Both the position numbers and the translations under genes were made by a program. Of a DNA stretch of 64,000 nt, positions 1 to 64,000 are shown piece after piece; position 1 is the stretch's first letter, and each line of letters starts with the position of its first letter. The notes beneath the pieces are model-generated. The model was not told where the DNA came from. It searched no databases and was given only the letters and a program-made list of their open reading frames with translations. This stretch comes from Spirochaetales bacterium. GTDB taxonomy: Bacteria > Spirochaetota > Spirochaetia > SZUA-6 > JAFGRV01. The DNA is taken from positions 1 to 64,000 of the forward strand of contig JAFGHO010000069.1 of assembly GCA_016930085.1 (NCBI GenBank), in the 5' to 3' direction.

Positions 1-10
1 AAAATAAATA

Positions 11-85
11 TGGGCGACACAAGACTTGAACTTGTGACCCCTAGCGTGTCGAGCTAGTGCTCTAACCAAACTGAGCTAGCCGCCC
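11..85 (-). tRNA. tRNA-Val (anticodon GAC)
   Basis: Read on the minus strand this folds as a complete cloverleaf. The 7-bp acceptor stem is GGGCGGC paired with GTCGCCC (one G-T pair), the D arm is GCTC/GAGC, and the anticodon stem CTAGC/GCTAG encloses the loop TCGACAC with anticodon GAC. The variable loop is GGGTC and the T arm is ACAAG-TTCAAGT-CTTGT. The discriminator base is A and no CCA is encoded in the DNA. It decodes valine GUC/GUU codons. It lies just downstream of the chemotaxis operon on the same strand but has its own promoter. Confidence 0.95.
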
Positions 86-100
86 ATATATTATCGAAAA

Positions 101-129
101 ATAGTACCAGAATACCGGCGGTTTGGCAA
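101..129 (-). promoter_or_regulatory. sigma-70-type promoter of tRNA-Val
   Basis: On the minus strand a -35 box TTGCCA (129-124) is followed after 17 bp by a -10 box TACTAT (106-101). Each box has one mismatch to consensus. Transcription should start near 94, about nine bases ahead of the mature tRNA 5' end at 85. The site sits in the short gap between the cheY stop codon and the tRNA. Confidence 0.7.
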
Positions 130-155
130 TATGCTTGAGTAAAAAAAAGATTTTT

Positions 156-596
156 TTATTGCTTTCTGAGTGTGGTGATTACCCTTTCCAGGACTTTGTT
201 TCTATCAAGCGGTTTGACAATATAGTTTTTTGCGCCGACGAGTAGTGACTTTTTTACAAGATCCTGCTTGCCGAGCGCGCTTATCATGATCACTTTTGCC
301 TCTTTATCAAACTCGATTATCTTTTCCAGAGAGGTGACACCATCCATATTCGGCATGGTAATATCCATCGTCACAAGATCGATATTTGGATACAACTCCT
401 TGTACTTTTCAACACCGCTTGCCCCGTCATTCGCGGTCCCGACGATCTCGAATCCTTCCGATGTGAGAATTTGACTTATCTGTTTGGTGACGAACATGGA
501 GTCGTCTATAATAAGAACTTTGAAAGGTGTTCCGTCTTCCTTGAATCCTTCCGGTTTTCTGTCATTAATATTAGGAAACTCTATTTTTGATTTCAT
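156..596 (-). CDS. cheY: CheY chemotaxis response regulator
   Basis: A 146-residue single-domain receiver protein. It accepts phosphate from CheA and binds the flagellar switch to control rotation. The acidic pocket is D31/D32, the phosphorylation site is D78 in the MDITMP context, the switch serine is S106 and the conserved lysine is K128 in VKPL. About 25 extra residues precede the receiver fold; treponemal CheY proteins carry a comparable extension. A strong Shine-Dalgarno AGGAGG precedes the ATG. It is the last gene of cheA-cheW/R-cheX-cheY and starts 11 bases after cheX. An A-run/T-run directly after the stop codon could form a weak AT hairpin. Confidence 0.93.
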   Translation of the reverse strand: MKSKIEFPNINDRKPEGFKEDGTPFKVLIIDDSMFVTKQISQILTSEGFEIVGTANDGASGVEKYKELYPNIDLVTMDITMPNMDGVTSLEKIIEFDKEAKVIMISALGKQDLVKKSLLVGAKNYIVKPLDRNKVLERVITTLRKQ

Positions 597-607
597 AGTC
601 TTTCCTC

Positions 608-1072
608 CTAACTCCTGTCACGCAAAGCAACATTGACTTCGAGTTTTCCATAACCCGTTTCAATCGGAACGATTAACGCCTCTACTTCAAAATTGGCGAT
701 CTCCATTCTTTCTCCGGTAAATACCGTCGGGGGCGTTAATTCGAACTTGAATCCCAGTTCGGACAATTTCGTTACCGACTGCGCCACAATCATGTTTGCA
801 AGCTCCGCTATTGTCGCTTTTACAAGTTCATTCAATTGAGTCAGTTTTTCGCCGTTCATACTGGATGCAATCGCCAGTGCCGATTCCTCGGACATATCGA
901 TGAGAACACGCCCTTCGACATCTCCCGCAAGCCCGACGATTGTCGCAACTCCAAGGACCGGTTGTGATGTCGCTTTCAAATATAATTCCCCCCGCGTAAT
1001 TTCAGTCTCGAGCACCTCTTTCAGCACGTTGAATGTCGCCTCAACAAAGGGATTGATATATTCAATTCTCAT
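608..1072 (-). CDS. cheX: CheX, CheY-P phosphatase
   Basis: A 154-residue protein of the CheC/CheX/FliY family that dephosphorylates CheY-P to end the signal. The helix carrying the ExxN phosphatase signature is seen as E90-x-x-N93 in the stretch IAELANMIV. There is one such motif, as in CheX, rather than the two of CheC. It takes the place of CheZ, which spirochaetes lack. A GAGGAGG ribosome site lies ahead of the ATG. It is flanked by the CheW-CheR gene (34-base gap) and cheY (11-base gap) in the same operon. Confidence 0.88.
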   Translation of the reverse strand: MRIEYINPFVEATFNVLKEVLETEITRGELYLKATSQPVLGVATIVGLAGDVEGRVLIDMSEESALAIASSMNGEKLTQLNELVKATIAELANMIVAQSVTKLSELGFKFELTPPTVFTGERMEIANFEVEALIVPIETGYGKLEVNVALRDRS

Positions 1073-1106
1073 GTAACACGTTCCTCCTCACTTCTCGAAC
1101 TAATCA

Positions 1107-2438
1107 TCATTCCGCCGTTTTATTATATACGGTGAGAACTTTCTCTTCGATCGCTTTCCACTCGGGAGATACGAGACGTTCGTTCTGTCCCAAACATAAC
1201 ATACCATCCGCTTTCAACAATTCCTTAAACTCCGCCACGATTTTTTCCTGATTATCCGGCTTTAAAAAGGAGAGGAAATCACGCGCGACAATAATATCGA
1301 CCAGCGGAATCGCATTCTCGTGCAAAACGTCATGATATTCGAACAGAATTATATCTTCTATTTCTTTTGTAAATCGCGATCCTTTCTCTGTTTTTGCGAT
1401 ATACCCACCATCCTTAATATAATCCGGAATATCCTCATCAGCAAGCACTATATTCGGCGCCGTGGATATTTCAATGAGGCTGTTATCGTTTGCCCACACC
1501 TTGATCCGCGCCTCGGGGTATTTATGACGCAGAATACAGGCAAGTGAATACGTTTCCAATCCCTTTCCACAGCCCGGATTCCATACAGCGATCGTACCAC
1601 CCGGTCTCTCCGGGAGAAGTGAAGAAAAAACCTCCATATAATCACGCTGCCAGAGGTTTCCCGTATATGGCGAGAAAAAAGGCTTGAGGAACTCATCGGC
1701 ATCTTCGACATTTCTCAGCTGCACTTCCCTTCCGCTACTCTTGCAGAGCGCACTCCACTCTTTAAACCGTTCGCTTACCCAATCGAGATTCAATCCCGTC
1801 ACATAAAAATGTCTGAATGTCGCGAGTGTTTCGACGATAAAACCGAACTCCGGTGCTTCTTTTTCCCGAACTACCACTTCTTTTTCGATATTTTCCGAAA
1901 CAGGCTCGGTTTCCTCGAAGGTCTCATACTCTATCCGGTGATCTTCACCGCTGAAAATACGATCACTGTCCAAAATAATATAAAGCTTATCCTCATACTC
2001 GATAACACCGCTTATGTACTTGATGTTTATGTCCGTAAAAAGAGCGGGCGGGGGTTTAATCATTTCCGATGCAATACCGATAACCTTGTCTATCGAATCG
2101 ACGATGACACCAAGCAGAGAATCTTTCAACTTCAGGATAAGGACGTTTTCAATCGCGCTTTTGCCCTTTTCATTTTTATCCTGCTTGATATCGAGGTTGA
2201 ACATCGTTCGCATATCGATAATCGAGATTATCTCCCCCCTGAGGTTGTGAACGCCCCGCACAAAAGGATATGTATTCGGAACATAGGTAAACCGGCTGAT
2301 TTTTGAAATCTCTTTGACCTTCATGATATCGACACCGTAATCCCTGCCGGCCAGTGAAAATGTCACCATCTTGAAATCTATTCTACGTTTCTGCTCAGCA
2401 TTTTCTTTTTCCATTAGTTCTTCGGTCATTGAATTCAT
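1107..2438 (-). CDS. cheW: CheW-CheR fusion coupling protein
   Basis: A 443-residue two-domain protein. Residues about 20-170 form a CheW/SH3-like coupling domain (IDFKMVTFSLAGRDYGVDI, later HNLRGEIISIID and KSAIENVLILK) that links receptors to CheA. Residues about 205-443 resemble the CheR receptor methyltransferase, including an SPYTGNLWQRD segment and an SAM-loop-like stretch NPGCGKGLETYSLA. The loop differs from the usual CheR form (A-C-S-x-G-E-E-P-Y-S), so methyltransferase activity is uncertain. This fusion in an operon with cheA, cheX and cheY is known from treponemes. A second ATG three codons in is also possible; GAGGATG precedes the first. Cytoplasmic, at receptor arrays. Confidence 0.85.
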   Translation of the reverse strand: MNSMTEELMEKENAEQKRRIDFKMVTFSLAGRDYGVDIMKVKEISKISRFTYVPNTYPFVRGVHNLRGEIISIIDMRTMFNLDIKQDKNEKGKSAIENVLILKLKDSLLGVIVDSIDKVIGIASEMIKPPPALFTDINIKYISGVIEYEDKLYIILDSDRIFSGEDHRIEYETFEETEPVSENIEKEVVVREKEAPEFGFIVETLATFRHFYVTGLNLDWVSERFKEWSALCKSSGREVQLRNVEDADEFLKPFFSPYTGNLWQRDYMEVFSSLLPERPGGTIAVWNPGCGKGLETYSLACILRHKYPEARIKVWANDNSLIEISTAPNIVLADEDIPDYIKDGGYIAKTEKGSRFTKEIEDIILFEYHDVLHENAIPLVDIIVARDFLSFLKPDNQEKIVAEFKELLKADGMLCLGQNERLVSPEWKAIEEKVLTVYNKTAE

Positions 2439-2456
2439 GCAATCATCCTCATACGC

Positions 2457-4766
2457 CTACAATATTTTCGCTTCACGTTCCTTCCGTTTGGTCTTTTCGA
2501 TCTGTACGTCAAGGTCGAGAAGCTGGCTGACATCGATAATAAGAGATACTGTTCCGTCTCCCAGAATTGTCGCGCCCGCAATTCCCGGCGAGTTCGAGTA
2601 TTTGTCCTTGAGCGGTTTTATGACAATATCCTCTTCACCGATCAGGGAATCGACCATAAGACCGACCTTGTTATTTTCCGAACCCACAAGAACAAGGTAA
2701 TAATGCGGTTTGGTTTCATCCGTTTGAATCTTGAATATCCTGTTCAGTCTCACGATCGATATCACCTCTTCCCTGAGGTTGAACACTTCATAATTATCAA
2801 TAAGCTTTATCTCCTCCGGTTTTATCCGATGACTCTCGATGACCGATGTAATCGGTACTGCATAGACTTCCCCTCCCACGCGGACCATCAAACCCTGAAT
2901 AATTGCCAGGGTAAGCGGTAGTTTTATCGTGAACTTTGTTCCCACTCCGATTTTTGACCATACGCTCACGTTACCATTGAGTTTTTCGATTTTTTTCTTT
3001 ACCACGTCCAGACCGACCCCCCGGCCGGAAACATCAGTCACTTTCTCCGCGGTTGAAAAGCCCGGTTGAAATATCAGATTAAAAGCCTCGATGTCCGAAA
3101 GATGTTTATCGGGATGAATGAGATCGAGTTTTACCGCTTTTTTTCGTATATCATCGACGTCAATCCCCCGTCCGTCATCATAGATTTCGATGATAATCAT
3201 ATTCCCCTCATTCATTGCCTTAAGGAGGATAGTACCTTCCGGCGGTTTCCCCTGCTTGATCCGTTCCTGTTCCGATTCGATACCGTGATCCAGGGAATTT
3301 CGGACGCAATGAATAAGCGGATCGATAAGATCCTCGATAACCGATTTATCGAGTTCCGTTTCTTCTCCTTCCGTTTTCAACTTTACATTTTTGTTCAAAT
3401 CCCGTGAAAGATCGCGGACAAGCCGTGGGAACCGTGAGAAAATCTGTTCCACGGGAACCATTCTGATCTTCATGACGCCTTCCTGAAGTTCATTGGTAAT
3501 CCTGCCGAGGCTTTGTGCGGTCGTGTGAAATTGTCCGATCGTATTTTTCAGCGCAGATTCAAAGGCGATATAATCCGAAGGAAGGTTGTCGAATCTGTTC
3601 ATAACCTCCCGCGTAACGGCTTTGAGGTCTTTTCCGTTTGATTTATATGCTTCCATATATTCGGGTAATGATTTGAAAAACTCCTTGATTCTCGCGTTAA
3701 TCCTTCCGGTTGCCTCTTGCAGATCAAGTAATAAATTATTGTAATCGCTGCTGATCTGATTAAATGTCGCTTTTGTGATGACCGCCTCGCTGACAAGATT
3801 CATCAGCGCATCGATCCTGTTGCTTTCCACCCTGAGGACCGAACTGAACTTTGTGATTTTCCTTATATCGGATAATTTTGTCTTTGCCTCAGAAGCTTTT
3901 GCCTTCTCTTCCCCCCCCGTCAAACTTCCCTCACCGGATTCATTCATTTCCTCATCCGTCGAAGCGGTTTCTTTCAATTTAATGATTCTTACCGATTTGA
4001 TGATATCCGGCATATCGCAAATATACTCGAGTTGATTCGCCCCCGCTTTTGTCGAAATGTAGTACTCGACATACGGAAAAAATCTGTCGCTGTAAAGTTG
4101 TTCGAACTCCGGATTCGTTTTGATCACCGTCCCTATTTCCTTGAGAGCGGCATAAACCTGTATGCCGCCGACCGTATTCATAACGGCATCTTTGTCAAAT
4201 TGAACGGTAATCTGATAAAGGGTTTCCCCTTCACCTGTTGACTGCCGGAGTTCGAGCAGTTCATACTCGGTCAAATCAGATTCCTGATAGGAAGGTTCTT
4301 TATGGCTCTTTTTTTCTTTCGGGCGGGCTTTCTTTTCTTTCTTTTTTTTCTGTTTATCTTTTTCCCCGCCCTCTCCCAGAAGCGCGTTGAGTTCATCTTC
4401 CAGCGCGGAAATATCCTCTTCAAATATTCTTCCTGCAAGCCGCTCCCGTAACATCTGTTTGATAATGTCTATTGATTTGAGAAGAATATCGACCACATAC
4501 TCGCCGGCTTTAAGCGTTTCGCTTCTCATTTCATCCAGTACGTTTTCAATCAGATGTGTCAATTGGGTGATTTCCTGCATCTCGACTGTCGCGGACCCGC
4601 CTTTCAGTGTATGGGCCGCCCGAAATATTTCATCGATCGCATCCCTGTTTGAGGGATCGTTCTCAAGAAGAAGAATATTCTGTTCAAGCAATTCTACCTG
4701 AAGTTCTGCTTCATCAAAAAAATCTTTAAGCAGTTCTTTATTCGTGGGATCCAGATAGTCACTCAT
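2457..4766 (-). CDS. cheA: CheA chemotaxis histidine kinase
   Basis: A 769-residue kinase that phosphorylates CheY in response to receptor state. Visible in order: an N-terminal Hpt domain with phospho-accepting H52 (AAHTLKGGSAT); a Lys-rich linker; a CheY-binding-like P2 region; a dimerisation region; the HATPase domain with an N-box (HCVRNSLDHGIES), a DDGRGID box and a GRGVGLDVV box; and a C-terminal CheW-like domain. The reading frame is open back to a TTG at 4802, but ATG at 4766 (MSDYLDP) fits the family start. There is no clear Shine-Dalgarno, and a possible -10 lies only 8 bases upstream. It is the first gene of the che operon; cheW/R begins 18 bases after its stop. Confidence 0.93.
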   Translation of the reverse strand: MSDYLDPTNKELLKDFFDEAELQVELLEQNILLLENDPSNRDAIDEIFRAAHTLKGGSATVEMQEITQLTHLIENVLDEMRSETLKAGEYVVDILLKSIDIIKQMLRERLAGRIFEEDISALEDELNALLGEGGEKDKQKKKKEKKARPKEKKSHKEPSYQESDLTEYELLELRQSTGEGETLYQITVQFDKDAVMNTVGGIQVYAALKEIGTVIKTNPEFEQLYSDRFFPYVEYYISTKAGANQLEYICDMPDIIKSVRIIKLKETASTDEEMNESGEGSLTGGEEKAKASEAKTKLSDIRKITKFSSVLRVESNRIDALMNLVSEAVITKATFNQISSDYNNLLLDLQEATGRINARIKEFFKSLPEYMEAYKSNGKDLKAVTREVMNRFDNLPSDYIAFESALKNTIGQFHTTAQSLGRITNELQEGVMKIRMVPVEQIFSRFPRLVRDLSRDLNKNVKLKTEGEETELDKSVIEDLIDPLIHCVRNSLDHGIESEQERIKQGKPPEGTILLKAMNEGNMIIIEIYDDGRGIDVDDIRKKAVKLDLIHPDKHLSDIEAFNLIFQPGFSTAEKVTDVSGRGVGLDVVKKKIEKLNGNVSVWSKIGVGTKFTIKLPLTLAIIQGLMVRVGGEVYAVPITSVIESHRIKPEEIKLIDNYEVFNLREEVISIVRLNRIFKIQTDETKPHYYLVLVGSENNKVGLMVDSLIGEEDIVIKPLKDKYSNSPGIAGATILGDGTVSLIIDVSQLLDLDVQIEKTKRKEREAKIL

Positions 4767-4774
4767 TAATAATA

Positions 4775-4802
4775 TTTTTATCAATTCCCGACTGAAAGTC
4801 AA
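4775..4802 (-). promoter_or_regulatory. possible cheA operon promoter
   Basis: On the minus strand TTGACT (4802-4797) is followed after 16 bp by TAAAAA (4780-4775), eight bases ahead of the cheA ATG. A second candidate is TTGTCA (4827-4822) with TATTGA (4804-4799) at 17 bp. The -35 boxes are good and the -10 boxes mediocre. I see no flagellar sigma-28-type sequence here. Confidence 0.4.
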
Positions 4803-4890
4803 TAGATAATCTTTACAAGATTGACAAATATAACTTTTTATTTAAAATTTTGATTAGCCGGAGGATGTGACATCATTTCTTAAAAAAAAA

Positions 4891-4949
4891 TCCGGAAAAG
4901 AGAGAAAACAGCCTGTTCTGATGGACCGGACACGGTCCCGCTTTTCCGG
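4891..4949 (-). terminator. nested hairpin with T-tract upstream of cheA
   Basis: CCGGAAAAG at 4892-4900 pairs perfectly with CTTTTCCGG at 4941-4949, and the loop holds a second perfect hairpin, GGACCG-GACA-CGGTCC (4923-4938). On the minus strand the outer stem is followed by ATTTTTTTTT, the form of an intrinsic terminator. No minus-strand gene lies just upstream, so it may insulate or attenuate transcription running into the che operon. Confidence 0.45.
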
Positions 4950-5029
4950 CCATGTTCAATAACGATACATCATGACGTGGTTTGAGTCCTGAAACCGGTT
5001 ACAAAAACGATGGGGGTTTCCGCTTGAAG

Positions 5030-5740
5030 ATGATCGTATTGGATGTCAATCCCGGCATCGCCAACACACTTTGCTATATGCTCCTCTCCTGCGGTGTCAG
5101 AGGAATCCCCGCATCCGATGCCGAAACCGCACTGGATGTCTGCCGGTCGCATCCGGAAATCGATACGGGAATTATCGATGTCGACGACAATGAAGCGAAG
5201 GGTGTTCACTTTATATCGGAAATAGGACACATTCGCACAACGGGAGTTTTTAGGACTATCCTCCACTCCGCATCGTCCGGCGAGTATCTGAAGGAGAACA
5301 TTGTCTGTCCTGGAATCATCGGCTATATTTCCAAACCGTTTCATGAAGAAAACACCTTCATTCAGCTGAAATCAATACTTTCGAAAATTATTTTCAAAGG
5401 AGACGAAAAGAGAAATTATTTACGGGTTATTCCGGCTTCGGATGAGCTTCTCCGTACCGATTTCAGATTGAAAGAATACCCGGGGCTTCTCTACGGGAAA
5501 ATCATTAATCTCAGTATGGAAGGTATAGCAATTGCATTGCTAAAGTCCGTTCCGCCTTTACCCCTCAAAAAAGGCGCCCGCATTATCGATCTTCATCTCA
5601 ACCTTGATTTCAGGGAAATGACGATTCAGGGCAATATTGTCGAAAAGCGAAGAGATGTCATCATTATCCGCTTTATCTCGCTTACCGAAATCGAGAAAAT
5701 AATTATTGCCCGCTATATATTCAGGCGAATTTCCGACTAA
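5030..5740 (+). CDS. receiver-like plus PilZ domain protein
   Basis: A 236-residue protein divergent from the che operon. The first ~120 residues look like a response-regulator receiver: hydrophobic strand ending in a single Asp (IVLDVN), a candidate phospho-Asp in GIIDVDD, and a conserved lysine in ISKPF. The pocket has only one of the usual two acidic residues. The rest resembles a PilZ c-di-GMP-binding domain, with KRNYLRV (an RxxxR-like segment) and NLSMEG for the (D/N)xSxxG motif. The likely role is coupling phosphorylation or c-di-GMP to motility or surface behaviour, an inference from domains and location. The start is uncertain: ATG 5030 is chosen; a TTG at 4982 in the same frame is possible. 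Confidence 0.65.
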   Translation: MIVLDVNPGIANTLCYMLLSCGVRGIPASDAETALDVCRSHPEIDTGIIDVDDNEAKGVHFISEIGHIRTTGVFRTILHSASSGEYLKENIVCPGIIGYISKPFHEENTFIQLKSILSKIIFKGDEKRNYLRVIPASDELLRTDFRLKEYPGLLYGKIINLSMEGIAIALLKSVPPLPLKKGARIIDLHLNLDFREMTIQGNIVEKRRDVIIIRFISLTEIEKIIIARYIFRRISD

Positions 5741-6124
5741 TGGCCGGCCGATAGCGGATATACCATAACCTTATAAATCCTTATCATATCCGGTTATTAA
5801 TTTATAAGCAATCTCATTTCATTTTTAACCTGTGCCGGAAGATATCCATTGATTTTTTTTAAATTCGTAGTAATATAGTAAATAGGGGCCGTCAATCCAC
5901 GGTATTTCAGGCCGGGATTGAACGGCAATGATAACCGGTATATCTCAGACGGATAAGGTTTATGCGGTATTTCGCAGAAGATCATCCTTATGAGTGGTTG
6001 TGAAACAATCATGAAGAGGATATAATAAATAAGCGAGGATATACATGCGATACGATCAATGCATCCGGGATCGAAAACAGGTAATCGGTGCTTTTTCTAT
6101 TCTTTGCAGGACGGAGTATTAACC
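5741..6124. other. gene-free interval with promoter
   Basis: These 384 bases are AT-rich and contain no credible gene. The only clear element is the promoter at 5998-6026 for the following gene. Short inverted matches (TAACC/GGTTA and GGATAT/ATATCC around 5755-5800) could form a weak structure after the receiver-PilZ gene, but no T-tract follows. Confidence 0.6.
5998..6026 (+). promoter_or_regulatory. sigma-70-type promoter
   Basis: TTGTGA (5998-6003) and a perfect TATAAT (6021-6026) are separated by 17 bp. Transcription would start near 6033, giving a leader of about 92 bases to the ATG at 6125. Confidence 0.7.
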
Positions 6125-7054
6125 ATGAATAAGCGGCTGCTGTCATCCATAATTGTAATTGTCGTTTTTTTCTTTGCCTCTTTTCCGCTCGTCTCAAATG
6201 AACTCGGTATAGAATACAGAATAGGTAGTCTGAATATTCCCGATTACCAGGTGACCAACAGCGAATTTCTGGATCAAATGGAATTACCCAATTTTTTTTA
6301 CTGGGATAAAGGAATTTCACTGACCTATACACATCAGTTTTCGGACAATTTTAAATTCCAGACAGGGGTTTATTCGGATGCCATCCTTAAAAATATATCA
6401 TACACACATTTCTATTATACCGAAAGCATATTCGTTATGGGTGTCGGACCATTTTTCGGCTTTTTAAATTCAAACGTTTTTCCATACATCGAACCGGGGA
6501 TTTCGTCCATCGTCAGAATCGAGTTTCCCGGTATTCTATTTGCAGATCTCCGTGTCGACAAAACACTAGATGTCCACCTCACGCATGACAATGATTATTT
6601 TCAGGAAAGAACGGATATGAGTTTCGGGTTTTTTGTGCCGAATGCGATCTGTACCCTTTCGATGTTATCCAAAAAATTTACCGAGCGTGAAACGGAATCC
6701 GGCACCACATACGAACTCGTCGATGAATTAACCGACTATTCGCTGAAAACAACCATATTCAAGAAAAATGTTCCGTACCATCTCCATCTTGTTTTTTCCT
6801 ACCAGCACTACTCGAAATCATACATCATGGCCCCTGATGTCGTCACCAACGATCTTCACACCATTCTCTTTGGTATCGGTATCGATGTATACGCAAACCC
6901 AGCCCTCTTTTATTCACTCTACATCGACAATACCCTTTACTCCTTCGGCCAGGAAGAAATGCTCGGTATGGATACAATCCCCTATGCATTCAAGGCATAT
7001 CTTGCCATGCGAATCAATTTCGACAAAATAATCCAATCGAGAATCATCGAATAA
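6125..7054 (+). CDS. probable outer-membrane beta-barrel protein
   Basis: A 309-residue protein of unknown function. It begins with a signal peptide (MNKRLLSS, then a hydrophobic run to FPLVSNE). The body is rich in alternating hydrophobic and aromatic strands such as ISLTYTHQFSDNFKF and PYHLHLVFSYQHYS, as in outer-membrane barrels. The last residue is Glu rather than the Phe common in proteobacterial porins. The frame is open upstream to 6059, but ATG 6125 is chosen because it has GGACGGAG ahead of it and starts the signal peptide. It is monocistronic with its own promoter. No family is recognised. Confidence 0.6.
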   Translation: MNKRLLSSIIVIVVFFFASFPLVSNELGIEYRIGSLNIPDYQVTNSEFLDQMELPNFFYWDKGISLTYTHQFSDNFKFQTGVYSDAILKNISYTHFYYTESIFVMGVGPFFGFLNSNVFPYIEPGISSIVRIEFPGILFADLRVDKTLDVHLTHDNDYFQERTDMSFGFFVPNAICTLSMLSKKFTERETESGTTYELVDELTDYSLKTTIFKKNVPYHLHLVFSYQHYSKSYIMAPDVVTNDLHTILFGIGIDVYANPALFYSLYIDNTLYSFGQEEMLGMDTIPYAFKAYLAMRINFDKIIQSRIIE

Positions 7055-7212
7055 AAAGGTGGTCAGTAGCAGCGGCAGGCCCTTCAATAATCGAAATATG
7101 CTTATTTTAATAACCGGATAAATAACGCTTTTTGCGGAACAAGCGCTTCGCGGGCGGCTAATCGCTTCTATGAAATCAAAGCGGCGACGCTCAAGCCGTA
7201 TTCACCGAATAT

Positions 7213-7836
7213 TCAGAATAAAAAAGCGACACCGATTCCGGCTTCGATATCGAACCAGCTTATCGTCATCCCCGGTATCGCGATGTCTTTCTCCGGGTTC
7301 GGCGTGATATTGTAATGAAAAAGAACGAACGGAGTGATAGCGAGAGGCCCGGCGGGAATGTCGAGCCCCAATCCGCCGCACATATAGATATCGTTCAACT
7401 GTGTGTCGTCGGATTCGAGGTAATTGTCACCGTCCAGCGTATAGCCGATACAGAAGGCGTATCTGGCCCCGAACGCAGGCCACAGTTTGACTCCGCCCAG
7501 GCTGATCGGATATTTCAGGAGGAGTGTCGCGTTGATAAAGGAGATAAAATTATCGGTATAGGGATCGATCTCATCGCCGTCCATGAACCAGCCGCCCGCG
7601 AGCATCATCGACCAGTCGATATCGATCCTCACGAATTCGGCATCGAAATAGGCTCCCGCGACAATATCGTGAAGCAGCTGTAACGATTCATAGGTTGTTC
7701 CCATTATTTCGTATTTGCTTCCGGATACTGAAAGGACGTATCCGGTTTTGATACCGGCCGCAAGCTGCAGGGGGGACCCGGCAAAAAGCGATCCGGTAAG
7801 CATAAAAACGGTCAGAACAAGCGGAAATCGTTTCAT
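7213..7836 (-). CDS. probable small outer-membrane protein
   Basis: A 207-residue exported protein of unknown function. The signal peptide is MKRFPLVLTVFMLTGSLFAG, with a cleavage site plausible after AGS. The mature part shows beta-strand-like repeats (AGAYFDAEFVRIDIDWSMMLAGG, ALLLKYPISLGG) and ends in VAFLF with a terminal Phe, typical of an outer-membrane barrel. The ribosome site GAAAGGGG lies eight bases before the ATG. It is downstream of clpC on the same strand with a 128-base gap in which I see no clear terminator. It does not resemble the barrel at 6125-7054 closely enough to call paralogy. Confidence 0.6.
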   Translation of the reverse strand: MKRFPLVLTVFMLTGSLFAGSPLQLAAGIKTGYVLSVSGSKYEIMGTTYESLQLLHDIVAGAYFDAEFVRIDIDWSMMLAGGWFMDGDEIDPYTDNFISFINATLLLKYPISLGGVKLWPAFGARYAFCIGYTLDGDNYLESDDTQLNDIYMCGGLGLDIPAGPLAITPFVLFHYNITPNPEKDIAIPGMTISWFDIEAGIGVAFLF

Positions 7837-7964
7837 TCACAAAACCCCTTTCATTCGGCGTATCTTGATCCCTTTACAATGATAGCTCTTCTTTCTTTTT
7901 TTTCAATGGGCCGGGTTCTTTCTCATTAATTTATAAGAGGCCGTATATTACCTCCACCTTGCCG

Positions 7965-10475
7965 CTAACTCGATATCTTCTCGAGTTCTTCCATACTGTC
8001 GCTTTGCATAAGCTTCTTTTTTGCCCGAAATACGATCTTATCGTTTTTTATATCGATAATAATGGTACTGCCGCTTTGGAATCTTCCTTTGAGCATTTCA
8101 ACCGAGAGGGGGTCTTCAATATATTTCTGTATCGTTCGCCGCAATGGGCGGGCTCCGTATTTTTCGTCAAAGCCGACGGCTATGATAAACTCTTTCGCTT
8201 TCTTCTTGATCTGCAGCGCGATATCCTGCGGCGCAAGCCGTTCCTCGAGTTCTCCGATGAGAAGATCGAGTATCTTGGAAATATGATCCTTGCTCAGGGC
8301 ATGGAACACAACGGTTTCATCCACCCTGTTGAGAAACTCCGGATTGAATATCTTGCGGAGTTCACTCATGGCGGATGTTTTCATTTCATTAAAGCCCATG
8401 ATACCGCTTTTACCGTCGGCATGAAATCCGAGAAAGGTATCCTTGTTGATTTCACGCGTCCCGACATTCGAGGTCATGATCAGGACCGTATTCCGAAAGG
8501 ACACCGTGTGTCCGAGATTGTCCTGAAGCTGCCCCTCTTCGAGTACCTGCAGCAGAAGATTGAACACATCACGGTGTGCCTTTTCGATCTCATCGAGGAG
8601 AATGACGCTGTAGGGTCTGCGCCGGATTTTTTCGGTCAGAAGTCCGCCCTCTTCGTATCCGATATAGCCGGGCGGGGCGCCGACAAGACGTGATACATTG
8701 TGTTTTTCCATGAAATCCGACATATCGAGTCTGATCAACGCATCTTCGTTGCCGAAGAGAAATCCAGCGAGTTGTTTTGCCAGATATGTCTTTCCGACCC
8801 CGGTCGGGCCCAAAAAGATAAAGGAACCCCGTGGCCGTTTCGGTGAACTGAGTCCCGTCCGGGACCGCCGTATCGCCGAGGCGATCACCTTGATCGCTTC
8901 ATCCTGGCCCACGATGGATTGATGAAGCTCCTCTTCGATCTGGAGAAGCTTTTCGGACTCACTCTGCGCGATTCGGATAAGGGGAATTCCCGTCATGCCG
9001 GATATGATCCGCTGGATATCCTCGACATCCACGATATTTTCCTCATTTTTGAGGGTATTCTCCCATTCCTCCTTGAGTTGCTCCAGTTCTTCCCGTTTTT
9101 GTTTTACCCTGTCCCTGATGGCAGCGGCCTCCTCGTATTTCTGATTATTCACGAGACGTGTTTTTTCTGTAACAAGCCGCTGAACCTCCTGTTCGAGATC
9201 CGCGATTTTCTTGGGTTTGACGCTGTTGTTGATCCGTTTCTGCGAACCGGCCTCATCGATAAGGTCGATCGCCTTATCCGGGAGGAATCGTTCGGTAATG
9301 TAACGGTGAGAAAGAATCGAAGAGGCTTCAAGAGCGTCATATGTATAGGTGACATGGTGGTGTTCTTCGTAGCGGTTCTTAATACCGGTCAGAATCTCTA
9401 TCGTTTCTTCAACAGATGGTTCGTCGACATAAATCGACTGGAATCTCCGTTCGAGCGCCGCATCCCGTTCGATATATTTTTTATACTCGTTGAGTGTTGT
9501 TGCACCGATACACTGAAGTTCTCCCCGCGACAAGGCGGGTTTGAGCATATTCGAGGCATCGATCGCCCCTTCCGCCCCTCCTGCGCCGATAATCGTATGC
9601 AATTCATCGATAAAGAGAATGACATTGCTTGCCGTCACAATCTCCCGCATGACACGTTTGAGTCTTTCTTCGAACTCCCCCCGGTACTTTGTCCCGGCGA
9701 CAAGCGACGCCAGATCAAGCACAACGACTCGCTTGTCGAAGAGGACTTCCGGAGCCGTTCCTTCGATAATTCTCTGAGCGAGGCCTTCGACGATCGCCGT
9801 TTTCCCGACGCCCGGTTCACCGATAAGGACGGGATTGTTCTTTGTTCTTCGCGCGAGAATCTGTATCACACGCTGGATTTCCTTTTCCCTGCCGATAACC
9901 GGATCGAGCGCGCCTTCCCTCGCGAGGGAGGTGAGATCACGGGAAAATTCGTTCAGCGTCGGTGTCGTTTTCCTGGCCATTGTGCTTTGGGGTTTTTTCT
10001 TGTATGTGCTGAAATTTCTAACACCGCCCGGACCGTTTATCTGGAATATCGCTTCCCTGAGATTATTTATCGTTATACGTTTTTGTGTGAGATACTTATT
10101 CGTCAGGCTTCCCGGTTCTTTTGCCGCGGCTAAAAGAAGATGTTCAGTGCCGATATATTCATGGCCGAGGTTATGCGCTTCTTCCGAAGAATCCTCAAGA
10201 ACGTGTCTCAGCCGGTTTGACGGTTTTAATTCGCCGGTAACGACCGTCGAATGTTCACCTTTCGGTATTTTCTGCTCGATATCAAAAATCATCTCCGCGA
10301 TATTGACATTGATCCGTTTCAGTGCCTTAACCGCAACACCTTCACCGTCCCTCAACAGTGCAAGAACGATATGTTCCGGTTGAATTCTTTCGGAATTCAC
10401 TTTTTTCGCTTCTTCGGGTGCAAGGAGTGTCAGCACCCGCTGGGCCCGCTGGGTCAGACCTTTGAACTTAAACAT
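7965..10475 (-). CDS. clpC: ClpC, AAA+ unfoldase of the Clp protease
   Basis: An 836-residue HSP100 protein that unfolds substrates for ClpP. In order: N-terminal Clp-repeat domain (residues 1-145, two repeats, [10 protein letters not shown] and GTEHLLLAA), AAA module 1 with Walker A GEPGVGKT (219-226) and Walker [10 protein letters not shown], a UVR-containing middle region ([20 protein letters not shown]), AAA module 2 with GPTGVGKT and [11 protein letters not shown], and the C-terminal small domain. The UVR middle domain marks it as ClpC rather than ClpA or ClpB. It is the third gene of mcsA-mcsB-clpC, the arrangement known from Firmicutes, where McsB phosphoarginine tags feed ClpCP. A GAGGGGGG ribosome site precedes the ATG. 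clpP is not in the window. Confidence 0.95.
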
Positions 10476-10557
10476 ATTCCCCCCTCTATCGCTGCTCCTT
10501 CTACCGGTCCGTTAATCCTGGCGGCCGGCAACATCATGAACACCATGATCATTCTCC

Positions 10558-11610
10558 CTATAAAATATCACGAATGATATTGGCTCTTAAAGTATCGGAA
10601 ATCTCCGCATTTCCATTGATCCCCACATTACTCATCTTTTCAATATGCGATTCCTGTATCAGAAAAAAAAGTGCGGTCACTGCCTCGAGCGTCACCTCGT
10701 CGACAAGATCCATACATATTCCCATTCGAATGAGGGAAAGGGCTTCTATTGCCTCCTTGAGAGGTATCATCCTGCAATATCTGAGTATCGCGAGGGCTTT
10801 TTTCACCTTGACGCCAATCTCCCTCTTTTTGTTCATATACAGGGCTTCCCTGGTTTTTCTTTCCAGACTGATTAATGGAACGAGCAACTCATTGATATAA
10901 TTGATTATCTCCTCTTCCTTATATCCGATAGAAAACCTGTTCGAAATCTGAAAAATCGTCCCGGGAGAATGATTCCATAAATCGCCGAATGATTTCACGC
11001 AAAAACCCTTTTTCACAATCAGATTGAGTGTTTCGTCAAGCAATGAGGCGAGTTCCAGGGCGGGAAGATGAATCAGCACGGACACCCGCATCCCCGTTCC
11101 GAGGTTACTGAAACCGGCCGTCAGATACCCCCATTCGATATTGACCGCGTACTGCAAATGGTTCTCGAGCAGTCCGTCAATTTCATTGATCCGGTTAAAA
11201 GCCTCATCGAGGACAAGCCCCCCCTTGATACATGATAATCTCAGATGATCTTCCTCACAGATCATACCGCTTACTTCACCGTCATTACACAGGGCGACAA
11301 TCCTGTTTCCCGTTTCGCAATAGTTCCGCGTGATAATGCATCGCTCAAGCAATACTTTCTTTTCAACAGGTTTCAACTCATCAAGATATAATATCGTAAA
11401 ATTCGAGCTTTCCGGCAACTTCCCGAATGCGGTGATAATTTTCGTATGTACCGTTTTTTCTTCTTTTTGAGAGAGCGCCCCCGGGAAAGGATAATCATTC
11501 AAATTTCTGGCAATCCGTACACGCGTCGAGAGGACAACATCATTCTCCGGTCCCCCTTGATAAAACCATCCGGCTTTTGTCATTATTTCATTGAACTCAC
11601 TCATTTTCAT
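10558..11610 (-). CDS. mcsB: McsB-like protein arginine kinase
   Basis: A 350-residue member of the phosphagen/guanidino kinase fold. In Firmicutes McsB phosphorylates arginines on misfolded proteins to target them to ClpCP. The nucleotide-binding start VVLSTRVRIARNLNDYPFP, the EED of CEEDHLRL (E119, E120, D121) and GTIFQISNRFSIG are conserved. The segment that reads YLTSCPTNVGTG in Bacillus McsB (from memory) is YLTAGFSNLGTG here, so the catalytic Cys is Gly166. The C-terminal phosphoarginine-sensing segment (RDIRRA in Bacillus) reads SDTLRA, also partly lost. It overlaps mcsA by four bases (ATGA). The enzyme may be altered, inactive or a scaffold. Confidence 0.85.
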   Translation of the reverse strand: MKMSEFNEIMTKAGWFYQGGPENDVVLSTRVRIARNLNDYPFPGALSQKEEKTVHTKIITAFGKLPESSNFTILYLDELKPVEKKVLLERCIITRNYCETGNRIVALCNDGEVSGMICEEDHLRLSCIKGGLVLDEAFNRINEIDGLLENHLQYAVNIEWGYLTAGFSNLGTGMRVSVLIHLPALELASLLDETLNLIVKKGFCVKSFGDLWNHSPGTIFQISNRFSIGYKEEEIINYINELLVPLISLERKTREALYMNKKREIGVKVKKALAILRYCRMIPLKEAIEALSLIRMGICMDLVDEVTLEAVTALFFLIQESHIEKMSNVGINGNAEISDTLRANIIRDIL

Positions 11611-12110
11611 TCCCGCCCTGTATCCTGAAAACTCATTATACGGTCCCTCAATTCAGCCGCCTTCTCATAATCCTCGTTGCGTACCGCGATTTTTAATTTT
11701 TCCTTGAGCTCCCTGATGTCGAACAGATACCGTTTCATTAATAGAAGCCGTTCCGGGTATTTCCCGTGATGGCGGGTATGCCCGTAACACTGTTTTAATT
11801 TTCTTCGTATTTCCTTTTGATATACCGAATAACAGGAGCTGCACCCGCATTTCTGGTCTTTTAGAATTTCACCGAGTCCCTTCCCGCAAACGGGACAACG
11901 CTTTTCCTTGAAAAAACTCTTTTTCAACGCCGCCTCAAAAACGCCGCTTAAAAGGTTGGAAATACTTATTTCTTTCTCATCGCCCTTTTTTCCCATAATC
12001 CCGGTCACGAGGGCACAGGATTCACAGATTGCGAAATGCCGTTTATTGTTGTCGGTAACAAAATGTATCTGAATCGTTGCCCTGTTTTTATTACATATTT
12101 CACATTTCAT
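11607..12110 (-). CDS. mcsA: McsA, zinc-binding activator of McsB
   Basis: A 167-residue protein with pairs of cysteines typical of McsA: CEIC (3-6), CESC (29-32), CPVC (72-75) and a CGCSSC group near 88-93, expected to bind zinc. The C-terminal UVR domain (NEDYEKAAELRDRIMSF) is the part that contacts ClpC in relatives. In Firmicutes McsA activates McsB and acts as an adaptor in heat and oxidative stress. It is the first gene of the operon and no CtsR repressor gene precedes it. The ribosome site AAAGGAAAG lies upstream. Cytoplasmic. Confidence 0.88.
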   Translation of the reverse strand: MKCEICNKNRATIQIHFVTDNNKRHFAICESCALVTGIMGKKGDEKEISISNLLSGVFEAALKKSFFKEKRCPVCGKGLGEILKDQKCGCSSCYSVYQKEIRRKLKQCYGHTRHHGKYPERLLLMKRYLFDIRELKEKLKIAVRNEDYEKAAELRDRIMSFQDTGRE

Positions 12111-12147
12111 AAAATAGATACTTTCCTTTATCGATATATTGTTGTCA

Positions 12148-12210
12148 CCGGGGATTATCCGTCTTCAAACAAGCCCCGGAATACCTTACATTTTATATAA
12201 TAGTATACCA
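12148..12210 (-). promoter_or_regulatory. mcsA operon promoter and leader hairpin
   Basis: An extended -10 promoter, TGGTATACT (12210-12202 on the minus strand), lies about 92 bases ahead of mcsA; the matching -35 (TTTCAT at 17 bp) is weak, as is usual for extended -10 sites. In the leader CCGGGG and CCCCGG (12148-12153 and 12174-12179) form a perfect 6-bp inverted repeat with a 20-base loop. No CIRCE sequence or direct heptad repeat of the CtsR type was found. The rest of the 250-base gap (12111-12360) holds an A-run and no gene. Confidence 0.45.
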
Positions 12211-12360
12211 TATTTGAGCGGAAGATGAAATAGAATAAAAAAAAAAATACATAATATATCTTTTTTGGTTATTTTAGCCCGAAAAACGTCACATGAGGGC
12301 GTCACAATAAAAATGATCGGAAGAAGCGTAAAAACGCTGCCTGCAACCGGTATATTCCTT

Positions 12361-13863
12361 TCAATACCTTCGTATGACTTCGAGCGGTTTGATCCTGCCT
12401 GCCTCTCTGGCGGGCCGGTAAGCGGCGAGCGTGGAAAGCAATAACGTTACAAAACAGACGGCAAATATCTCGATAATGGAAATATTGATCGGTATTCTTT
12501 CCAGATAAAAATCGGTGTTAAAAATCACAAAGGCTTCGGCAGTATCGATCGAAACAAACGGGGAAATGATGATATGATATATAGCGAGAAACCGGTTGAC
12601 GATCCATTCAATACCCCCGATCACTTCATTGATGTTGAGCGCGATGAGGAGTCCGACGGCCAACCCGACGATCGTGCCGATACAACCCGTCAACGTACCG
12701 ACGGCGAGAAAAGAAAAGGTAATCGTCCTTGGCGAAACGCCCATACTTTTCAAAATCGCGATTTCCTGGGTTTTCTCCATCACGATCATGACAATCGACG
12801 AATAAACATTCACCGAAGCGACCAGAATGATGAGAATCATGATAAAAACCAGAAGCGCCTTTGTAATAGAAAAAGACCGGTATTGATTCTCCTGCATTTG
12901 ATACCAGGACCTTATCGTGGAAAAGGACATTTTATTATTTGATATAATAGTGTCTATATCCTCCATGATCCTGTTCAAACCGGAAAAAGGATCGTCCACC
13001 TTGATCCCGATGTATTGTTCCGACTGCATTTCGCCGAATATAAGTTTCCCGGCGCTTTCGGAAACATAGGCGAGGACTTTATCGATATCCTGATATCCTG
13101 TGGTAACGAGACCGGCGACGATGCACCGTGTCGATTTGATCACAATGTTTGAGTGGAAATCCGTATGAGAGAGAACGAAGACCTGGTCCCCCACGCTCAC
13201 GTGAAGGGTGTCCGCCAGACTCTGTGCGAGGAGAATCGGATAAAACCTCAAAGCGGAGAACAGCCGTGCGAGTTTCTCCGGTATCGGGCCATCCGTCTCC
13301 TCTTTGAGAACGTATACTCCCCGAGCATCATCGAACCGGTAGGCGGAAAGAAATAACCGCTGTTTTTCCGGATCGATGCCTTTGAACACACGCCGCCGCA
13401 CGATGTCTTCGTTAATAATACAAGGAACCGGCCCCAGGTCGAATCTGCCTTCAGTGACATCGAGATATTCCCGCAAGCCGGCATCATCTGAGTACAGTGT
13501 TTCCGGTATCGCCCTCAGGGTGACCCCGCCGATGTCGTCTTTGGACCGGACCAGGGCAAATCCGCTTCGTTCGATAAAAGCGACCGATACCCCGTCAATA
13601 TGCCGAATCTCTTCGGCGATAGCGGCGAGCCTCTCCTCCGAGGCGTTTCTGACGGACAGTTGCAGATGACAGGTGGTAATTTCGATAAGCCGCCGCGTGA
13701 TCCCTTCAATCATACCGTTCGTCATGACAATAACGACAAGAAGCGGAATGATGCTCAAACCGATCCCCAAAATCGCACCGCGCAACTGCTGCGGTATTTT
13801 CCTTGTTCTGCCCTGTTGTATCGATCCCCTCAGACCGAGAAATAAAAAAAGCGGAAGTTTCAT
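12361..13863 (-). CDS. LolC/LolE-family ABC permease
   Basis: A 500-residue inner-membrane permease of the lipoprotein-releasing (LolCE/FtsX-MacB) type. A first membrane helix (about 30-50, GLSIIPLLVVIVMTNGM) is followed by a long periplasmic domain (about 55-320) and three C-terminal helices (about 325-470) containing the FtsX-like segment EKTQEIAILKSMGVSPRTI. With the ATPase and the second permease of this operon it should extract lipoproteins from the inner membrane for delivery to the outer membrane. It overlaps the ATPase gene by four bases. It is longer than typical LolC/E (about 400-415). Which permease corresponds to LolC and which to LolE cannot be told. Confidence 0.78.
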   Translation of the reverse strand: MKLPLFLFLGLRGSIQQGRTRKIPQQLRGAILGIGLSIIPLLVVIVMTNGMIEGITRRLIEITTCHLQLSVRNASEERLAAIAEEIRHIDGVSVAFIERSGFALVRSKDDIGGVTLRAIPETLYSDDAGLREYLDVTEGRFDLGPVPCIINEDIVRRRVFKGIDPEKQRLFLSAYRFDDARGVYVLKEETDGPIPEKLARLFSALRFYPILLAQSLADTLHVSVGDQVFVLSHTDFHSNIVIKSTRCIVAGLVTTGYQDIDKVLAYVSESAGKLIFGEMQSEQYIGIKVDDPFSGLNRIMEDIDTIISNNKMSFSTIRSWYQMQENQYRSFSITKALLVFIMILIILVASVNVYSSIVMIVMEKTQEIAILKSMGVSPRTITFSFLAVGTLTGCIGTIVGLAVGLLIALNINEVIGGIEWIVNRFLAIYHIIISPFVSIDTAEAFVIFNTDFYLERIPINISIIEIFAVCFVTLLLSTLAAYRPAREAGRIKPLEVIRRY

Positions 13864-14534
13864 CGTTCGACCAGAACCCCGTGTTCTATCGCATAATGCC
13901 TATTGCCTCGACCCTTCATGGCAATATCATGTGTTGCGAGCAGCATCGATTTTTGATACCGCTCGACAAGTTCAAAAAGGATATTCCGGACGATCGACGA
14001 GTTTTTTTCATCCAGGTTGCCGGTAGGCTCGTCGGCGATGATAATGGGAGGATCGTTCATCAGCGCCCGTGCGACGGCTACGCGCTGCCGTTCCCCGCCT
14101 GAAAGCTCGACAAGATAATGATCCTTTCTGTTCCATAACCCCACTTCATCAAGAAGCATTTCAGCCCGCTCCTTTGCTTTGCTTAGCGGTATACCCGTGA
14201 TAAAAGCGGGCATCATCACATTTTCAAGCGCATTGAAATCTTTGAGAAGAAAATGAAACTGGAAGATAAACCCTATCGTCCGCTGCCTGAAGGTGGTAAT
14301 CTCTTCTTCGGTAAGGGCGGTAATATCAATCCCACCCACAACGATCCGACCTGCGGTGGGGGTATCGATACCGCCGACGAGATTGAGAAGGGTACTTTTC
14401 CCCGACCCGCTTTCCCCGGTAATGAGGATTGTCGTTCCGGGGGAGACGGTGAGATCGATCTTTTTTAATACCTCGATTGTCTCTCTTCCAATCCGATAGA
14501 TCTTTTTTATTGAATCAATGACAAGTACGTCCAT
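13860..14534 (-). CDS. lolD: LolD-type ABC transporter ATPase
   Basis: A 224-residue ATPase of the LolD/MacB/FtsE class. Walker A is GESGSGKST (40-48), the signature is [15 protein letters not shown], and Walker B is [18 protein letters not shown], the TGNLD form typical of this class. It powers the two flanking permeases. The gene lies between them, overlapping the downstream permease by four bases and starting 21 bases after the upstream one. Cytoplasmic face of the inner membrane. Confidence 0.88.
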
Positions 14535-14555
14535 ACACCACCCTTTTTCGGCACT

Positions 14556-15845
14556 CTATTCATATCTCAAAATCTCGGCCGGCTTGATTGAGACGACCTT
14601 CCCGGATGCAAACCATGCGGCGGCCGTCGAACTCAACATGGAAAAAAAACAAATAAAAAGGGTTTCGGGTAATAAAACCCGTACCGGGACCTGTTTAATA
14701 TAAAATACGTCAGGCGAAAAGATTGAAACACGTTGAAATCTGAGGTCGGGAAGGAAAAATGAAAGCAATTTTTCGAGATTCGCAAAGACGATATCATTGA
14801 TGAGGAACTCGGTCAATCGAAAAAGCTCATTGATATTATGGGTGACCACAAGGCCCAGAATCACCCCGACCAGACATCCTGATATACCGATAAGAAATCC
14901 TTCAAAAATAAATATATTTCTCACCCCCCCCGGTGAAGCCCCGAGTGCCTTGAAAACGGCGATCTCCTCCTTTCGTTCGAATACGGAGCGTTTGAGTGAA
15001 TGAAAAATATTGAAACCCACAACGATAAATATGAGACCGATAAGCAGCATCATGAGGATTTTTTCCATCAGGAGGGCGTTGAAAAAGGTCTTGTTGAACT
15101 CCCGCCATGAGCGGACAACGTACGGAGTACCTTCCAGAATCTTTTTTATTCTCATGACCGCTTCTCGATCGCCGAATCTGTTTTTCAGTTTGACCCCATA
15201 GATCAGCGAAGGATCTTTTCCGCCTTCGACGATACCGGAAGCGGTCTCGAGAGAAATAAACGCCCAATTTCTGTCGATTTCATGATACCACGTTTGAAAG
15301 GTTCCGGTCACATTCTTTTTCGACGACCAATTACCGGGAAAGGTCGTTATTGAAACCGAATCGCCCGGGTGAACACCGAGATGTGAGGCGAGCAAATAGC
15401 CGAGGAGTATCGTGTCCGGTTCCCCGATACTGGTTTCACCCGGTATCAGATTAAAATCGGTATCGAAACTCTCCTGAAAAGAAGGATCGATTTCATTTAT
15501 GTTCGCGGGAATTCCTCTCAGAATGCATGCCGCGTTCCCTTCGATCAATGCCTGGTGTTCAGAAAAGGGGATCAACGCTTCCACCTGGTCGATATCGCGA
15601 ATCATCTCCGTTTTCCTTTCGTCCATGACCGGTCCGCCCGAGATCTGTATATGAAATGAGCCGATGTTGATTAACGGTTCGATAAAACTCAACTGAAATC
15701 CGTTCATCACACCGATCACCGCCGTCAATGTCATGACGCCGACCGCAATGCCGGTGCTCGAGAGGACGGAAGAAGCAGTTCGTTTACTTTTTCTCTTTTC
15801 CTTGAAATACCTGAAGGCGACAAACAGTATAAAACGAATATTCAT
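14556..15845 (-). CDS. LolC/LolE-family ABC permease
   Basis: A 429-residue permease with the LolCE layout: cytosolic N-terminus (FILFVAFRYFKEKRKSKR), first helix (about 25-47), periplasmic domain (about 50-260), then three helices carrying ERKEEIAVFKALGASPGGV, the coupling segment for the ATPase. Its N-terminal region is closer to canonical LolC/E than that of the 500-residue permease. The start codon overlaps the stop of the upstream gene by four bases, implying coupled translation. Together with 12361-14534 it forms a complete lipoprotein-sorting transporter, consistent with the several lipoproteins encoded nearby. Confidence 0.82.
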   Translation of the reverse strand: MNIRFILFVAFRYFKEKRKSKRTASSVLSSTGIAVGVMTLTAVIGVMNGFQLSFIEPLINIGSFHIQISGGPVMDERKTEMIRDIDQVEALIPFSEHQALIEGNAACILRGIPANINEIDPSFQESFDTDFNLIPGETSIGEPDTILLGYLLASHLGVHPGDSVSITTFPGNWSSKKNVTGTFQTWYHEIDRNWAFISLETASGIVEGGKDPSLIYGVKLKNRFGDREAVMRIKKILEGTPYVVRSWREFNKTFFNALLMEKILMMLLIGLIFIVVGFNIFHSLKRSVFERKEEIAVFKALGASPGGVRNIFIFEGFLIGISGCLVGVILGLVVTHNINELFRLTEFLINDIVFANLEKLLSFFLPDLRFQRVSIFSPDVFYIKQVPVRVLLPETLFICFFSMLSSTAAAWFASGKVVSIKPAEILRYE

Positions 15846-16957
15846 TTATCGTCAATAAAGGTCCGCTCCCGAATAACCTTACCTCCGTCAATAAACTCTT
15901 CCTTCACTTTTTCTCCGTCATCGTAATGGATCCGTATCGCCAATTCACCCTTTCTGAACAATTCCTCCACATAGGATACTTCATCCGAATAAATCGTTTG
16001 TTTTTCGATAACACCTTTTCTATAATATTCTTCCCTGACAAGTTCATTCTTCGTGTTATAAGAAAAAATCCACTCCTCGAGGCCGTTACCACTCTTTCTC
16101 TCGGTTTTACTCTGGCGTCCTTCATTATCATAGGAATAGATAAGCTCCTCAACAACTTTATCTTTTTTTTTCACGACCTGTTTCCTCATTTTTCCCTCCT
16201 TATTGAAAAAAATAGTATAACTCAGTCCTTCAAGAAGGTCCTCTTCCTGCGTTTCAGTCAGAATCCCCTCTGTGCCGCTATAGGTCAGGATTTTTTTCCT
16301 GATCAGCTTATCATCCCGCCACACCTCGCTTCTATTAATCATCCCCGACGAATTGAACCACACGATTTTAATTTCATTGCCGCTTTCGAACACCTCGGAA
16401 ACAAGACGCCCCTCACCGTAGATGTATGAAGATACATCGGTGTTTCCGTCTTTCCGGGTACGCCTGACATTCCGCAATTTTCCCTTTTCCGAATACTCAT
16501 ATTCTTCATGATACAGAAGGCCGCCTTCCGGATCATACGTCTCCGAACGGTTCATGGTCTGGCCTTCGGAATAGAAGTAGCGCGTTTTTTGAACCATTGA
16601 TGCATCAGAGAAGACCTGTTCCTCCGTCGGCCGGCCTTTTCTGTCAAAGAGTTTTATCGTGTCGGTCTTGTTATCGATGAATGTTCTTTCTTCCCTGATG
16701 TTCATATTGTTGTAAAAGGCAAGTTCCCACCGCTTGACCTCTTTTTCCCCGGAAAAAAGACGACGTGTTTCCGTTTCACCCGACTTCTCAACTTCAAGAA
16801 TATAGGAGAACCCGGAAATATTCCGTTCATCTATTTCTTCAAATTTCATCCCGATATCATTCGAGCGGAAAAAGCGAATTTCTGCGGGGAAGGCGTTTCG
16901 GCAAAAAGTAAAAAGAAATATCGCGAGCCAGAATGGAAGCGCGAGATGTTTCCTCAC
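15842..16957 (-). CDS. exported protein with repeated strand motifs
   Basis: A 371-residue protein of unknown function with an N-terminal signal sequence (MRKHLALPFWLAIFLFTFC, then RNAFPAEI). The Cys at 19 could be a lipobox-like residue, but FTFC followed by Arg is a poor one. The mature part is built of short repeating units of the type Y-x-Y-x-x-x-G-x-L/K and E-E-x-x-x-D/K-G (for example YEYSEKGKLRNVRR, YIYGEGRLVSEV, YSYDNEGRQSKTE), reminiscent of YD/YwqK-like beta-repeat proteins. It lies between ftsY and the lol genes with four-base overlaps on both sides, so a periplasmic role linked to lipoprotein handling is possible but unproven. Confidence 0.55.
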   Translation of the reverse strand: MRKHLALPFWLAIFLFTFCRNAFPAEIRFFRSNDIGMKFEEIDERNISGFSYILEVEKSGETETRRLFSGEKEVKRWELAFYNNMNIREERTFIDNKTDTIKLFDRKGRPTEEQVFSDASMVQKTRYFYSEGQTMNRSETYDPEGGLLYHEEYEYSEKGKLRNVRRTRKDGNTDVSSYIYGEGRLVSEVFESGNEIKIVWFNSSGMINRSEVWRDDKLIRKKILTYSGTEGILTETQEEDLLEGLSYTIFFNKEGKMRKQVVKKKDKVVEELIYSYDNEGRQSKTERKSGNGLEEWIFSYNTKNELVREEYYRKGVIEKQTIYSDEVSYVEELFRKGELAIRIHYDDGEKVKEEFIDGGKVIRERTFIDDK

Positions 16958-17841
16958 CGTGCACTTTCTCCTATCAGTGAATCGAGATACACCCGTTTGT
17001 CGAACGGGATAAAATCATCGAGTTTTTCTCCGGTCCCCATAAACGAGAACGGAATACCGAGCGTATGAGAGATTGAAAGAACGATACCGCCTTTCGCCGT
17101 CGAGTCGTATTTTGCGAGAACAATCGTATCGATACCGATGGCCTCATTGAATGTCTCCGCCTGATTATACGCATTTTGTCCCGTTGTCGCATCGAGAACA
17201 AGCACTTTTCTATAATAGCCGTTTGCGATTTTCCCGCGAATTATCTTGTCGATTTTCTGGAGTTCCCTGACCAGCGACGCTTTGTTATGCATTCTCCCCG
17301 CGGTATCCGCCAGGACGAGTTCACTGCCGCTTGCATGCGCGTGTGTGATCGTATCGAAAATAACGGCACCGGGATCGGCGCCCTTTTCCTGACCGACAAC
17401 CTTCACATTGAGTCTCTCCGCATGAAGGGAAAGCTGCTCGATTGCCGCTGCCCGGAAAGTGTCCCCTGCGCTCAACAGGATCCCCCCGATATTATGGTGT
17501 TTCCGGTAATAATCCGTCATTTTTGCGATGGTGGTCGTTTTTCCCACCCCGTTGACACCAAGCACCAAATAAAAATTGAGTCTGTTTTTCTCCGGAACCA
17601 GTGAATAGACCTTGATATATGAGGCGATAATATCCCGGAGGGCCTCCCGCTGCTCCGGAACCGATTTCAGTTTTTCCTTTTTCACTTTTTCCCTGAGCCG
17701 GTCGATCACCTCCATTGCGACCCGCGGACCGATGTCGCCTGATATCAGAACCTCTTCGAGATCCTCACAAAGCGCATCAAAGTCTTTCCCGATACCGAGG
17801 GCCTTTTTTATTTTTTCTGCAAGACTCATTTTCTTTAGCAT
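16954..17841 (-). CDS. ftsY: FtsY, signal recognition particle receptor
   Basis: A 295-residue SRP GTPase that docks ribosome-SRP complexes at the membrane. The N-terminal four-helix N domain spans about 5-85. The G domain has P-loop GVNGVGKTTT (95-104), GDTFRAAAIEQL, DTAGRMHN and a G4 box AKYD in place of the usual TKLD, followed by STAKGG. The acidic A domain of long FtsY proteins is absent, as in many short forms. The ATG has GAGGAAA upstream. It starts 10 bases after the PEGA-protein gene in the prfB-to-lol operon, a sensible pairing of membrane-targeting functions. Confidence 0.93.
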   Translation of the reverse strand: MLKKMSLAEKIKKALGIGKDFDALCEDLEEVLISGDIGPRVAMEVIDRLREKVKKEKLKSVPEQREALRDIIASYIKVYSLVPEKNRLNFYLVLGVNGVGKTTTIAKMTDYYRKHHNIGGILLSAGDTFRAAAIEQLSLHAERLNVKVVGQEKGADPGAVIFDTITHAHASGSELVLADTAGRMHNKASLVRELQKIDKIIRGKIANGYYRKVLVLDATTGQNAYNQAETFNEAIGIDTIVLAKYDSTAKGGIVLSISHTLGIPFSFMGTGEKLDDFIPFDKRVYLDSLIGESAR

Positions 17842-17851
17842 GCCGGTTTCC

Positions 17852-19324
17852 TCATCCTATCGGCCTGTCCGCAGCACCGATATAATCGATCAGGTTGACG
17901 AAAAGATTGATAAAAAGCGCCCCGGTGACGACAAGGGTTCCATAATGGGATATCAAAAAGGCATCCTGCATAATGCTTGCCCTTTTGTATTCGTCGGTAC
18001 CCGACGAAGCACGATAATCGCGTATATCCCCGTAATCATCCGCCAGACCTTTAAAAAACACCGGGAACGGAATGGAAACGAAGAAATATCCGAGGGCGGT
18101 ATAAAATTTATCCCTTTTTAATTCCTGCCGCCGCTCGCCGCTTATCTCGCTTTTGGTCAGCTCGACATTGATCGAAGCCTCTCCGCTTTCCCCGATATGA
18201 AATGAAATTTCGTCAAAATCGTCTTTTTTAATCACGATCCGCAACAGATGTAACGAACGTTCGACTGCAAGCGGGGTTATCCCACGCCATACCGAATTGA
18301 CATACACATTCGCCCCTTCGGGAATAGAATCGATAAATACGTTGCCCGACGCTATTCTGGTAAGCGATACTACGCATTCGCTCTCTTCGAAAGCAACAAG
18401 ATTTACCTCTTTTTTCTCCTCGAAATAATCCTGGTGCGTTACTCTGACTTCTGCTTTACCGGGCTTTAGATAATTGACTTCCGTTTTTCCTATTCCTGCA
18501 AACTCATCGTTCACATAAACGAAACCCGTCGGTGGATCGGGAATGACGACGAGACCGGCCCATTCCCTGCCCAAAATAAGGAGTGACAGCTCCCTTTTTA
18601 TATCGTCAAGGGCGGGATATACCTCTTCGGGTGAAAGGGTGATATCGTAATCAAAGACCTTTTCTTCCAGAAGCCGGTCAAAGGCCGAAATGGAAATAAA
18701 AAGATACCCGAAAATCTCTTCGACATGTCCATAAACAAGAAAATCAATACCGTGCGTTTTCGTATATTGTAATGCCGAATATGAAGGCGGATCGAGGAGA
18801 AGTCCCGCGCCTTCTCCCGATTTTATCTGAATGCGAAGCTCCTCGGGTATTGTAATCCCGGCCGGATCGGTCTCTTTTATTTCCCCGATTTTTTTGATGA
18901 TATCCCCGATTTTTTTCTCTGTTTCTTCCAATGCGGCCTTTTTTTTCGATTCCATGACGTTTTCGAACAGAATCGCGTCTTTTGTTTTTTGCAGATCGAT
19001 GAGTTGCCTGTTGAGTGTGCGGATTCGGTCGAGGAGAATATTTTTTTGATACGCCTTTTCCTGCAGGACACTGACAACATGCTTTTCGAGTGACTCGAGG
19101 TCTTCTTTGAGGAGCATCGGGATGCTTTGTTTAAGATGAATATTTTCCGGTGAGAGATCGAGATCGGAGAACATACAAAAACCAACGGTATAGCCGGTAT
19201 TCTCCGGCAGATACAATTCTGAATTTTCGAGTGAGGTTTCTCCCTGCAAAAGAAAGGCGGCGTTTATAAAAACAAACAGAGAGGTCGCAATCGTCGTCCG
19301 TTTACACAACATCGGTATTAGCAT
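17852..19324 (-). CDS. exported PEGA-domain protein
   Basis: A 490-residue envelope protein of unknown function. A signal peptide (MLIPMLCKRTTIATSLFVFINAAFLLQGE) is followed by a domain with a Lys/Glu-rich coiled coil (about 75-150). Then come two PEGA domains (about 270-325, WAGLVVIPDPPTGFVYVNDE, and 335-395, GNVFIDSIPEGANVYVNS). Two hydrophobic segments lie near the C-terminus (about 410-430 and 460-485). PEGA domains are common in bacterial surface and cell-envelope proteins. ATG 19324 is chosen; a TTG at 19348 also opens the frame but has no ribosome site. The gene is between prfB (71-base gap) and ftsY (10-base gap). Confidence 0.6.
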   Translation of the reverse strand: MLIPMLCKRTTIATSLFVFINAAFLLQGETSLENSELYLPENTGYTVGFCMFSDLDLSPENIHLKQSIPMLLKEDLESLEKHVVSVLQEKAYQKNILLDRIRTLNRQLIDLQKTKDAILFENVMESKKKAALEETEKKIGDIIKKIGEIKETDPAGITIPEELRIQIKSGEGAGLLLDPPSYSALQYTKTHGIDFLVYGHVEEIFGYLFISISAFDRLLEEKVFDYDITLSPEEVYPALDDIKRELSLLILGREWAGLVVIPDPPTGFVYVNDEFAGIGKTEVNYLKPGKAEVRVTHQDYFEEKKEVNLVAFEESECVVSLTRIASGNVFIDSIPEGANVYVNSVWRGITPLAVERSLHLLRIVIKKDDFDEISFHIGESGEASINVELTKSEISGERRQELKRDKFYTALGYFFVSIPFPVFFKGLADDYGDIRDYRASSGTDEYKRASIMQDAFLISHYGTLVVTGALFINLFVNLIDYIGAADRPIG

Positions 19325-19395
19325 AATATATAACCCCGATTTCTTCAACTGTGAATTGCCGCCTGAAAAGAAAAAAACCGGTCACGCCCCACGGC

Positions 19396-20503
19396 CTACA
19401 CCTTCTGCCCGCTGACCATAAATTTGAGATATTCCTCGATAAAATCGTCAATCTCCCCATCCATCACCGCCTGTATGTTTCCTGTTTCATGCTTCGTGCG
19501 GTGATCCTTGACAAGGGTATAGGGTTGAAAAACATACGAACGTATCTGATTTCCCCAGGCAATATCCTTTTTTTGTTGTTCCTTCTCGGCCCTTTCTTTT
19601 TCCCTTTCTTCCATATAATGTTCGTAAAGCCTCGATTTCAGTACCTTTAACGCCATCGATTTGTTCTTGTGCTGGCTTCTCTCGTTCTGGCACTGGGCGA
19701 CGATTCCCGTCGGGATATGGGTGATCCGGACGGCTGAATCGGTCTTGTTGACGTGCTGTCCTCCCGCACCGGCAGCACGATAGGTATCGATTCTGAGGTC
19801 TTCCGCCCGTATATCGACCTCGATATCATCATCGATGACGGGGGTGGTGAAGACGGACGCGAATGAGGTGTGGCGCCGTTTATTCGAATCAAAGGGGGAA
19901 ATCCTTACAAGACGGTGAATGCCGGTTTCGGTTTTAAGATATCCATGGGCGTATTCGCCGCTTACCTCGAGGAGGACACTCTTAATTCCGCCTTCCGCTT
20001 CCAGTATATCGATAATCTCCGTTTTATAGCCGTGGCGTTCGGCCCACCGGATATACATCCGAAAAAGCATACTCACCCAGTCACACGCTTCGGTACCGCC
20101 GGCACCCGAATGAATCGTGAGAAAGGTCGATGCATCGTCATGTTTATCGCTCAAGAATTCGAAAATACGGGCGGATTTATATTCTTTGTCGATACGATTG
20201 AGCGCATGGCTTATCTCCTTTTCCAGCGACTCGTCCTGTTCGTCGCAGGCAAGTTCATACAATTCCCTGAGTGACTGGAATTCGTTTCTCACACTCTCCC
20301 AACGCTGAAGCCTGGTTTTTTTCTTTTTGAGTTTTGACAGTATCACTTCCGCCCGTTCCCGGTCCTGCCATAGATCCGGATTGGTCGTTTCCTCTTCGAG
20401 TTTTTTGACTTCTTCTCTCAACTCATCGAAGTCAAAGATACCTCCAGGCTTCCTCGATATCGTGGTGAAGGCTATCTATTTTCTGTTGCAGTTCGGAAAG
20501 CAT
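19396..20503 (-). CDS. prfB: peptide chain release factor 2 with programmed +1 frameshift
   Basis: RF2 terminates translation at UGA and UAA. The gene is split: codons 1-23 run from ATG 20503 to CTT at 20437-20435, followed in frame by TGA (20434-20432). Reading resumes one base forward at GAC (20433-20431) and continues to 19396, for 368 residues in total. The class signatures are present: GGQ in GAGGQHVNKTDSAVR, and the RF2-type SPF tripeptide in RISPFDSNKR. An AAGGAGG ribosome site precedes the ATG. It heads the operon continuing with the PEGA protein, ftsY and the lol genes. An annotation without the shift would start too late, at the TTG at 20421. Confidence 0.95.
20431..20445 (-). promoter_or_regulatory. 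prfB +1 frameshift signal
   Basis: On the minus strand the sequence GGAGG-TAT-CTT-TGA-C matches the classical RF2 autoregulation site. A Shine-Dalgarno-like GGAGG (20445-20441) lies three bases ahead of the slippery codon CTT, next to a poorly terminating TGA-C. Low RF2 promotes slipping from CUU to UUU and synthesis of more RF2. Confidence 0.95.
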
Positions 20504-20702
20504 TCTTTTCCTCCTTAAAATTAATGGTCATCCTTACGACGAAGACACCCTATCCTAAAATCCCGATATAGTAAAAATAATAAAAATCATCCCTTTAAGG
20601 TATGATACCGGGCATACCCGTTCCGGACGATACAAGACGACCCTTTGCGGATGTAACATTCAATGCACGGTTCGACCGATACGTTAAGCTTCGTCATCCG
20701 GT

Positions 20703-20975
20703 CTATACCACGATTCTCATCTTGCGCCATTTTTTTCTTTCAAGGGCGGAAATGACAAGGGTATCTTCAAAAGGGTATTGATATATACGGATAATATCAT
20801 ACGAATCCGTTTCAGAATCAATATCTTTCTTGAGTCTCGCCAGATGAGATTCCGGAATCGTCGTTGATTCAAAAAGGCCTTCCATCACCTGTTTGAATCC
20901 ATATTGTATGAGCAGATCGGAAACATGATCTCTATGATCTTCGTTTGAAAAATCACAGGAAACTGCTACAAACAT
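20703..20975 (-). CDS. orphan Cas2-like small protein
   Basis: A 90-residue protein with the Cas2 ferredoxin-like pattern: first strand MFVAVSCD ending at D8 (the position of the Cas2 metal-binding Asp), helix with HRDHVSDLLIQYGF, GLFEST where Cas2 has (S/V)VFE, a helix ESHLARLKKDI, and DSYDIIRIYQYP matching the D-S-x-R-I-Y strand. No Cas1, effector or CRISPR repeats are present in the window. It may be a stand-alone Cas2/VapD-type nuclease or a non-catalytic relative. No Shine-Dalgarno is visible; a promoter -10 lies six bases before the ATG, so the mRNA may be leaderless. The downstream gap to prfB (20504-20702) contains no gene. Confidence 0.6.
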   Translation of the reverse strand: MFVAVSCDFSNEDHRDHVSDLLIQYGFKQVMEGLFESTTIPESHLARLKKDIDSETDSYDIIRIYQYPFEDTLVISALERKKWRKMRIVV

Positions 20976-20981
20976 GGATGG

Positions 20982-21010
20982 AGTTTACATCATTACAATC
21001 ATTAAATCAA
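20982..21010 (-). promoter_or_regulatory. promoter of the Cas2-like gene
   Basis: On the minus strand TTGATT (21010-21005) is followed after 17 bp by TAAACT (20987-20982). The -10 box ends six bases before the ATG at 20975, so transcription should begin at the start codon itself. Confidence 0.45.
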
Positions 21011-21043
21011 TCTGCTGGATTTTTTTTTCACGCCTCCCGATTG

Positions 21044-21072
21044 TAGCCATAGACACCGGAAAATGTTATAAT
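21044..21072 (+). promoter_or_regulatory. sigma-70-type promoter
   Basis: TAGCCA (21044-21049) and a perfect TATAAT (21067-21072) at 17 bp. It drives the exported Fn3-like gene with a leader of about 100 bases and is divergent from the Cas2-like promoter. Confidence 0.55.
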
Positions 21073-21178
21073 AATATTGATGGATAAAAAGGCCGATTCT
21101 CATAGTATGGCAGGATATCACGGCGGCAATCGGGATACCGGGAATGAGAAAACATGCCGCGATATGAGGAGTATTACC

Positions 21179-22405
21179 GTGAAAAGGACGTTTGTGCCCG
21201 TTATCGTGGTTTTTTTCATGGCGGCTGTCAATATAGCCGGTCAGAATTACGGGCCTGATGAGTTTTCTCCATTTGTGTCCCGTCTCACAGCGACCGTTTC
21301 GGATATAGCGATCGTACTCATGTGGAAAAATCCCAAAGATATCGATGGTACCATTCTCGTGTACCGGTACACGGAAAAAATAAATGACGAAAATATCGCC
21401 GATGCCGATGTAATTGCCTCCCTGGAAATAGACAGGGAATCCTATGTGGATTATCCCGATAATACCGATGAATACTATTACGCGGTCCTGATCAAAGATA
21501 AAACCGGGGAGATTCACAGCCTCTTCATTCCTTTCAGGAATATCACCATCGAGGGGGTTTTTATAAAAGAAAGCAAGACGGAGATCGAACGCACGGGAGA
21601 GATAACGGAACTCAAGGCGGTGGTAAAAGACAATACAATTGTCGTAACGTTTAAAACGACAAAAAAAGACGGCACGTATCTTCTTTACCGCAATACGTCT
21701 CCCATCCTTATATCGGACAACCTTATCCAGTCGATCACCCCGATTGCCCTTGAAGGCAAAACCACCTATACGGATTATCCAATCGCGGGCATCGATTACT
21801 TTTACGCCGTTTTAGATGCCGCGCTTGTTAAAATCGGTAAAATCGAACTCGAACCGGGTAAAAACACCCTTGCCAAGCCTGTTACCATCCCCATCGGCGG
21901 CAAGGAAGAAAAATCGTCGTCGACGGCCGGACGGCCGATCCCCCTCCCCTATATCTCGATTCTCTCCGATGTCGAAGACGGGAAAAAACTCGTTCCGTCC
22001 GTTTCCTCCTATCTGCCCGAAGAAAAGAAACTGAGCAAAGAGACGGAGAAAGCGGTCGACAACCTGAGCCGCGGATTGACATTTCCTTCCACACCGAAAA
22101 TCAAAATGCAGATTCTCGAAATCGATACCGCGGCAACCGAAGGGGAGGCGACCACACTCCAGCATATCGTCAATGGCTTGTTCGCAAAGAAAAAATTCGA
22201 TATCGCCGAGGAAAAATTGAAAGATTTCCTGAGAGTAAAGCATTCAGACGAACTCCAGGCCCGAGCCTCCTTTTATTGCGGCCAGATATACTATTTCACC
22301 GAACGATATGAAGAGGCCTTCTTTGCCTTTCTCATGACCCAGGATGCCTACTATTATGAAGTCCAGCCATGGCTGGACGCCTGTTTCGAAAAACTCATGG
22401 AATAA
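21179..22405 (+). CDS. exported protein with Fn3-like domains
   Basis: A 408-residue envelope protein of unknown function. It starts at a GTG with GAGGAG seven bases upstream, giving a signal peptide (VKRTFVPVIVVFFMAAVNIAGQ). Upstream in-frame ATGs at 21077 and 21164 lack a good site. Two fibronectin-III-like units follow: ATVSDIAIVLMWKNP...YVDYPDNTDEYYYAVLIKD and VVKDNTIVVTFKTTKKD...YTDYPIAGIDYFYAVLD. The C-terminal ~80 residues look like two TPR helix pairs (KKKFDIAEEKLKDFL, ARASFYCGQIYYFTERYEEAFFAF). A role in periplasmic or surface protein interaction is inferred only from these folds. The next gene starts 10 bases after its stop. Confidence 0.6.
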   Translation: MKRTFVPVIVVFFMAAVNIAGQNYGPDEFSPFVSRLTATVSDIAIVLMWKNPKDIDGTILVYRYTEKINDENIADADVIASLEIDRESYVDYPDNTDEYYYAVLIKDKTGEIHSLFIPFRNITIEGVFIKESKTEIERTGEITELKAVVKDNTIVVTFKTTKKDGTYLLYRNTSPILISDNLIQSITPIALEGKTTYTDYPIAGIDYFYAVLDAALVKIGKIELEPGKNTLAKPVTIPIGGKEEKSSSTAGRPIPLPYISILSDVEDGKKLVPSVSSYLPEEKKLSKETEKAVDNLSRGLTFPSTPKIKMQILEIDTAATEGEATTLQHIVNGLFAKKKFDIAEEKLKDFLRVKHSDELQARASFYCGQIYYFTERYEEAFFAFLMTQDAYYYEVQPWLDACFEKLME

Positions 22406-22415
22406 GGGGGAAGAT

Positions 22416-22787
22416 ATGGCTTTCACATCGGAACCGGAGTCGCTTTCCTGTATTAATTGTCCTTCCGAAAAAATGGAGAAAGTGCAGTGTGAAAAAACAA
22501 TCACGATCGACCGGTGCCCCCGGTGCGGCGGCATATGGCTCGATAAGGGAGAACTTATCGATCTCTTCACAGTAAGTGATTTCTATATCAAACATCTCGA
22601 TACATCGGAACAAAAAACCGTCGAAATGAAAGAAGGGAACAGGCAATGCCCCCGCTGCCGTATCGCATTGCAGCACATGAAAAACAACAAAGCCCCGGAG
22701 GTCAACATCGACCGCTGTCCGACCTGCAAAGGCGTCTGGCTCGACCGGGGTGAACTCACTAAACTCGCAAAACTTTACGCGCGGTGA
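22416..22787 (+). CDS. double zinc-ribbon (TFIIB-type) protein
   Basis: A 123-residue cytoplasmic protein with two copies of the zf-TFIIB module found in many small bacterial proteins. Copy one is C-x2-C (CINC) ... CPRCGGIWLDKGELIDL; copy two is CPRC ... CPTCKGVWLDRGELTKL. Each has two CxxC pairs for one zinc ion and the conserved W-L-D-x-G-E-L tail. The function of the family is not established. The ATG at 22416 has GGGGAAG six bases upstream. It is in tandem with the Fn3-like gene and converges on the polysaccharide export gene. Confidence 0.75.
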   Translation: MAFTSEPESLSCINCPSEKMEKVQCEKTITIDRCPRCGGIWLDKGELIDLFTVSDFYIKHLDTSEQKTVEMKEGNRQCPRCRIALQHMKNNKAPEVNIDRCPTCKGVWLDRGELTKLAKLYAR

Positions 22788-22843
22788 TTTCTGCGTTTTT
22801 TTCACTTGATATTTTATTCTGGCAAAGCACCTGAATCCCGCAC

Positions 22844-24340
22844 CTATTTCGAAATCTGCACGATGCTGAAGACCAGGGCCGTTACCGACACGGCCGCGCT
22901 GATAAAGACCGCCCACTGGTTGATATGATAGAGGGGATTGTTGTACTCGACAAAAATTCTGTCTTCCGGCCGGATCACCCTGTCCGACGGCTGTTTCACA
23001 TTGTCGGCATCCGCGATACGGACCGTGTTATTGAGGTTTTTCGCCGGGTCGCTGCCCCCGGCCATCTCGATGTAATAGCGGTAGTCCCTGTCCGGCACAT
23101 ACGGATACCTGCCGGGAAGAAAAACCGCCCCGCTTACCGTCACAAAAAATTGCTTGAACGGGATGATTATCCTGTCAAAAGGATTGAGTTCAATATCCTC
23201 ATCGGGGGAATCCGTATAAAGAAGGGCCTCAAGATTCACGGGAATCGGTTTTTCCTCGCTTTCCCTGATAATATAGGCGCTTTTCAGGTCTGCGGAGAAA
23301 ACAAGACGGTCGGCAATCCTGCTGACGGCGGTGGAAAGACGTTCACCGGGTGCGAACCGGTGGATATATTTGCCGGTAGGGAATGCCTGCGATGCCCCGT
23401 CCGCTTCCCCCTTTTCCGGCAGCATCAGGGCCCCCTCAAAATAAGCGACATGAAGCATTTCCTTCCTTGCCGGCACAAACACATCGTCCATATCCTCAAT
23501 CGTCACCTCTGTCGTTGATATATCGGACCCGTTATAATACAACGTGCGCGCTCCCCCGCCCGTTTGGGTGTTATAGCGGGTGATACGTATCGCTTCAGGG
23601 CCGGCCTGCCCGGTATATCCGTCCGCATAAAAACCGATCAGTTCCCGTAGCCCTTCGCCCGGCAGCGGCTGATAGGTACCCGGCCGCCTTACTTCACCAT
23701 GAACGGTAACCCGCCGCCCGGCCTTTTTTACGATAACGGTATCGCCGGGTCTCAGAAACGGATTCTGTTCCACCTTACCGGCCCTGACTGCGCCGAACAG
23801 ATCATATTCCCTGTTCGTACCGTCTTTTGAAATGACGGCCACATTTCTGAATGACGCATAGGGGGTAGTCTTTCCCTGCAATATATCCGAAAGCCTCGAC
23901 AGCCCCCAGCAGCCGACAAAATCGTCCTTTTCCACTTCACCCTGTAAAAATACCTGAAACATACCCGTTGACTGAAGAATAAGCTGGGGACCGCTTCCCG
24001 GATACGCATGTTGAATTATCTCTTCGATTTTCTTCTGCAGCCTGGTATAGGTAAGATTTTCCGCATTTATTTTCCCGAAAAGCGTCAGATTTACCGAATA
24101 ATCCCCCGACACGATCATCTCCAGCGACCGCAATCCCTGTGAATCCATATAGACAAGCTGATACACATCCCCCGGTGTCACCGGATATGCCGCCGTCGAG
24201 ACGGCAAGCAGTACCTTTGCATCCGGCGCATCCGTAAAAGCCCGAAAATCCGAATTAAAATCAGGGATATCATTTTCTTCGGCATGGAGCCCCTGTGTCG
24301 ATAAAAGAAAGAGCAGCCATACGGCTAGTTTTTTCCCCAT
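22844..24340 (-). CDS. polysaccharide export protein with SLBB domains
   Basis: A 498-residue exported protein of the Wza/OtnA type. A signal peptide (MGKKLAVWLLFLLSTQGLHAEEN) precedes a poly_export domain (VTPGDVYQLVY...ENLTYTRLQKKIEEII) and several SLBB-like units (VFLQGEVEKDDFVG; VTVHGEVRRPGTYQPL; VTVSGAVFLPGRYPYV). Two features differ from Wza: no Cys follows the signal peptide, so it is probably not lipidated, and the C-terminus is a hydrophobic helix (QWAVFISAAVSVTALVFSIVQ) rather than an amphipathic one. It lies two bases after the Wzz-like gene and probably forms the periplasmic/outer-membrane conduit for the exported polymer. Confidence 0.82.
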   Translation of the reverse strand: MGKKLAVWLLFLLSTQGLHAEENDIPDFNSDFRAFTDAPDAKVLLAVSTAAYPVTPGDVYQLVYMDSQGLRSLEMIVSGDYSVNLTLFGKINAENLTYTRLQKKIEEIIQHAYPGSGPQLILQSTGMFQVFLQGEVEKDDFVGCWGLSRLSDILQGKTTPYASFRNVAVISKDGTNREYDLFGAVRAGKVEQNPFLRPGDTVIVKKAGRRVTVHGEVRRPGTYQPLPGEGLRELIGFYADGYTGQAGPEAIRITRYNTQTGGGARTLYYNGSDISTTEVTIEDMDDVFVPARKEMLHVAYFEGALMLPEKGEADGASQAFPTGKYIHRFAPGERLSTAVSRIADRLVFSADLKSAYIIRESEEKPIPVNLEALLYTDSPDEDIELNPFDRIIIPFKQFFVTVSGAVFLPGRYPYVPDRDYRYYIEMAGGSDPAKNLNNTVRIADADNVKQPSDRVIRPEDRIFVEYNNPLYHINQWAVFISAAVSVTALVFSIVQISK

Positions 24341-24342
24341 GG

Positions 24343-25548
24343 TTATTGCCCCTTTATCCGTTTCAGTCTATCCGGATCATTCCGGATCATTTGAATCGTA
24401 TTGACAATAAAAGCGGTGAAAATACTCAGGACGCAGCCGATGACAGTAATTGTGATGAAAAGTGTTTTTCTGTGGGGACCTATTTCCATATCGGGGACAT
24501 CGGCGGTTTCCAGCACCTGAAACATGGGCACGCCCTCCATCGAAAGCTTGATTACCTCATACTGTTGAACCAGAATTTCATATATTTTTTCCTGGACGGA
24601 AAGATCCCGTTCCAGGTGGTAGAAGCTTTGCGCGATATCGGGAAGATCTTTCTGGGAAGGAATGACATCCATATACTCGGAAAAACCCGACTCCATTTCC
24701 CCGATAAGTCCAAGCAGATTATCGCGCTCCGCTTTCAGCCGCTTTATGACCGGGTCCTCGATCCGGGAAAAATCCGAATATGTCTTGATCTCCATCTCTT
24801 TCAGGATAAGCTGGCTTCGGAAGCCCGCCATCATCGTCACCTGCTCCATCGCCAGGCTGTCGATATCCAGAACCCCGTATTTTTTCTGAAACTCCTGGAT
24901 CTGGCTTTCCAGGACCTCGATCTCCGCCTTGACTTCCGTTATTTTTGTTTCGAGAAGCTGTTTCTGCATGATGATCCTGTTCCCGCCGATGGAAAGAAAT
25001 CGTTTGTCGAGTAATTCGACAAACCTGTTCACCACTCTGGTCGCGAATTCCGGATCGTAATCCGTATAACCGATGGTAACAAGCATCGTTTCCTCATCAT
25101 AGTCGACGGAAAGGTACTTCAGGATTTTATTTCGCGTATCCCCTTTTTTATACCGGACGACATTGTATCGTTCCGCCATTTGAAACTCTTCCGCGACGAT
25201 ATCGATTATCGAATTGCTGTGAAGGAGAACTTCCGCCAGTTTTCCATAGCTGAAGCTGCTTGCCCCGCCGCCCACGATTGAACTTTGGCCGGGAAAAGGC
25301 AACGACGAAAGAAGCGAACTGATAATATCTCCCGAAGTCCGTTCGTTCACGAGAATAACGGCGACCGGCCGGTACATATCGGGAAGAATACTGATCCGGG
25401 AAGGAAGAATCGACGTCACGAACAGAAAAAACAGCCCGACTCCGGCGATAATACCGGTCATCACCAGGATGAGCATTCTGTATTTATAAAAAACACCCAT
25501 AAATCGAAGCAGATCAAACTCTTCGTCACGTCGAGGTTGTGACTTCAT
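24343..25548 (-). CDS. Wzz-like polysaccharide co-polymerase
   Basis: A 401-residue chain-length determinant. It has an N-terminal helix (about 28-48, MLILVMTGIIAGVGLFFLF), a large periplasmic alpha-beta region with coiled coils (about 190-320), and a C-terminal helix (about 365-388) after a Pro/Gly-rich turn. It ends with a short basic tail and lacks a fused tyrosine kinase; no separate kinase gene is nearby. It regulates polymer length and partners the SLBB protein, which starts two bases downstream. There is no Shine-Dalgarno; a promoter lies nine bases before the ATG. Confidence 0.82.
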   Translation of the reverse strand: MKSQPRRDEEFDLLRFMGVFYKYRMLILVMTGIIAGVGLFFLFVTSILPSRISILPDMYRPVAVILVNERTSGDIISSLLSSLPFPGQSSIVGGGASSFSYGKLAEVLLHSNSIIDIVAEEFQMAERYNVVRYKKGDTRNKILKYLSVDYDEETMLVTIGYTDYDPEFATRVVNRFVELLDKRFLSIGGNRIIMQKQLLETKITEVKAEIEVLESQIQEFQKKYGVLDIDSLAMEQVTMMAGFRSQLILKEMEIKTYSDFSRIEDPVIKRLKAERDNLLGLIGEMESGFSEYMDVIPSQKDLPDIAQSFYHLERDLSVQEKIYEILVQQYEVIKLSMEGVPMFQVLETADVPDMEIGPHRKTLFITITVIGCVLSIFTAFIVNTIQMIRNDPDRLKRIKGQ

Positions 25549-25557
25549 ATTTCTTTA

Positions 25558-25586
25558 AAGATATAAGAAAAAGACTTCTTTGTAAA
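25558..25586 (-). promoter_or_regulatory. promoter of the wzz-export operon
   Basis: On the minus strand TTTACA (25586-25581) and TATCTT (25563-25558) are 17 bp apart. Only nine bases separate the -10 from the ATG at 25548, predicting a leader of about three bases. Confidence 0.5.
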
Positions 25587-25682
25587 GAGGGTGAATAAAA
25601 AGGAATCATGACAGTATAGCAGTTTGTTATTCGAAAAAAACAGGAAACGAAAGTATCTTCCAGTCCGGTATTCGTCCCGAGG

Positions 25683-27113
25683 TTATTGAAAAAGCGACAC
25701 TTTGAGACTCGATGCCAGTATCTTCATATCGAGAAAAAGCGACCATTTTCTTCGATAGGAAAGGTCCAGATCCACGACCTTTCTGAAACTTATTGCCGTG
25801 TTTCCGAAAATCTGCGGATAACAGGTGATACCGGGAAAACATTCAAGCCGCAGCCGGTCGCGGGAGGTATACAACGCGACTTCATCGACGAGGTGGGGAC
25901 GGGGACCGACAAGGGAAATATCTCCCCTGAGTACATTGATCAACTGCGGCAATTCGTCAAGACTGAACCGCCTGAGAATCCTGCCTGTTTTTGTTTCGCG
26001 GGGATCATTGTCGATTTTGAAAAGCGGCCCGTCCTTGCGCCGGTTAAGCTGAAGGAGTTCCCGTTTCCTTTTGTCGGCATCGACAACCATGGATCTGAAT
26101 TTGTAAAATTTGATTACTTTTCCGTTTTTACCGACTCTCCTGCTTATATAAAAAACAGGGCCGCCATCCTCGCATTTGATGATCACCGCGATAATAAGAC
26201 CGATCGGGATAGCGATGAGTAATGAAAAGGAAACCAGAATGAGGTCGATAAAGCGTTTGCATGTGATAAGGGTAAGCGAGTCCCTCATGCTTTCCCAATG
26301 TTCGATAACCGGTATGTATGAGAAAGGATTGTTCCAGAAATCTTTCTCCATGAGCTTTTCAATATCGGGCACGATACTGTAGGCGATACTGTTGTCCCTG
26401 CAAAACTTCGCGAGCATATAAATGTGGACATCGCTTATTTCCCTGCCGATAAAAATGAGGACTTCGCCGATAATCTCTTTCCAGAGGAGGTGCGGAATAT
26501 CTTCCAGCGTTATCTTCCTTTCCCTTTTGTCCCGATCCGAAAAAAACCAGCCCGACTCGTTTCCATAGATATTTCCTTTATATATCTTCGTCCCGTAGGA
26601 TTCGGAGAAAAACCGCGAAACGGGAAATCTCCTGTCCGGCTTTCCGATGATGATGACATTCTTTTTCAGATACCCCTGTTCGACAAGCAGCCGTATCCAT
26701 CCGAACTGGAAAAAATGCAGAAGAACCGAGCAGCACATATCGACTATGAAAATAACGGCAACTATCCTGAAAAAACCGGCCCTGAATATCGAAAGCGTAA
26801 AAATGACATCCGCCGAATAGGTGAGAAACATGACGAGGGCCATAAAGCTTGTGGAAAGAAAAAGGTTCTTTACGATAAGGCTCCATGTCCGGGGACTGAA
26901 GAACATCGTCGAGCTCCGGCTGTAAAGATCCTTCCAGAGTAAAACAAAATAAAGCAGGCAATAGAACGCATGAAAGGAAAAGAGGATCAATTGCTGCTCC
27001 GGCCGTGACCGCAGCACCACCGGAATAATCGAAAGGCAGATGAAAAAGAAAAACAGCGTCATTACGATATGTGCGAGAAGCAACACAAAAAATTTATAAA
27101 AACGCCCTGCCAT
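25683..27113 (-). CDS. WbaP/WcaJ-like phosphoglycosyl transferase
   Basis: A 476-residue polyprenyl-phosphate sugar-1-phosphate transferase that loads the first sugar of a repeat unit onto undecaprenyl phosphate. N-terminal helices (about 10-130) are followed by a degenerate nucleotide-binding middle region. The catalytic domain (about 285-476) carries KRFIDLILVSFSLL, PVFYISRRVGKNGKVIKFYKFRSM, the acidic pair in LDELPQL, and LVGPRPHLVDEV. The segment usually reading PGITGLWQ is PGITCYPQ here, a noticeable change. Ribosome site GGGGCG. It likely starts synthesis of the polymer exported by the neighbouring wzz and SLBB genes. Confidence 0.85.
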   Translation of the reverse strand: MAGRFYKFFVLLLAHIVMTLFFFFICLSIIPVVLRSRPEQQLILFSFHAFYCLLYFVLLWKDLYSRSSTMFFSPRTWSLIVKNLFLSTSFMALVMFLTYSADVIFTLSIFRAGFFRIVAVIFIVDMCCSVLLHFFQFGWIRLLVEQGYLKKNVIIIGKPDRRFPVSRFFSESYGTKIYKGNIYGNESGWFFSDRDKRERKITLEDIPHLLWKEIIGEVLIFIGREISDVHIYMLAKFCRDNSIAYSIVPDIEKLMEKDFWNNPFSYIPVIEHWESMRDSLTLITCKRFIDLILVSFSLLIAIPIGLIIAVIIKCEDGGPVFYISRRVGKNGKVIKFYKFRSMVVDADKRKRELLQLNRRKDGPLFKIDNDPRETKTGRILRRFSLDELPQLINVLRGDISLVGPRPHLVDEVALYTSRDRLRLECFPGITCYPQIFGNTAISFRKVVDLDLSYRRKWSLFLDMKILASSLKVSLFQ

Positions 27114-27204
27114 ATTTTATCGCCCCACTACAAAATATAATATCTCTTTCACGTTTTTTCCAGGAAATGTGGGAAATATCATGAAAAATCGGCTGTATTT
27201 ATCC

Positions 27205-27233
27205 TTGTTCCGGGCCGTAAAAATCTTTATGAT
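27205..27233 (+). promoter_or_regulatory. sigma-70-type promoter
   Basis: TTGTTC (27205-27210) and TATGAT (27228-27233) at 17 bp. Transcription would start near 27240, downstream of the in-frame ATG at 27234, which supports ATG 27255 as the real start of the next gene. Confidence 0.6.
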
Positions 27234-27254
27234 ATGAACCAAAGGACATTATGT

Positions 27255-28952
27255 ATGAAAAAAACCGCCTTCTTCATCGGCATAGGCCTCTGTCTGACTC
27301 AATTATCATATCCCCAAAACCATCTCTCCGTTCGTATCGACCGCCCCGTTTATTTTATTCTCGAGTACGCGGAAATCAGGGGTCTGATCCCCCACCTCCC
27401 CCGCGCGAAACCCTATGCGGCATCGAATGTCACCGGGTATCTCGGGGCGATACTGAACGGCGCCGGTAAACTCCTCCCTCAGGAACAGGAAATAATCGGG
27501 GGTTTCTGTGATTCGTTCAAGCAGGATAAAACGGGCTTCTCCCGGGGTAATATCGCAGGGGTTGGTGTTCTGGGCCTTTGCGCCATAGGAATCGATGAAC
27601 TATCGGTTTTCAGATGCAATCTCAACAAACCCGAAGCCTGGCATATGCATCACGCCCTCGCTTTTTATCTCAGGGGCGATATCGGTGATAGCCTTTCATA
27701 TAACGGGGCCTTCGGCGCCACATTCGATAAAGTCGCCCCCGAAGCTTTCCTCCCCTATACCTTTACAAAGGAATGGGACGGCTTTCATATCGGGTTCGGT
27801 GAACCCCGGTACAGCGCGGACGGGATAGAACCCGTCCCCTATTTTTCATTTCTCCTTGAAAATGAAATCACCGCAATCCTCTTCGACCACGCGCTTTCCA
27901 TAAGACTCGCCCGTCTGCGGAGAAACTGGGGCGCCGGCGAGGGGAGCCTTTTCCTTTCCGAAACGGCCCGGCCTTTCGAGGCCCTCGAATTCCATGCACG
28001 GCCCCTCCCGTGGTTCCATTATTCCTATCTGATCGGCTCTCTCGGCAACTGGCGGGCCGATCAGGGGCTGAAAGAAGACAGCGGCAACCCAACCTATCAA
28101 AAAATGGTCACAATCGAAATGCTTCAGTTCAATCCCTTCACATCTTTTTCCGTTTTTGCCGCATCGATCGCGCTTTGGGGCAAACGTTTCGAACCGGGAT
28201 ATTGCGCCCCCCTCCTGTACCCGCTGATTCATCAGAATCTGAACGGCGATTTCGACAATGTTTTCCTTTCCATCGAGGCAGTGTATACATTTCCCGGTAT
28301 CGCGCAAGTATACCTCTCACTCTTTATCGACGAAATGGAACTCTCTCACATTGAAGAACTCTTTTCCAATCCGCGAAACGCCTTCGCTTTCCAGGCGGGA
28401 ATCAGGGTCCCCCTTCCTTTCATCCCCTTCTCGCTTCTGTGCATGCAGTATACAAAAATCGAACCGTTTGTCTACGCCCATTACCCCGAAGTCAATCCGG
28501 CAAGCCCTGAAACCAACGTCGATCTCAGCTACACCCATGACGGGGAGAATATCGGTTTCCCGCTTCCGCCCAACTCCGATTCCTTTCTCCTCATGCTTGA
28601 AACCATGCCTTTTTCGGGGTTGCTTGTATCGTTCGGGTATCGACTCATCAGGCACGGAACGAACGACTATTCCGGGGCTTATGTTCCTGCTATTTACGGC
28701 GATATCGACGAGTACTTTCACTACGATATCGCTTCCCAATACCCGAAAAAGCGTTTTTTACAGGACGGACTCTATGAATGGATCAACATCGTCACCCTTC
28801 GGGCTTCATACAGCCTTAAAAACCTTCCCGTCTGTTTTGAGGTCTTTTATGGTTTTTCATATACATTCGAGGATGAAAACAAAAGCGGCATGACGCCCCG
28901 TGACGACGAGACGAGAAATATCGTCGGCTTTTCCGTGAGTATTTTCAGGTAG
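27255..28952 (+). CDS. Wzi-like outer-membrane barrel, capsule assembly
   Basis: A 565-residue protein with a signal peptide (MKKTAFFIGIGLCLTQLSYPQ). The body is long, aromatic and strand-rich, as in large barrels. The segment LRRNWGAGEGSLFLSETARPFEALEF resembles the core of the capsule-assembly Wzi family (W-G-x-G-x-x-S-L-x-L-S followed by a P-F segment). Wzi anchors capsular polymer at the cell surface. The position inside the polysaccharide locus supports this call. An AAAGGA ribosome site precedes ATG 27255. It converges on the ligase gene with nine bases between stops. Another barrel family is possible. Confidence 0.55.
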   Translation: MKKTAFFIGIGLCLTQLSYPQNHLSVRIDRPVYFILEYAEIRGLIPHLPRAKPYAASNVTGYLGAILNGAGKLLPQEQEIIGGFCDSFKQDKTGFSRGNIAGVGVLGLCAIGIDELSVFRCNLNKPEAWHMHHALAFYLRGDIGDSLSYNGAFGATFDKVAPEAFLPYTFTKEWDGFHIGFGEPRYSADGIEPVPYFSFLLENEITAILFDHALSIRLARLRRNWGAGEGSLFLSETARPFEALEFHARPLPWFHYSYLIGSLGNWRADQGLKEDSGNPTYQKMVTIEMLQFNPFTSFSVFAASIALWGKRFEPGYCAPLLYPLIHQNLNGDFDNVFLSIEAVYTFPGIAQVYLSLFIDEMELSHIEELFSNPRNAFAFQAGIRVPLPFIPFSLLCMQYTKIEPFVYAHYPEVNPASPETNVDLSYTHDGENIGFPLPPNSDSFLLMLETMPFSGLLVSFGYRLIRHGTNDYSGAYVPAIYGDIDEYFHYDIASQYPKKRFLQDGLYEWINIVTLRASYSLKNLPVCFEVFYGFSYTFEDENKSGMTPRDDETRNIVGFSVSIFR

Positions 28953-28961
28953 GCGGCGGTT

Positions 28962-30320
28962 TCATGTCGTGTATTTTTTCAAAAGCGGTTCCCCGCTTTT
29001 TTCCGTCCGCGCGAGTGAATAACAGATCCCGATCGCCCCGAATACAAAAATGGAGGGGGGCGGATTGACAAAGACGGGGGTGGCGATACTCTCTGCGATA
29101 CTTTCGATAAGTACCATGAAGGCTCCCATGTAAAACGCGCAAAACAGCCGGCTGCCCGTTCGAACGGCCCGATCCCGCAGGGTGAAGAAAAAAATCAGCA
29201 GGATAATGATATACGAAAGGCATCCCAATATCCCCGATTCCCCCAGGATCATGGGCCAGAAGGTGTCCGTGATAAAATAGGGATTCTCCTTCGACATACC
29301 CCAGACCTTCGAGAGTCCGTACTTTTCATAAACCGGGCTGTAGAAAATCCTGCTCAGCCACGAACCGAACCGCCCCGGCCCCGCCCCGAAAGGGAAATGG
29401 TCGACGGCCACCTCGGCGCTCTTTATATAAAGGACATTCCTCGCCGCATCCATCCTGTTTTCACCGATCACATAAAGCTGCATTTTCGACTGGAAAAGCC
29501 CCGCCACCGTCGGCCCCAGAACGAGAAGGACGATCAATGCGAAGATGAGAAAGACACCGGTCAGGTGCTTTTTCCGCTCGAGCGGGATGAGGAGAAACCC
29601 CGCGAAAAGGGCAATCGCGAATCCGATAATCGACTTCACCCTCATTGAGAGAAAACAGCCTGCAAAAAAACAGAGACTCATAAAAAAATACCGCGTCTTT
29701 TTGTAAACGGCAAAAAAAGCGAAGCTGAAAAGCGACATAAAACTCATGAACCATCCGAAATAGACAGGATGGGTGAAGACCGATTGGACCGAAGGGATGG
29801 AAAAACGGTAATCGACAAAGGCCGCGTTTCCGATAAGCGCCCTGAACCGGTGGGGGATTATCAGATCCACAAAACCGAAAAAAAGGACGATCGCCCCGGC
29901 CCGAAAAAAAACCAGGATATATTTTTTCAGCACATCTTCTTCGCATCTCAAATAATAAAAAATAAAAAATATAAAAAAGCCTTTGAGATATAATATCGAT
30001 TGCGAAAGAAAGATAAAAAAAGGCACTTTGTTTATTATTCCTGAAATAAGATTGATGATGATGAAGAAAACAAGAAAAAAGTCGATGTTTGTCATTCTGA
30101 TAATAGACCGTAAAAAAATATGATAACAAATAATCAATGCAAACAGGACGATAGCGATAATTTCCTCTGCATATTTTACCAGGCTGAAAAGCTGTCCGTA
30201 TTCGCTTATATTCCTTGCAATGAGATCCTGAACGAGGAGAAACAGACCGGTAGTCATAAGTAAAAAATGAATCCATTTCTCTGTTTTGTAACCTGTTATA
30301 ATTGCCTCATTCGTCTGCAT
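28962..30320 (-). CDS. O-antigen ligase/polymerase-like membrane protein
   Basis: A 452-residue protein with about ten to twelve hydrophobic helices and one larger periplasmic loop (about 300-365) of the WaaL/Wzy type (AEVAVDHFPFGAGPGRFGSWL, then GESGILGCLSYIIILLIFF). The G-x-G-x-x-x-F...E-S-G pattern is typical of the Wzy_C family. It would polymerise repeat units or ligate polymer to an acceptor. ATG 30320 is chosen; a TTG at 30338 is also open. It has its own promoter after the flippase gene. Confidence 0.75.
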   Translation of the reverse strand: MQTNEAIITGYKTEKWIHFLLMTTGLFLLVQDLIARNISEYGQLFSLVKYAEEIIAIVLFALIICYHIFLRSIIRMTNIDFFLVFFIIINLISGIINKVPFFIFLSQSILYLKGFFIFFIFYYLRCEEDVLKKYILVFFRAGAIVLFFGFVDLIIPHRFRALIGNAAFVDYRFSIPSVQSVFTHPVYFGWFMSFMSLFSFAFFAVYKKTRYFFMSLCFFAGCFLSMRVKSIIGFAIALFAGFLLIPLERKKHLTGVFLIFALIVLLVLGPTVAGLFQSKMQLYVIGENRMDAARNVLYIKSAEVAVDHFPFGAGPGRFGSWLSRIFYSPVYEKYGLSKVWGMSKENPYFITDTFWPMILGESGILGCLSYIIILLIFFFTLRDRAVRTGSRLFCAFYMGAFMVLIESIAESIATPVFVNPPPSIFVFGAIGICYSLARTEKSGEPLLKKYTT

Positions 30321-30355
30321 AGTTTTATCGGGCGACAATAGCCTTCTGTTATTCG

Positions 30356-30384
30356 ATTATACCCGATTCGTCGATCGAACTCAA
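30356..30384 (-). promoter_or_regulatory. promoter of the ligase-like gene
   Basis: On the minus strand TTGAGT (30384-30379) and a perfect TATAAT (30361-30356) are 17 bp apart, placing the start site near 30349. It lies between the flippase stop codon (30404) and the ligase ATG. Confidence 0.65.
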
Positions 30385-30403
30385 CAGAGTAAAATCGATT
30401 GAA

Positions 30404-31690
30404 TCAATGGGTATACCTGAATGTCAATATAAAGAATATAAATCCGGCTACAGACACGATACTTGTCGACAAGGCCAGTCCCTCCACACCGATTATATTC
30501 ATAAACACAACATTAAAACAGACATTTAAACAGGATAACAATAGCGAACCGATCATGATGATTCTGGTTTTTTTCATAACGATATGGCCCCTGGCATAAA
30601 TCTGGGAAGCGACGTAGGGAAGAAGCCCGATGACATACAAGAAAAATACCCTTGCAATAAGCAGTATGTCATGATCGCTGAAATTACTGAATCCGAAAAC
30701 AAACATAGCCAGTTCCCTGTGAAAAAACATCAACAAAAGCAAGGGTGGAATGATCACCAAACACACGCGCAGTGCGGTTCTGTTCACCTGATGCCGTAAC
30801 CTGTTTTTTTCACCCGAATAGTATTGTTCACTCCAATGGGAAAGCAATGCGACGCCGAGTCCCGTCATGATGATATTGGCGGGGACCATAAAAAGCCGGT
30901 CGCCGTAGTAGAGAATTGAAACACTCCCCTCATCAAGCCAGGAGGCCATCGTTTTATCGATTAATGAGTTTAGATTGATTGACAGCACACCAATAAGCTG
31001 GAACCCCGCTTTGCGAAAGAACTCTTTCAACCGGACGTCGGGGAAAAAAGAAAAACGAAATGTAAAGAGTTTGTTTATTTTTACCATGACCACCAGAACG
31101 GCAAGGCGAAACAACTCGCCTGTTATATAGCCGAGCACGATAGCATGAATACCTATGGTACCCTGAAACAGAAACATAACGACGATGAGAACGACCGCAC
31201 GGAGGGCCGGAGAAAGGGCGGGTGCGTCAAACTTCTTGTATGCGTTCAAAATACCGTCAAAAACACCGGCATAGACGATCAGGAGAACCAACGGGATCAT
31301 TTCAATATATAACACGAAAATAAGCCGTAATGATTCCTTGTTGAATTGTGTGACCAGACCGAGTACCGGATGTAGCAAAGGAATAATTATCAGACTCAAA
31401 AGAAGGATCAACAATGTTATGGAAACCAGAAGAGAACCGACAAATTTTCCGATATCGCCGCCTGTTGACCGCGCTTCCGCGACATACGGGACAATAACCA
31501 TGGCGATAGTCGAAGAAAAAATAATCGATATATAGAAAAGCAAACCATAAGTGAAAAAGAAAGCATCCATATCGCCGCTTATACCGAAAAGCGCCCCTAT
31601 TATAAAAGGAACAAGAAAGCCGACGGATTTGCCGGCGATCACGAGTGCTGTCGTTTTAAAAATATCACGGACAAGTTCTTTTTGTTTCAC
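30404..31690 (-). CDS. MurJ/Wzx-like lipid-linked oligosaccharide flippase
   Basis: A 428-residue protein of the MOP superfamily with about twelve to fourteen helices. The N-terminal region (TTALVIAGKSVGFLVPFIIGALFGISGDMDAFFF) has the MurJ/MviN pattern, and later segments such as NSLIDKTMASWLDEGSVSILYYGDRLFMVP resemble that family closely. Within a polysaccharide locus it is more likely to flip undecaprenyl-linked repeat units than lipid II, though both are possible. It starts at GTG 31690 with no Shine-Dalgarno and a promoter 11 bases upstream. Confidence 0.8.
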   Translation of the reverse strand: MKQKELVRDIFKTTALVIAGKSVGFLVPFIIGALFGISGDMDAFFFTYGLLFYISIIFSSTIAMVIVPYVAEARSTGGDIGKFVGSLLVSITLLILLLSLIIIPLLHPVLGLVTQFNKESLRLIFVLYIEMIPLVLLIVYAGVFDGILNAYKKFDAPALSPALRAVVLIVVMFLFQGTIGIHAIVLGYITGELFRLAVLVVMVKINKLFTFRFSFFPDVRLKEFFRKAGFQLIGVLSINLNSLIDKTMASWLDEGSVSILYYGDRLFMVPANIIMTGLGVALLSHWSEQYYSGEKNRLRHQVNRTALRVCLVIIPPLLLLMFFHRELAMFVFGFSNFSDHDILLIARVFFLYVIGLLPYVASQIYARGHIVMKKTRIIMIGSLLLSCLNVCFNVVFMNIIGVEGLALSTSIVSVAGFIFFILTFRYTH

Positions 31691-31701
31691 GAGGTGATGA
31701 C

Positions 31702-31730
31702 ATTATAATGTATATCAACAAGAGTAGCAA
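31702..31730 (-). promoter_or_regulatory. promoter of the flippase gene
   Basis: On the minus strand TTGCTA (31730-31725) and a perfect TATAAT (31707-31702) are 17 bp apart. The -10 ends 11 bases before the GTG start at 31690, giving a leader of about five bases. Confidence 0.6.
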
Positions 31731-31768
31731 TAAAAGCATGTTTCGCCGGAAAGACCTGAAAATAACTC

Positions 31769-31797
31769 TTGCGCTTTAAAATTCTATCACTTATAGT
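31769..31797 (+). promoter_or_regulatory. promoter of the SGNH hydrolase gene
   Basis: TTGCGC (31769-31774) and TATAGT (31792-31797) at 17 bp. The start site would be near 31804 with a leader of about 38 bases containing AAAGGAA. It is divergent from the flippase promoter. Confidence 0.55.
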
Positions 31798-31841
31798 ATT
31801 GTCATTACATTGTTTTCGTAGTCCGGTGAAAGGAAATACCG

Positions 31842-32933
31842 ATGGTCAATGGAAAAAAAGGTAATGGACGCCGCAACACATGGATAAAGCGGATTTTACT
31901 CACCTTTCTTTCGATCATTATCGCCCTGATTGCGGGTGAATGTACCGTCCGTCTTTTCTTCCCGCAGGTACTCTTCCCCCGTTATGTGACGGCAGGAAGC
32001 GGCGGGATCCGTGTCAATATCCCGAACGTCCGGTATTTCCACACCTCGCCCGAGGCCCGGGTCGGGTTCAGGATAAACTCAATGGGGATTCGAAGCGACC
32101 GCGAATACACATTCGAAAAACCGGAAGGTATACTCAGGATAGTCGCTGTCGGCGATTCTTTTACGCAGGGCTATGAAGTCAATGTGGAAGATTCCTATCT
32201 TTATCTGCTCGAGCAATGCCTTGAGAAAAAATATCCGGGCGTCGAAGTCATCAATTGCGCCGTCAGCGGGTTCAGTACCGCCGAAGAGTTGATCATGCTT
32301 CAAACCTTCGGTTTTAATTTTAATCCCGATATCGTCATCGTCGGATATTACCAGAACGATCTCGACGATAATGTGCGGACGGGGCTTTTTTCGATGGGCC
32401 CGGACGGCGAGTTATCGAGGTCGGCGGAAACCTATCTTCCCGCCGTAAAAGAAAGAGACTTTCTCTACTCGCTCGGTATCTATCGCTGGCTTGCCGAAAA
32501 CTCGCACCTCCTCTGCCTGTTGAGGGAACAGCTCGCGTATTTTATAAAAACAAAAGACTATGAAAGGAACCTTGACGATATTTCCGGGGATACGATAAAA
32601 AAGGAAACAGCCCGGACGCTCCTCGGTGCAAAGTTGCTCGATAAAATAAAAGAAGAATGTAATAAACGAAATATTTCCTTTTTTCTCCTCGATATCATAG
32701 ACTTCACGTTTGCCGAATCAAACCTTCCCGCCGGCGCTCTGAAGTTGATTACGGAAGACGACATCGTTCATACACGCTATCCCCTCCTCTCAGCCCGCAG
32801 CAGTGAAACACTCTATCGTCTCAAAGGCCATCTGCACTGGACGGAGGCGGGGCACAGGATCGCGGCGCGGCTTCTTTGCGACCGTCTTTTGGCATCCCTT
32901 AGTGAAAATCCGGATAGCGCCCTGAAAAAATAA
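31842..32933 (+). CDS. membrane-anchored SGNH/GDSL-type hydrolase
   Basis: A 363-residue protein with an N-terminal anchor helix (about 12-32, RILLTFLSIIIALIAGECTVRLF). The SGNH blocks are clear: block I VAVGDSFTQGY with the nucleophile Ser, block II with Gly in NCAVSGFS, block III VGYYQNDLDDN with Asn, and block V near the C-terminus in HLHWTEAGH with the catalytic His; a D-x-x-H form is not seen because the sequence reads KGHLHWTEAGH. Such proteins are esterases or acyltransferase partners that modify exported polysaccharides. The location at the end of the polysaccharide locus fits this. The active site is expected to face the periplasm. Confidence 0.75.
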   Translation: MVNGKKGNGRRNTWIKRILLTFLSIIIALIAGECTVRLFFPQVLFPRYVTAGSGGIRVNIPNVRYFHTSPEARVGFRINSMGIRSDREYTFEKPEGILRIVAVGDSFTQGYEVNVEDSYLYLLEQCLEKKYPGVEVINCAVSGFSTAEELIMLQTFGFNFNPDIVIVGYYQNDLDDNVRTGLFSMGPDGELSRSAETYLPAVKERDFLYSLGIYRWLAENSHLLCLLREQLAYFIKTKDYERNLDDISGDTIKKETARTLLGAKLLDKIKEECNKRNISFFLLDIIDFTFAESNLPAGALKLITEDDIVHTRYPLLSARSSETLYRLKGHLHWTEAGHRIAARLLCDRLLASLSENPDSALKK

Positions 32934-32981
32934 TCGACCGGGCCGCTTCACCGTCGAACCGGTAATGTATGTCTGTCCACA

Positions 32982-33010
32982 TTGACACATGATGCTTTCT
33001 GTAATACTAT
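32982..33010 (+). promoter_or_regulatory. near-consensus promoter of the sensor kinase gene
   Basis: A perfect -35 TTGACA (32982-32987) and TACTAT (33005-33010) at 17 bp. The -10 ends 15 bases before the ATG at 33026, so the leader is about nine bases and contains no Shine-Dalgarno. Confidence 0.75.
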
Positions 33011-33025
33011 AGTAGCGAATCATCG

Positions 33026-35869
33026 ATGAAAAAAAAATCCGTGAAAAAAAACCGTACAGCCATTGGATTCTTTGTCACGAAACTGGATTATGAATACCAG
33101 AAGGAGATATGGCGGGGAATTTGCGACGAAGCCGTATGCCGGGATATCGACATCATCTGTTTTCCCGGTGAAATCATACAGTCGAAATACCGTTTCGAAT
33201 CGCAGGCAAACGTCATCTATCAACTCGCCGGCAGGGAGAATGTCGACGGTATTATCATCCTGGCAAGCACGATCGGTCAATGTATCACAAAGGACGAACT
33301 CTATCACTTTATCAGATCCTATCAAGCCCTCCCCGTCGTGAGTATCGGTTTGACCTTCGAGAATGTCCCGAGCGTCATTGCGGAAAACAAAACCGGCCTG
33401 TTCAGCCTCATCGAACACCTCATCACCGGCCATCGCTGTCGAAAGTTCGCATTCATATCCGGTCCCCGGGGGCATCAGGAGGCCGAAGAACGCTTCAACG
33501 TCTTTAGGGACGTACTCGCCAACCACGGCATCCCGTTTGATGACAGGCAATACATACAGGGGGACTTTCTTGAAGACTCGGGGAAACAGGCCGTCGACAC
33601 CCTTATGAACACACTCAAAGGAAACGTGGATGCGATTGTCGCGGCAAACGATTCAATGGCGATCGGTGTGCTCGAAGCCCTGCAGGCAAGGGGTATCAGC
33701 GTACCGAAAGACATCATTGTAACCGGGTATGATAATATCAGGGAAAGCCAGAATTACACCCCCCCGTTAACGACGGTAAACCAGCCTATTTACACGTTGG
33801 GACAAAAGGCATTGCAGCTCATCGCCGGAATCGTCGGGAACGAAAAGACCCCGCCGAACATCGTCCTCCCCTCACACGCTGTTATACGCCAATCCTGCGG
33901 CTGCTTTTCACATATCGCAAAACAGGTTTTCATCAATGATACGGCGACAAGCGGCGTTTCTTTCTCCGAGGACTTCCTTTCCTACAAAGACGATATCATC
34001 GAAGAATGTTCGGATATACTAAACAAGAATCCGATGTCACATCTTACCGACGATCAGTTCAAAGAACAGGTCCGCGGCCTTATCGTTTCCTTCTATAACG
34101 ATATGAAAAACCCGAACTCCGAGGCTTTATTGTCCATGCTGAATACCATCCTGCATGATTCTGTTATCAAGGGAATCGAGGTGACCTACTGGCACGAGAT
34201 TATATCGCTTATCCGCAAATACGTGCTCAGATTCAATCTCTCGAGGGAAGCATTGATAAAGGCGGAAAACATTTGCGAACAGGCAAGGGTCCTTATCGGC
34301 GATACTTCCCGCCGGTATCAGGCATATATCCGCATCCAGCTGGTGAAACGGACGGACCGGCTGCGCGAAGTGGGGAATACACTGATTTCCAACTTCGATC
34401 TCGACAAGCTTTCGGACGTTCTGGTCACCTCACTTTCGGCTTTACAGATACGTCAATGCTACCTCGCACTCTACCGGCACGAATCCAAGGTGCCCGATAC
34501 CGCACGGCTTTTTCTTGCCTATAAAAGCGGAAAGCCGCTTGTCATTAAAGGGAAAAACCGGTCATATAAAAGCAGGACGATTCTCCCGCCCGGCCTCTCC
34601 TATAACGAACACCGTTGTACAATGATCCTGGAACCACTCTATTTTCAATATGATCAATTCGGGTTCCTTTTCTGCGAGATGTTTCCGGATGAACCGGTCA
34701 TATTCGATACCCTGCGGCAGCAAATAAGCATCACCCTCAAGGGTGCTTTCCTGCTGGAAGAGATAAAGCAATATGCGGGAAATCTCGAAAAACAGGTCGC
34801 GAAACGAACCAGGGACCTCACCATATCGAACAGGCAACTCGAAGAAGAGATACAACTGAGAAAAAAAGTGGAAGAAAGTCTGAAAGAAAGCGAGAAAAAC
34901 CTGCGCGCCATTACGGAAGCGACCCCTATCCCCCTCGTGATTATCCGCATGAACGACGGGCACATTCTTTACGCGAACAAGCCCTTCTGCAAGACCTTCG
35001 GCATTAAAAGCGAATACGATAAAGAAATCAGTCTTCAGGATTTTCTGTATGACAGGGAGTTCATGAAAGAACTGCATCATAAATTACGTAAAGAAAATCA
35101 CCTTTCAAACGTTGAAATTCCGGTCCATAACACCGACGGTCACGATTTCTGGGTTATTTCGTCGTTTCAGAAGATGATTTTCAAAGGCGAGCGATGCATC
35201 CTTGCCGGGTTTTATGATCTTACCGAACGCCGGAAACTCGAACGGGAAGTGCTCGAGGTAATCGGAAATGAAAGAAGAAGAATCGGCCAGGACCTTCATG
35301 ACGATATTTGTCAGGACATGGTGGGAATCGGTGCAATTGCAAGTGTCATCGAGAACCAACTGATAAAAGTGGATCCCCAAAAAGCGGAAAAAGCGAGCTA
35401 CCTTCGGCAATTGATAAAAAACACCATCATCAAAACAAAGTCATTGGCAAAAGGCCTTTATCCGGCTGAACTCGAATACAGTGGTCTTATTGAAATGCTC
35501 AAGGAACTGGCCTCAAGCGTTCAGGTGCAATTTAAAATATCCTGCCATATAATATTTGACATTAAGGTTGAAATCGAGGATAATCTCCTTAATTTACATC
35601 TGTATCGGATCGTTCAGGAATCGGTGACAAATGCGGTGCAGCACGGAAAGCCTTCACATATCGAAATAACGATCAATTCCATGTATGATAAAGTGGAGCT
35701 TGTCGTCACGGATAACGGTATCGGAATTCCAAAGAAATATGAATCGTCGGGGGGAATGGGGATACGAAGCATGCGATACAGAGCGAATGTTGTCGGAGGT
35801 AAATTGAACATTAAAAAAAACCGGGGAGGGGGGACAACGGTAACATGCATTATCCCAAGAAAAAAATAA
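33026..35869 (+). CDS. soluble histidine kinase with LacI-type sugar-binding sensor
   Basis: A 947-residue kinase. Residues about 10-290 form a periplasmic-binding-protein-like domain of the LacI/GalR type (AIGFFVTKLDYEYQKEIWRG; FISGPRGHQEAEERF; VDAIVAANDSMAIGVLEAL; IIVTGYDNIRES; TTVNQPIYTLG). There is no helix-turn-helix ahead of it, no signal peptide and no membrane helix, so it should sense a cytoplasmic sugar. A helical linker, a GAF-like region (about 445-580), a coiled coil, a PAS domain (about 622-735), a HisKA_3 domain with phospho-His H758 (GQDLHDD) and a HATPase (N-box ESVTNAVQHG, DNGIGI, GGMGIRSM) follow. The cognate regulator is 17 bases downstream. Its position beside xylanolytic genes suggests a xylo-oligosaccharide ligand. 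Confidence 0.85.
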   Translation: MKKKSVKKNRTAIGFFVTKLDYEYQKEIWRGICDEAVCRDIDIICFPGEIIQSKYRFESQANVIYQLAGRENVDGIIILASTIGQCITKDELYHFIRSYQALPVVSIGLTFENVPSVIAENKTGLFSLIEHLITGHRCRKFAFISGPRGHQEAEERFNVFRDVLANHGIPFDDRQYIQGDFLEDSGKQAVDTLMNTLKGNVDAIVAANDSMAIGVLEALQARGISVPKDIIVTGYDNIRESQNYTPPLTTVNQPIYTLGQKALQLIAGIVGNEKTPPNIVLPSHAVIRQSCGCFSHIAKQVFINDTATSGVSFSEDFLSYKDDIIEECSDILNKNPMSHLTDDQFKEQVRGLIVSFYNDMKNPNSEALLSMLNTILHDSVIKGIEVTYWHEIISLIRKYVLRFNLSREALIKAENICEQARVLIGDTSRRYQAYIRIQLVKRTDRLREVGNTLISNFDLDKLSDVLVTSLSALQIRQCYLALYRHESKVPDTARLFLAYKSGKPLVIKGKNRSYKSRTILPPGLSYNEHRCTMILEPLYFQYDQFGFLFCEMFPDEPVIFDTLRQQISITLKGAFLLEEIKQYAGNLEKQVAKRTRDLTISNRQLEEEIQLRKKVEESLKESEKNLRAITEATPIPLVIIRMNDGHILYANKPFCKTFGIKSEYDKEISLQDFLYDREFMKELHHKLRKENHLSNVEIPVHNTDGHDFWVISSFQKMIFKGERCILAGFYDLTERRKLEREVLEVIGNERRRIGQDLHDDICQDMVGIGAIASVIENQLIKVDPQKAEKASYLRQLIKNTIIKTKSLAKGLYPAELEYSGLIEMLKELASSVQVQFKISCHIIFDIKVEIEDNLLNLHLYRIVQESVTNAVQHGKPSHIEITINSMYDKVELVVTDNGIGIPKKYESSGGMGIRSMRYRANVVGGKLNIKKNRGGGTTVTCIIPRKK

Positions 35870-35886
35870 AAGGATTGCGGAGATAA

Positions 35887-36546
35887 ATGTTACGGAAAAA
35901 AATTAAGTTTATCGTTATCGACGACCATCCTATTTCACGTGAAGGTCTCGTTTACCTTATCAACAATGAAAAGGATTTTTCCGTCGTCGCAGAGGCAAGC
36001 AGTGCTGAAGAAGCACTGAAAATCATCAAAGACAGGGAAGTCGATTTTGCCCTGGTAGATATCTCGCTCAAAGGGATCAATGGCCTGCAACTCATACGAA
36101 AATTGACGCACGCCTATCCGAACCTGAAAATTCTCGTTGTCTCGATGCATGATGAAACCCTCTACGGGGAGCGGGCGATCGATACCGGAGCGGACGGATA
36201 TATCATGAAAGAGGAGACCTCACACAAGGTGTTGAAAGCGATCCGTCAAATCCTCTCCGGCAATATATATGTCAGTGACGCGATGAAGCAGCGGGTTTCA
36301 CTCGGTATCATGAAAAAAAAACAGACCCTTGGCTCGAGTATTGTCGATAAACTGAGTGACCGTGAATTCGAGATATTCCAGCTTATTGCGAAAGGCATGG
36401 GTCCGGCACTGATCGCCAAAAAACTTAATATGAGTGTTAAAACGGTCGAAACCCACAGAAACAACATAAAAATTAAGTTCAATCTTTCAACTGCCTACGA
36501 GCTGCGGGAGTTTGCCATCAACTGGTTTCAAAACAAATACGGATGA
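35887..36546 (+). CDS. NarL/LuxR-family response regulator
   Basis: A 219-residue DNA-binding regulator. The receiver domain (1-125) has D12/D13, phospho-acceptor D58 (ALVDISLKG) and K108. The C-terminal LuxR helix-turn-helix (about 152-215) reads KLSDREFEIFQLIAKG...IAKKLNMSVKTVETHRNNIKIKFNL. It is the partner of the preceding HisKA_3 kinase by spacing (17 bases) and by family, since NarL-type regulators pair with HisKA_3 kinases. The likely targets are the flanking glycoside hydrolase genes; this is inferred from position. Confidence 0.92.
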   Translation: MLRKKIKFIVIDDHPISREGLVYLINNEKDFSVVAEASSAEEALKIIKDREVDFALVDISLKGINGLQLIRKLTHAYPNLKILVVSMHDETLYGERAIDTGADGYIMKEETSHKVLKAIRQILSGNIYVSDAMKQRVSLGIMKKKQTLGSSIVDKLSDREFEIFQLIAKGMGPALIAKKLNMSVKTVETHRNNIKIKFNLSTAYELREFAINWFQNKYG

Positions 36547-36571
36547 TCCGAATCACCCCGCGATATTCCCG

Positions 36572-39391
36572 TTACTCCCTGAAACAGCTTTCGGGAGGCC
36601 CGAGGTAACTCGGTGAGATCGTCTTCGTTTCAACGACGAGCTTTTGAAGGACGATGCCCGGATGGACCATCCAGAACTTCAATACATGCCCACCCGCCTC
36701 TTCAATCCGGTGCCGTGAACAGGTCACATTTATATTGTCGCTTACCATCCTCAACCATGCTTTATAAGAGAAATGCTCGTGGATATTGACAATCTGCGGG
36801 GTGGCCGAGTCGAACGAAACCGCGTAACATAAACCGCCGGTGTTGAGGCAGTCGAGTGTCGGCGAAAGATAAACCCGTACCGCAACATCGCCGGGATTCC
36901 TCACGTATATTCTATATTCAAGCCGGGGACTCTCCCCGCCCGGTCTCTGTACCGACATGGTCACCGGAAATGTCGTCATCGCCGAACGTGTCCTGCCCAG
37001 CGAAGGAATACACTTCCAGGTGATTTCATCCGTGTCGACCGCCCTGCTGTAATGTTCGGCCTCGAGGGAAACGTAACCGTTTCCCTCGATAAATCCTTTC
37101 ACCGCCTCTTCACCCTGACTGCCGGGTTTATCGACTGCGGCACTCACCGCAACAGGCTTCTTTCCTGTTCCGGTGACATGAAGATGCGCCCGGTGTTTTC
37201 CGGCCGGGACCGCATTCCAGTCACACCATATCCGAACACGCTGTTCGGTTTCGATCACCCCTTTGTCCGGCTTTGCGTGAAGCCAGTTTCTATCGGTCTC
37301 GACAGAAAAGCGAAATGGTTTTTTCCCCCTGTTGAATATCTCGATATAGTAAACCTGTCTTTTGTACGAATCGAATTCGGGCAAAACGGCATCACAGCCG
37401 GATGCCGGCCACCATTCTTCCGATCCTTCAATAGCGACCCCCATATCGGCAACGTCGGGGAGCGTAATCTCCTTCACATCGGGCAGGCGATTGATTTCCG
37501 GCTGTTGCCATGAAATATACCCGATATGAGTCTGATCCATTATATGATTCCATTTGCCCCCCGACAAATCATGATTGTAATATGATGTATATTCGGCGTC
37601 TTTGCTGAACAATTTCCTCGCGAGGTCCGCCATATCGTTAGCGGACGCCCTCCCCTGTCTCGCATAGAGACGGTTTTTCGCGACCGCCACATATAGTTCA
37701 TTCAGATTGGCACAGGCCGATACCATATAGTGGACAAGTTGATAATAGGCGTCCTTGTATTCTGCGGGAAGCCTGCGATAGATCCGTTCGCTCGCTTGCC
37801 TGCATTCATTGTAATCGGCAAGCACGGTTTCGGCCTCACGGTAATTGACAAGGCTGTAGACATGCGGCGAGAGAAGCTCCGGCTTGCGGCGGCTGTTATA
37901 CATGGTATAACGGGAAATAATATCGGCAATTTCCGATGCGTATTCCTCCCCGAACTGCCGGCTGGCCCACCGGCGGGTGTAATCGTTCAGGTCACAGACG
38001 GACCATCGATCGGCATACCACGCGTGGTCGAGAAAAAAGTGTGCGGGAAACTCCATCGGTTTAATGTCCCCTACATTGACGATCCAGATCCGGTCCACAC
38101 CGTATTTGTAGGCGAGATTCATCTGTTCCCATGTTCTCGTTATCTGGGACGTATTGACCCATTTGTAATTTCTCGGCGCGCCCACATAATCGAAATGGTA
38201 ATACATACCGTATCCGCCGCTTCGGGGCTGTTCCCCCTTCAGGGGCAACTTTCGTATATTCCCCCAGTTGTCGTCGCAGAACATCATGGTCACGTCATCC
38301 GGTATTTTCATCCCCTTTTCATAGTACTCCTGAACTTCTTTGTAGATTGCCCAGAGTTGCGGCAGATTGCCGGATTCCCTGCCGGTCGACTCGGAGATAA
38401 TGCACCGCTGGTCGTTCACGATCTTTTCAAGCAGGGATATGTTTGCTTCTTTGGACATCGGTTCATCACCGTCCCCCCTCATCCCGACGGTAATAATACT
38501 CTCATACCCGCTTATCCGCTTAACGCCGGTTTCCCAGAACTTTTTCAGGATATCCTCGTTTTTCTCGTAATTCCACGGCCCGTCCCCATACATCTGCCAT
38601 TCGCTGTGGGCACGCATCATCGGTTCATGATGAGACGTTCCGATAACGATCCCATATTCGAAGGCGGTCTTCGGATTGGCCGGATCGTCGTCATAAAAGG
38701 CATGACCCCACATCGCGGGCCAGAGGAAATTCCCTTTCAGGCGGAGAATCAGTTCGAAGACCTTTTCATAAAAGCGATGAGTAAAGCCCCCGAAGTTTTC
38801 ATTGGCCCATTTGGTGAGGGCCGGGTATTCGTCGTTGATGAAAATACCTCGGTACCTGACGGCCGGTTCGCCTTCCGTATAACAACCGGGCAGGACATAA
38901 AGCGCCCTGCGTTTTGTTATCGGTACATCGGCCCAGAAATACCATGGGGAAACACCGATCCGGAGGCAGAGGTCGTATATTCCGAATATCGTACCCCGCT
39001 GGTCGCTTCCGGCGATTACCAGGGCGCGTTCGACACCCGGAAACGGGGTTTCGACCGTTTGAATGATGAATGACTCCCACCTTCCTTCAATCATCCCGGA
39101 TGCGATCTTCTTTTTTTCCGCAAGCCCGTCAATCAAAGAGCTTTTACCGATTGTTCCCGCACAAACGATCTCCCTGGCCCGGGGAACCGTATCGAAAACG
39201 AGGTCCGGTTCCGTACCCGTTACACGCCCGATATCGACGGCACATTGTTTGAACGCCTTTTTCACTCCCGTAAAGTCACCGGTATCGATGTATAACGGTG
39301 CAGACAGCCCCTCATCCGAAAGAACGAATGCCCCCGCCCCCTTTTCATGCGTAAAAGTGATATATTCATTTTTCTTATCGTTTTTCGCCAT
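36572..39391 (-). CDS. GH115 xylan alpha-1,2-glucuronidase
   Basis: A 939-residue enzyme of glycoside hydrolase family 115, which removes (4-O-methyl)glucuronic acid from xylan and its oligomers. Family-like segments include VIAGSDQRGTIFGIYDL, WFWADVPI-like WYFWADVPITKRRALYV, RGIFINDEYPALTKW, GNFLWPAMWG, GTSHHEPMMRAHSEW (about 251-265) and GMRGDGDEPMS, followed by a helical domain and a C-terminal beta-sandwich. No signal peptide is present, so it is cytoplasmic. The second of two adjacent ATGs (39391) is chosen for its six-base spacing from GGAGG. It converges on the response regulator (25 bases) and is divergent from GH10. Confidence 0.88.
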   Translation of the reverse strand: MAKNDKKNEYITFTHEKGAGAFVLSDEGLSAPLYIDTGDFTGVKKAFKQCAVDIGRVTGTEPDLVFDTVPRAREIVCAGTIGKSSLIDGLAEKKKIASGMIEGRWESFIIQTVETPFPGVERALVIAGSDQRGTIFGIYDLCLRIGVSPWYFWADVPITKRRALYVLPGCYTEGEPAVRYRGIFINDEYPALTKWANENFGGFTHRFYEKVFELILRLKGNFLWPAMWGHAFYDDDPANPKTAFEYGIVIGTSHHEPMMRAHSEWQMYGDGPWNYEKNEDILKKFWETGVKRISGYESIITVGMRGDGDEPMSKEANISLLEKIVNDQRCIISESTGRESGNLPQLWAIYKEVQEYYEKGMKIPDDVTMMFCDDNWGNIRKLPLKGEQPRSGGYGMYYHFDYVGAPRNYKWVNTSQITRTWEQMNLAYKYGVDRIWIVNVGDIKPMEFPAHFFLDHAWYADRWSVCDLNDYTRRWASRQFGEEYASEIADIISRYTMYNSRRKPELLSPHVYSLVNYREAETVLADYNECRQASERIYRRLPAEYKDAYYQLVHYMVSACANLNELYVAVAKNRLYARQGRASANDMADLARKLFSKDAEYTSYYNHDLSGGKWNHIMDQTHIGYISWQQPEINRLPDVKEITLPDVADMGVAIEGSEEWWPASGCDAVLPEFDSYKRQVYYIEIFNRGKKPFRFSVETDRNWLHAKPDKGVIETEQRVRIWCDWNAVPAGKHRAHLHVTGTGKKPVAVSAAVDKPGSQGEEAVKGFIEGNGYVSLEAEHYSRAVDTDEITWKCIPSLGRTRSAMTTFPVTMSVQRPGGESPRLEYRIYVRNPGDVAVRVYLSPTLDCLNTGGLCYAVSFDSATPQIVNIHEHFSYKAWLRMVSDNINVTCSRHRIEEAGGHVLKFWMVHPGIVLQKLVVETKTISPSYLGPPESCFRE

Positions 39392-39482
39392 CATTTACCT
39401 CCCGTTTGTCTTAGGCTTGTCTCGGCCATATGCCCTCAATCCTATCCGTTTTTTAATCTAGTTTTTTTGACTACTATCTGCC

Positions 39483-39499
39483 GTCTTGAGTCACAAGAC
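39483..39499. repeat. operator-like palindrome between GH115 and GH10
   Basis: GTCTTG-AGTCA-CAAGAC is a perfect 6-bp inverted repeat with a 5-base centre, in the 289-base divergent control region. It is of a size suitable for a dimeric regulator such as the NarL-type protein, but no second copy was found elsewhere in the cluster. Confidence 0.35.
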
Positions 39500-39561
39500 A
39501 ATACCCCTTCGGTCCGACACATTATTTTTGATAATTTTCCGGCCAATTTCCTCAAATCAGG

Positions 39562-39590
39562 TTGACCATTATTTTAAAAATGCATATCAT
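39562..39590 (+). promoter_or_regulatory. sigma-70-type promoter of the GH10 gene
   Basis: TTGACC (39562-39567) and TATCAT (39585-39590), each one mismatch from consensus, at 17 bp. The leader is about 84 bases; no strong Shine-Dalgarno precedes the ATG at 39681. Confidence 0.65.
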
Positions 39591-39680
39591 CATCTCGCCG
39601 GTGTGGCCATTAACCCGAAAAAAAAATCAAGGTTGTCAGCCGACCCCGAAAGAAAACTCGACCATTGTTGGTAAAAGCAG

Positions 39681-40724
39681 ATGTTGAAAGAGAGTATAGG
39701 AAATCATTTTAGCATAGGAACCTCACTTAATAAAGATCAATTTACGGGGAAAGATGAAAAAGCGGTAAAAGTTCTGAAAGAAAATTTCAACTCCATCACC
39801 GCGGAAAATGCCATGAAATGGATGCACCTTCAGGAAACGGAGGGGAGATTTACTTTCGAGACTGCCGACCGGTTTGTCGGGCTGGGCAGGGAACTCGGCA
39901 TGTTCATCGTGGGCCATACTCTGGTCTGGCATAACCAGACGCCGGAATGGGTATTCGAGGATGACTCCGGTAAACCCGCCGATCGCGAGACACTGCTTCA
40001 TCGTATGCGGGAGCATATCGTTACCGTTGTCGGCCGTTATAAAGGAATGGTCGGCGGATGGGATGTCGTCAATGAAGCCGTCAGTGCCGACGGCACGTTG
40101 AGGCCCTCGCGATGGCTTGATATTATCGGCGTCGACTATATTACAAAGGCCTTTGAGTTTGCCCATGAGGCGGATCCCGGGGCCGAATTGTATTACAACG
40201 ATTACTCGCTCGTCGATCCACCCAAAAGGGACGGCGTTATACGGCTTGTCGGCGATCTTCTTTCGCAGGGCGTTCCGATACACGGCGTCGGGATGCAGGG
40301 ACACTGGGCACTTGATTTTCCGGTGCGATCTGATTATATTGAAGCGAGTATACGGGGTTTTTCGGATTGCGGAGTAAACGTTATGATCACCGAACTCGAT
40401 GTGGACGTTCTTCCTTATCCCGGGGCAGACAGGGGTGCCGATGTTTCTTTGCGATATGATTACCAATCGTCATTCGATCCGTATCCGGAAACACTGCCGG
40501 ATGAGATCCGGCAACGCCTGGCGGACCGTTACGCCGGGTTGTTTCGGATTTTCAAAAAAATGAGCGACAGGATAGGCAGAGTGACGATATGGGGAATCAG
40601 TGACGGGTATTCGTGGCTGAACAACTGGCCTATGCGCGGCAGGACCAATTATCCGTTATTATTCGACCGTGACTATAAACCAAAGCAGGCGTTCTATGAG
40701 GTGCTTAGAAGTATGTCGGCGTGA
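39681..40724 (+). CDS. GH10 endo-1,4-beta-xylanase, cytoplasmic
   Basis: A 347-residue single-domain GH10 enzyme that cleaves internal beta-1,4 bonds of xylan or xylo-oligosaccharides. The acid/base is E132 in GWDVVNEAV and the nucleophile is E238 in MITELDV. Other GH10 landmarks are TAENAMKW, GHTLVWHNQTPEWVF, YYNDYSL, GVGMQGHW and TIWGISDGYSWL. There is no signal peptide or binding module, so it resembles intracellular GH10 xylanases that act on imported oligomers. It shares a divergent control region with GH115. Confidence 0.95.
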   Translation: MLKESIGNHFSIGTSLNKDQFTGKDEKAVKVLKENFNSITAENAMKWMHLQETEGRFTFETADRFVGLGRELGMFIVGHTLVWHNQTPEWVFEDDSGKPADRETLLHRMREHIVTVVGRYKGMVGGWDVVNEAVSADGTLRPSRWLDIIGVDYITKAFEFAHEADPGAELYYNDYSLVDPPKRDGVIRLVGDLLSQGVPIHGVGMQGHWALDFPVRSDYIEASIRGFSDCGVNVMITELDVDVLPYPGADRGADVSLRYDYQSSFDPYPETLPDEIRQRLADRYAGLFRIFKKMSDRIGRVTIWGISDGYSWLNNWPMRGRTNYPLLFDRDYKPKQAFYEVLRSMSA

Positions 40725-40755
40725 AAATCAATGCATACCTGAAACGCACTACGAT

Positions 40756-40950
40756 AATTGATGTTGTCTCACAACCTCAATTACTCGTGTTTAGAAGAAA
40801 ATAATTGAGGCTGTCTTGCAACCTCGTTGTTTTATGGAGTGATAATAATAACCACTATATACAGCGCCATTTGTATTGAAATCAAGCTGTATATCGTGTC
40901 GCGAGGTTTTGAAACAGCCTTATTCCAGGGTGCGGAACAACCTCAATTTG
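40756..40950. repeat. cluster of related palindromic repeats
   Basis: The gap between GH10 and the PfkB-family gene carries four copies of one motif. AATTGATGTTGT-CTC-ACAACCTCAATT (40756-40782) is a near-perfect hairpin. AATTGAGGCTGTCTTGCAACCTCG (40803-40826) is a second copy that pairs imperfectly with CGAGGTTTTGAAACAGCCTT (40902-40921). Inside these a perfect pair ATATACAGC/GCTGTATAT lies at 40857-40865 and 40886-40894. A partial copy AACAACCTCAATT is at 40937-40949. The 40803-40924 unit has the form of a MITE or long hairpin. No T-tract follows, and there is no transposase. Confidence 0.6.
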
Positions 40951-41000
40951 ATGTGAATATCAATATATTTTTTATCAATTAAATAGAAGGAGTACGAATT

Positions 41001-42218
41001 ATGGATTATGAGAAAGATCTCGAGATTGTTGCGGCGGGTCATACATGCCTCGATCTGATACCTGCTTTTAACATCGATCACAGCGTCGACAAACTGACGG
41101 ACGTGCTGGTTCCCGGCAAAATGATCAATATGGGAGAATGTGTGGTTGTCGGCGGAGGCCCCGTCACCAACGCCGGCGTATCGATACGGCGTCTCGGCGT
41201 CAAGACCGAATTAATCGGAAAGATCGGAAACGATGACTTCGGGAAACAGATTCTTCGGTGGTATGAAGAGCACGAAGGCCATTTCGAAGGGATTAAAGTG
41301 GTTGAAGGAGAATCAACCTCGTATACGATCGCGATCTGTATACCGGGAATCGACCGTTTTTACCTGCATCATTGCGGTGCAAACGATACCTTCGGGTATG
41401 ACGATATGAATTTCGACCTCGTCAAGCGGACAAAGCTTATGCTTTTCGGCTATCCGCCATGGATGGCGAAACTGTACAGGAACAATGGCGCAGAGTTAAC
41501 AAAGATACTCAAAAAAACAAAGGAATTGGGAACGACGACCGCCCTCGATCTTTCTCTTCCCGATGTCAACAGCCCCGCGGGCCAGGTCGACTGGTCCTCC
41601 ATTTTGAAAGACTGGGTACCATTGTCCGACATCATGGTACCGAGTGCCGAGGAACTTTTTTATTTTCTTTATAAACATCAGTTTCTCGAAAAGAAAAACC
41701 GTCTTGGACCGAAGGAAAGCGTTCTCGATCACATGACAGTCGACGAGATAACGAGGATGGGTGACGACCTGATCGCAATGGGCTCCGCCATCGCGATGGT
41801 AAAATGCGGACACCGTGGACTTTACATACGAACGGGAGAAAGCAGACGGCTCAAAGAACTGGGCGCGGCCGGAGGTTCGAATATCGAAAACTGGGCAAAC
41901 AGGGAACTCTGGTTCCCGGTCTACGAAGAAGAAAAATTCGTGGGTGCACTCGGTTCGGGCGATTCCGCTATTGCCGGATTCCTCTCGGCCTTTGTATGGG
42001 AACATTCGATCGAATCGTGCCTCAGGTACGCAAATGCTGCAGGCAGCATGAACGTCACCGTTCCCGACGGATTGACATGGAACAAGGGATTCGATGATCT
42101 GACAAAACGGATCAAGGCAGGATGGAAAACCAAGGAATTGAAGATAAACGAACAAGGCTGGAAGTACGAGAAGGGATTCTGGGTCGGACCGCGTAACAGC
42201 GGCAAATGGGAATCCTAA
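41001..42218 (+). CDS. PfkB-family carbohydrate kinase
   Basis: A 405-residue kinase of the ribokinase/PfkB family. The N-terminal GGGPVTNAGVSIRRLGVKTELIGKIGNDDFG and the C-terminal ALGSGDSAIAGF are the two family signatures; D321 is the predicted catalytic base, in GSGD rather than the more common GAGD. It phosphorylates a sugar, nucleoside or sugar acid; the substrate cannot be read from sequence. Its place among xylan enzymes suggests a pentose or glucuronate-derived sugar. It is longer than usual (about 300-330) through an insertion around 180-290. AAGGAG lies upstream of the ATG, and GH3 follows after 43 bases. Confidence 0.85.
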   Translation: MDYEKDLEIVAAGHTCLDLIPAFNIDHSVDKLTDVLVPGKMINMGECVVVGGGPVTNAGVSIRRLGVKTELIGKIGNDDFGKQILRWYEEHEGHFEGIKVVEGESTSYTIAICIPGIDRFYLHHCGANDTFGYDDMNFDLVKRTKLMLFGYPPWMAKLYRNNGAELTKILKKTKELGTTTALDLSLPDVNSPAGQVDWSSILKDWVPLSDIMVPSAEELFYFLYKHQFLEKKNRLGPKESVLDHMTVDEITRMGDDLIAMGSAIAMVKCGHRGLYIRTGESRRLKELGAAGGSNIENWANRELWFPVYEEEKFVGALGSGDSAIAGFLSAFVWEHSIESCLRYANAAGSMNVTVPDGLTWNKGFDDLTKRIKAGWKTKELKINEQGWKYEKGFWVGPRNSGKWES

Positions 42219-42261
42219 GCAGCCTGACACGATAATTTGAAAACAAACAAGGAGACGAACA

Positions 42262-44079
42262 ATGTCAAAAGAAAGAGATGCATTTGTCAGCAAAAAATTG
42301 GCAGGCATGAGTTTAATGGAAAAGGTCGGTCAACTCCTCACATTCACTTGGCGGGGGACGATTCTGACGCCAAGCGGTATCGAGCAGATTACACGGCTTC
42401 AATGCGGCGGTCTTTGCCTCGAACCCTACGCACTCGAGACCTCAAAAAACCTCTACTGGGGAAACACCCAGCTGGATAAAAATTTTAAAAAACCAAAGGA
42501 TTACTTTACCATTTCAAATACCTATTTCAACGGTAAAACCTTCGGGATCAGCATCACCCCGCCGGACTACACGAAGGCACTGAATAAACTGCAGAAATTG
42601 GCGGTCAATCGCCCTTCAGGTATTCCTCTTCACATGACCATCGACTTCGAAGGCGATTTCAAAAACGATTACATGTCCGGTGGAATTCGGCAGTTCCCGG
42701 GACCGATGGGAATGGCCGCTATCGGCGATGTGAAACTGACGTACGAAATCGGCGCGACAATCGGCAGACAGCTCGCCGCCATGGGCGTCACCCAGATGTA
42801 TTCGCCGGTCTGCGACGTGAACGTGAATCCGAAAAATCCCGAAATCGGGGTGAGGGCGTTCAGCGACGATCCGGAAGTATGCGCGAAACACGCCGTTGCA
42901 TTGCTCAAAGGGTTCCAGGACAACGGTATCGCTGCCTCGGCGAAACACTTTCCCGGCAGGGGGGATTCGGCTACGGATGCCCATGATGTACTGGATGTCA
43001 TCAAATCGAGCAAATCGAGAATGCAGGAAGTCGAGCTGGTTCCGTTCAAGGCTGCGATCGATGCCGGGGTCAAAGCGATCATGACGGCCCATTCCATATA
43101 CCCGGCATATGATGCCGAATATCCCGCAACCCTTTCCGAAAAAGTGCTTACCGGCTTATTACGGGGTGAGCTTGGGTTTGACGGTGTAATCGTTTCCGAT
43201 GCTATCGGTATGGCGGCCATCCTCAAGAAATGGCCCCTCCCGCAGGCATGTGCCATGGCGATCAAGGCCGGGGTCGACACGATTCTTCTCAAGGCGGATG
43301 ATGAATCAAGGTCACAGTGTTTCTTCGGCATCAAACAGGCGGTCGAAAATGGAGAACTGTCCGAAGAAAGGCTGAACGATGCGGTCACCCGTCTTCTGAA
43401 AATGAAATACGATCAGGGGCTGTTTACCAACCCGGTCGAAAAGGATCCCGTTCAGGTACACAATACTACCGCGAGTAAACAAATCATCGATTTTTCGGCG
43501 GATGTTGCCAAAAAGGCGATGGTGGTCATGCGTGACGACAAGAAACTGCTTCCCCTGAATCCGAAACAGAAAATACTGGTTATCGAGCAGCGCATCCCGT
43601 ATGAGTTTGTCGGAAAGGATCCGTACAATCACACGCACGTGTTCTGCGAAGCGATGGTCAACCACTCGCACAATCTTATTCTGGTCGATACGGCATTCGC
43701 CGCCTTTGAAGACGAAATCGCCGAATGTCTCGAACTTGCCAAACAGGCCGACATCGTCGTGATGACCAATTATTATGCCCGTATCGTCAAAACCGGCAAC
43801 AACCAGCTTCTTGCCAGAAAACTGAAAAAAGCCGGACACAAGATCGTCGTAGTCACCAACAACCCGTACATCGAAGGAACGACTGCGGAAGCGGACGCCG
43901 TCGTCTGTCATTTCAGCGGCACTCCGGATTCGATCCGGCTTTCCACCGACCTGCTTTTCGGCAAAATAAAGCCGTGCGGAACGACAAAGGTGCCGGTAAA
44001 ACTCAGCGCGCAAAAAACGGCCCCGCCGAAAAAACTCAAGGCGTTGAAGAAAAATCCCTTTGGTTTGAGTGGTTCGTAG
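42262..44079 (+). CDS. GH3-family glycosidase, copy A
   Basis: A 605-residue GH3 enzyme of the NagZ-like branch. The KHFPGRGDSATDAH segment (228-241) matches the KHFPGHGD..DSH motif, where H241 would serve as general acid, and D313 in VIVSDAIGM is the nucleophile. The second domain (about 410-570) resembles the C-terminal sandwich of two-domain GH3 proteins. Substrates could be beta-N-acetylglucosaminides or, given the neighbours, xylosides or glucosides; family 3 is too broad to decide. There is no signal peptide. It ends in a Lys-rich tail absent from its close paralogue at 47073-48812. AAGGAG lies upstream. Confidence 0.85.
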   Translation: MSKERDAFVSKKLAGMSLMEKVGQLLTFTWRGTILTPSGIEQITRLQCGGLCLEPYALETSKNLYWGNTQLDKNFKKPKDYFTISNTYFNGKTFGISITPPDYTKALNKLQKLAVNRPSGIPLHMTIDFEGDFKNDYMSGGIRQFPGPMGMAAIGDVKLTYEIGATIGRQLAAMGVTQMYSPVCDVNVNPKNPEIGVRAFSDDPEVCAKHAVALLKGFQDNGIAASAKHFPGRGDSATDAHDVLDVIKSSKSRMQEVELVPFKAAIDAGVKAIMTAHSIYPAYDAEYPATLSEKVLTGLLRGELGFDGVIVSDAIGMAAILKKWPLPQACAMAIKAGVDTILLKADDESRSQCFFGIKQAVENGELSEERLNDAVTRLLKMKYDQGLFTNPVEKDPVQVHNTTASKQIIDFSADVAKKAMVVMRDDKKLLPLNPKQKILVIEQRIPYEFVGKDPYNHTHVFCEAMVNHSHNLILVDTAFAAFEDEIAECLELAKQADIVVMTNYYARIVKTGNNQLLARKLKKAGHKIVVVTNNPYIEGTTAEADAVVCHFSGTPDSIRLSTDLLFGKIKPCGTTKVPVKLSAQKTAPPKKLKALKKNPFGLSGS

Positions 44080-44490
44080 GAAACATTCTCTAAGGTCTCC
44101 TTTATCCGCCGTAAGTATGAGTGAATATGTAAAGGGCGGATGAAAGGATATACAATGACGACAATTGTTACATGTAAGATGAAGGAAAGCCGGCCGCGGA
44201 GAAAGCGGTTGGCTTTTCAAAACCTTCCCGTATCGACAGCAAGGTCACGCTCTTCCAGGTGGTCGTCGGTCCGTATCGGTGAAATAAATGAAAGGTGAAA
44301 ATAAACCGGGAAAAGGATTTGCCTTTTCGGCATGAATTTGAGTAACTTAACGTCGACGCCTTTCGGTCTTGAAAGACTGTTATGAAAAGCCGGATTAACG
44401 GGAGTGTAATAGCTGCACGCGGAGTGCCGTGAAACAACCCGTTTGAGGTTATCGGGATATTAATAAAAATACATAAGGAGACATTGATAC
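44080..44490. other. gene-free interval with hairpins
   Basis: These 411 bases between GH3 copy A and the GH116-like gene hold no credible gene. Visible elements are a hairpin with arms at 44098-44110 and 44135-44148 (TCCTTTATCCGCC-like), the terminator at 44187-44217, and a short stem GAAAAGG/CCTTTTC near 44310-44330. The AAGGAG ribosome site of the next gene lies just before 44491. I could not identify a convincing promoter. Confidence 0.6.
44187..44217 (+). terminator. intrinsic terminator after GH3 copy A
   Basis: AAGCCGGCCGC and GCGGTTGGCTT form an 11-bp stem (two G-U pairs in RNA) with a 7-base loop GGAGAAA, followed by TTTTC. It lies about 108 bases after the GH3 stop and would end the PfkB-GH3 transcript. 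Confidence 0.65.
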
Positions 44491-47025
44491 ATGCCAGCAT
44501 CGAACAATTTCAATGTGAAAGATATCTTTACCATTTCGGGCTCACAGATATCGGATATTTACAAAACAAACAGAATGACGGTTCATTTCCAGGGAATGTC
44601 CAAAACACTCCAGTTTCCTCAGACGATCGCCCTCCAGGGCGCCCCCACCTGTTCAATCGGCATATCACCTGAGGGCCTGTACAACCGGCTGAACGACGCG
44701 GGCAGGCTTATCCTTCTGAATCAGAACGCGATTCAGCTGGGCTCCGCGCCCTTCATCCGTATCGGCGACACCTTCACGATGCTGACAACCAGGACTCCCG
44801 TAGCCGTCGAGGGTCCGGACGATGTCCCGGCTTTGAAAAATTATTATCACGCGCCGATCGCCGAAGACAACGTCACCATTTCGATCGCGACTCCCCTTGC
44901 GGAGTTGTCCTATAAAGTTGGAACCGTCGGAGTAAAACGAAGATTTGTCTCGCCGCTTGTGTCAGGGAACAATCAGGCCCTGATGCCGATCGGCGTCGAG
45001 GAGTATGAGGTAAAGAACGCATCGAACAAATCGAGGGAAATAACCCTTGTCATTCCCAGGCCTTCCCTGGTGAATCTTCAGGAAAAAGAACTCAAGCCGA
45101 CCGATCAGGACAGTATTTATGTCTCGAGCGCACCTGTCAAAGGTCACCGGCACGAAGAGTTCACCTCGGGCTCACTCCGCGGGGTGATCATGGGAAGCCG
45201 GGAAAGTAAAAACAGAATGCTGATAGCGGTCCCCGACATTGACGGCCTCCGCATCGATGCACAACCGTATGTTCATCTGAACAGATACAAGCAGGATATG
45301 CTGTTGAACGCCGACGGTAGTTTTTATGAAAAGTACGAAGCCTGTTTCAACAACGATTACGGAGCCGCGATCAGTATTACCTTTTCCCTTGAGCCGAAAG
45401 CGTCGATCACCATACCCTTTATCGTCGTCCTCGATTTCCCGCAGCAACGATATATCGACGGGAAAATTTTTGACAGGAAATATAGTAAAAGCTTCAGCAA
45501 CGATGAAACCAGGGTAGTCGATATGGCGCAAACGGCCTACAAGCACTATCGGGAATGGTGGGACCGGACCATGAACTTTCATAGCAGGTTGTTTGAGCTT
45601 ATACGGCAAAGCCCCGCGTATAAAAAAGACAGGGGAGGCGCATTACGGGTACTCAGGCTTTTAATCAATGAATTCAGTTTTCCGTTATCGAACGCCGCGG
45701 TCTGGATCGAAGACAAAAACGGGAAGGACAAAGCCAGGTTTCTCGAGTGTTTCGATTATTCGTATATCGATCCTTCGGATGTCGACTGGTATTCGATGGT
45801 CATTCTGCTGCTTTTTCCCGAAATAGAAGAGGAACTCTGCCAGCGATTTATCGACTCGATTCTGGCGGAAGATCTGTCGGAACGCTTTTATCACTATCAC
45901 TCCTCGTTTGTCGAAGCAAGGCTTCATTACGAGATGTTTCCTGAAGAATATGAAGACGTTGTAATGACGCAGATTCGTGATACCTTCAAAGTCAAGGGAA
46001 GTGTGGCGCATGATCTGGGAATGATGCCGAAAGGCCATGCATTGAGGAATATCAGCGATTATGCCTGGTACAACAACAACTACTGGATCGACCTCTACCC
46101 CAAACTTGTCCTTCGTGTATTGCGTAATTTCAAGTTCACGGGAAACCGCGATTTTATCAAGAAAAACTGGAATACCCTCAAGTTCGGATTCGAATACCTG
46201 CAAACCCTCGATATCGACGGGGACGGCATCCCCGAAGGGAATCCCGACGAGGTAAAAAACACCTTTGATAATCTCACCTTGTTCGGTATCGATGCCTATG
46301 ATGTGACCATGTTCATGGCATGTTGTCTGGCCATGAAGAAGATGGCGATAATGATGAAGGATGCGGAAGCGGAAAAGAAATATGAAGAGGTCTACCTCAA
46401 AGTTTCTGAAATCTTCGAGAAGTTATGGAGGGACAAGACAAATCGGAAAGGCAACCGGCTTCAGTATTATATCACCTGCTATGATCCCGAGTCGGGGAAA
46501 ACAAACGAGGATGTCTGGACCAATCAACTCGATGCAATATGGTCGATGATCGCCATGGGTGAAGAGCCGTTTATCCCGGCAGAAAGAATAAAGCAGATTC
46601 TCAAAACGATCTATGTGAACAATCTCACGACGATGGGCTGGTGTATGACCAGAACAGAGGACGGAGAAGAAGTGGAATCCGAACAGGGCCAGGATGTCTA
46701 TACCACATCAAACTATGTTTTTGCACAGTTGCTTCATCATTACGGCATGACGGAAGAAAGCAAGGAAGTGTACAAAAAAATGGACAAGGTCGTATTCGAG
46801 CACGGCAACTCGCTTATTACGCCGGATAACCTTCGTGCGGAATACGAACTGGAAGACGGTGAAGAAAAAGAAGGCCCGCATTATATTGTCGCCGCTTACC
46901 CAAGGCCGGGAGCCATTTTATCCCACATCATGATACAATACATCATGGACCTCAAGCAGAAGAAAAAGATAGATGTGGTGGATCCGAAAGATCTGATTGA
47001 CTTTATTACCGGCTTGAGAAAATAA
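44491..47025 (+). CDS. GH116-like glycosidase (beta-glucosidase/xylosidase type)
   Basis: An 844-residue protein with an N-terminal beta-sandwich (about 1-330) and a C-terminal (alpha/alpha)6-type catalytic region (about 370-830). Segments resembling GH116 (non-lysosomal glucosylceramidase family) are VAHDLGMMPKGHAL, WIDLYPKLVLRVLRNFKFTG, DGDGIPEGNPDEVKNTFDN followed by FGIDAYDVTMFMACCLAM, and TNQLDAIWSM. Members cleave beta-glucosides or beta-xylosides. No signal peptide is seen. The usual DQTYD near the D-G-D-G segment is changed to VKNTFDN, so the exact family and activity are uncertain. It lies between two GH3 paralogues. Confidence 0.65.
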   Translation: MPASNNFNVKDIFTISGSQISDIYKTNRMTVHFQGMSKTLQFPQTIALQGAPTCSIGISPEGLYNRLNDAGRLILLNQNAIQLGSAPFIRIGDTFTMLTTRTPVAVEGPDDVPALKNYYHAPIAEDNVTISIATPLAELSYKVGTVGVKRRFVSPLVSGNNQALMPIGVEEYEVKNASNKSREITLVIPRPSLVNLQEKELKPTDQDSIYVSSAPVKGHRHEEFTSGSLRGVIMGSRESKNRMLIAVPDIDGLRIDAQPYVHLNRYKQDMLLNADGSFYEKYEACFNNDYGAAISITFSLEPKASITIPFIVVLDFPQQRYIDGKIFDRKYSKSFSNDETRVVDMAQTAYKHYREWWDRTMNFHSRLFELIRQSPAYKKDRGGALRVLRLLINEFSFPLSNAAVWIEDKNGKDKARFLECFDYSYIDPSDVDWYSMVILLLFPEIEEELCQRFIDSILAEDLSERFYHYHSSFVEARLHYEMFPEEYEDVVMTQIRDTFKVKGSVAHDLGMMPKGHALRNISDYAWYNNNYWIDLYPKLVLRVLRNFKFTGNRDFIKKNWNTLKFGFEYLQTLDIDGDGIPEGNPDEVKNTFDNLTLFGIDAYDVTMFMACCLAMKKMAIMMKDAEAEKKYEEVYLKVSEIFEKLWRDKTNRKGNRLQYYITCYDPESGKTNEDVWTNQLDAIWSMIAMGEEPFIPAERIKQILKTIYVNNLTTMGWCMTRTEDGEEVESEQGQDVYTTSNYVFAQLLHHYGMTEESKEVYKKMDKVVFEHGNSLITPDNLRAEYELEDGEEKEGPHYIVAAYPRPGAILSHIMIQYIMDLKQKKKIDVVDPKDLIDFITGLRK

Positions 47026-47072
47026 TACGGTGTGTGATTCTCATAGAAAAAATGCCGCGGCGACGAACGCCC

Positions 47073-48812
47073 TTATGCATTCGAGATGGGAAGCGATGCC
47101 TGCGGTTCGATTTTTCCGAAAAGGAGTTCAGCCGATACCCTGATCGAATCGGGCGAACCGCTGAAATTGCATACGACGGCGTCGGCCTCCGGGGTCGTCC
47201 CTTCCACATAGGGGTAATTGGTAACGACGACCACGGTATGTCCGGCATCTTTCAGCCGTTTGACGAGTCTCGCGTTATTGCCTGCCTTTTCGATGCGCGC
47301 GTAATAATTTGTCATCACGACCAGATCGGCCTGTTTGGCCAGCTTCAGGCATTCTTCGATTTCATCGTCCGTTGCATGAAAATCGGTATCGAGGAGAATC
47401 AGATTTCGCGACTGATTGACCATCGCTTCACAGAAAACATGTTGATGGCTGTAGGTGTCCTTGCCCAGAAAAACATAGGGGATACATTGTTCGACGACCA
47501 ATATCCGTTGATCGGGCGCAAGCGGCAGGAGATTCTCCTCGTCGCGGACGATCATAAGCGCTCTACGCGCCGCATCAAGCGACAAGTCGATCACCTCCCT
47601 GCTGCGGACGATCGCACGGGTTTTTTCCGGGTCCATCGTGCCGGCTTTCTCGAACAACCCCTGATCGTATTTCATACCCAAAAGGCGGCGGACCGAATCG
47701 TCGATCAGGGCCTCGGGAAGTTCTCCCGTTTCCACCGCGTGTTTAATACCGAAAAAACATTGTGATCTCGATTCATCGTCCGCTTTCAACAATATTTCAT
47801 TTACACCCGCCTTTATCGCCATCACGCAGGCTTTCGGAAGGGGCCATTTTTTGAGAATCGCCGCCATCCCGATCGCGTCGGAAACGATCACGCCGTCGAA
47901 CCCGAGTTCATCGCGCAAAAGACCGGTAAGAATCCTTTTCGACAAGGTCGACGGGTATTCCTGGTCATACGCGGTATAGATGGTATGCGCCGTCATCACC
48001 CCCTTGACCCCCGCATCGATAGCCGCCTTGAAGGGGCGCAACTCGACCTCGTGCATTCGTTTCATGTCGGCCCGAACGACGTCCAGAACATCATGGGCAT
48101 CGGTCGACGAGTCGCCGCGGCCCGGGAAATGTTTTGCGGTCGCGGCCAGGCCGCCGTCCTGGAATCCCCTGGTGAGGGCGGCGGCGAATTCGGCGCATAC
48201 AGCCGGATCGTCACTGAATGACCGTACCCCGATTTCGGGATTTTTCGGATTGATATTGACGTCGCACACGGGCGAATATATCTGGGTCACACCAATGGCC
48301 GACAACTGCCTGCCGATCGTCAACCCGACGTTATATGTAAGATCGAGATCGCCGGTCGCGGCCAGACCCATCGGCGGCGGAAACTGCCTGATACCGCCCG
48401 CCGTGTAATCGTTTTTAAAATCCCCCTCGAAGTCGATTGCCATATGAAGCGGAACCCCCGAAGGTCGTTCCGTTACGGCGATCTTCTGCAGCTGATTGAG
48501 AATTTCGGTGTATTCTTCCGGGGTGACGCTTATTCCCGGATTGTGATTGTTAAAATAGGTATTCGCGATGGCAAAATATCCGGGCGGTTTGACAAAATCC
48601 GGGTCGAGCTGGGAATTCCCCCAATACAGGTTCTTGCATGTTTCCTGCGTATAAGGTTCGAGGCAGAGCCCGCCCGCGTGAAGCCTCACGATCTGTTCGA
48701 TCCCGCTTGGGGTGATCAAACACCCGCGCCAGGTAAAGGTCAGCATATGGCCGACTTTTTCATCGAGACTCATACCGTCGATTTTTTGTTTGATAAATGC
48801 TTCCTTTGTCAT
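47073..48812 (-). CDS. GH3-family glycosidase, copy B
   Basis: A 579-residue paralogue of the GH3 at 42262-44079, on the opposite strand. Long blocks match, for example GGLCLEPY, KHFPGRGDS-TDAHDVLDV (227-245), LGFDGVIVSDAIGMAAILKKWPLP and KADDESRSQCFFGIK. H240 and D312 are the predicted catalytic residues. It lacks the Lys-rich tail of copy A. Predicted cytoplasmic, with the same substrate uncertainty. AAGGAG lies 11 bases before the ATG, and a good promoter is upstream. It converges on the GH116-like gene with 47 bases between. Confidence 0.85.
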   Translation of the reverse strand: MTKEAFIKQKIDGMSLDEKVGHMLTFTWRGCLITPSGIEQIVRLHAGGLCLEPYTQETCKNLYWGNSQLDPDFVKPPGYFAIANTYFNNHNPGISVTPEEYTEILNQLQKIAVTERPSGVPLHMAIDFEGDFKNDYTAGGIRQFPPPMGLAATGDLDLTYNVGLTIGRQLSAIGVTQIYSPVCDVNINPKNPEIGVRSFSDDPAVCAEFAAALTRGFQDGGLAATAKHFPGRGDSSTDAHDVLDVVRADMKRMHEVELRPFKAAIDAGVKGVMTAHTIYTAYDQEYPSTLSKRILTGLLRDELGFDGVIVSDAIGMAAILKKWPLPKACVMAIKAGVNEILLKADDESRSQCFFGIKHAVETGELPEALIDDSVRRLLGMKYDQGLFEKAGTMDPEKTRAIVRSREVIDLSLDAARRALMIVRDEENLLPLAPDQRILVVEQCIPYVFLGKDTYSHQHVFCEAMVNQSRNLILLDTDFHATDDEIEECLKLAKQADLVVMTNYYARIEKAGNNARLVKRLKDAGHTVVVVTNYPYVEGTTPEADAVVCNFSGSPDSIRVSAELLFGKIEPQASLPISNA

Positions 48813-48889
48813 ATCCGCGCCTTTCTCCTTACTGTTTCAATAACGTAGATGGTTCGTAACGTTTCATTCAATAGTTTGTTCAGACCGAT

Positions 48890-48918
48890 ATGATAGCGTA
48901 ACAGGATTTCTTTTACAA
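48890..48918 (-). promoter_or_regulatory. promoter of GH3 copy B
   Basis: On the minus strand TTGTAA (48918-48913) and TATCAT (48895-48890) at 17 bp, with a start near 48883 and a 71-base leader. The leader contains GAAACGTTAC, a weak resemblance to half of a LacI-family operator. Confidence 0.6.
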
Positions 48919-48924
48919 GTATAT

Positions 48925-50019
48925 TTATTTAAAAAGTCCCTCAAGAACGCCATGGGTTTTTTCAGCAATCGCATTCCAACCGTACTTTTCACTCAATATT
49001 TTCCGGCAGGAACAAGAAGCGGGGTTTTTCAGAGAAACGAGTATGTTTTCGTACAGAGCAGCCGCATCCCCTGTTTTAAAATACGAAATTCCGGGAATAT
49101 CGATCTCCTTATTGGCATTGATATCGCTTACGAGAACATGACAATCATAACTCAATGCTTCGAGAAGCGCGATCGGAAGTCCCTCGTGATATGAAGGCAG
49201 CACAAAAAGCCTTGCATGTGAATAAAGCTCACGTAATTTGTCTCCGCCGACATAACCCGGGAGGACACACCCCGCCTTGCGGGCAATATCTTTCAGCCGC
49301 CTGCTGTATGCCGTTTCGGGATCGGCATCTCCCGCCACAACACACTGTAATGCCATATTACGGGGCAACCTTCCGAACGCTTCAATAAGGTCATGAAATC
49401 CCTTTTCGGGGACAAGTCTTCCCACACCGAGCATATAATGTCCCGGTATAAGTCCGATCGACCGGATAAAGCCGGTCTGTTTCGTCCGATCGAGAATACA
49501 GACCCCGTTCGGGACCACCTCGATATCTTTCCGCCCGTATTTTTGCAGCAAACTGTGCTTGATCCCTTTTGAGACGGCGATTATTTTATGTGCGCAGAGG
49601 CTGCCGAACATCTCCCCGAGTCTGAGTACTCCCTTGCTTATATTTCCCCATTTCTGTCTGCGGTAATCCTGTCCATGATGGGTGAACACCACCCTGAAGC
49701 CTAAAAGACGGGCGAGGGGGACTAAAAGAGCGGGGCCGACAGCGTGAATGTGAACGGCCCTGAAACCGTGAAACCGTGCATACATGACGGCGATAAAGGT
49801 ATGAACAAATGCTTCCAGCCCCCTGATTTTCAATGCCGGTAAACCGACAAGCCCGACTCCTTTGTACCGGACAACAGGTCCAGGTGTATAAGAGCTTCTT
49901 ACGGCAAGCGTTATCTTCCAACCATATGACACAAGCCTGGGATATAATTCCCGGCAGTGTGTCTCGATTCCTCCCTGTATATCGGGTATTCCGCGTGTTC
50001 CTGTGACAAAGAATTTCAC
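48925..50019 (-). CDS. GT4-family glycosyltransferase
   Basis: A 364-residue GT-B glycosyltransferase. The N-terminal half begins FFVTGTRGIPDIQGGIETHC, typical of a GT4 subgroup in exopolysaccharide loci, with VFTHHGQDYRR further on. The C-terminal nucleotide-sugar domain has VVPNGV, LGVGRLVPEKGFHDLIEAF and the E-x7-E region HEGLPIALLEAL. Donor and acceptor are unknown. The start overlaps the radical SAM stop by four bases (ATGA), so the two proteins are translationally coupled and probably act together. Cytoplasmic or peripheral membrane. Confidence 0.85.
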   Translation of the reverse strand: MKFFVTGTRGIPDIQGGIETHCRELYPRLVSYGWKITLAVRSSYTPGPVVRYKGVGLVGLPALKIRGLEAFVHTFIAVMYARFHGFRAVHIHAVGPALLVPLARLLGFRVVFTHHGQDYRRQKWGNISKGVLRLGEMFGSLCAHKIIAVSKGIKHSLLQKYGRKDIEVVPNGVCILDRTKQTGFIRSIGLIPGHYMLGVGRLVPEKGFHDLIEAFGRLPRNMALQCVVAGDADPETAYSRRLKDIARKAGCVLPGYVGGDKLRELYSHARLFVLPSYHEGLPIALLEALSYDCHVLVSDINANKEIDIPGISYFKTGDAAALYENILVSLKNPASCSCRKILSEKYGWNAIAEKTHGVLEGLFK

Positions 50020-51116
50020 AACGGCTTTTCCTGAACCGGTTCTTCGGGATAATCCTTTCCGTTCTTTTCCCGGTGAGGGACGGGTTCATCGATACATATC
50101 GATTTTCCGGCCATCGAGCGAAGCTTGTTCCGTATCACCCATAAAAGCGGATAACGGAAGTATTTTTTCATCACGGGAGACGCCGTCCCGATCATCCAGC
50201 ATCCCCGCCTGCATGTCCTCACCAGTGCCCTTACTTTTTCCGCCTGTTCGCTTCCCCAGACGTCTCCGAAGGTCACGTTTTGTTTGATATTTCCCATACT
50301 CTCGAACCAGTATTGCGGATCGCAGCCGTTGCATGGATATATCTCACCATCCGGATCGAGAAAAAAGTTCACGGTCCCCGCTTCGCAGGGGAGGAGACGT
50401 GATTTCCCCTGCACGCATCGGATAAGGCCGCAATTGAAATAGGCCCTGAACCAGCTTTTGACGTTGTTTTCACGTAACAGACGCCCGACCAGTTCCCCGA
50501 TACAACCGCATACTTTTTCCGGCTCGCGGAACCTGTTGGAGGAGGTGTGAAAATAGAAAGAATTATGAACGACCGCAGTCGCGAACTCCATTTTCATGGC
50601 GCGAGATAATTCATAAAGAAGGAGCATCTCCTCGGCGTTCGCGTCGGAGATGGTAATCCCGAACCCGATATCCTTGATACCCATCTTTCTGAGTTCAAGA
50701 AGGACCCTCAACCCGCGGTCAAAGCCCCCCTTCCGGCCGCGAAGCCGGTCATTGACTTCGGGAAGCCCCTCGAGACTGATCCGGAACCCCACCTTCGGAT
50801 ATTTCTCTGCAAGGGCGATGGTCCGTTCGACAAACCAGCCGGACGTGGAAATCACGATCCGGTCCGCTTTACGTGAGAGACGCGCGACGAACTCACCGAG
50901 ATCTTCCCTGACAAAGGGTTCTCCTCCGGTTATATTGACAAATTTCAGGTCGGGGAGTTTCTCGCATATGTCGGGTTTGATTTCCAGTTCCGGTTTTGAC
51001 GGATGATCGTGTATCCCGCACATCGTGCACTTCATGGGGCAACGGTAGGTGAGGATGACGGCGGCTTCAAGCGGCATCGTTACTTTTTTACTTGTTCCAT
51101 GTTCACGTTTCGACAT
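50016..51116 (-). CDS. radical SAM protein with C-terminal Cys cluster
   Basis: A 366-residue enzyme with the radical SAM signature CPMKCTMC (C26, C30, C33) for the 4Fe-4S cluster, GGEP (in NITGGEPFVRED) for SAM binding, and further SAM-contact strands (RISLEG). The C-terminal half has a SPASM-like set of cysteines (CGLIRC, LPCEAG, YPCNGCDP, TCRRGC) that may hold a second cluster. Its substrate is unknown. Proteins of this layout occur beside glycosyltransferases and in peptide-modification clusters. Coupled by overlap to the GT4 gene and preceded by a small lipoprotein gene at 45 bases. Confidence 0.82.
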   Translation of the reverse strand: MSKREHGTSKKVTMPLEAAVILTYRCPMKCTMCGIHDHPSKPELEIKPDICEKLPDLKFVNITGGEPFVREDLGEFVARLSRKADRIVISTSGWFVERTIALAEKYPKVGFRISLEGLPEVNDRLRGRKGGFDRGLRVLLELRKMGIKDIGFGITISDANAEEMLLLYELSRAMKMEFATAVVHNSFYFHTSSNRFREPEKVCGCIGELVGRLLRENNVKSWFRAYFNCGLIRCVQGKSRLLPCEAGTVNFFLDPDGEIYPCNGCDPQYWFESMGNIKQNVTFGDVWGSEQAEKVRALVRTCRRGCWMIGTASPVMKKYFRYPLLWVIRNKLRSMAGKSICIDEPVPHREKNGKDYPEEPVQEKPL

Positions 51117-51161
51117 ATTCCCGCGATATTTCGAAGAATGACACCGTGTTAACGGGTGTTG

Positions 51162-51530
51162 TTAAAAATCCTGGGGGACCTTGAGACAGACAGGATTTGC
51201 GTACTGATAAAAACTGATATCGTAGTAAGCGTTTTCCACGCCCAATATCGTGCTGTCTGCTTCCAGCGTGAAATTGGTGGAATAAACACCGGGCGGCGCC
51301 GTCCAGCTGCATGATACCGTATAAGAACCGGCTTTGGTCTTGTAATACACTCCTTTTTCAAGATCAACAAGGGCGGCGGGAATATTGGGGGCGGAACATG
51401 TAAATGTCGCATCGGGCTTTTGCCCGTCATACCAGAAAAAAGAGAGATATACATCACCTTCCATGGCACATCCGCCCAATATAAGCAATAATATCGAGAA
51501 AATTACCGCACGATACATATTTCTTTTCAT
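51162..51530 (-). CDS. small lipoprotein
   Basis: A 122-residue protein with a lipoprotein signal peptide (MKRNMYRAVIFSILLLILGGC, lipidated C21). The mature part is short and strand-rich, with two Cys (FTCSAP and VSCSWT) possibly forming a disulfide. ATG 51530 is chosen because GAGGAA lies seven bases upstream; the frame opens at 51545. Function unknown. It is first in line with the radical SAM-GT4 pair on the same strand. Confidence 0.65.
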   Translation of the reverse strand: MKRNMYRAVIFSILLLILGGCAMEGDVYLSFFWYDGQKPDATFTCSAPNIPAALVDLEKGVYYKTKAGSYTVSCSWTAPPGVYSTNFTLEADSTILGVENAYYDISFYQYANPVCLKVPQDF

Positions 51531-51722
51531 CAGCAAATTCCTCATTGGTTTTCCATTATTAATATAATCCTTCTCATATAAAATATCAATAATAAAAGCT
51601 CAAAGCCGCGCTCTTTACCGATGTCCGGATCGTACGACCGGAGAAGTGATGACAAATCAGATTAATAAGGGGCTGCGACATTTCACGATCGATGAAAGGC
51701 ACAGCATATATTTCCCATTGTA

Positions 51723-51751
51723 TTGAATTTACGATAATTTTACGATATAAT
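51723..51751 (+). promoter_or_regulatory. sigma-70-type promoter
   Basis: TTGAAT (51723-51728) and a perfect TATAAT (51746-51751) at 17 bp; the spacer and -10 contain a tandem TTTACGATA. The start site near 51758 leaves a 15-base leader with a GAGGT ribosome site before the GTG at 51773. Confidence 0.7.
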
Positions 51752-51772
51752 TAATAACGAGGTAAGAATATC

Positions 51773-53056
51773 GTGAAGCATTGGTGTGGAATTACGTTTG
51801 CGCTGTTATTGTTGGGCGTAACGACACATGTATCCGGCATATCTGTCTACGTCTCGAGCCTGAACTCATCGTATAAATCCTATTCCGACCTGACGCAGGA
51901 ATCGCATAAACGGAAAACGGATATCATTTCGATCCTTTTTAAAAAGGTACTCACCGATCATTCGACCGGCGATCTCACCTTCAAGGACCTTTCCCTCCTG
52001 GAAAAGGAAAAACCTTCTTTTATCAGCAACGAGCCGGTTACCGACAATCTCGACGCCCTTGCCATATGTTTTTTTCATAAAGTCGATTATGTTTTGTACG
52101 GAGAGCTGTTTATCGAAAACGATGAAAAGCGGTATATCGCGTCGATCAAAATCTACAGTAAAATCGCCGGGGATACCGTCTTTTCGACCGACATGGTAAA
52201 AGACGTCTCAAATGAAGAGGAATTCGTCGACGCGCTCGCCGAGCGGATAACCATAGAGTTCGGCTATAAATATGCCGAAATAAAGACCCGGGAAGAAAAA
52301 ACGGCACGGGAAAGGGCTGAAAAACTACGGGAGGAAATAGGAGAGCCTGAAATCGCGGAAAAGGAAAAAGAAACGGAAACAGGGGAGGAAGAAGGCAAAG
52401 CAACAATAAGCAAAGAAGAAAGCGATCTACTGGCAAAAATCGAAAAATTACTCGATGAAAAGGAATCCGGAAAAGAGGTCAAGGAAGAAGTGGTTGTCAA
52501 AGATATTCCGGGCACGGTGAGAACATCGACGGAGAAAATCATGAGTTTCCATATTTCAGCGGGGTATTTCTATACCGTGTTGGGTGAATGGAAAGATGTC
52601 GTTTTTCCCTGTGTCTCACTCGAAGAGGGAATAAAATGGAGTCTGCTGCTTGTCAATACGGCTACATTCGATTTTTACCTCAGGCCGGCCATCCTCATCG
52701 ATTATTCGTTCGCGATTCAGAGTGACGATAACGCCTATCACCGGTATGTCCATTATCACTCCCTCACCGGCAAACTGCTTATTGAAGCCTTTTTTGAATT
52801 CGGTGATTTTTTCGGGTTTTTTATCGGCGCAAGCCCCCATTACAAACTCGATATCATCGACTTCAGAACCCATTTCGATACCTTTTATACCGATATACCC
52901 TACGCGTTCGGCGTATCTGGAAATCTGGGGTGTGAGTTTGCGCTGAACAGGGAAAAAACATTCAACATGGGGCTGAATGTCGTGACGAACATAACTTTTT
53001 TTGATACGTTATATCTGGATATAAAGGCCTATTCCCACATCCTGTTAAAATTCTGA
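51773..53056 (+). CDS. exported protein with charged coiled coil and barrel-like end
   Basis: A 427-residue protein of unknown function starting at GTG. The signal peptide is VKHWCGITFALLLLGVTTHVSG. The N-terminal domain (about 25-165) has an alpha/beta pattern (DNLDALAICFFHKVDYVLYGELFIEN, YIASIKIYSKIAGDTVFS) recalling the curli CsgG/TolB-N type. A Glu/Lys-rich coiled coil (about 165-245) leads to a strand-rich C-terminal part (about 255-427) resembling a small outer-membrane barrel. It may span periplasm and outer membrane. Monocistronic. Confidence 0.55.
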   Translation: MKHWCGITFALLLLGVTTHVSGISVYVSSLNSSYKSYSDLTQESHKRKTDIISILFKKVLTDHSTGDLTFKDLSLLEKEKPSFISNEPVTDNLDALAICFFHKVDYVLYGELFIENDEKRYIASIKIYSKIAGDTVFSTDMVKDVSNEEEFVDALAERITIEFGYKYAEIKTREEKTARERAEKLREEIGEPEIAEKEKETETGEEEGKATISKEESDLLAKIEKLLDEKESGKEVKEEVVVKDIPGTVRTSTEKIMSFHISAGYFYTVLGEWKDVVFPCVSLEEGIKWSLLLVNTATFDFYLRPAILIDYSFAIQSDDNAYHRYVHYHSLTGKLLIEAFFEFGDFFGFFIGASPHYKLDIIDFRTHFDTFYTDIPYAFGVSGNLGCEFALNREKTFNMGLNVVTNITFFDTLYLDIKAYSHILLKF

Positions 53057-53153
53057 ACACCTTTTCAATTGAAATACAAAATAAATGGACGGTGTTCATC
53101 TGTACGAATATGTATCTGATAACATTGCATAACGTCCTTCCCGCCTATACTCT

Positions 53154-53181
53154 TTGCATAGCCGCAATAATACGATATAAT
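53154..53181 (+). promoter_or_regulatory. promoter of thyX
   Basis: TTGCAT (53154-53159) and a perfect TATAAT (53176-53181) at 16 bp; the leader of about 22 bases carries AAGGAGG before the ATG at 53211. Confidence 0.6.
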
Positions 53182-53210
53182 GGCCGCACATTATAAAAAG
53201 GAGGGGGACA

Positions 53211-54035
53211 ATGGCGCATATAAGGGTTCAGGAAGCCGAAGATATCCTCGACAAGGAAACAAGGGTACTCGACCACGGTTTTGTCAGGCTTGTCGATTAT
53301 CTGGGTGGGGACGCCCGTATCGTGCAGGCTGCCCGCGTTTCATACGGCAGCGGCACCAAAACGGTACGGGAGGATAAAAAACTCATTAATTATCTTCTCC
53401 GCAACGAACATATGAGTCCGTTCGAACAGGTCATTTTCACGTTTCATCTGAAAATGCCTATTTTTGTCGCGCGTCAGTGGGTACGCCATCGTACGGCACG
53501 GATGAACGAGATCTCCGGACGATACAGTGTCATGGAGGATGAGTTCTACCTGCCCCGGGAAGAAGACATCCGGTTTCAAAGTCAACACAACAGGCAGGGA
53601 AGAAGTGAAGAGGAAGTTCCGTCCGAAATGCAGCAGGAAGTACTTCGGATTCTTAAAAAAACCTGCGAAACCGCATATGACGGATACCGCCGGTGCATCG
53701 GGGACAATATTTCACGCGAAATCTCCCGTATCATTCTGCCACTGAGTCTCTATACGCAGATGTACTGGCAGATCGATCTTCGCAACCTGCTTCATTTCAT
53801 CAAGCTGCGTGCCGATATCCATGCACAGCAGGAAATCCGGCAGTATGCGGACGTGCTGGGTACCATCGTCAAGACCGTAACCCCGGCCGTATGGGAGGCC
53901 TTCGATGAATACGAACTCCGTTCGCGGCGCTTTACGCCCTCCCAGCTGAAAAAGATCCATGATGCGCTGAAAGAAACGCATCCCGAATTAATCGCCGAAT
54001 TGGGCTTGCATCATGACGCTGACCAGACTTCATAA
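53211..54035 (+). CDS. thyX: ThyX, flavin-dependent thymidylate synthase
   Basis: A 274-residue enzyme that methylates dUMP to dTMP using methylenetetrahydrofolate, FAD and NADPH. The ThyX signature RHR-x7-S is present as R92-H93-R94...S102 (RHRTARMNEISGR), with LRNLLHFIKLRAD for the later FAD/dUMP-binding segment. The N-terminal FVRLVDYLGGDARIVQAARVS is typical. It replaces ThyA, so folate stays as tetrahydrofolate and dihydrofolate reductase is less needed. It overlaps the following formyltransferase-like gene by 23 bases, linking two folate-dependent steps. Confidence 0.95.
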   Translation: MAHIRVQEAEDILDKETRVLDHGFVRLVDYLGGDARIVQAARVSYGSGTKTVREDKKLINYLLRNEHMSPFEQVIFTFHLKMPIFVARQWVRHRTARMNEISGRYSVMEDEFYLPREEDIRFQSQHNRQGRSEEEVPSEMQQEVLRILKKTCETAYDGYRRCIGDNISREISRIILPLSLYTQMYWQIDLRNLLHFIKLRADIHAQQEIRQYADVLGTIVKTVTPAVWEAFDEYELRSRRFTPSQLKKIHDALKETHPELIAELGLHHDADQTS

Positions 54036-54789
54036 TCCGGACCACGGAATTCTCCGGGTCGTCGGCCTTATGTCGGGGTCGGGCTCCAACCTCCGCACAA
54101 TTCTGGAACATCAGCACACACTGGCCAAAAAGGAAGGAACTTCCCCTTACCGGGTTGTTGCGGTCTTCAGCGACAATTATAAAAGCAATGCACCCGAAAT
54201 CGGAAGGGATTTCGATCTTCCGGTTATCATACGCGATATACGCTCATATTATCGAAGCAGGGAATTGCCGCGGCGCGACATGACGGTACGCTCGGATTTC
54301 GACAGGGAAACGGTGAATGCGCTCTCATGTTTCAGGGCGCAATGTGCGGTGTATGCCGGTTATATGTCAATCGCGACAAACGCTCTCATCTCCGCGTTTA
54401 TCGGTGTCAATGTGCATCCGGCTGATCTTTCAGTGACGCGAAACGGAAAGCGGCGATGGGTGGGCGATCACGCCGTACTGGATGCTATTATGGCCGGAGA
54501 AAAGACAATCTGCTCAACGACGCATCTGATCGAACCGGAAGTCGATGGGGGTAAAATTCTGATGATATCCCGCCCCCTTGACATCGAAATTCCCGACGGG
54601 AAATCGCTTTCGGATCCTGAGGCGGCGGCCGGGATCGCGGAAAAAAACCAGACCCGGCTGAAGAAAGAAGGCGACTGGATCATATTCCCCAAAACGATCG
54701 AATATATTGCACGCGGTTACTATGCGGTCGACGATAAAGGAAATCTCTTTTTTAAGGAAAAACCCGTTCCGAACGGAATCAGGCTTTGA
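54013..54789 (+). CDS. PurN-like formyltransferase
   Basis: A 258-residue protein of the formyltransferase fold. GSGSNL (22-27) matches the nucleotide loop of glycinamide ribonucleotide transformylase. N133 and H135 in VNVHPADL and D168 in EVDGGKIL fit the catalytic Asn-His-Asp triad. It is about 50 residues longer than PurN, with an insertion around 75-110 and a C-terminal extension, and the usual HPSLLP is HPADLSV. It may be a divergent PurN or act on another amine. It begins within thyX (23-base overlap), strongly suggesting co-expression. Confidence 0.6.
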   Translation: MTLTRLHNPDHGILRVVGLMSGSGSNLRTILEHQHTLAKKEGTSPYRVVAVFSDNYKSNAPEIGRDFDLPVIIRDIRSYYRSRELPRRDMTVRSDFDRETVNALSCFRAQCAVYAGYMSIATNALISAFIGVNVHPADLSVTRNGKRRWVGDHAVLDAIMAGEKTICSTTHLIEPEVDGGKILMISRPLDIEIPDGKSLSDPEAAAGIAEKNQTRLKKEGDWIIFPKTIEYIARGYYAVDDKGNLFFKEKPVPNGIRL

Positions 54790-54896
54790 CTAAAACCGCT
54801 CCCTTCCGCATCGATCCATGAAAAGCGTTCACCTCTTTATCATCATCGAACGGGTAATGTGACGATCTATCGATTAGCGGATGACGAAAGCCGGAA

Positions 54897-55304
54897 CTAT
54901 AGAAGCACCGGTGCCCCGCCGAAAAGCCAATGGACGACGGCCATCACCATCCCGGTTCCTCCGATGATATTTCTGTATTGATTGACCAGTACATCCATTT
55001 TCTTGACTGTCTCTGATGTCAGGGTCGTGCTTTCCTTGAAGAAATCGGTAACAAGGGCTGCCCCCACCAGAAAAGAAGTCGCAGCGGGCAGCAAATCTCC
55101 GATAATGATGATCCCCCACGGCACGATAAGTTTGAATACACCGATAATCAGGGAAGCAATGCCGGCTATGAATTTCACCTCCTTTTTGGCAATCACATCG
55201 AGAAATGGTGAAAAAAGAGGTACCTTCTCCTTGATATACGCCGCACTCAGAATGATCCCTCCCAGAAGATTGAAAAAAATAGAAAGAAAATAGAACTGCT
55301 CCAT
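54897..55304 (-). CDS. small integral membrane protein
   Basis: A 135-residue protein with four hydrophobic helices (about 5-22, 45-62, 64-84 and 112-132), likely in the inner membrane. No motif for transport or catalysis is recognised. AGAAGG precedes the ATG. It is preceded by a 128-base gap containing the terminator of the upstream gene and a small ATTACA/TGTAAT stem. Function unknown. Confidence 0.6.
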   Translation of the reverse strand: MEQFYFLSIFFNLLGGIILSAAYIKEKVPLFSPFLDVIAKKEVKFIAGIASLIIGVFKLIVPWGIIIIGDLLPAATSFLVGAALVTDFFKESTTLTSETVKKMDVLVNQYRNIIGGTGMVMAVVHWLFGGAPVLL

Positions 55305-55431
55305 CTTGTCTGTCCTTCTAATAGTAAAAATATTTATTACGATCCGCTCTCCCGCACCCCCGGAAAGTACCGGCGGTATTACAGGATGATGTAATCAGCT
55401 TATTATAAAAACTCAAAAAAGTCAATGAACA

Positions 55432-55461
55432 GGAAAAAACGAACGATAAAAAATTATCGTT
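55432..55461 (-). terminator. AT-rich intrinsic terminator
   Basis: AACGATAA-TTTT-TTATCGTT (55461-55442 on the minus strand) is a perfect 8-bp stem that includes the stop codon of the gene at 55454, followed by CGTTTTTT. It should end the 57227-55454 transcript. Confidence 0.65.
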
Positions 55462-56002
55462 CATTTGGCGTTATTGAAAGGCGTTCCGAAAGGTTTCCGA
55501 TTGAAACATCGGCCCATATCCTTTTTTGCACGCTTTTTGAAAAAAAAGAACATGAGATCTCTTTGACACCACCTCCCCTTGCGGGAAGGACGAATGTCTT
55601 TGTGCAGGCCCCCCCTTCCTTTTGATAAAATCTGACACGGCATTCACCGCCGTCCGGCGCATCTTCGTGCTTCCCGTTTCCTTCGATTTCAAGTTTGACG
55701 AAGACCCTGTCCTTAATCCAGTACGCGCCGAGCCGCATATGACGCCCAAGCATCCTGATTTCCGGTCTGTCGGTCAATCCCGACCATCGAAGAAAGAACA
55801 GGACAATGACGATAATCAGAATATCCGCGACAAGGATGACCGTAAAGAAATTTCTTCCGCCGCGCTTCTTCTTTTTCTCAGCACGATCCGGGTCGAGGGA
55901 ACCAAGCCGTTCTTCCCGGTTATAATGGTAGACAACCTCCTGCGGCACATCCGGCCTGATAACGAGACGTTCTTCGTGGTGCGGTTCCGTTTCCTTACTC
56001 AT
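55454..56002 (-). CDS. single-pass membrane protein
   Basis: A 182-residue protein of unknown function. A charged cytoplasmic N-terminus (about 1-50, with a KKKKR run) leads to one membrane helix (about 52-70, FTVILVADILIIVIVLFFL) and an extracytoplasmic strand-rich domain (about 75-182). Its start overlaps the end of the upstream beta-propeller lipoprotein gene by eight bases, so the two are likely partners. The stop codon lies within a terminator stem. Confidence 0.6.
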   Translation of the reverse strand: MSKETEPHHEERLVIRPDVPQEVVYHYNREERLGSLDPDRAEKKKKRGGRNFFTVILVADILIIVIVLFFLRWSGLTDRPEIRMLGRHMRLGAYWIKDRVFVKLEIEGNGKHEDAPDGGECRVRFYQKEGGACTKTFVLPARGGGVKEISCSFFSKSVQKRIWADVSIGNLSERLSITPNER

Positions 56003-57227
56003 TCCCGATTCCCTTGATTCCCCTGTCCGTCCGCCACCAGATCATCTCCACATGATCGTTGAAACACAATAAACCGGAGATGATACCGCGGTAGGAGAGG
56101 GAAATCTGTTTGATGTATAATTCCGAATCGTCATATTCACCGATAATCAGATACCGCGACGAGAGGACATCCCCCTTCCTGTCCATGACAATAAGTTGAT
56201 AATCACTCGTAACATCGGGTCTGATGAGGTAGAAAAGCTTCCGTTCATTCACCCCGATAAACTCATATGAAGGAAGCGGCATTTCAACTTCCCCGAAACC
56301 GCTCTGGTATTTCCGTTTTCCCGCATCGGGTACCTGAATATGATACGAATACTTCTTTTTTTCGATATCATAGGCATAAATCCGCGAAAACCTGTTCTTT
56401 ATCGTGATTTTGGTCTTTGTCGACTGATCGATTTCTTCCGAAGAATACGAGGCGTGAAGGAAGACGAAATATTCCTTATAATCGGGAATAAGCGAGGTGA
56501 GAGATGCAATGTAATTTTTTTCATTCGGAAGATTGATAAGGTCGAATCTTTCCGTAAAAAGCAGCCTCCCCTCCTTTGTAAACCAGAATACGATCCAGGC
56601 TTCCGGTATTTTTGAAACGACAACGAGTTCATCATTTTTCGTGACATGAATATCATAGATAAAGGGGAACGGGGTTCCGCCGACTCCATCCTGACCGATA
56701 AAATCGATAAGCTCTCCAAGCCGGGTAAAACGAAGAATACGGGAATTGAGGACAATACCGTTTTCCTCATCTTCAATGGCCTGGTCTTCAGGCACCGAAT
56801 CTTCCACGTAGATGGTATGTTCACTGTCGACCGCGATCACTCCGATATGCTGAAGGCCGAACCGCGCCGCGTACCTGTTGGTCACCTTTCCTTCGATATC
56901 TTCGGTTTGAAGTATCACGGGCTGCGGATTGATGGCGGGATCGGGATTATAAAGAATGAAAAGCAGATCCCCGTAAGAAGTGAACTGCATGATTTTCGAA
57001 GAGTTCGTATTGGCAATATAGAACATTCCGTCTCTCATGTAAAAATCGTTTTTTGCATTGGAAAATCCGCCATTTAGCTGAAAAAGATCGATCTGATCCT
57101 CGAGTTTCCCCAGATAAATGGTAAAAAGCGTTTCTTTATAAAGGCGTTCGGGCTGTTCCATCGGGCACCCCGCTAAAAAAAGGACCAGCCACAAAACGAT
57201 TCCAAAAGGTTTGAAATATTTTTTCAT
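55995..57227 (-). CDS. probable beta-propeller lipoprotein
   Basis: A 410-residue lipoprotein: signal peptide MKKYFKPFGIVLWLVLFLAGC with lipidated C21. The mature part has repeating strand units with DxxxxIYVEDS, ILRFTRLGELIDFIG, YDIHVTKNDELVVVS and LIVMDRKGDVLSSRYL, resembling six-bladed (NHL/SGL-like) propellers. Function unknown; such proteins often bind partners in the periplasm. ATG 57227 is chosen over an upstream opening at 57323 because it begins the lipoprotein signal and has GGGAAAGAG upstream. It is divergent from secA. Confidence 0.65.
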   Translation of the reverse strand: MKKYFKPFGIVLWLVLFLAGCPMEQPERLYKETLFTIYLGKLEDQIDLFQLNGGFSNAKNDFYMRDGMFYIANTNSSKIMQFTSYGDLLFILYNPDPAINPQPVILQTEDIEGKVTNRYAARFGLQHIGVIAVDSEHTIYVEDSVPEDQAIEDEENGIVLNSRILRFTRLGELIDFIGQDGVGGTPFPFIYDIHVTKNDELVVVSKIPEAWIVFWFTKEGRLLFTERFDLINLPNEKNYIASLTSLIPDYKEYFVFLHASYSSEEIDQSTKTKITIKNRFSRIYAYDIEKKKYSYHIQVPDAGKRKYQSGFGEVEMPLPSYEFIGVNERKLFYLIRPDVTSDYQLIVMDRKGDVLSSRYLIIGEYDDSELYIKQISLSYRGIISGLLCFNDHVEMIWWRTDRGIKGIGNE

Positions 57228-57264
57228 GTATTCTCTTTCCCGATGATGATAGTAATGTAACCCG

Positions 57265-57293
57265 ATTGTATGATAAATGAAATCTTCGTGCAA
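57265..57293 (-). promoter_or_regulatory. promoter of the beta-propeller lipoprotein gene
   Basis: On the minus strand TTGCAC (57293-57288) and TACAAT (57270-57265) at 17 bp, giving a leader of about 31 bases. It supports ATG 57227 as the start. Confidence 0.55.
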
Positions 57294-57309
57294 GTACCAC
57301 ATGATAAAC

Positions 57310-57338
57310 TTGACGAGTTTCACGAAAGAATGTACATT
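57310..57338 (+). promoter_or_regulatory. promoter of secA, probably leaderless
   Basis: TTGACG (57310-57315) and TACATT (57333-57338) at 17 bp. The -10 ends six bases before the ATG at 57345, so the message should begin at or next to the start codon; no Shine-Dalgarno is present. Confidence 0.55.
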
Positions 57339-57344
57339 AGCGGT

Positions 57345-60083
57345 ATGCTCGATAAAATTCTCGCAATCCTGTTCGGATCAAAACAAAAAAAGGATTTACA
57401 GCAGCTTATTCCGCTCGTCAAAAAAATAAATTCCTATGAACCGGCCATGATGAAACTTTCCGCAGAAAAGTTCCTGGAAAAAACGGCCGAATTCAAGGGA
57501 AGGCTCGCAAAAGGCGATAGCCTCGACGCGATACTTCCCGAAGCATACGCTCTGGCCAGAGAAGCTGCATACAGAATCCTTGGTGAACGGCTCTTCGATG
57601 TACAGCTGATGGGGAGTATCATTCTCCACCAGGGTAAAATCATGGAAATGAAAACGGGAGAAGGCAAGACCCTTTCCTCAGTTCCTGCCGCCTATCTCAA
57701 TGCGCTTACCGGTAACGGCGTGCATATTGTGACCGTGAATGATTATCTTGCAAAAAGGGATTCCGAATGGATGGGTCCCGTCTACAAATATCTCGGCGTT
57801 TCGGTCGGGGTTATTCTTTCACAAATGGATATCGAGGTCCGTAAGGAGGAATACTCAAGGGATATCACTTACGGAACGAACAACGAGCTTGGCTTTGATT
57901 ACCTTCGCGACAATCTGAAATGGGACTCGCGGGGAAAAACCCAGAGGGGACACAATTATTGTATTGTCGATGAAATCGATTCGATTCTCATCGACGAAGC
58001 CCGGACGCCGCTTATTATCTCAGGGCCCGCGGAAGACGATACCCGGCATTATTTCGAAGTCAACAAGCTGATCGCATCTCTTACCGAATGCGAAAAGGAC
58101 ACGGAGACCGGCGATTATCCGGAGAATCCGGTGGGTGATTACAAGTTGAATGAAAAAAACAAGCACGTCACCTTTACCTCTGAAGGGATGAATACAATAG
58201 AAAAACTTCTTCTCGGAAGGGGACTCATCAAGGGGTCGTTGTTTTCGAGCGATAATTTCGAATATATCCATTATTTTACCCAGTCCATGAAGGCCCACAA
58301 GCTGTTCAGGAAGGACGTCGATTATATCGTCAAGGACAACAAAGTCCAGATCGTCGACGAGTTTACCGGCCGTGTGCTTCATGGAAGACGATATTCAGAC
58401 GGTCTTCATCAGGCGATCGAGGCAAAAGAACATATCAAAATCGAACAGCGGAACAGGACCCTTGCCACGATTACCTTCCAGAATTACTTTCGTATGTACA
58501 ACAAGATTTCTGGTATGACTGGTACCGCCGATACGGAGGCAAAAGAGTTTTCGAAGATTTACAACCTCGATGTCGTGGTCGTTCCGACAAACAGGCCTCT
58601 GGTGCGCGATGACGACGACGATATCATCTTCCTCACCGAAGACGATAAATTCGACTCCATATGCGGTGATATCGAAGAGCGGAACAAAGCCGGCCAGCCT
58701 ATTCTCGTGGGAACCGTCTCGATCGAAAAATCGGAAAAACTCTCCGCCCTCCTCACCCGCCGGGGCATCCGGCACGAGGTCCTGAACGCGAAGAACCACG
58801 CACGTGAAGCGGTGATCATATCGGAAGCGGGCGCAAAAGGATCGGTGACCATCGCCACCAACATGGCCGGCCGCGGTACGGACATTAAACTGGGCGGAAA
58901 TCCGGAATTCAGGACGCGCAAACGCATCGGTACCGACGCATCGGAAGATGATTTCAAACTGGCCTACGAAGACGAATACGAAAAATGGAAACGGTATTAC
59001 GAAGAAGTCAAGGATCTCGGCGGACTCTACGTGCTGGGTACCGAACGGCACGAATCGAGGCGTATCGACAACCAGCTTCGCGGACGTTCCGGCCGGCAGG
59101 GTGATCCCGGCGCGTCCAGGTTTTATATATCGCTCGACGATACCCTGATGCGGCTTTTCGGCGGAGAAAATCTGAAATCCCTGATGTCGTCAATCGGCAT
59201 GAAAGAGGGTGAACCGATACAGCACCCGTGGATAAATAAATCGATCGAAAAAGCGCAAACAAGGGTCGAAGACCGGAATTTCGATATCAGAAAACATCTT
59301 CTCGAATACGACGATGTGCTGAATGAACAGCGTAAATACATCTACGGCAGGAGGGACGAGATTTTGGAAGACGATGAGTTGATCAAGCGGGTCATCAATT
59401 CCACAGAGGACCTCCTGGAAGACCTCATCGACGAATATAATAAAAGCGACGCGGACAAGAACGCGGCGCTGACAAGCCTTCTCGAGGGACTGAAAAACAA
59501 TTTCTTTTATGAGCCGACCGCCGGATTTGAAGCATTGAAGGCGATGAGTCCGGAAGCATTGACATCGTTTCTTTCGAACGAATTGAAAGAGGTGCTTTAC
59601 CGGAAGGAAAACGATCTGGGGAAAGCCAACCTCAATCTCTTTATCCGTTATGAATATCTTCGTCACATCGACAACAAATGGCAGGACCACCTCGAGATGC
59701 TCGATGCATTGAAAGAAGCGGTGTACCTCAGACATTACAGCCAGAAAAACCCCCTCCTCGAATACAAACTCGAGGGCTTCAATATTTTCGACGAGATGCT
59801 CATGAACATCCGTTACGCGATCGCGAGGAAGCTCTTCAAGGTCCATATCCATCCCGAATCCGGAACCAGTTACGTGCTCGAGCGGACATCTCCCGGAAGC
59901 GCCACGCACAGGATTCTCGGGCAGTTCGGCAGTTCGCTGGTATCGGCTAACCGAGGCGGAGAACGGAAAGAGGCCCGTCCGCAGCGGGTTCAGGTCGTCC
60001 GTCAACATCAAAAAGTAGGCCGGAACGAACCGTGTCCGTGCGGTAGCGGAAAAAAATACAAACATTGCTGCGGCGGGACATAA
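57345..60083 (+). CDS. secA: SecA preprotein translocase ATPase
   Basis: A 912-residue motor that drives proteins through SecYEG. In order: N-terminal MLDKILAILFGSKQKKD, nucleotide-binding domain 1 with Walker A GEGKT (MKTGEGKTLSSVPAAYL) and DEIDSILIDEARTPLIISG, the preprotein cross-linking domain, NBD2 with TNMAGRGTDIKLGG and QLRGRSGRQGDPG, the helical scaffold/wing region, and a C-terminal zinc-binding tail NEPCPCGSGKKYKHCCGG that binds SecB or ribosomes. ATG 57345 matches the family start; an upstream ATG at 57270 would add 25 residues and lies ahead of the predicted transcription start. Cytoplasmic and membrane-associated. Confidence 0.96.
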   Translation: MLDKILAILFGSKQKKDLQQLIPLVKKINSYEPAMMKLSAEKFLEKTAEFKGRLAKGDSLDAILPEAYALAREAAYRILGERLFDVQLMGSIILHQGKIMEMKTGEGKTLSSVPAAYLNALTGNGVHIVTVNDYLAKRDSEWMGPVYKYLGVSVGVILSQMDIEVRKEEYSRDITYGTNNELGFDYLRDNLKWDSRGKTQRGHNYCIVDEIDSILIDEARTPLIISGPAEDDTRHYFEVNKLIASLTECEKDTETGDYPENPVGDYKLNEKNKHVTFTSEGMNTIEKLLLGRGLIKGSLFSSDNFEYIHYFTQSMKAHKLFRKDVDYIVKDNKVQIVDEFTGRVLHGRRYSDGLHQAIEAKEHIKIEQRNRTLATITFQNYFRMYNKISGMTGTADTEAKEFSKIYNLDVVVVPTNRPLVRDDDDDIIFLTEDDKFDSICGDIEERNKAGQPILVGTVSIEKSEKLSALLTRRGIRHEVLNAKNHAREAVIISEAGAKGSVTIATNMAGRGTDIKLGGNPEFRTRKRIGTDASEDDFKLAYEDEYEKWKRYYEEVKDLGGLYVLGTERHESRRIDNQLRGRSGRQGDPGASRFYISLDDTLMRLFGGENLKSLMSSIGMKEGEPIQHPWINKSIEKAQTRVEDRNFDIRKHLLEYDDVLNEQRKYIYGRRDEILEDDELIKRVINSTEDLLEDLIDEYNKSDADKNAALTSLLEGLKNNFFYEPTAGFEALKAMSPEALTSFLSNELKEVLYRKENDLGKANLNLFIRYEYLRHIDNKWQDHLEMLDALKEAVYLRHYSQKNPLLEYKLEGFNIFDEMLMNIRYAIARKLFKVHIHPESGTSYVLERTSPGSATHRILGQFGSSLVSANRGGERKEARPQRVQVVRQHQKVGRNEPCPCGSGKKYKHCCGGT

Positions 60084-60278
60084 CCCCTCCCCGTCACCGG
60101 CCGCACGCCTTTCCGCTTGCCCGTTCACCCGATTAGCAGTACATTAATAGTGTGTGTATCAAAAACAACCGGATAAAGAGAAAACGCCGCACACGGGATA
60201 AGACGGAAACGTATACTGTTGGTGACGATACGCGTCCGGGAATCCCCGGCATCAGGTCAAGCGGGAAAGGAGCATGGC

Positions 60279-61244
60279 ATGAATAACACGGTGGGAGTTT
60301 TCATAGCGACAATGATCCTCGGACTCGTATTCTCCTGCACAGCGCCTGAAGAAACCGGGGACGGGGAAAAAGGTTTTGTAACAGACGCGGCCTATACCGC
60401 TTCTGACGGCCTTGCGGACGACAATGTCCACGATGCCTATTATGCGGGGGGAGAATATTACGCGGCCACCAACGGCGGCATTTCGATAAGTACGGACAAC
60501 GGGGAAACCTGGAACACGACGACAACGCCCGACATACCGCACGACCAGGTCTACTGCATCCTTTTGGACGGCGGGACCGTCTACGCGGGAACGTTCGCCG
60601 GCCTTGCCGTGGGCGCGAACAAGGGTGAAACATGGACCACGTATATCGCCGGCTTCTCAGTCAAGGATATCATGATAGACGGCGGCGTCCTCTATGCGGC
60701 GACCGGAAGCGGACTCGTTGTCGCCGATACCGGTGACCTTTCGAATCCGGACTTATACACGACAGACGTCGGCCTGGCGGACAACAACGTCAATTCGATC
60801 TTTCTTACCGGTACGACCCTCTATCTGGGGACCGAAGGCGGTTTGAGTATCACCAATACGAATTTCACCTCATGGATGACATATGACATCGATGACGGGC
60901 TTCTGGAAGACGGCGTCGATACGGTTGTCGCCTCCGGCGAGGTGATCATCTGCGGCGTCAATTATGCCGTCAACATATCGGCCAACAACGGAACGGACTG
61001 GGCGATCGACTATTCGACGGGCGGCGGGGCGGTCACCGGAACGGTCATCGACGGGACGAAGGTCTATATCGCCAAATACGGCGGCCCGCTTTTTATAACA
61101 GATAATCTCGGTGCGGACTGGACCGGTTACGATATTCCCGGAAGTCCCTTATTCGGCTACAACATGAACGCGGTGTTTGTCGATTCGCCGCGTATCCTCA
61201 TATGCCACACCGGGGGACTCATCCGGGGGCATATCGAAGAATAA
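60279..61244 (+). CDS. lipoprotein with beta-propeller repeats
   Basis: A 321-residue lipoprotein; the signal peptide MNNTVGVFIATMILGLVFSC ends at lipidated C20. The mature part consists of at least six repeats of the pattern D-x-x-V-x(5)-G-x-x-Y-x-(A/G)-T-x-x-G-L-x-I-(S/T), for example NNVNSIFLTGTTLYLGTEGG and DQVYCILLDGGTVYAGTFAG. They resemble two-component-regulator propeller or BNR-type blades (SxDxGxTW forms occur: STDNGETWN). ATG 60279 has AAAGGAG upstream; the frame opens at 60219. Function unknown; surface or periplasmic binding is plausible. It converges on the bactofilin-like gene. Confidence 0.68.
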   Translation: MNNTVGVFIATMILGLVFSCTAPEETGDGEKGFVTDAAYTASDGLADDNVHDAYYAGGEYYAATNGGISISTDNGETWNTTTTPDIPHDQVYCILLDGGTVYAGTFAGLAVGANKGETWTTYIAGFSVKDIMIDGGVLYAATGSGLVVADTGDLSNPDLYTTDVGLADNNVNSIFLTGTTLYLGTEGGLSITNTNFTSWMTYDIDDGLLEDGVDTVVASGEVIICGVNYAVNISANNGTDWAIDYSTGGGAVTGTVIDGTKVYIAKYGGPLFITDNLGADWTGYDIPGSPLFGYNMNAVFVDSPRILICHTGGLIRGHIEE

Positions 61245-61269
61245 CCCCGGGATCTCCCGATCGTCCGGT

Positions 61270-62337
61270 TTACATCCGCTGTTTCACGCTCAAAAGGCTT
61301 CTCCCGAAGCCGTAGACGTAGGCGGCGAAGATCAGAACGGCCCCGATGATCTTGAGAAACGCCCCGATGCCGATCGCGACGTCATTGACGAGCAGGGAGG
61401 CGAGGATCCCGAAGAGCGAGGGGGCCTTGAGGACGAACAGCCCGATGAGCCCGCACAAAAAGAGATGGGGTATCGAGTCTGATGAGTTTTTGAAAAAGAA
61501 CTTTCCGACCCGCACGAGGACGACCAGAAATCCGTAATACGCCGCCGCGATGATAAAGAGAAAAATAATCGGGACGACCATGACGCCGATCACCGAAGCG
61601 ACAAGAAAAAAAATGAGGACGGGAATAACGATGAGCGAGAAGACGAGATAAAGCAGCGTCGCCTTCCATTGGGTAAAAAGGCTTTCCACCTGATTGCCGA
61701 TCGCGTCCTTTCTGAAAAAGAGAACGAGAAAAAGGATCAGGAGGACAAGGATAATGCCGAACAGTTCGATGAGAAAATGAATGGTCGCAGCCGACTGCGC
61801 CGTGGCAAGAAGCCCGATAAAGGGAATCGAGAACTCCGGCAGCGCGTTTTTGTTCCCCCGTATATACGAACCGCCCGCCTGTCTGATATTTCCGCCGACC
61901 GTCACCACGTCTCCCACGACAACGGAACCGGCATTGAGAACGGCATCCGCGCTGAAAACCCAGACATTCCCCTCGACCCTGCCGTTTACGGTCACGCGTC
62001 CGCCGAAACTCACCACATCGCCCCGGTAGGTTCCGTTTATCGATTTATCGCCGAAAAACACACCGCTCTGGGTGAGAAGGGTAAGACCGTTCAGACTCAG
62101 GTACAGTCTGTTTCTCCCGCTTTGCAGCGCTATTTTTATCGGGAACACTTCCCAGGTTTTTGTTTTGTCTCCGGCGGAATCGACGAGTCCGAATCCGATA
62201 CTCAGTTCGTGGTCTTTATCCGCAAACTCGATGACACTCGGGTGAACGGTAAACCGGAGTTCGTTTTCGGCCGAATGAACCCGTAACATGGAAAAAAGTG
62301 CCAGAAGTCCAATAATTATTAATACGATTTTTTTCAT
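61270..62337 (-). CDS. exported bactofilin-like domain plus membrane helices
   Basis: A 355-residue protein. A signal peptide (MKKIVLIIIGLLALFSMLRVHSA) is followed by a ~70-residue domain and then a run of short repeats typical of bactofilin/polymer-forming beta-helices (about 105-175: INGTYRGDVVSFGGRVTVNG, RVEGNVWVFSADAVLNAGSVV, VGDVVTVGGNI). Five to six hydrophobic helices fill the rest. Canonical bactofilins are cytosolic, so this would place a bactofilin-like fold outside the membrane. ATG 62337 (AAGGAA upstream) is chosen over an opening at 62418. Function unknown; a role in envelope architecture is possible. Confidence 0.6.
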   Translation of the reverse strand: MKKIVLIIIGLLALFSMLRVHSAENELRFTVHPSVIEFADKDHELSIGFGLVDSAGDKTKTWEVFPIKIALQSGRNRLYLSLNGLTLLTQSGVFFGDKSINGTYRGDVVSFGGRVTVNGRVEGNVWVFSADAVLNAGSVVVGDVVTVGGNIRQAGGSYIRGNKNALPEFSIPFIGLLATAQSAATIHFLIELFGIILVLLILFLVLFFRKDAIGNQVESLFTQWKATLLYLVFSLIVIPVLIFFLVASVIGVMVVPIIFLFIIAAAYYGFLVVLVRVGKFFFKNSSDSIPHLFLCGLIGLFVLKAPSLFGILASLLVNDVAIGIGAFLKIIGAVLIFAAYVYGFGRSLLSVKQRM

Positions 62338-62584
62338 ATTCTGTTCCTTACTTTCCCTCTTGTGTTCAAGGTGTCTTGAAACCCCCTGATATAAACCAAA
62401 ACAGGCGTTCACTTTCAATTATCGGCATAAATGCGTATCCTGTTATCCCATTAATCCGATATGACCTTAATCGACCCGCTGTCTTTCTTTTCTATAGACT
62501 CCGCGTCCCGCGACAACCTCTTAAAGAATATAAAAAAAGACCGTCCGTTACAATACTCCCGGTGACAGGATAGGGTGAAAAATC

Positions 62585-63673
62585 CTATTTCAAATAGAAT
62601 AACGGATCGACCGTATCGCCGTTTTTATAAATGGAAAAATGGAGGTGGTTTCCCGTGCTGTAACCGGTATTCCCCATTTCTCCGAGAATGCCTCCCTGAT
62701 TTACCATGTCCCCTTTTACGACCGTTATCTTGCGAAGATGGCCGTAGAATGTCTGAAGTCCCATCGCGTGTTTTATGATGACATATTTACCGTAAACGTT
62801 ACTGTAGCCGGTTTTCTGGACCCTTCCGTCCAATGCTGCCCGCACGGGGGTACCGCCGCTGTTCGCAATATCGATCCCGTTATGAAAATGGCGTTTTCCC
62901 GAAATTGGATGGATACGGTTGCCGTAGCGGGAGGATATTCTGCCCCTGGCGGGAAAAACAAAGAGCGTACCAAGGACTTTCCGCAGTTCGTAGGTATTCA
63001 TACCCGCGCCGGGAATAAAAAGCACCTCCCCCGGCTTGATAATCGAAGAGGCGATATTATTCCAGTCGAGGATATCTTCCAGAGCCACATTGTATTTTTC
63101 GGCAATGCGACTGAGGTTTTCCCCGCTTCGAACGGTATGGGGAATGCCGCTTTTATTCGGAATCAAAAGCGTCATGCCTTCCAAAACCCTGAAAACGCTT
63201 TTGATCTTGTTGTAACTGATGATTGTGTCGATGGTAACACCGAACCCGGCCGCAATACCCGACAGGGTATCGTTTTTCTTCACCGTATATTGCTTCATGG
63301 AAAGGGTGGCAATCCGATCCTGACCCGCCGAATATTCATACGTTTCCCGTATCTGATCCGATATTATCGCCTCGTAATACGCCTGACCGAGATCACTCTC
63401 TGCGGGGAGGGTGATGCCGGCTGAAACCGGATAACCTTCTACTATTTTCCCGCCAATCATTAATAGCCCGAAAAGCAGGAAAAAAAGACCTGAAGCGATG
63501 ATAATCCTCTTTCGAATATCCTTTTTTGACCGCAGGTGCCTGCCAGGATTATCGGATTTGCGCCGGTCCTGATTTTTTTCCTTCACCTGCGGTAACGGCG
63601 CGCGCATATGCGCGATGGTGAGGAAAGGCTGTCTGCGCCTGAAAACCTGTTGATTGAGTAATGTCCCGATCAT
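62585..63673 (-). CDS. LysM-M23 peptidoglycan endopeptidase
   Basis: A 362-residue membrane-anchored cell-wall enzyme. A basic cytoplasmic N-terminus (1-55), one helix (about 56-75), two LysM domains (about 129-172, YTVKKNDTLSGIAAGFGV; 178-222, HTVRSGENLSRIAEKYNV) and a C-terminal M23 (lysostaphin-type) peptidase domain follow in order. Zinc ligands are H264 and D268 in HFHNGIDIA and H312 in TFYGHL. It should cut peptide cross-links during growth or division. AGAGAGAA precedes the ATG. It is divergent from the signal peptidase gene. Confidence 0.9.
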   Translation of the reverse strand: MIGTLLNQQVFRRRQPFLTIAHMRAPLPQVKEKNQDRRKSDNPGRHLRSKKDIRKRIIIASGLFFLLFGLLMIGGKIVEGYPVSAGITLPAESDLGQAYYEAIISDQIRETYEYSAGQDRIATLSMKQYTVKKNDTLSGIAAGFGVTIDTIISYNKIKSVFRVLEGMTLLIPNKSGIPHTVRSGENLSRIAEKYNVALEDILDWNNIASSIIKPGEVLFIPGAGMNTYELRKVLGTLFVFPARGRISSRYGNRIHPISGKRHFHNGIDIANSGGTPVRAALDGRVQKTGYSNVYGKYVIIKHAMGLQTFYGHLRKITVVKGDMVNQGGILGEMGNTGYSTGNHLHFSIYKNGDTVDPLFYLK

Positions 63674-63691
63674 TATTCTCTCTTAATCATA

Positions 63692-63720
63692 TCGACAATA
63701 ATTTTGTTACATATTAGAAT
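63692..63720 (+). promoter_or_regulatory. promoter of the signal peptidase gene
   Basis: TCGACA (63692-63697) and TAGAAT (63715-63720), each one mismatch from consensus, at 17 bp. The leader of about 16 bases holds AGGACA before ATG 63743. Confidence 0.6.
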
Positions 63721-63742
63721 ATTACTTCCACAGGACAATCTG

Positions 63743-64000
63743 ATGAAAAATCGAGGTATATCACCCGGAATCGTCATCCTCACCGCCCTGCTTGTATTCA
63801 TAGTGATCAAGCTTTTTATTCTGGATATCATGATCGTCCGGGGTCAATCAATGAAACCGACGCTGAATCCCGGCGATCTTATCGTAATCGATAAATGCGC
63901 CTACGGTATTGTTATTCCCCTGAAAAACCGCTATCTCTTCAGGTGGGGACGGCCGCGGCGTGGGGACATCGTTTTACTGCTGAGTCCCGAAAACACGACG
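63743..64000 (+). CDS. lepB: signal peptidase I (partial, runs off the window)
   Basis: The first 86 codons of a signal peptidase I, open to the window end. One membrane helix (about 9-31, GIVILTALLVFIVIKLFILDI) is followed by the catalytic-serine box RGQSMKPTLNPGD, where the Ser-Met pair is typical of type I enzymes. RRGDIVLL continues the family pattern. The catalytic Lys would lie beyond the window. It cleaves signal peptides of exported proteins at the outer face of the inner membrane. Start ATG is supported by AGGACA and a promoter upstream. Confidence 0.88.
   Translation, partial: MKNRGISPGIVILTALLVFIVIKLFILDIMIVRGQSMKPTLNPGDLIVIDKCAYGIVIPLKNRYLFRWGRPRRGDIVLLLSPENTT

Follow-up and report, generated by a model that had tools for sequence, protein, structure and literature searches.

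A soluble LacI-type sensor kinase beside xylan genes in a dockerin-rich spirochaete and the candidate cytoplasmic sugar-sensing module that it carries

A two-component kinase with the ligand-binding domain of a sugar repressor lies next to genes for xylan breakdown in this spirochaete. Which signal would such a kinase read, which genes would it control, and is its sensor half peculiar to this locus? We analyzed the kinase (HK1) and its regulator in the window, the whole 64,000-nucleotide stretch of DNA, where the pair comprises the following features.

33026..35869, + strand: soluble sensor histidine kinase HK1, 947 aa (ORF, Pfam, hydropathy, AlphaFold2)
33056..33895, + strand: LacI/GalR-type type I periplasmic-binding fold without helix-turn-helix (HTH), aa 11-290 (Pfam, LacI alignment, Foldseek)
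33893..33904, + strand: S290-C-G-C293 motif at the end of the binding domain (comparison of own-genome members)
33902..34387, + strand: helical bundle, aa 293-400, and long signalling helix, aa 407-454 (AlphaFold2)
34400..34678, + strand: GAF domain without Pfam match, aa 459-551 (AlphaFold2, Foldseek)
34898..35227, + strand: PAS domain, aa 625-734 by Pfam, with AlphaFold2 elements at 637-731
35270..35866, + strand: HisKA_3 with phospho-acceptor H758, and HATPase_c (Pfam, AlphaFold2, motif check)
35887..36546, + strand: NarL/FixJ-type response regulator (REC, GerE HTH), 219 aa (ORF, Pfam, motif check)

An ORF check gave HK1 the same boundaries as a sequence-only reading of this DNA. Pfam returned Peripla_BP_3 at residues 130-291 (1.2e-30), Peripla_BP_1 at 12-276, PAS at 625-734, HisKA_3 at 749-816, and HATPase_c at 857-946. 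The LacI HTH (PF00356) had no Pfam match in HK1 but was recognized in both true repressors of the genome. H758 lies within the H box (QDLHDD), and the N, G1, and G2 boxes are all present. The adjacent REC-GerE regulator, whose ORF starts 17 nt after that of the kinase ends, keeps its phospho-acceptor Asp, with the acidic pocket D12/D13, D58, and K108 all retained. All Kyte-Doolittle 19-residue windows of HK1 were below 1.6 (maximum 1.42), giving no membrane helix, and no N-terminal hydrophobic stretch indicative of a signal peptide was found by the same measure. The sequence-only reading had described a LacI/GalR-type binding domain without a DNA-binding domain, no signal peptide or membrane helix, PAS and HisKA_3/HATPase domains with phospho-His H758, and a NarL-type regulator 17 bases downstream, and each of these was borne out.

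With HisKA_3, HATPase_c, and the H, N, and G boxes of NarL/UhpB-type systems, the pair is a HisKA_3/NarL two-component system. HK1 shares the type I periplasmic-binding core and effector pocket of LacI/GalR regulators, but it is outside the LacI repressor family because it lacks the HTH. It is also outside the Bacteroides-type hybrid systems, having neither a transmembrane kinase, a periplasmic sensor, nor a fused regulator. In NCBIfam, the N-terminus resembled LacI-type regulators and the C-terminus UhpB/NarX-type kinases, all with scores far below the cut-offs, and HK1 is therefore none of those named proteins.

The AlphaFold2 model of HK1, built on a 60-sequence alignment, had a mean pLDDT of 85.9 and a pTM of 0.64. 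The predicted order was a type I periplasmic-binding fold (11-290), a helical bundle (293-400), a long helix (407-454), an alpha/beta domain (459-551), a coiled coil (558-630), PAS (637-731), dimerisation helices, and the ATPase; the helical and alpha/beta segment modelled by itself reached a pLDDT of 91.6. Foldseek matched the first domain to an ancestral LacI with fucose, CcpA, CelR with cellobiose, and RbsR with ribose. For residues 459-551, the best matches were GAF domains (Lcd1 with cAMP, NifA-like, and kinase GAFs). The predicted fold thus supports a GAF identity for this region, which Pfam missed and which the earlier reading had called GAF-like.

The sugar contacts R197/W220/N246/D274/Q291 of LacI align with R156/F181/N208/D236/Q253 of HK1; comparison with LacI-family pockets had been proposed as a check on the binding domain. 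Nearly all of the 24 proteins of this genome that share the HK1-type sensor retain the pocket R, F/Y/W, N, and D (Arg, the aromatic residue, and Asp in essentially all), and the remaining pocket positions vary, as expected of paralogues with different ligands. This pattern argues against the LacI-type domain being a dimerisation or protein-interaction platform that binds no small molecule, with GAF or PAS as the real sensor; GAF and PAS are sensor folds and the GAF is conserved throughout the family, yet we consider a platform improbable. Equivalents of R156 and D236 are also found in PurR, so the pocket indicates ligand competence and does not give ligand identity. Prediction of the ligand from the pocket residues was not decisive. 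A sugar is the likely class of ligand, and a non-sugar compound a less likely one.

A near-consensus promoter had been proposed for the kinase, and it was located as follows.

32982..33010, + strand: sigma-70-like promoter TTGACA-17-TACTAT, 15 nt before the HK1 start codon (10/12 consensus matches; the arrangement recurs in an orthologue)

Since the region contained 16 promoter-like sites compared with 10.4 +/- 3.2 in shuffles, we rejected the site as significant by itself. Its assignment rests on recurrence at a nearly equal distance in the orthologue with 63% identity (genome G002), where TTGACA-17-TAGAAT (11/12) lies 13 nt before the ATG (L116:188-216). Spacings of 15 and 13 nt imply a very short 5′ leader. 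The HK1 transcript would be nearly leaderless, and no clear Shine-Dalgarno sequence was seen in window positions 32982-33026. That the promoter provides steady expression, as the sequence-only reading suggested, is a guess.

Downstream of the pair, the window encodes six xylan and sugar genes.

36572..39394, - strand: GH115 (xylan alpha-glucuronidase family) without signal peptide (domain call, hydropathy); kept beside the orthologous kinase in G002
39681..40724, + strand: GH10 xylanase family without signal peptide (domain call, hydropathy)
41001..42218, + strand: PfkB-type sugar kinase (domain call)
42262..44079, + strand: GH3 without signal peptide (domain call, hydropathy); orthologue in the G002 cluster
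44491..47025, + strand: GH116 without signal peptide (domain call, hydropathy); orthologue in the G002 cluster
47073..48812, - strand: GH3 without signal peptide (domain call, hydropathy); orthologue in the G002 cluster

Kyte-Doolittle analysis detected neither a signal peptide nor a membrane helix in any of these six genes. Judged by sequence, the hydrolases beside HK1 fit an intracellular processing of imported xylo-oligosaccharides. The genome has only two GH115 genes, one of which adjoins HK1. Intracellular xylan enzymes had been noted nearby on both strands; this holds for the strands, but all of them lie on the right side. On the left (22.8-33 kb) lies an exopolysaccharide/glycosyltransferase cluster that extends to a GDSL protein (31842-32933) 92 nt upstream of HK1.

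Among 61 related genomes, clear 1:1 orthologues of HK1 were found only in G002 (63%) and G004 (59%); the three kinases form one fully supported clade in the sensor tree, and the regulators of both loci share 77% identity with that of the window. In G002, the kinase-regulator pair is convergent with GH115, with GH3, GH116, and GH3 beyond; these cluster genes are 61–79% identical to those of the window and stand in a different order, and the contig covers the right side, ending upstream of the kinase. In G004, the pair is flanked on one side by a GH52 (beta-xylosidase family) gene and on the other by a GH10 gene that also encodes a dockerin. Both orthologues thus adjoin xylan genes, and the neighbourhood survey spoke for the proposed carbohydrate link. 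The principal evidence on HK1 function is that xylan genes have stayed beside the pair through rearrangement; it supports the xylan link for the orthologues. The G004 orthologue also has a bearing on whether HK1 might respond to, or control, the exopolysaccharide cluster that reaches so close to its start: its upstream gene encodes a beta-lactamase-fold protein, with GH52 and GH10 in the region, and a role tied to exopolysaccharide appears very improbable. The beta-lactamase-fold protein (L097:11562-13409) has a signal peptide-like start and membrane segments, and its gene, which runs on the strand of the kinase, stops 37 nt short of it, making it a possible operon partner.

We consider it probable, short of confident, that kinase and regulator work in the cytoplasm as a two-component system for sensing a small xylan-breakdown product and controlling the nearby hemicellulose genes. 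Xylose, xylobiose, or another short xylo-oligosaccharide would most likely be the ligand after import, closing the LacI-type domain. The signal would pass the SCGC hinge, the helical bundle, and GAF and PAS, together with the coiled coils of these two, before reaching the HisKA_3 dimer; the NarL-type regulator may then adjust, in either direction, transcription from putative target promoters of the GH115, GH10, GH3, GH116, and PfkB genes. On balance, a xylan-derived sugar is the probable ligand; this reading derives from the gene neighbourhood of the orthologues alone. Counted against it are the occurrence of the orthologue in three genomes only, the absence of a shared binding motif upstream of the GH genes of these genomes, the PurR-like pocket residues, and the position of the closest paralogue of HK1 (HK2) away from xylan genes, beside a Na/H exchanger and ZnuA. 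The placement of HK2 among unrelated genes would also suit a CcpA-like sensor of a central sugar or sugar phosphate that regulates other genes, the xylan neighbourhood being coincidental or co-inherited. CcpA is among the closest structures, and a search for shared 12-mer motifs upstream of the GH genes of the three genomes gave only A/T-rich words barely above shuffles, hence no common promoter motif. Both orthologues nevertheless keep xylan genes despite changed order (G002) or content (G004), and we regard a central-sugar sensor as a lesser, though real, possibility.

Whichever ligand it binds, the sensor half of HK1 may be one copy of a general cytoplasmic sugar-sensing module attached to many outputs in place of the LacI HTH. 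Kinase and Peripla_BP_3 searches of the host genome found 26 Peripla_BP_3 proteins, only two of which are classical LacI repressors with an HTH. The other 24 (HK1 and 23 others; 750–1282 aa) share the sensor: a LacI-type domain, the sequence R-x-S-C-G-C, and a GAF-like domain. Ser and the first Cys are present in 24/24 and the second Cys in 23/24. In all 24 paralogues, the S-C-G-C motif sits at the junction of binding domain and relay, where its role may be redox-related, metal-related, or structural. HK1 has every element of the proposed module, namely a LacI-type domain without HTH, SCGC, a helical bundle, and GAF, followed by a variable output. No strong or convincing membrane or signal segments were found in the 23 paralogues by Kyte-Doolittle analysis.

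The sequence-only reading had not brought out this set of paralogues. Their outputs in this genome, as assigned by Pfam, span nearly all types of signalling in bacteria and were as follows.

Two-component: HisKA_3 kinase, 4; other kinase, 3 (HisKA detected in one, HATPase_c only in two)
Hybrid: kinase-receiver, 1; kinase-receiver-GGDEF, 1; kinase-receiver-LuxR, 3
Further: GGDEF, 2; PAS-GGDEF-EAL, 3; HD-GYP, 4; SpoIIE, 2; MCP, 1

Several members stood out. Three soluble LacI-type hybrid kinases ending in a receiver and LuxR HTH (L062:9612-12527, L063:4948-7800, and L063:13467-16379) each lie within 0.5 kb of a dockerin gene, have a shortened linker before the GAF, and are cytoplasmic analogues of Bacteroides hybrid systems. 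A soluble methyl-accepting chemotaxis protein with the LacI-GAF sensor (L053:7819-10068, contig C107) adjoins a kinase that also carries the module, has dockerin genes less than 3 kb away, and possibly mediates chemotaxis to an intracellular sugar. Three tandem LacI-GAF-PAS-GGDEF-EAL proteins (C93:27735-37118; L051, L008) lie beside one of the two true LacI repressors, and the gene of the HisKA_3 paralogue HK4 follows a co-directional GH5-dockerin gene at a distance of 79 nt.

The host genome (G000) yielded 148 Dockerin_1 matches and five weak cohesin matches, four of the latter in one 1724-aa frame (C104:60685-64512). This number of dockerins is far above expectation outside cellulosomal bacteria, so the host spirochaete looks cellulosomal. 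Dockerin-rich regions include C104:51515-73319 and C40:18201-51001. Ten of 24 module genes lie within 5 kb of a dockerin compared with ~5 expected, a modest enrichment (p ~0.02, with an approximate null fraction), and dockerins were the commonest family (11/77) in a pooled Pfam scan of paralogue neighbours. The paralogues as a class are thereby weakly tied to polysaccharide genes. A module family serving plant-polysaccharide use fits the organism, the link being firm for the HK1 orthologues only.

A scan with the SCGC pattern of one genome per GTDB species identified 68 loci in Spirochaetota, Chloroflexota, Fibrobacterota, Bacillota, Myxococcales, and one ‘Proteobacteria’ MAG, so that relatives of the module span six phyla with taxa taken from record titles. 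SCGC invariance in the 68 loci is by construction, and the own-genome count is the independent one. Carriers in Spirochaetota include Treponema berlinense, T. zioleckii, and T. saccharophilum. Treponema loci have an AraC-type HTH output, and Brevinematales and one Spirochaetales locus have a PAS-LuxR-like end, these AraC and LuxR-like outputs being assigned by phmmer or sequence reading and not by Pfam. The rumen-type Treponema with the module-AraC-type HTH fusion (L163-L183) include cultured species and would be tractable hosts. A profile of the helical-GAF segment matched 102/393 genomes of the phylum. A scan of viral contigs with HK1 gave no match.

In a tree of the sensor part (72 rows; a quick tree with several long branches), output type required 20 changes against a minimum of nine, indicating that outputs were probably swapped repeatedly. 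AraC formed one group, as did GGDEF-EAL, and HisKA_3 required two changes because HK1/HK2 and HK3/HK4 form separate clades. What is new here is the sensor module together with its distribution: apart from one review remark, the searchable literature, which leaves many subscription papers outside, yielded no LacI-type cytoplasmic kinase and no earlier description of the module as a family. With reasonable confidence, we propose that the LacI-SCGC-helical-GAF unit is a previously undescribed, general-purpose module for sensing sugars in the cytoplasm, repeatedly coupled to HisKA/HisKA_3, hybrid, GGDEF, GGDEF-EAL, HD-GYP, SpoIIE, MCP, AraC, and LuxR outputs across Spirochaetota, Chloroflexota, Fibrobacterota, Bacillota, and others. 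In the cellulosomal host it would largely have replaced the LacI repressor (24 versus two) and would connect the identity of sugars in the cell with transcription, c-di-GMP, and chemotaxis simultaneously.

The module equips kinases, c-di-GMP enzymes, phosphatases, and a soluble chemoreceptor with the sugar pocket of a repressor. The 24 natural variants in one genome, with a shared relay and differing pockets and outputs, are a ready set for studying how one fold serves many outputs and would be useful for building intracellular sugar biosensors. They also point to an understudied lineage of cellulosomal spirochaetes, to which this uncultured, plant-fibre-degrading bacterium belongs.

The usual account has polysaccharide degraders sensing glycans outside the cytoplasm, through transmembrane kinases or anti-sigma factors, or with simple cytoplasmic LacI repressors. 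Like the repressors LacI, CcpA, RbsR, and CelR, HK1 has a type I periplasmic-binding core with the pocket residues and would read a cytoplasmic sugar; unlike them, it lacks the HTH, and its output is a histidine kinase reached through a helical, GAF, and PAS relay. XylR of E. coli combines a LacI-type sensor with an AraC HTH and no kinase, and to our knowledge has no helical-GAF segment. It resembles the module, whose Treponema relatives are AraC-type, in that a LacI-type domain has parted from the LacI HTH and joined a different output, whereas the output of HK1 is a kinase. In XylFII-LytS, an extracytoplasmic LacI/RbsB-fold binding protein and a membrane kinase sense xylose. This system likewise ties a LacI/RbsB-fold protein to a kinase and to xylose use, but HK1 is one soluble polypeptide with a HisKA_3 kinase. 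A review of c-di-GMP signalling mentions, in one sentence, GGDEF/EAL/HD-GYP proteins with Peripla_BP as a putative sensory domain (PMC8846402). Those proteins have the same sensor fold on a signalling output, and that passage mentions neither a module nor a GAF segment nor an SCGC motif. In the hybrid two-component systems of Bacteroides, sugar-controlled histidine kinases that are membrane sensors regulate polysaccharide-use genes (PMC10766802, PMC11253607), whereas HK1 is soluble and acts with a separate regulator.
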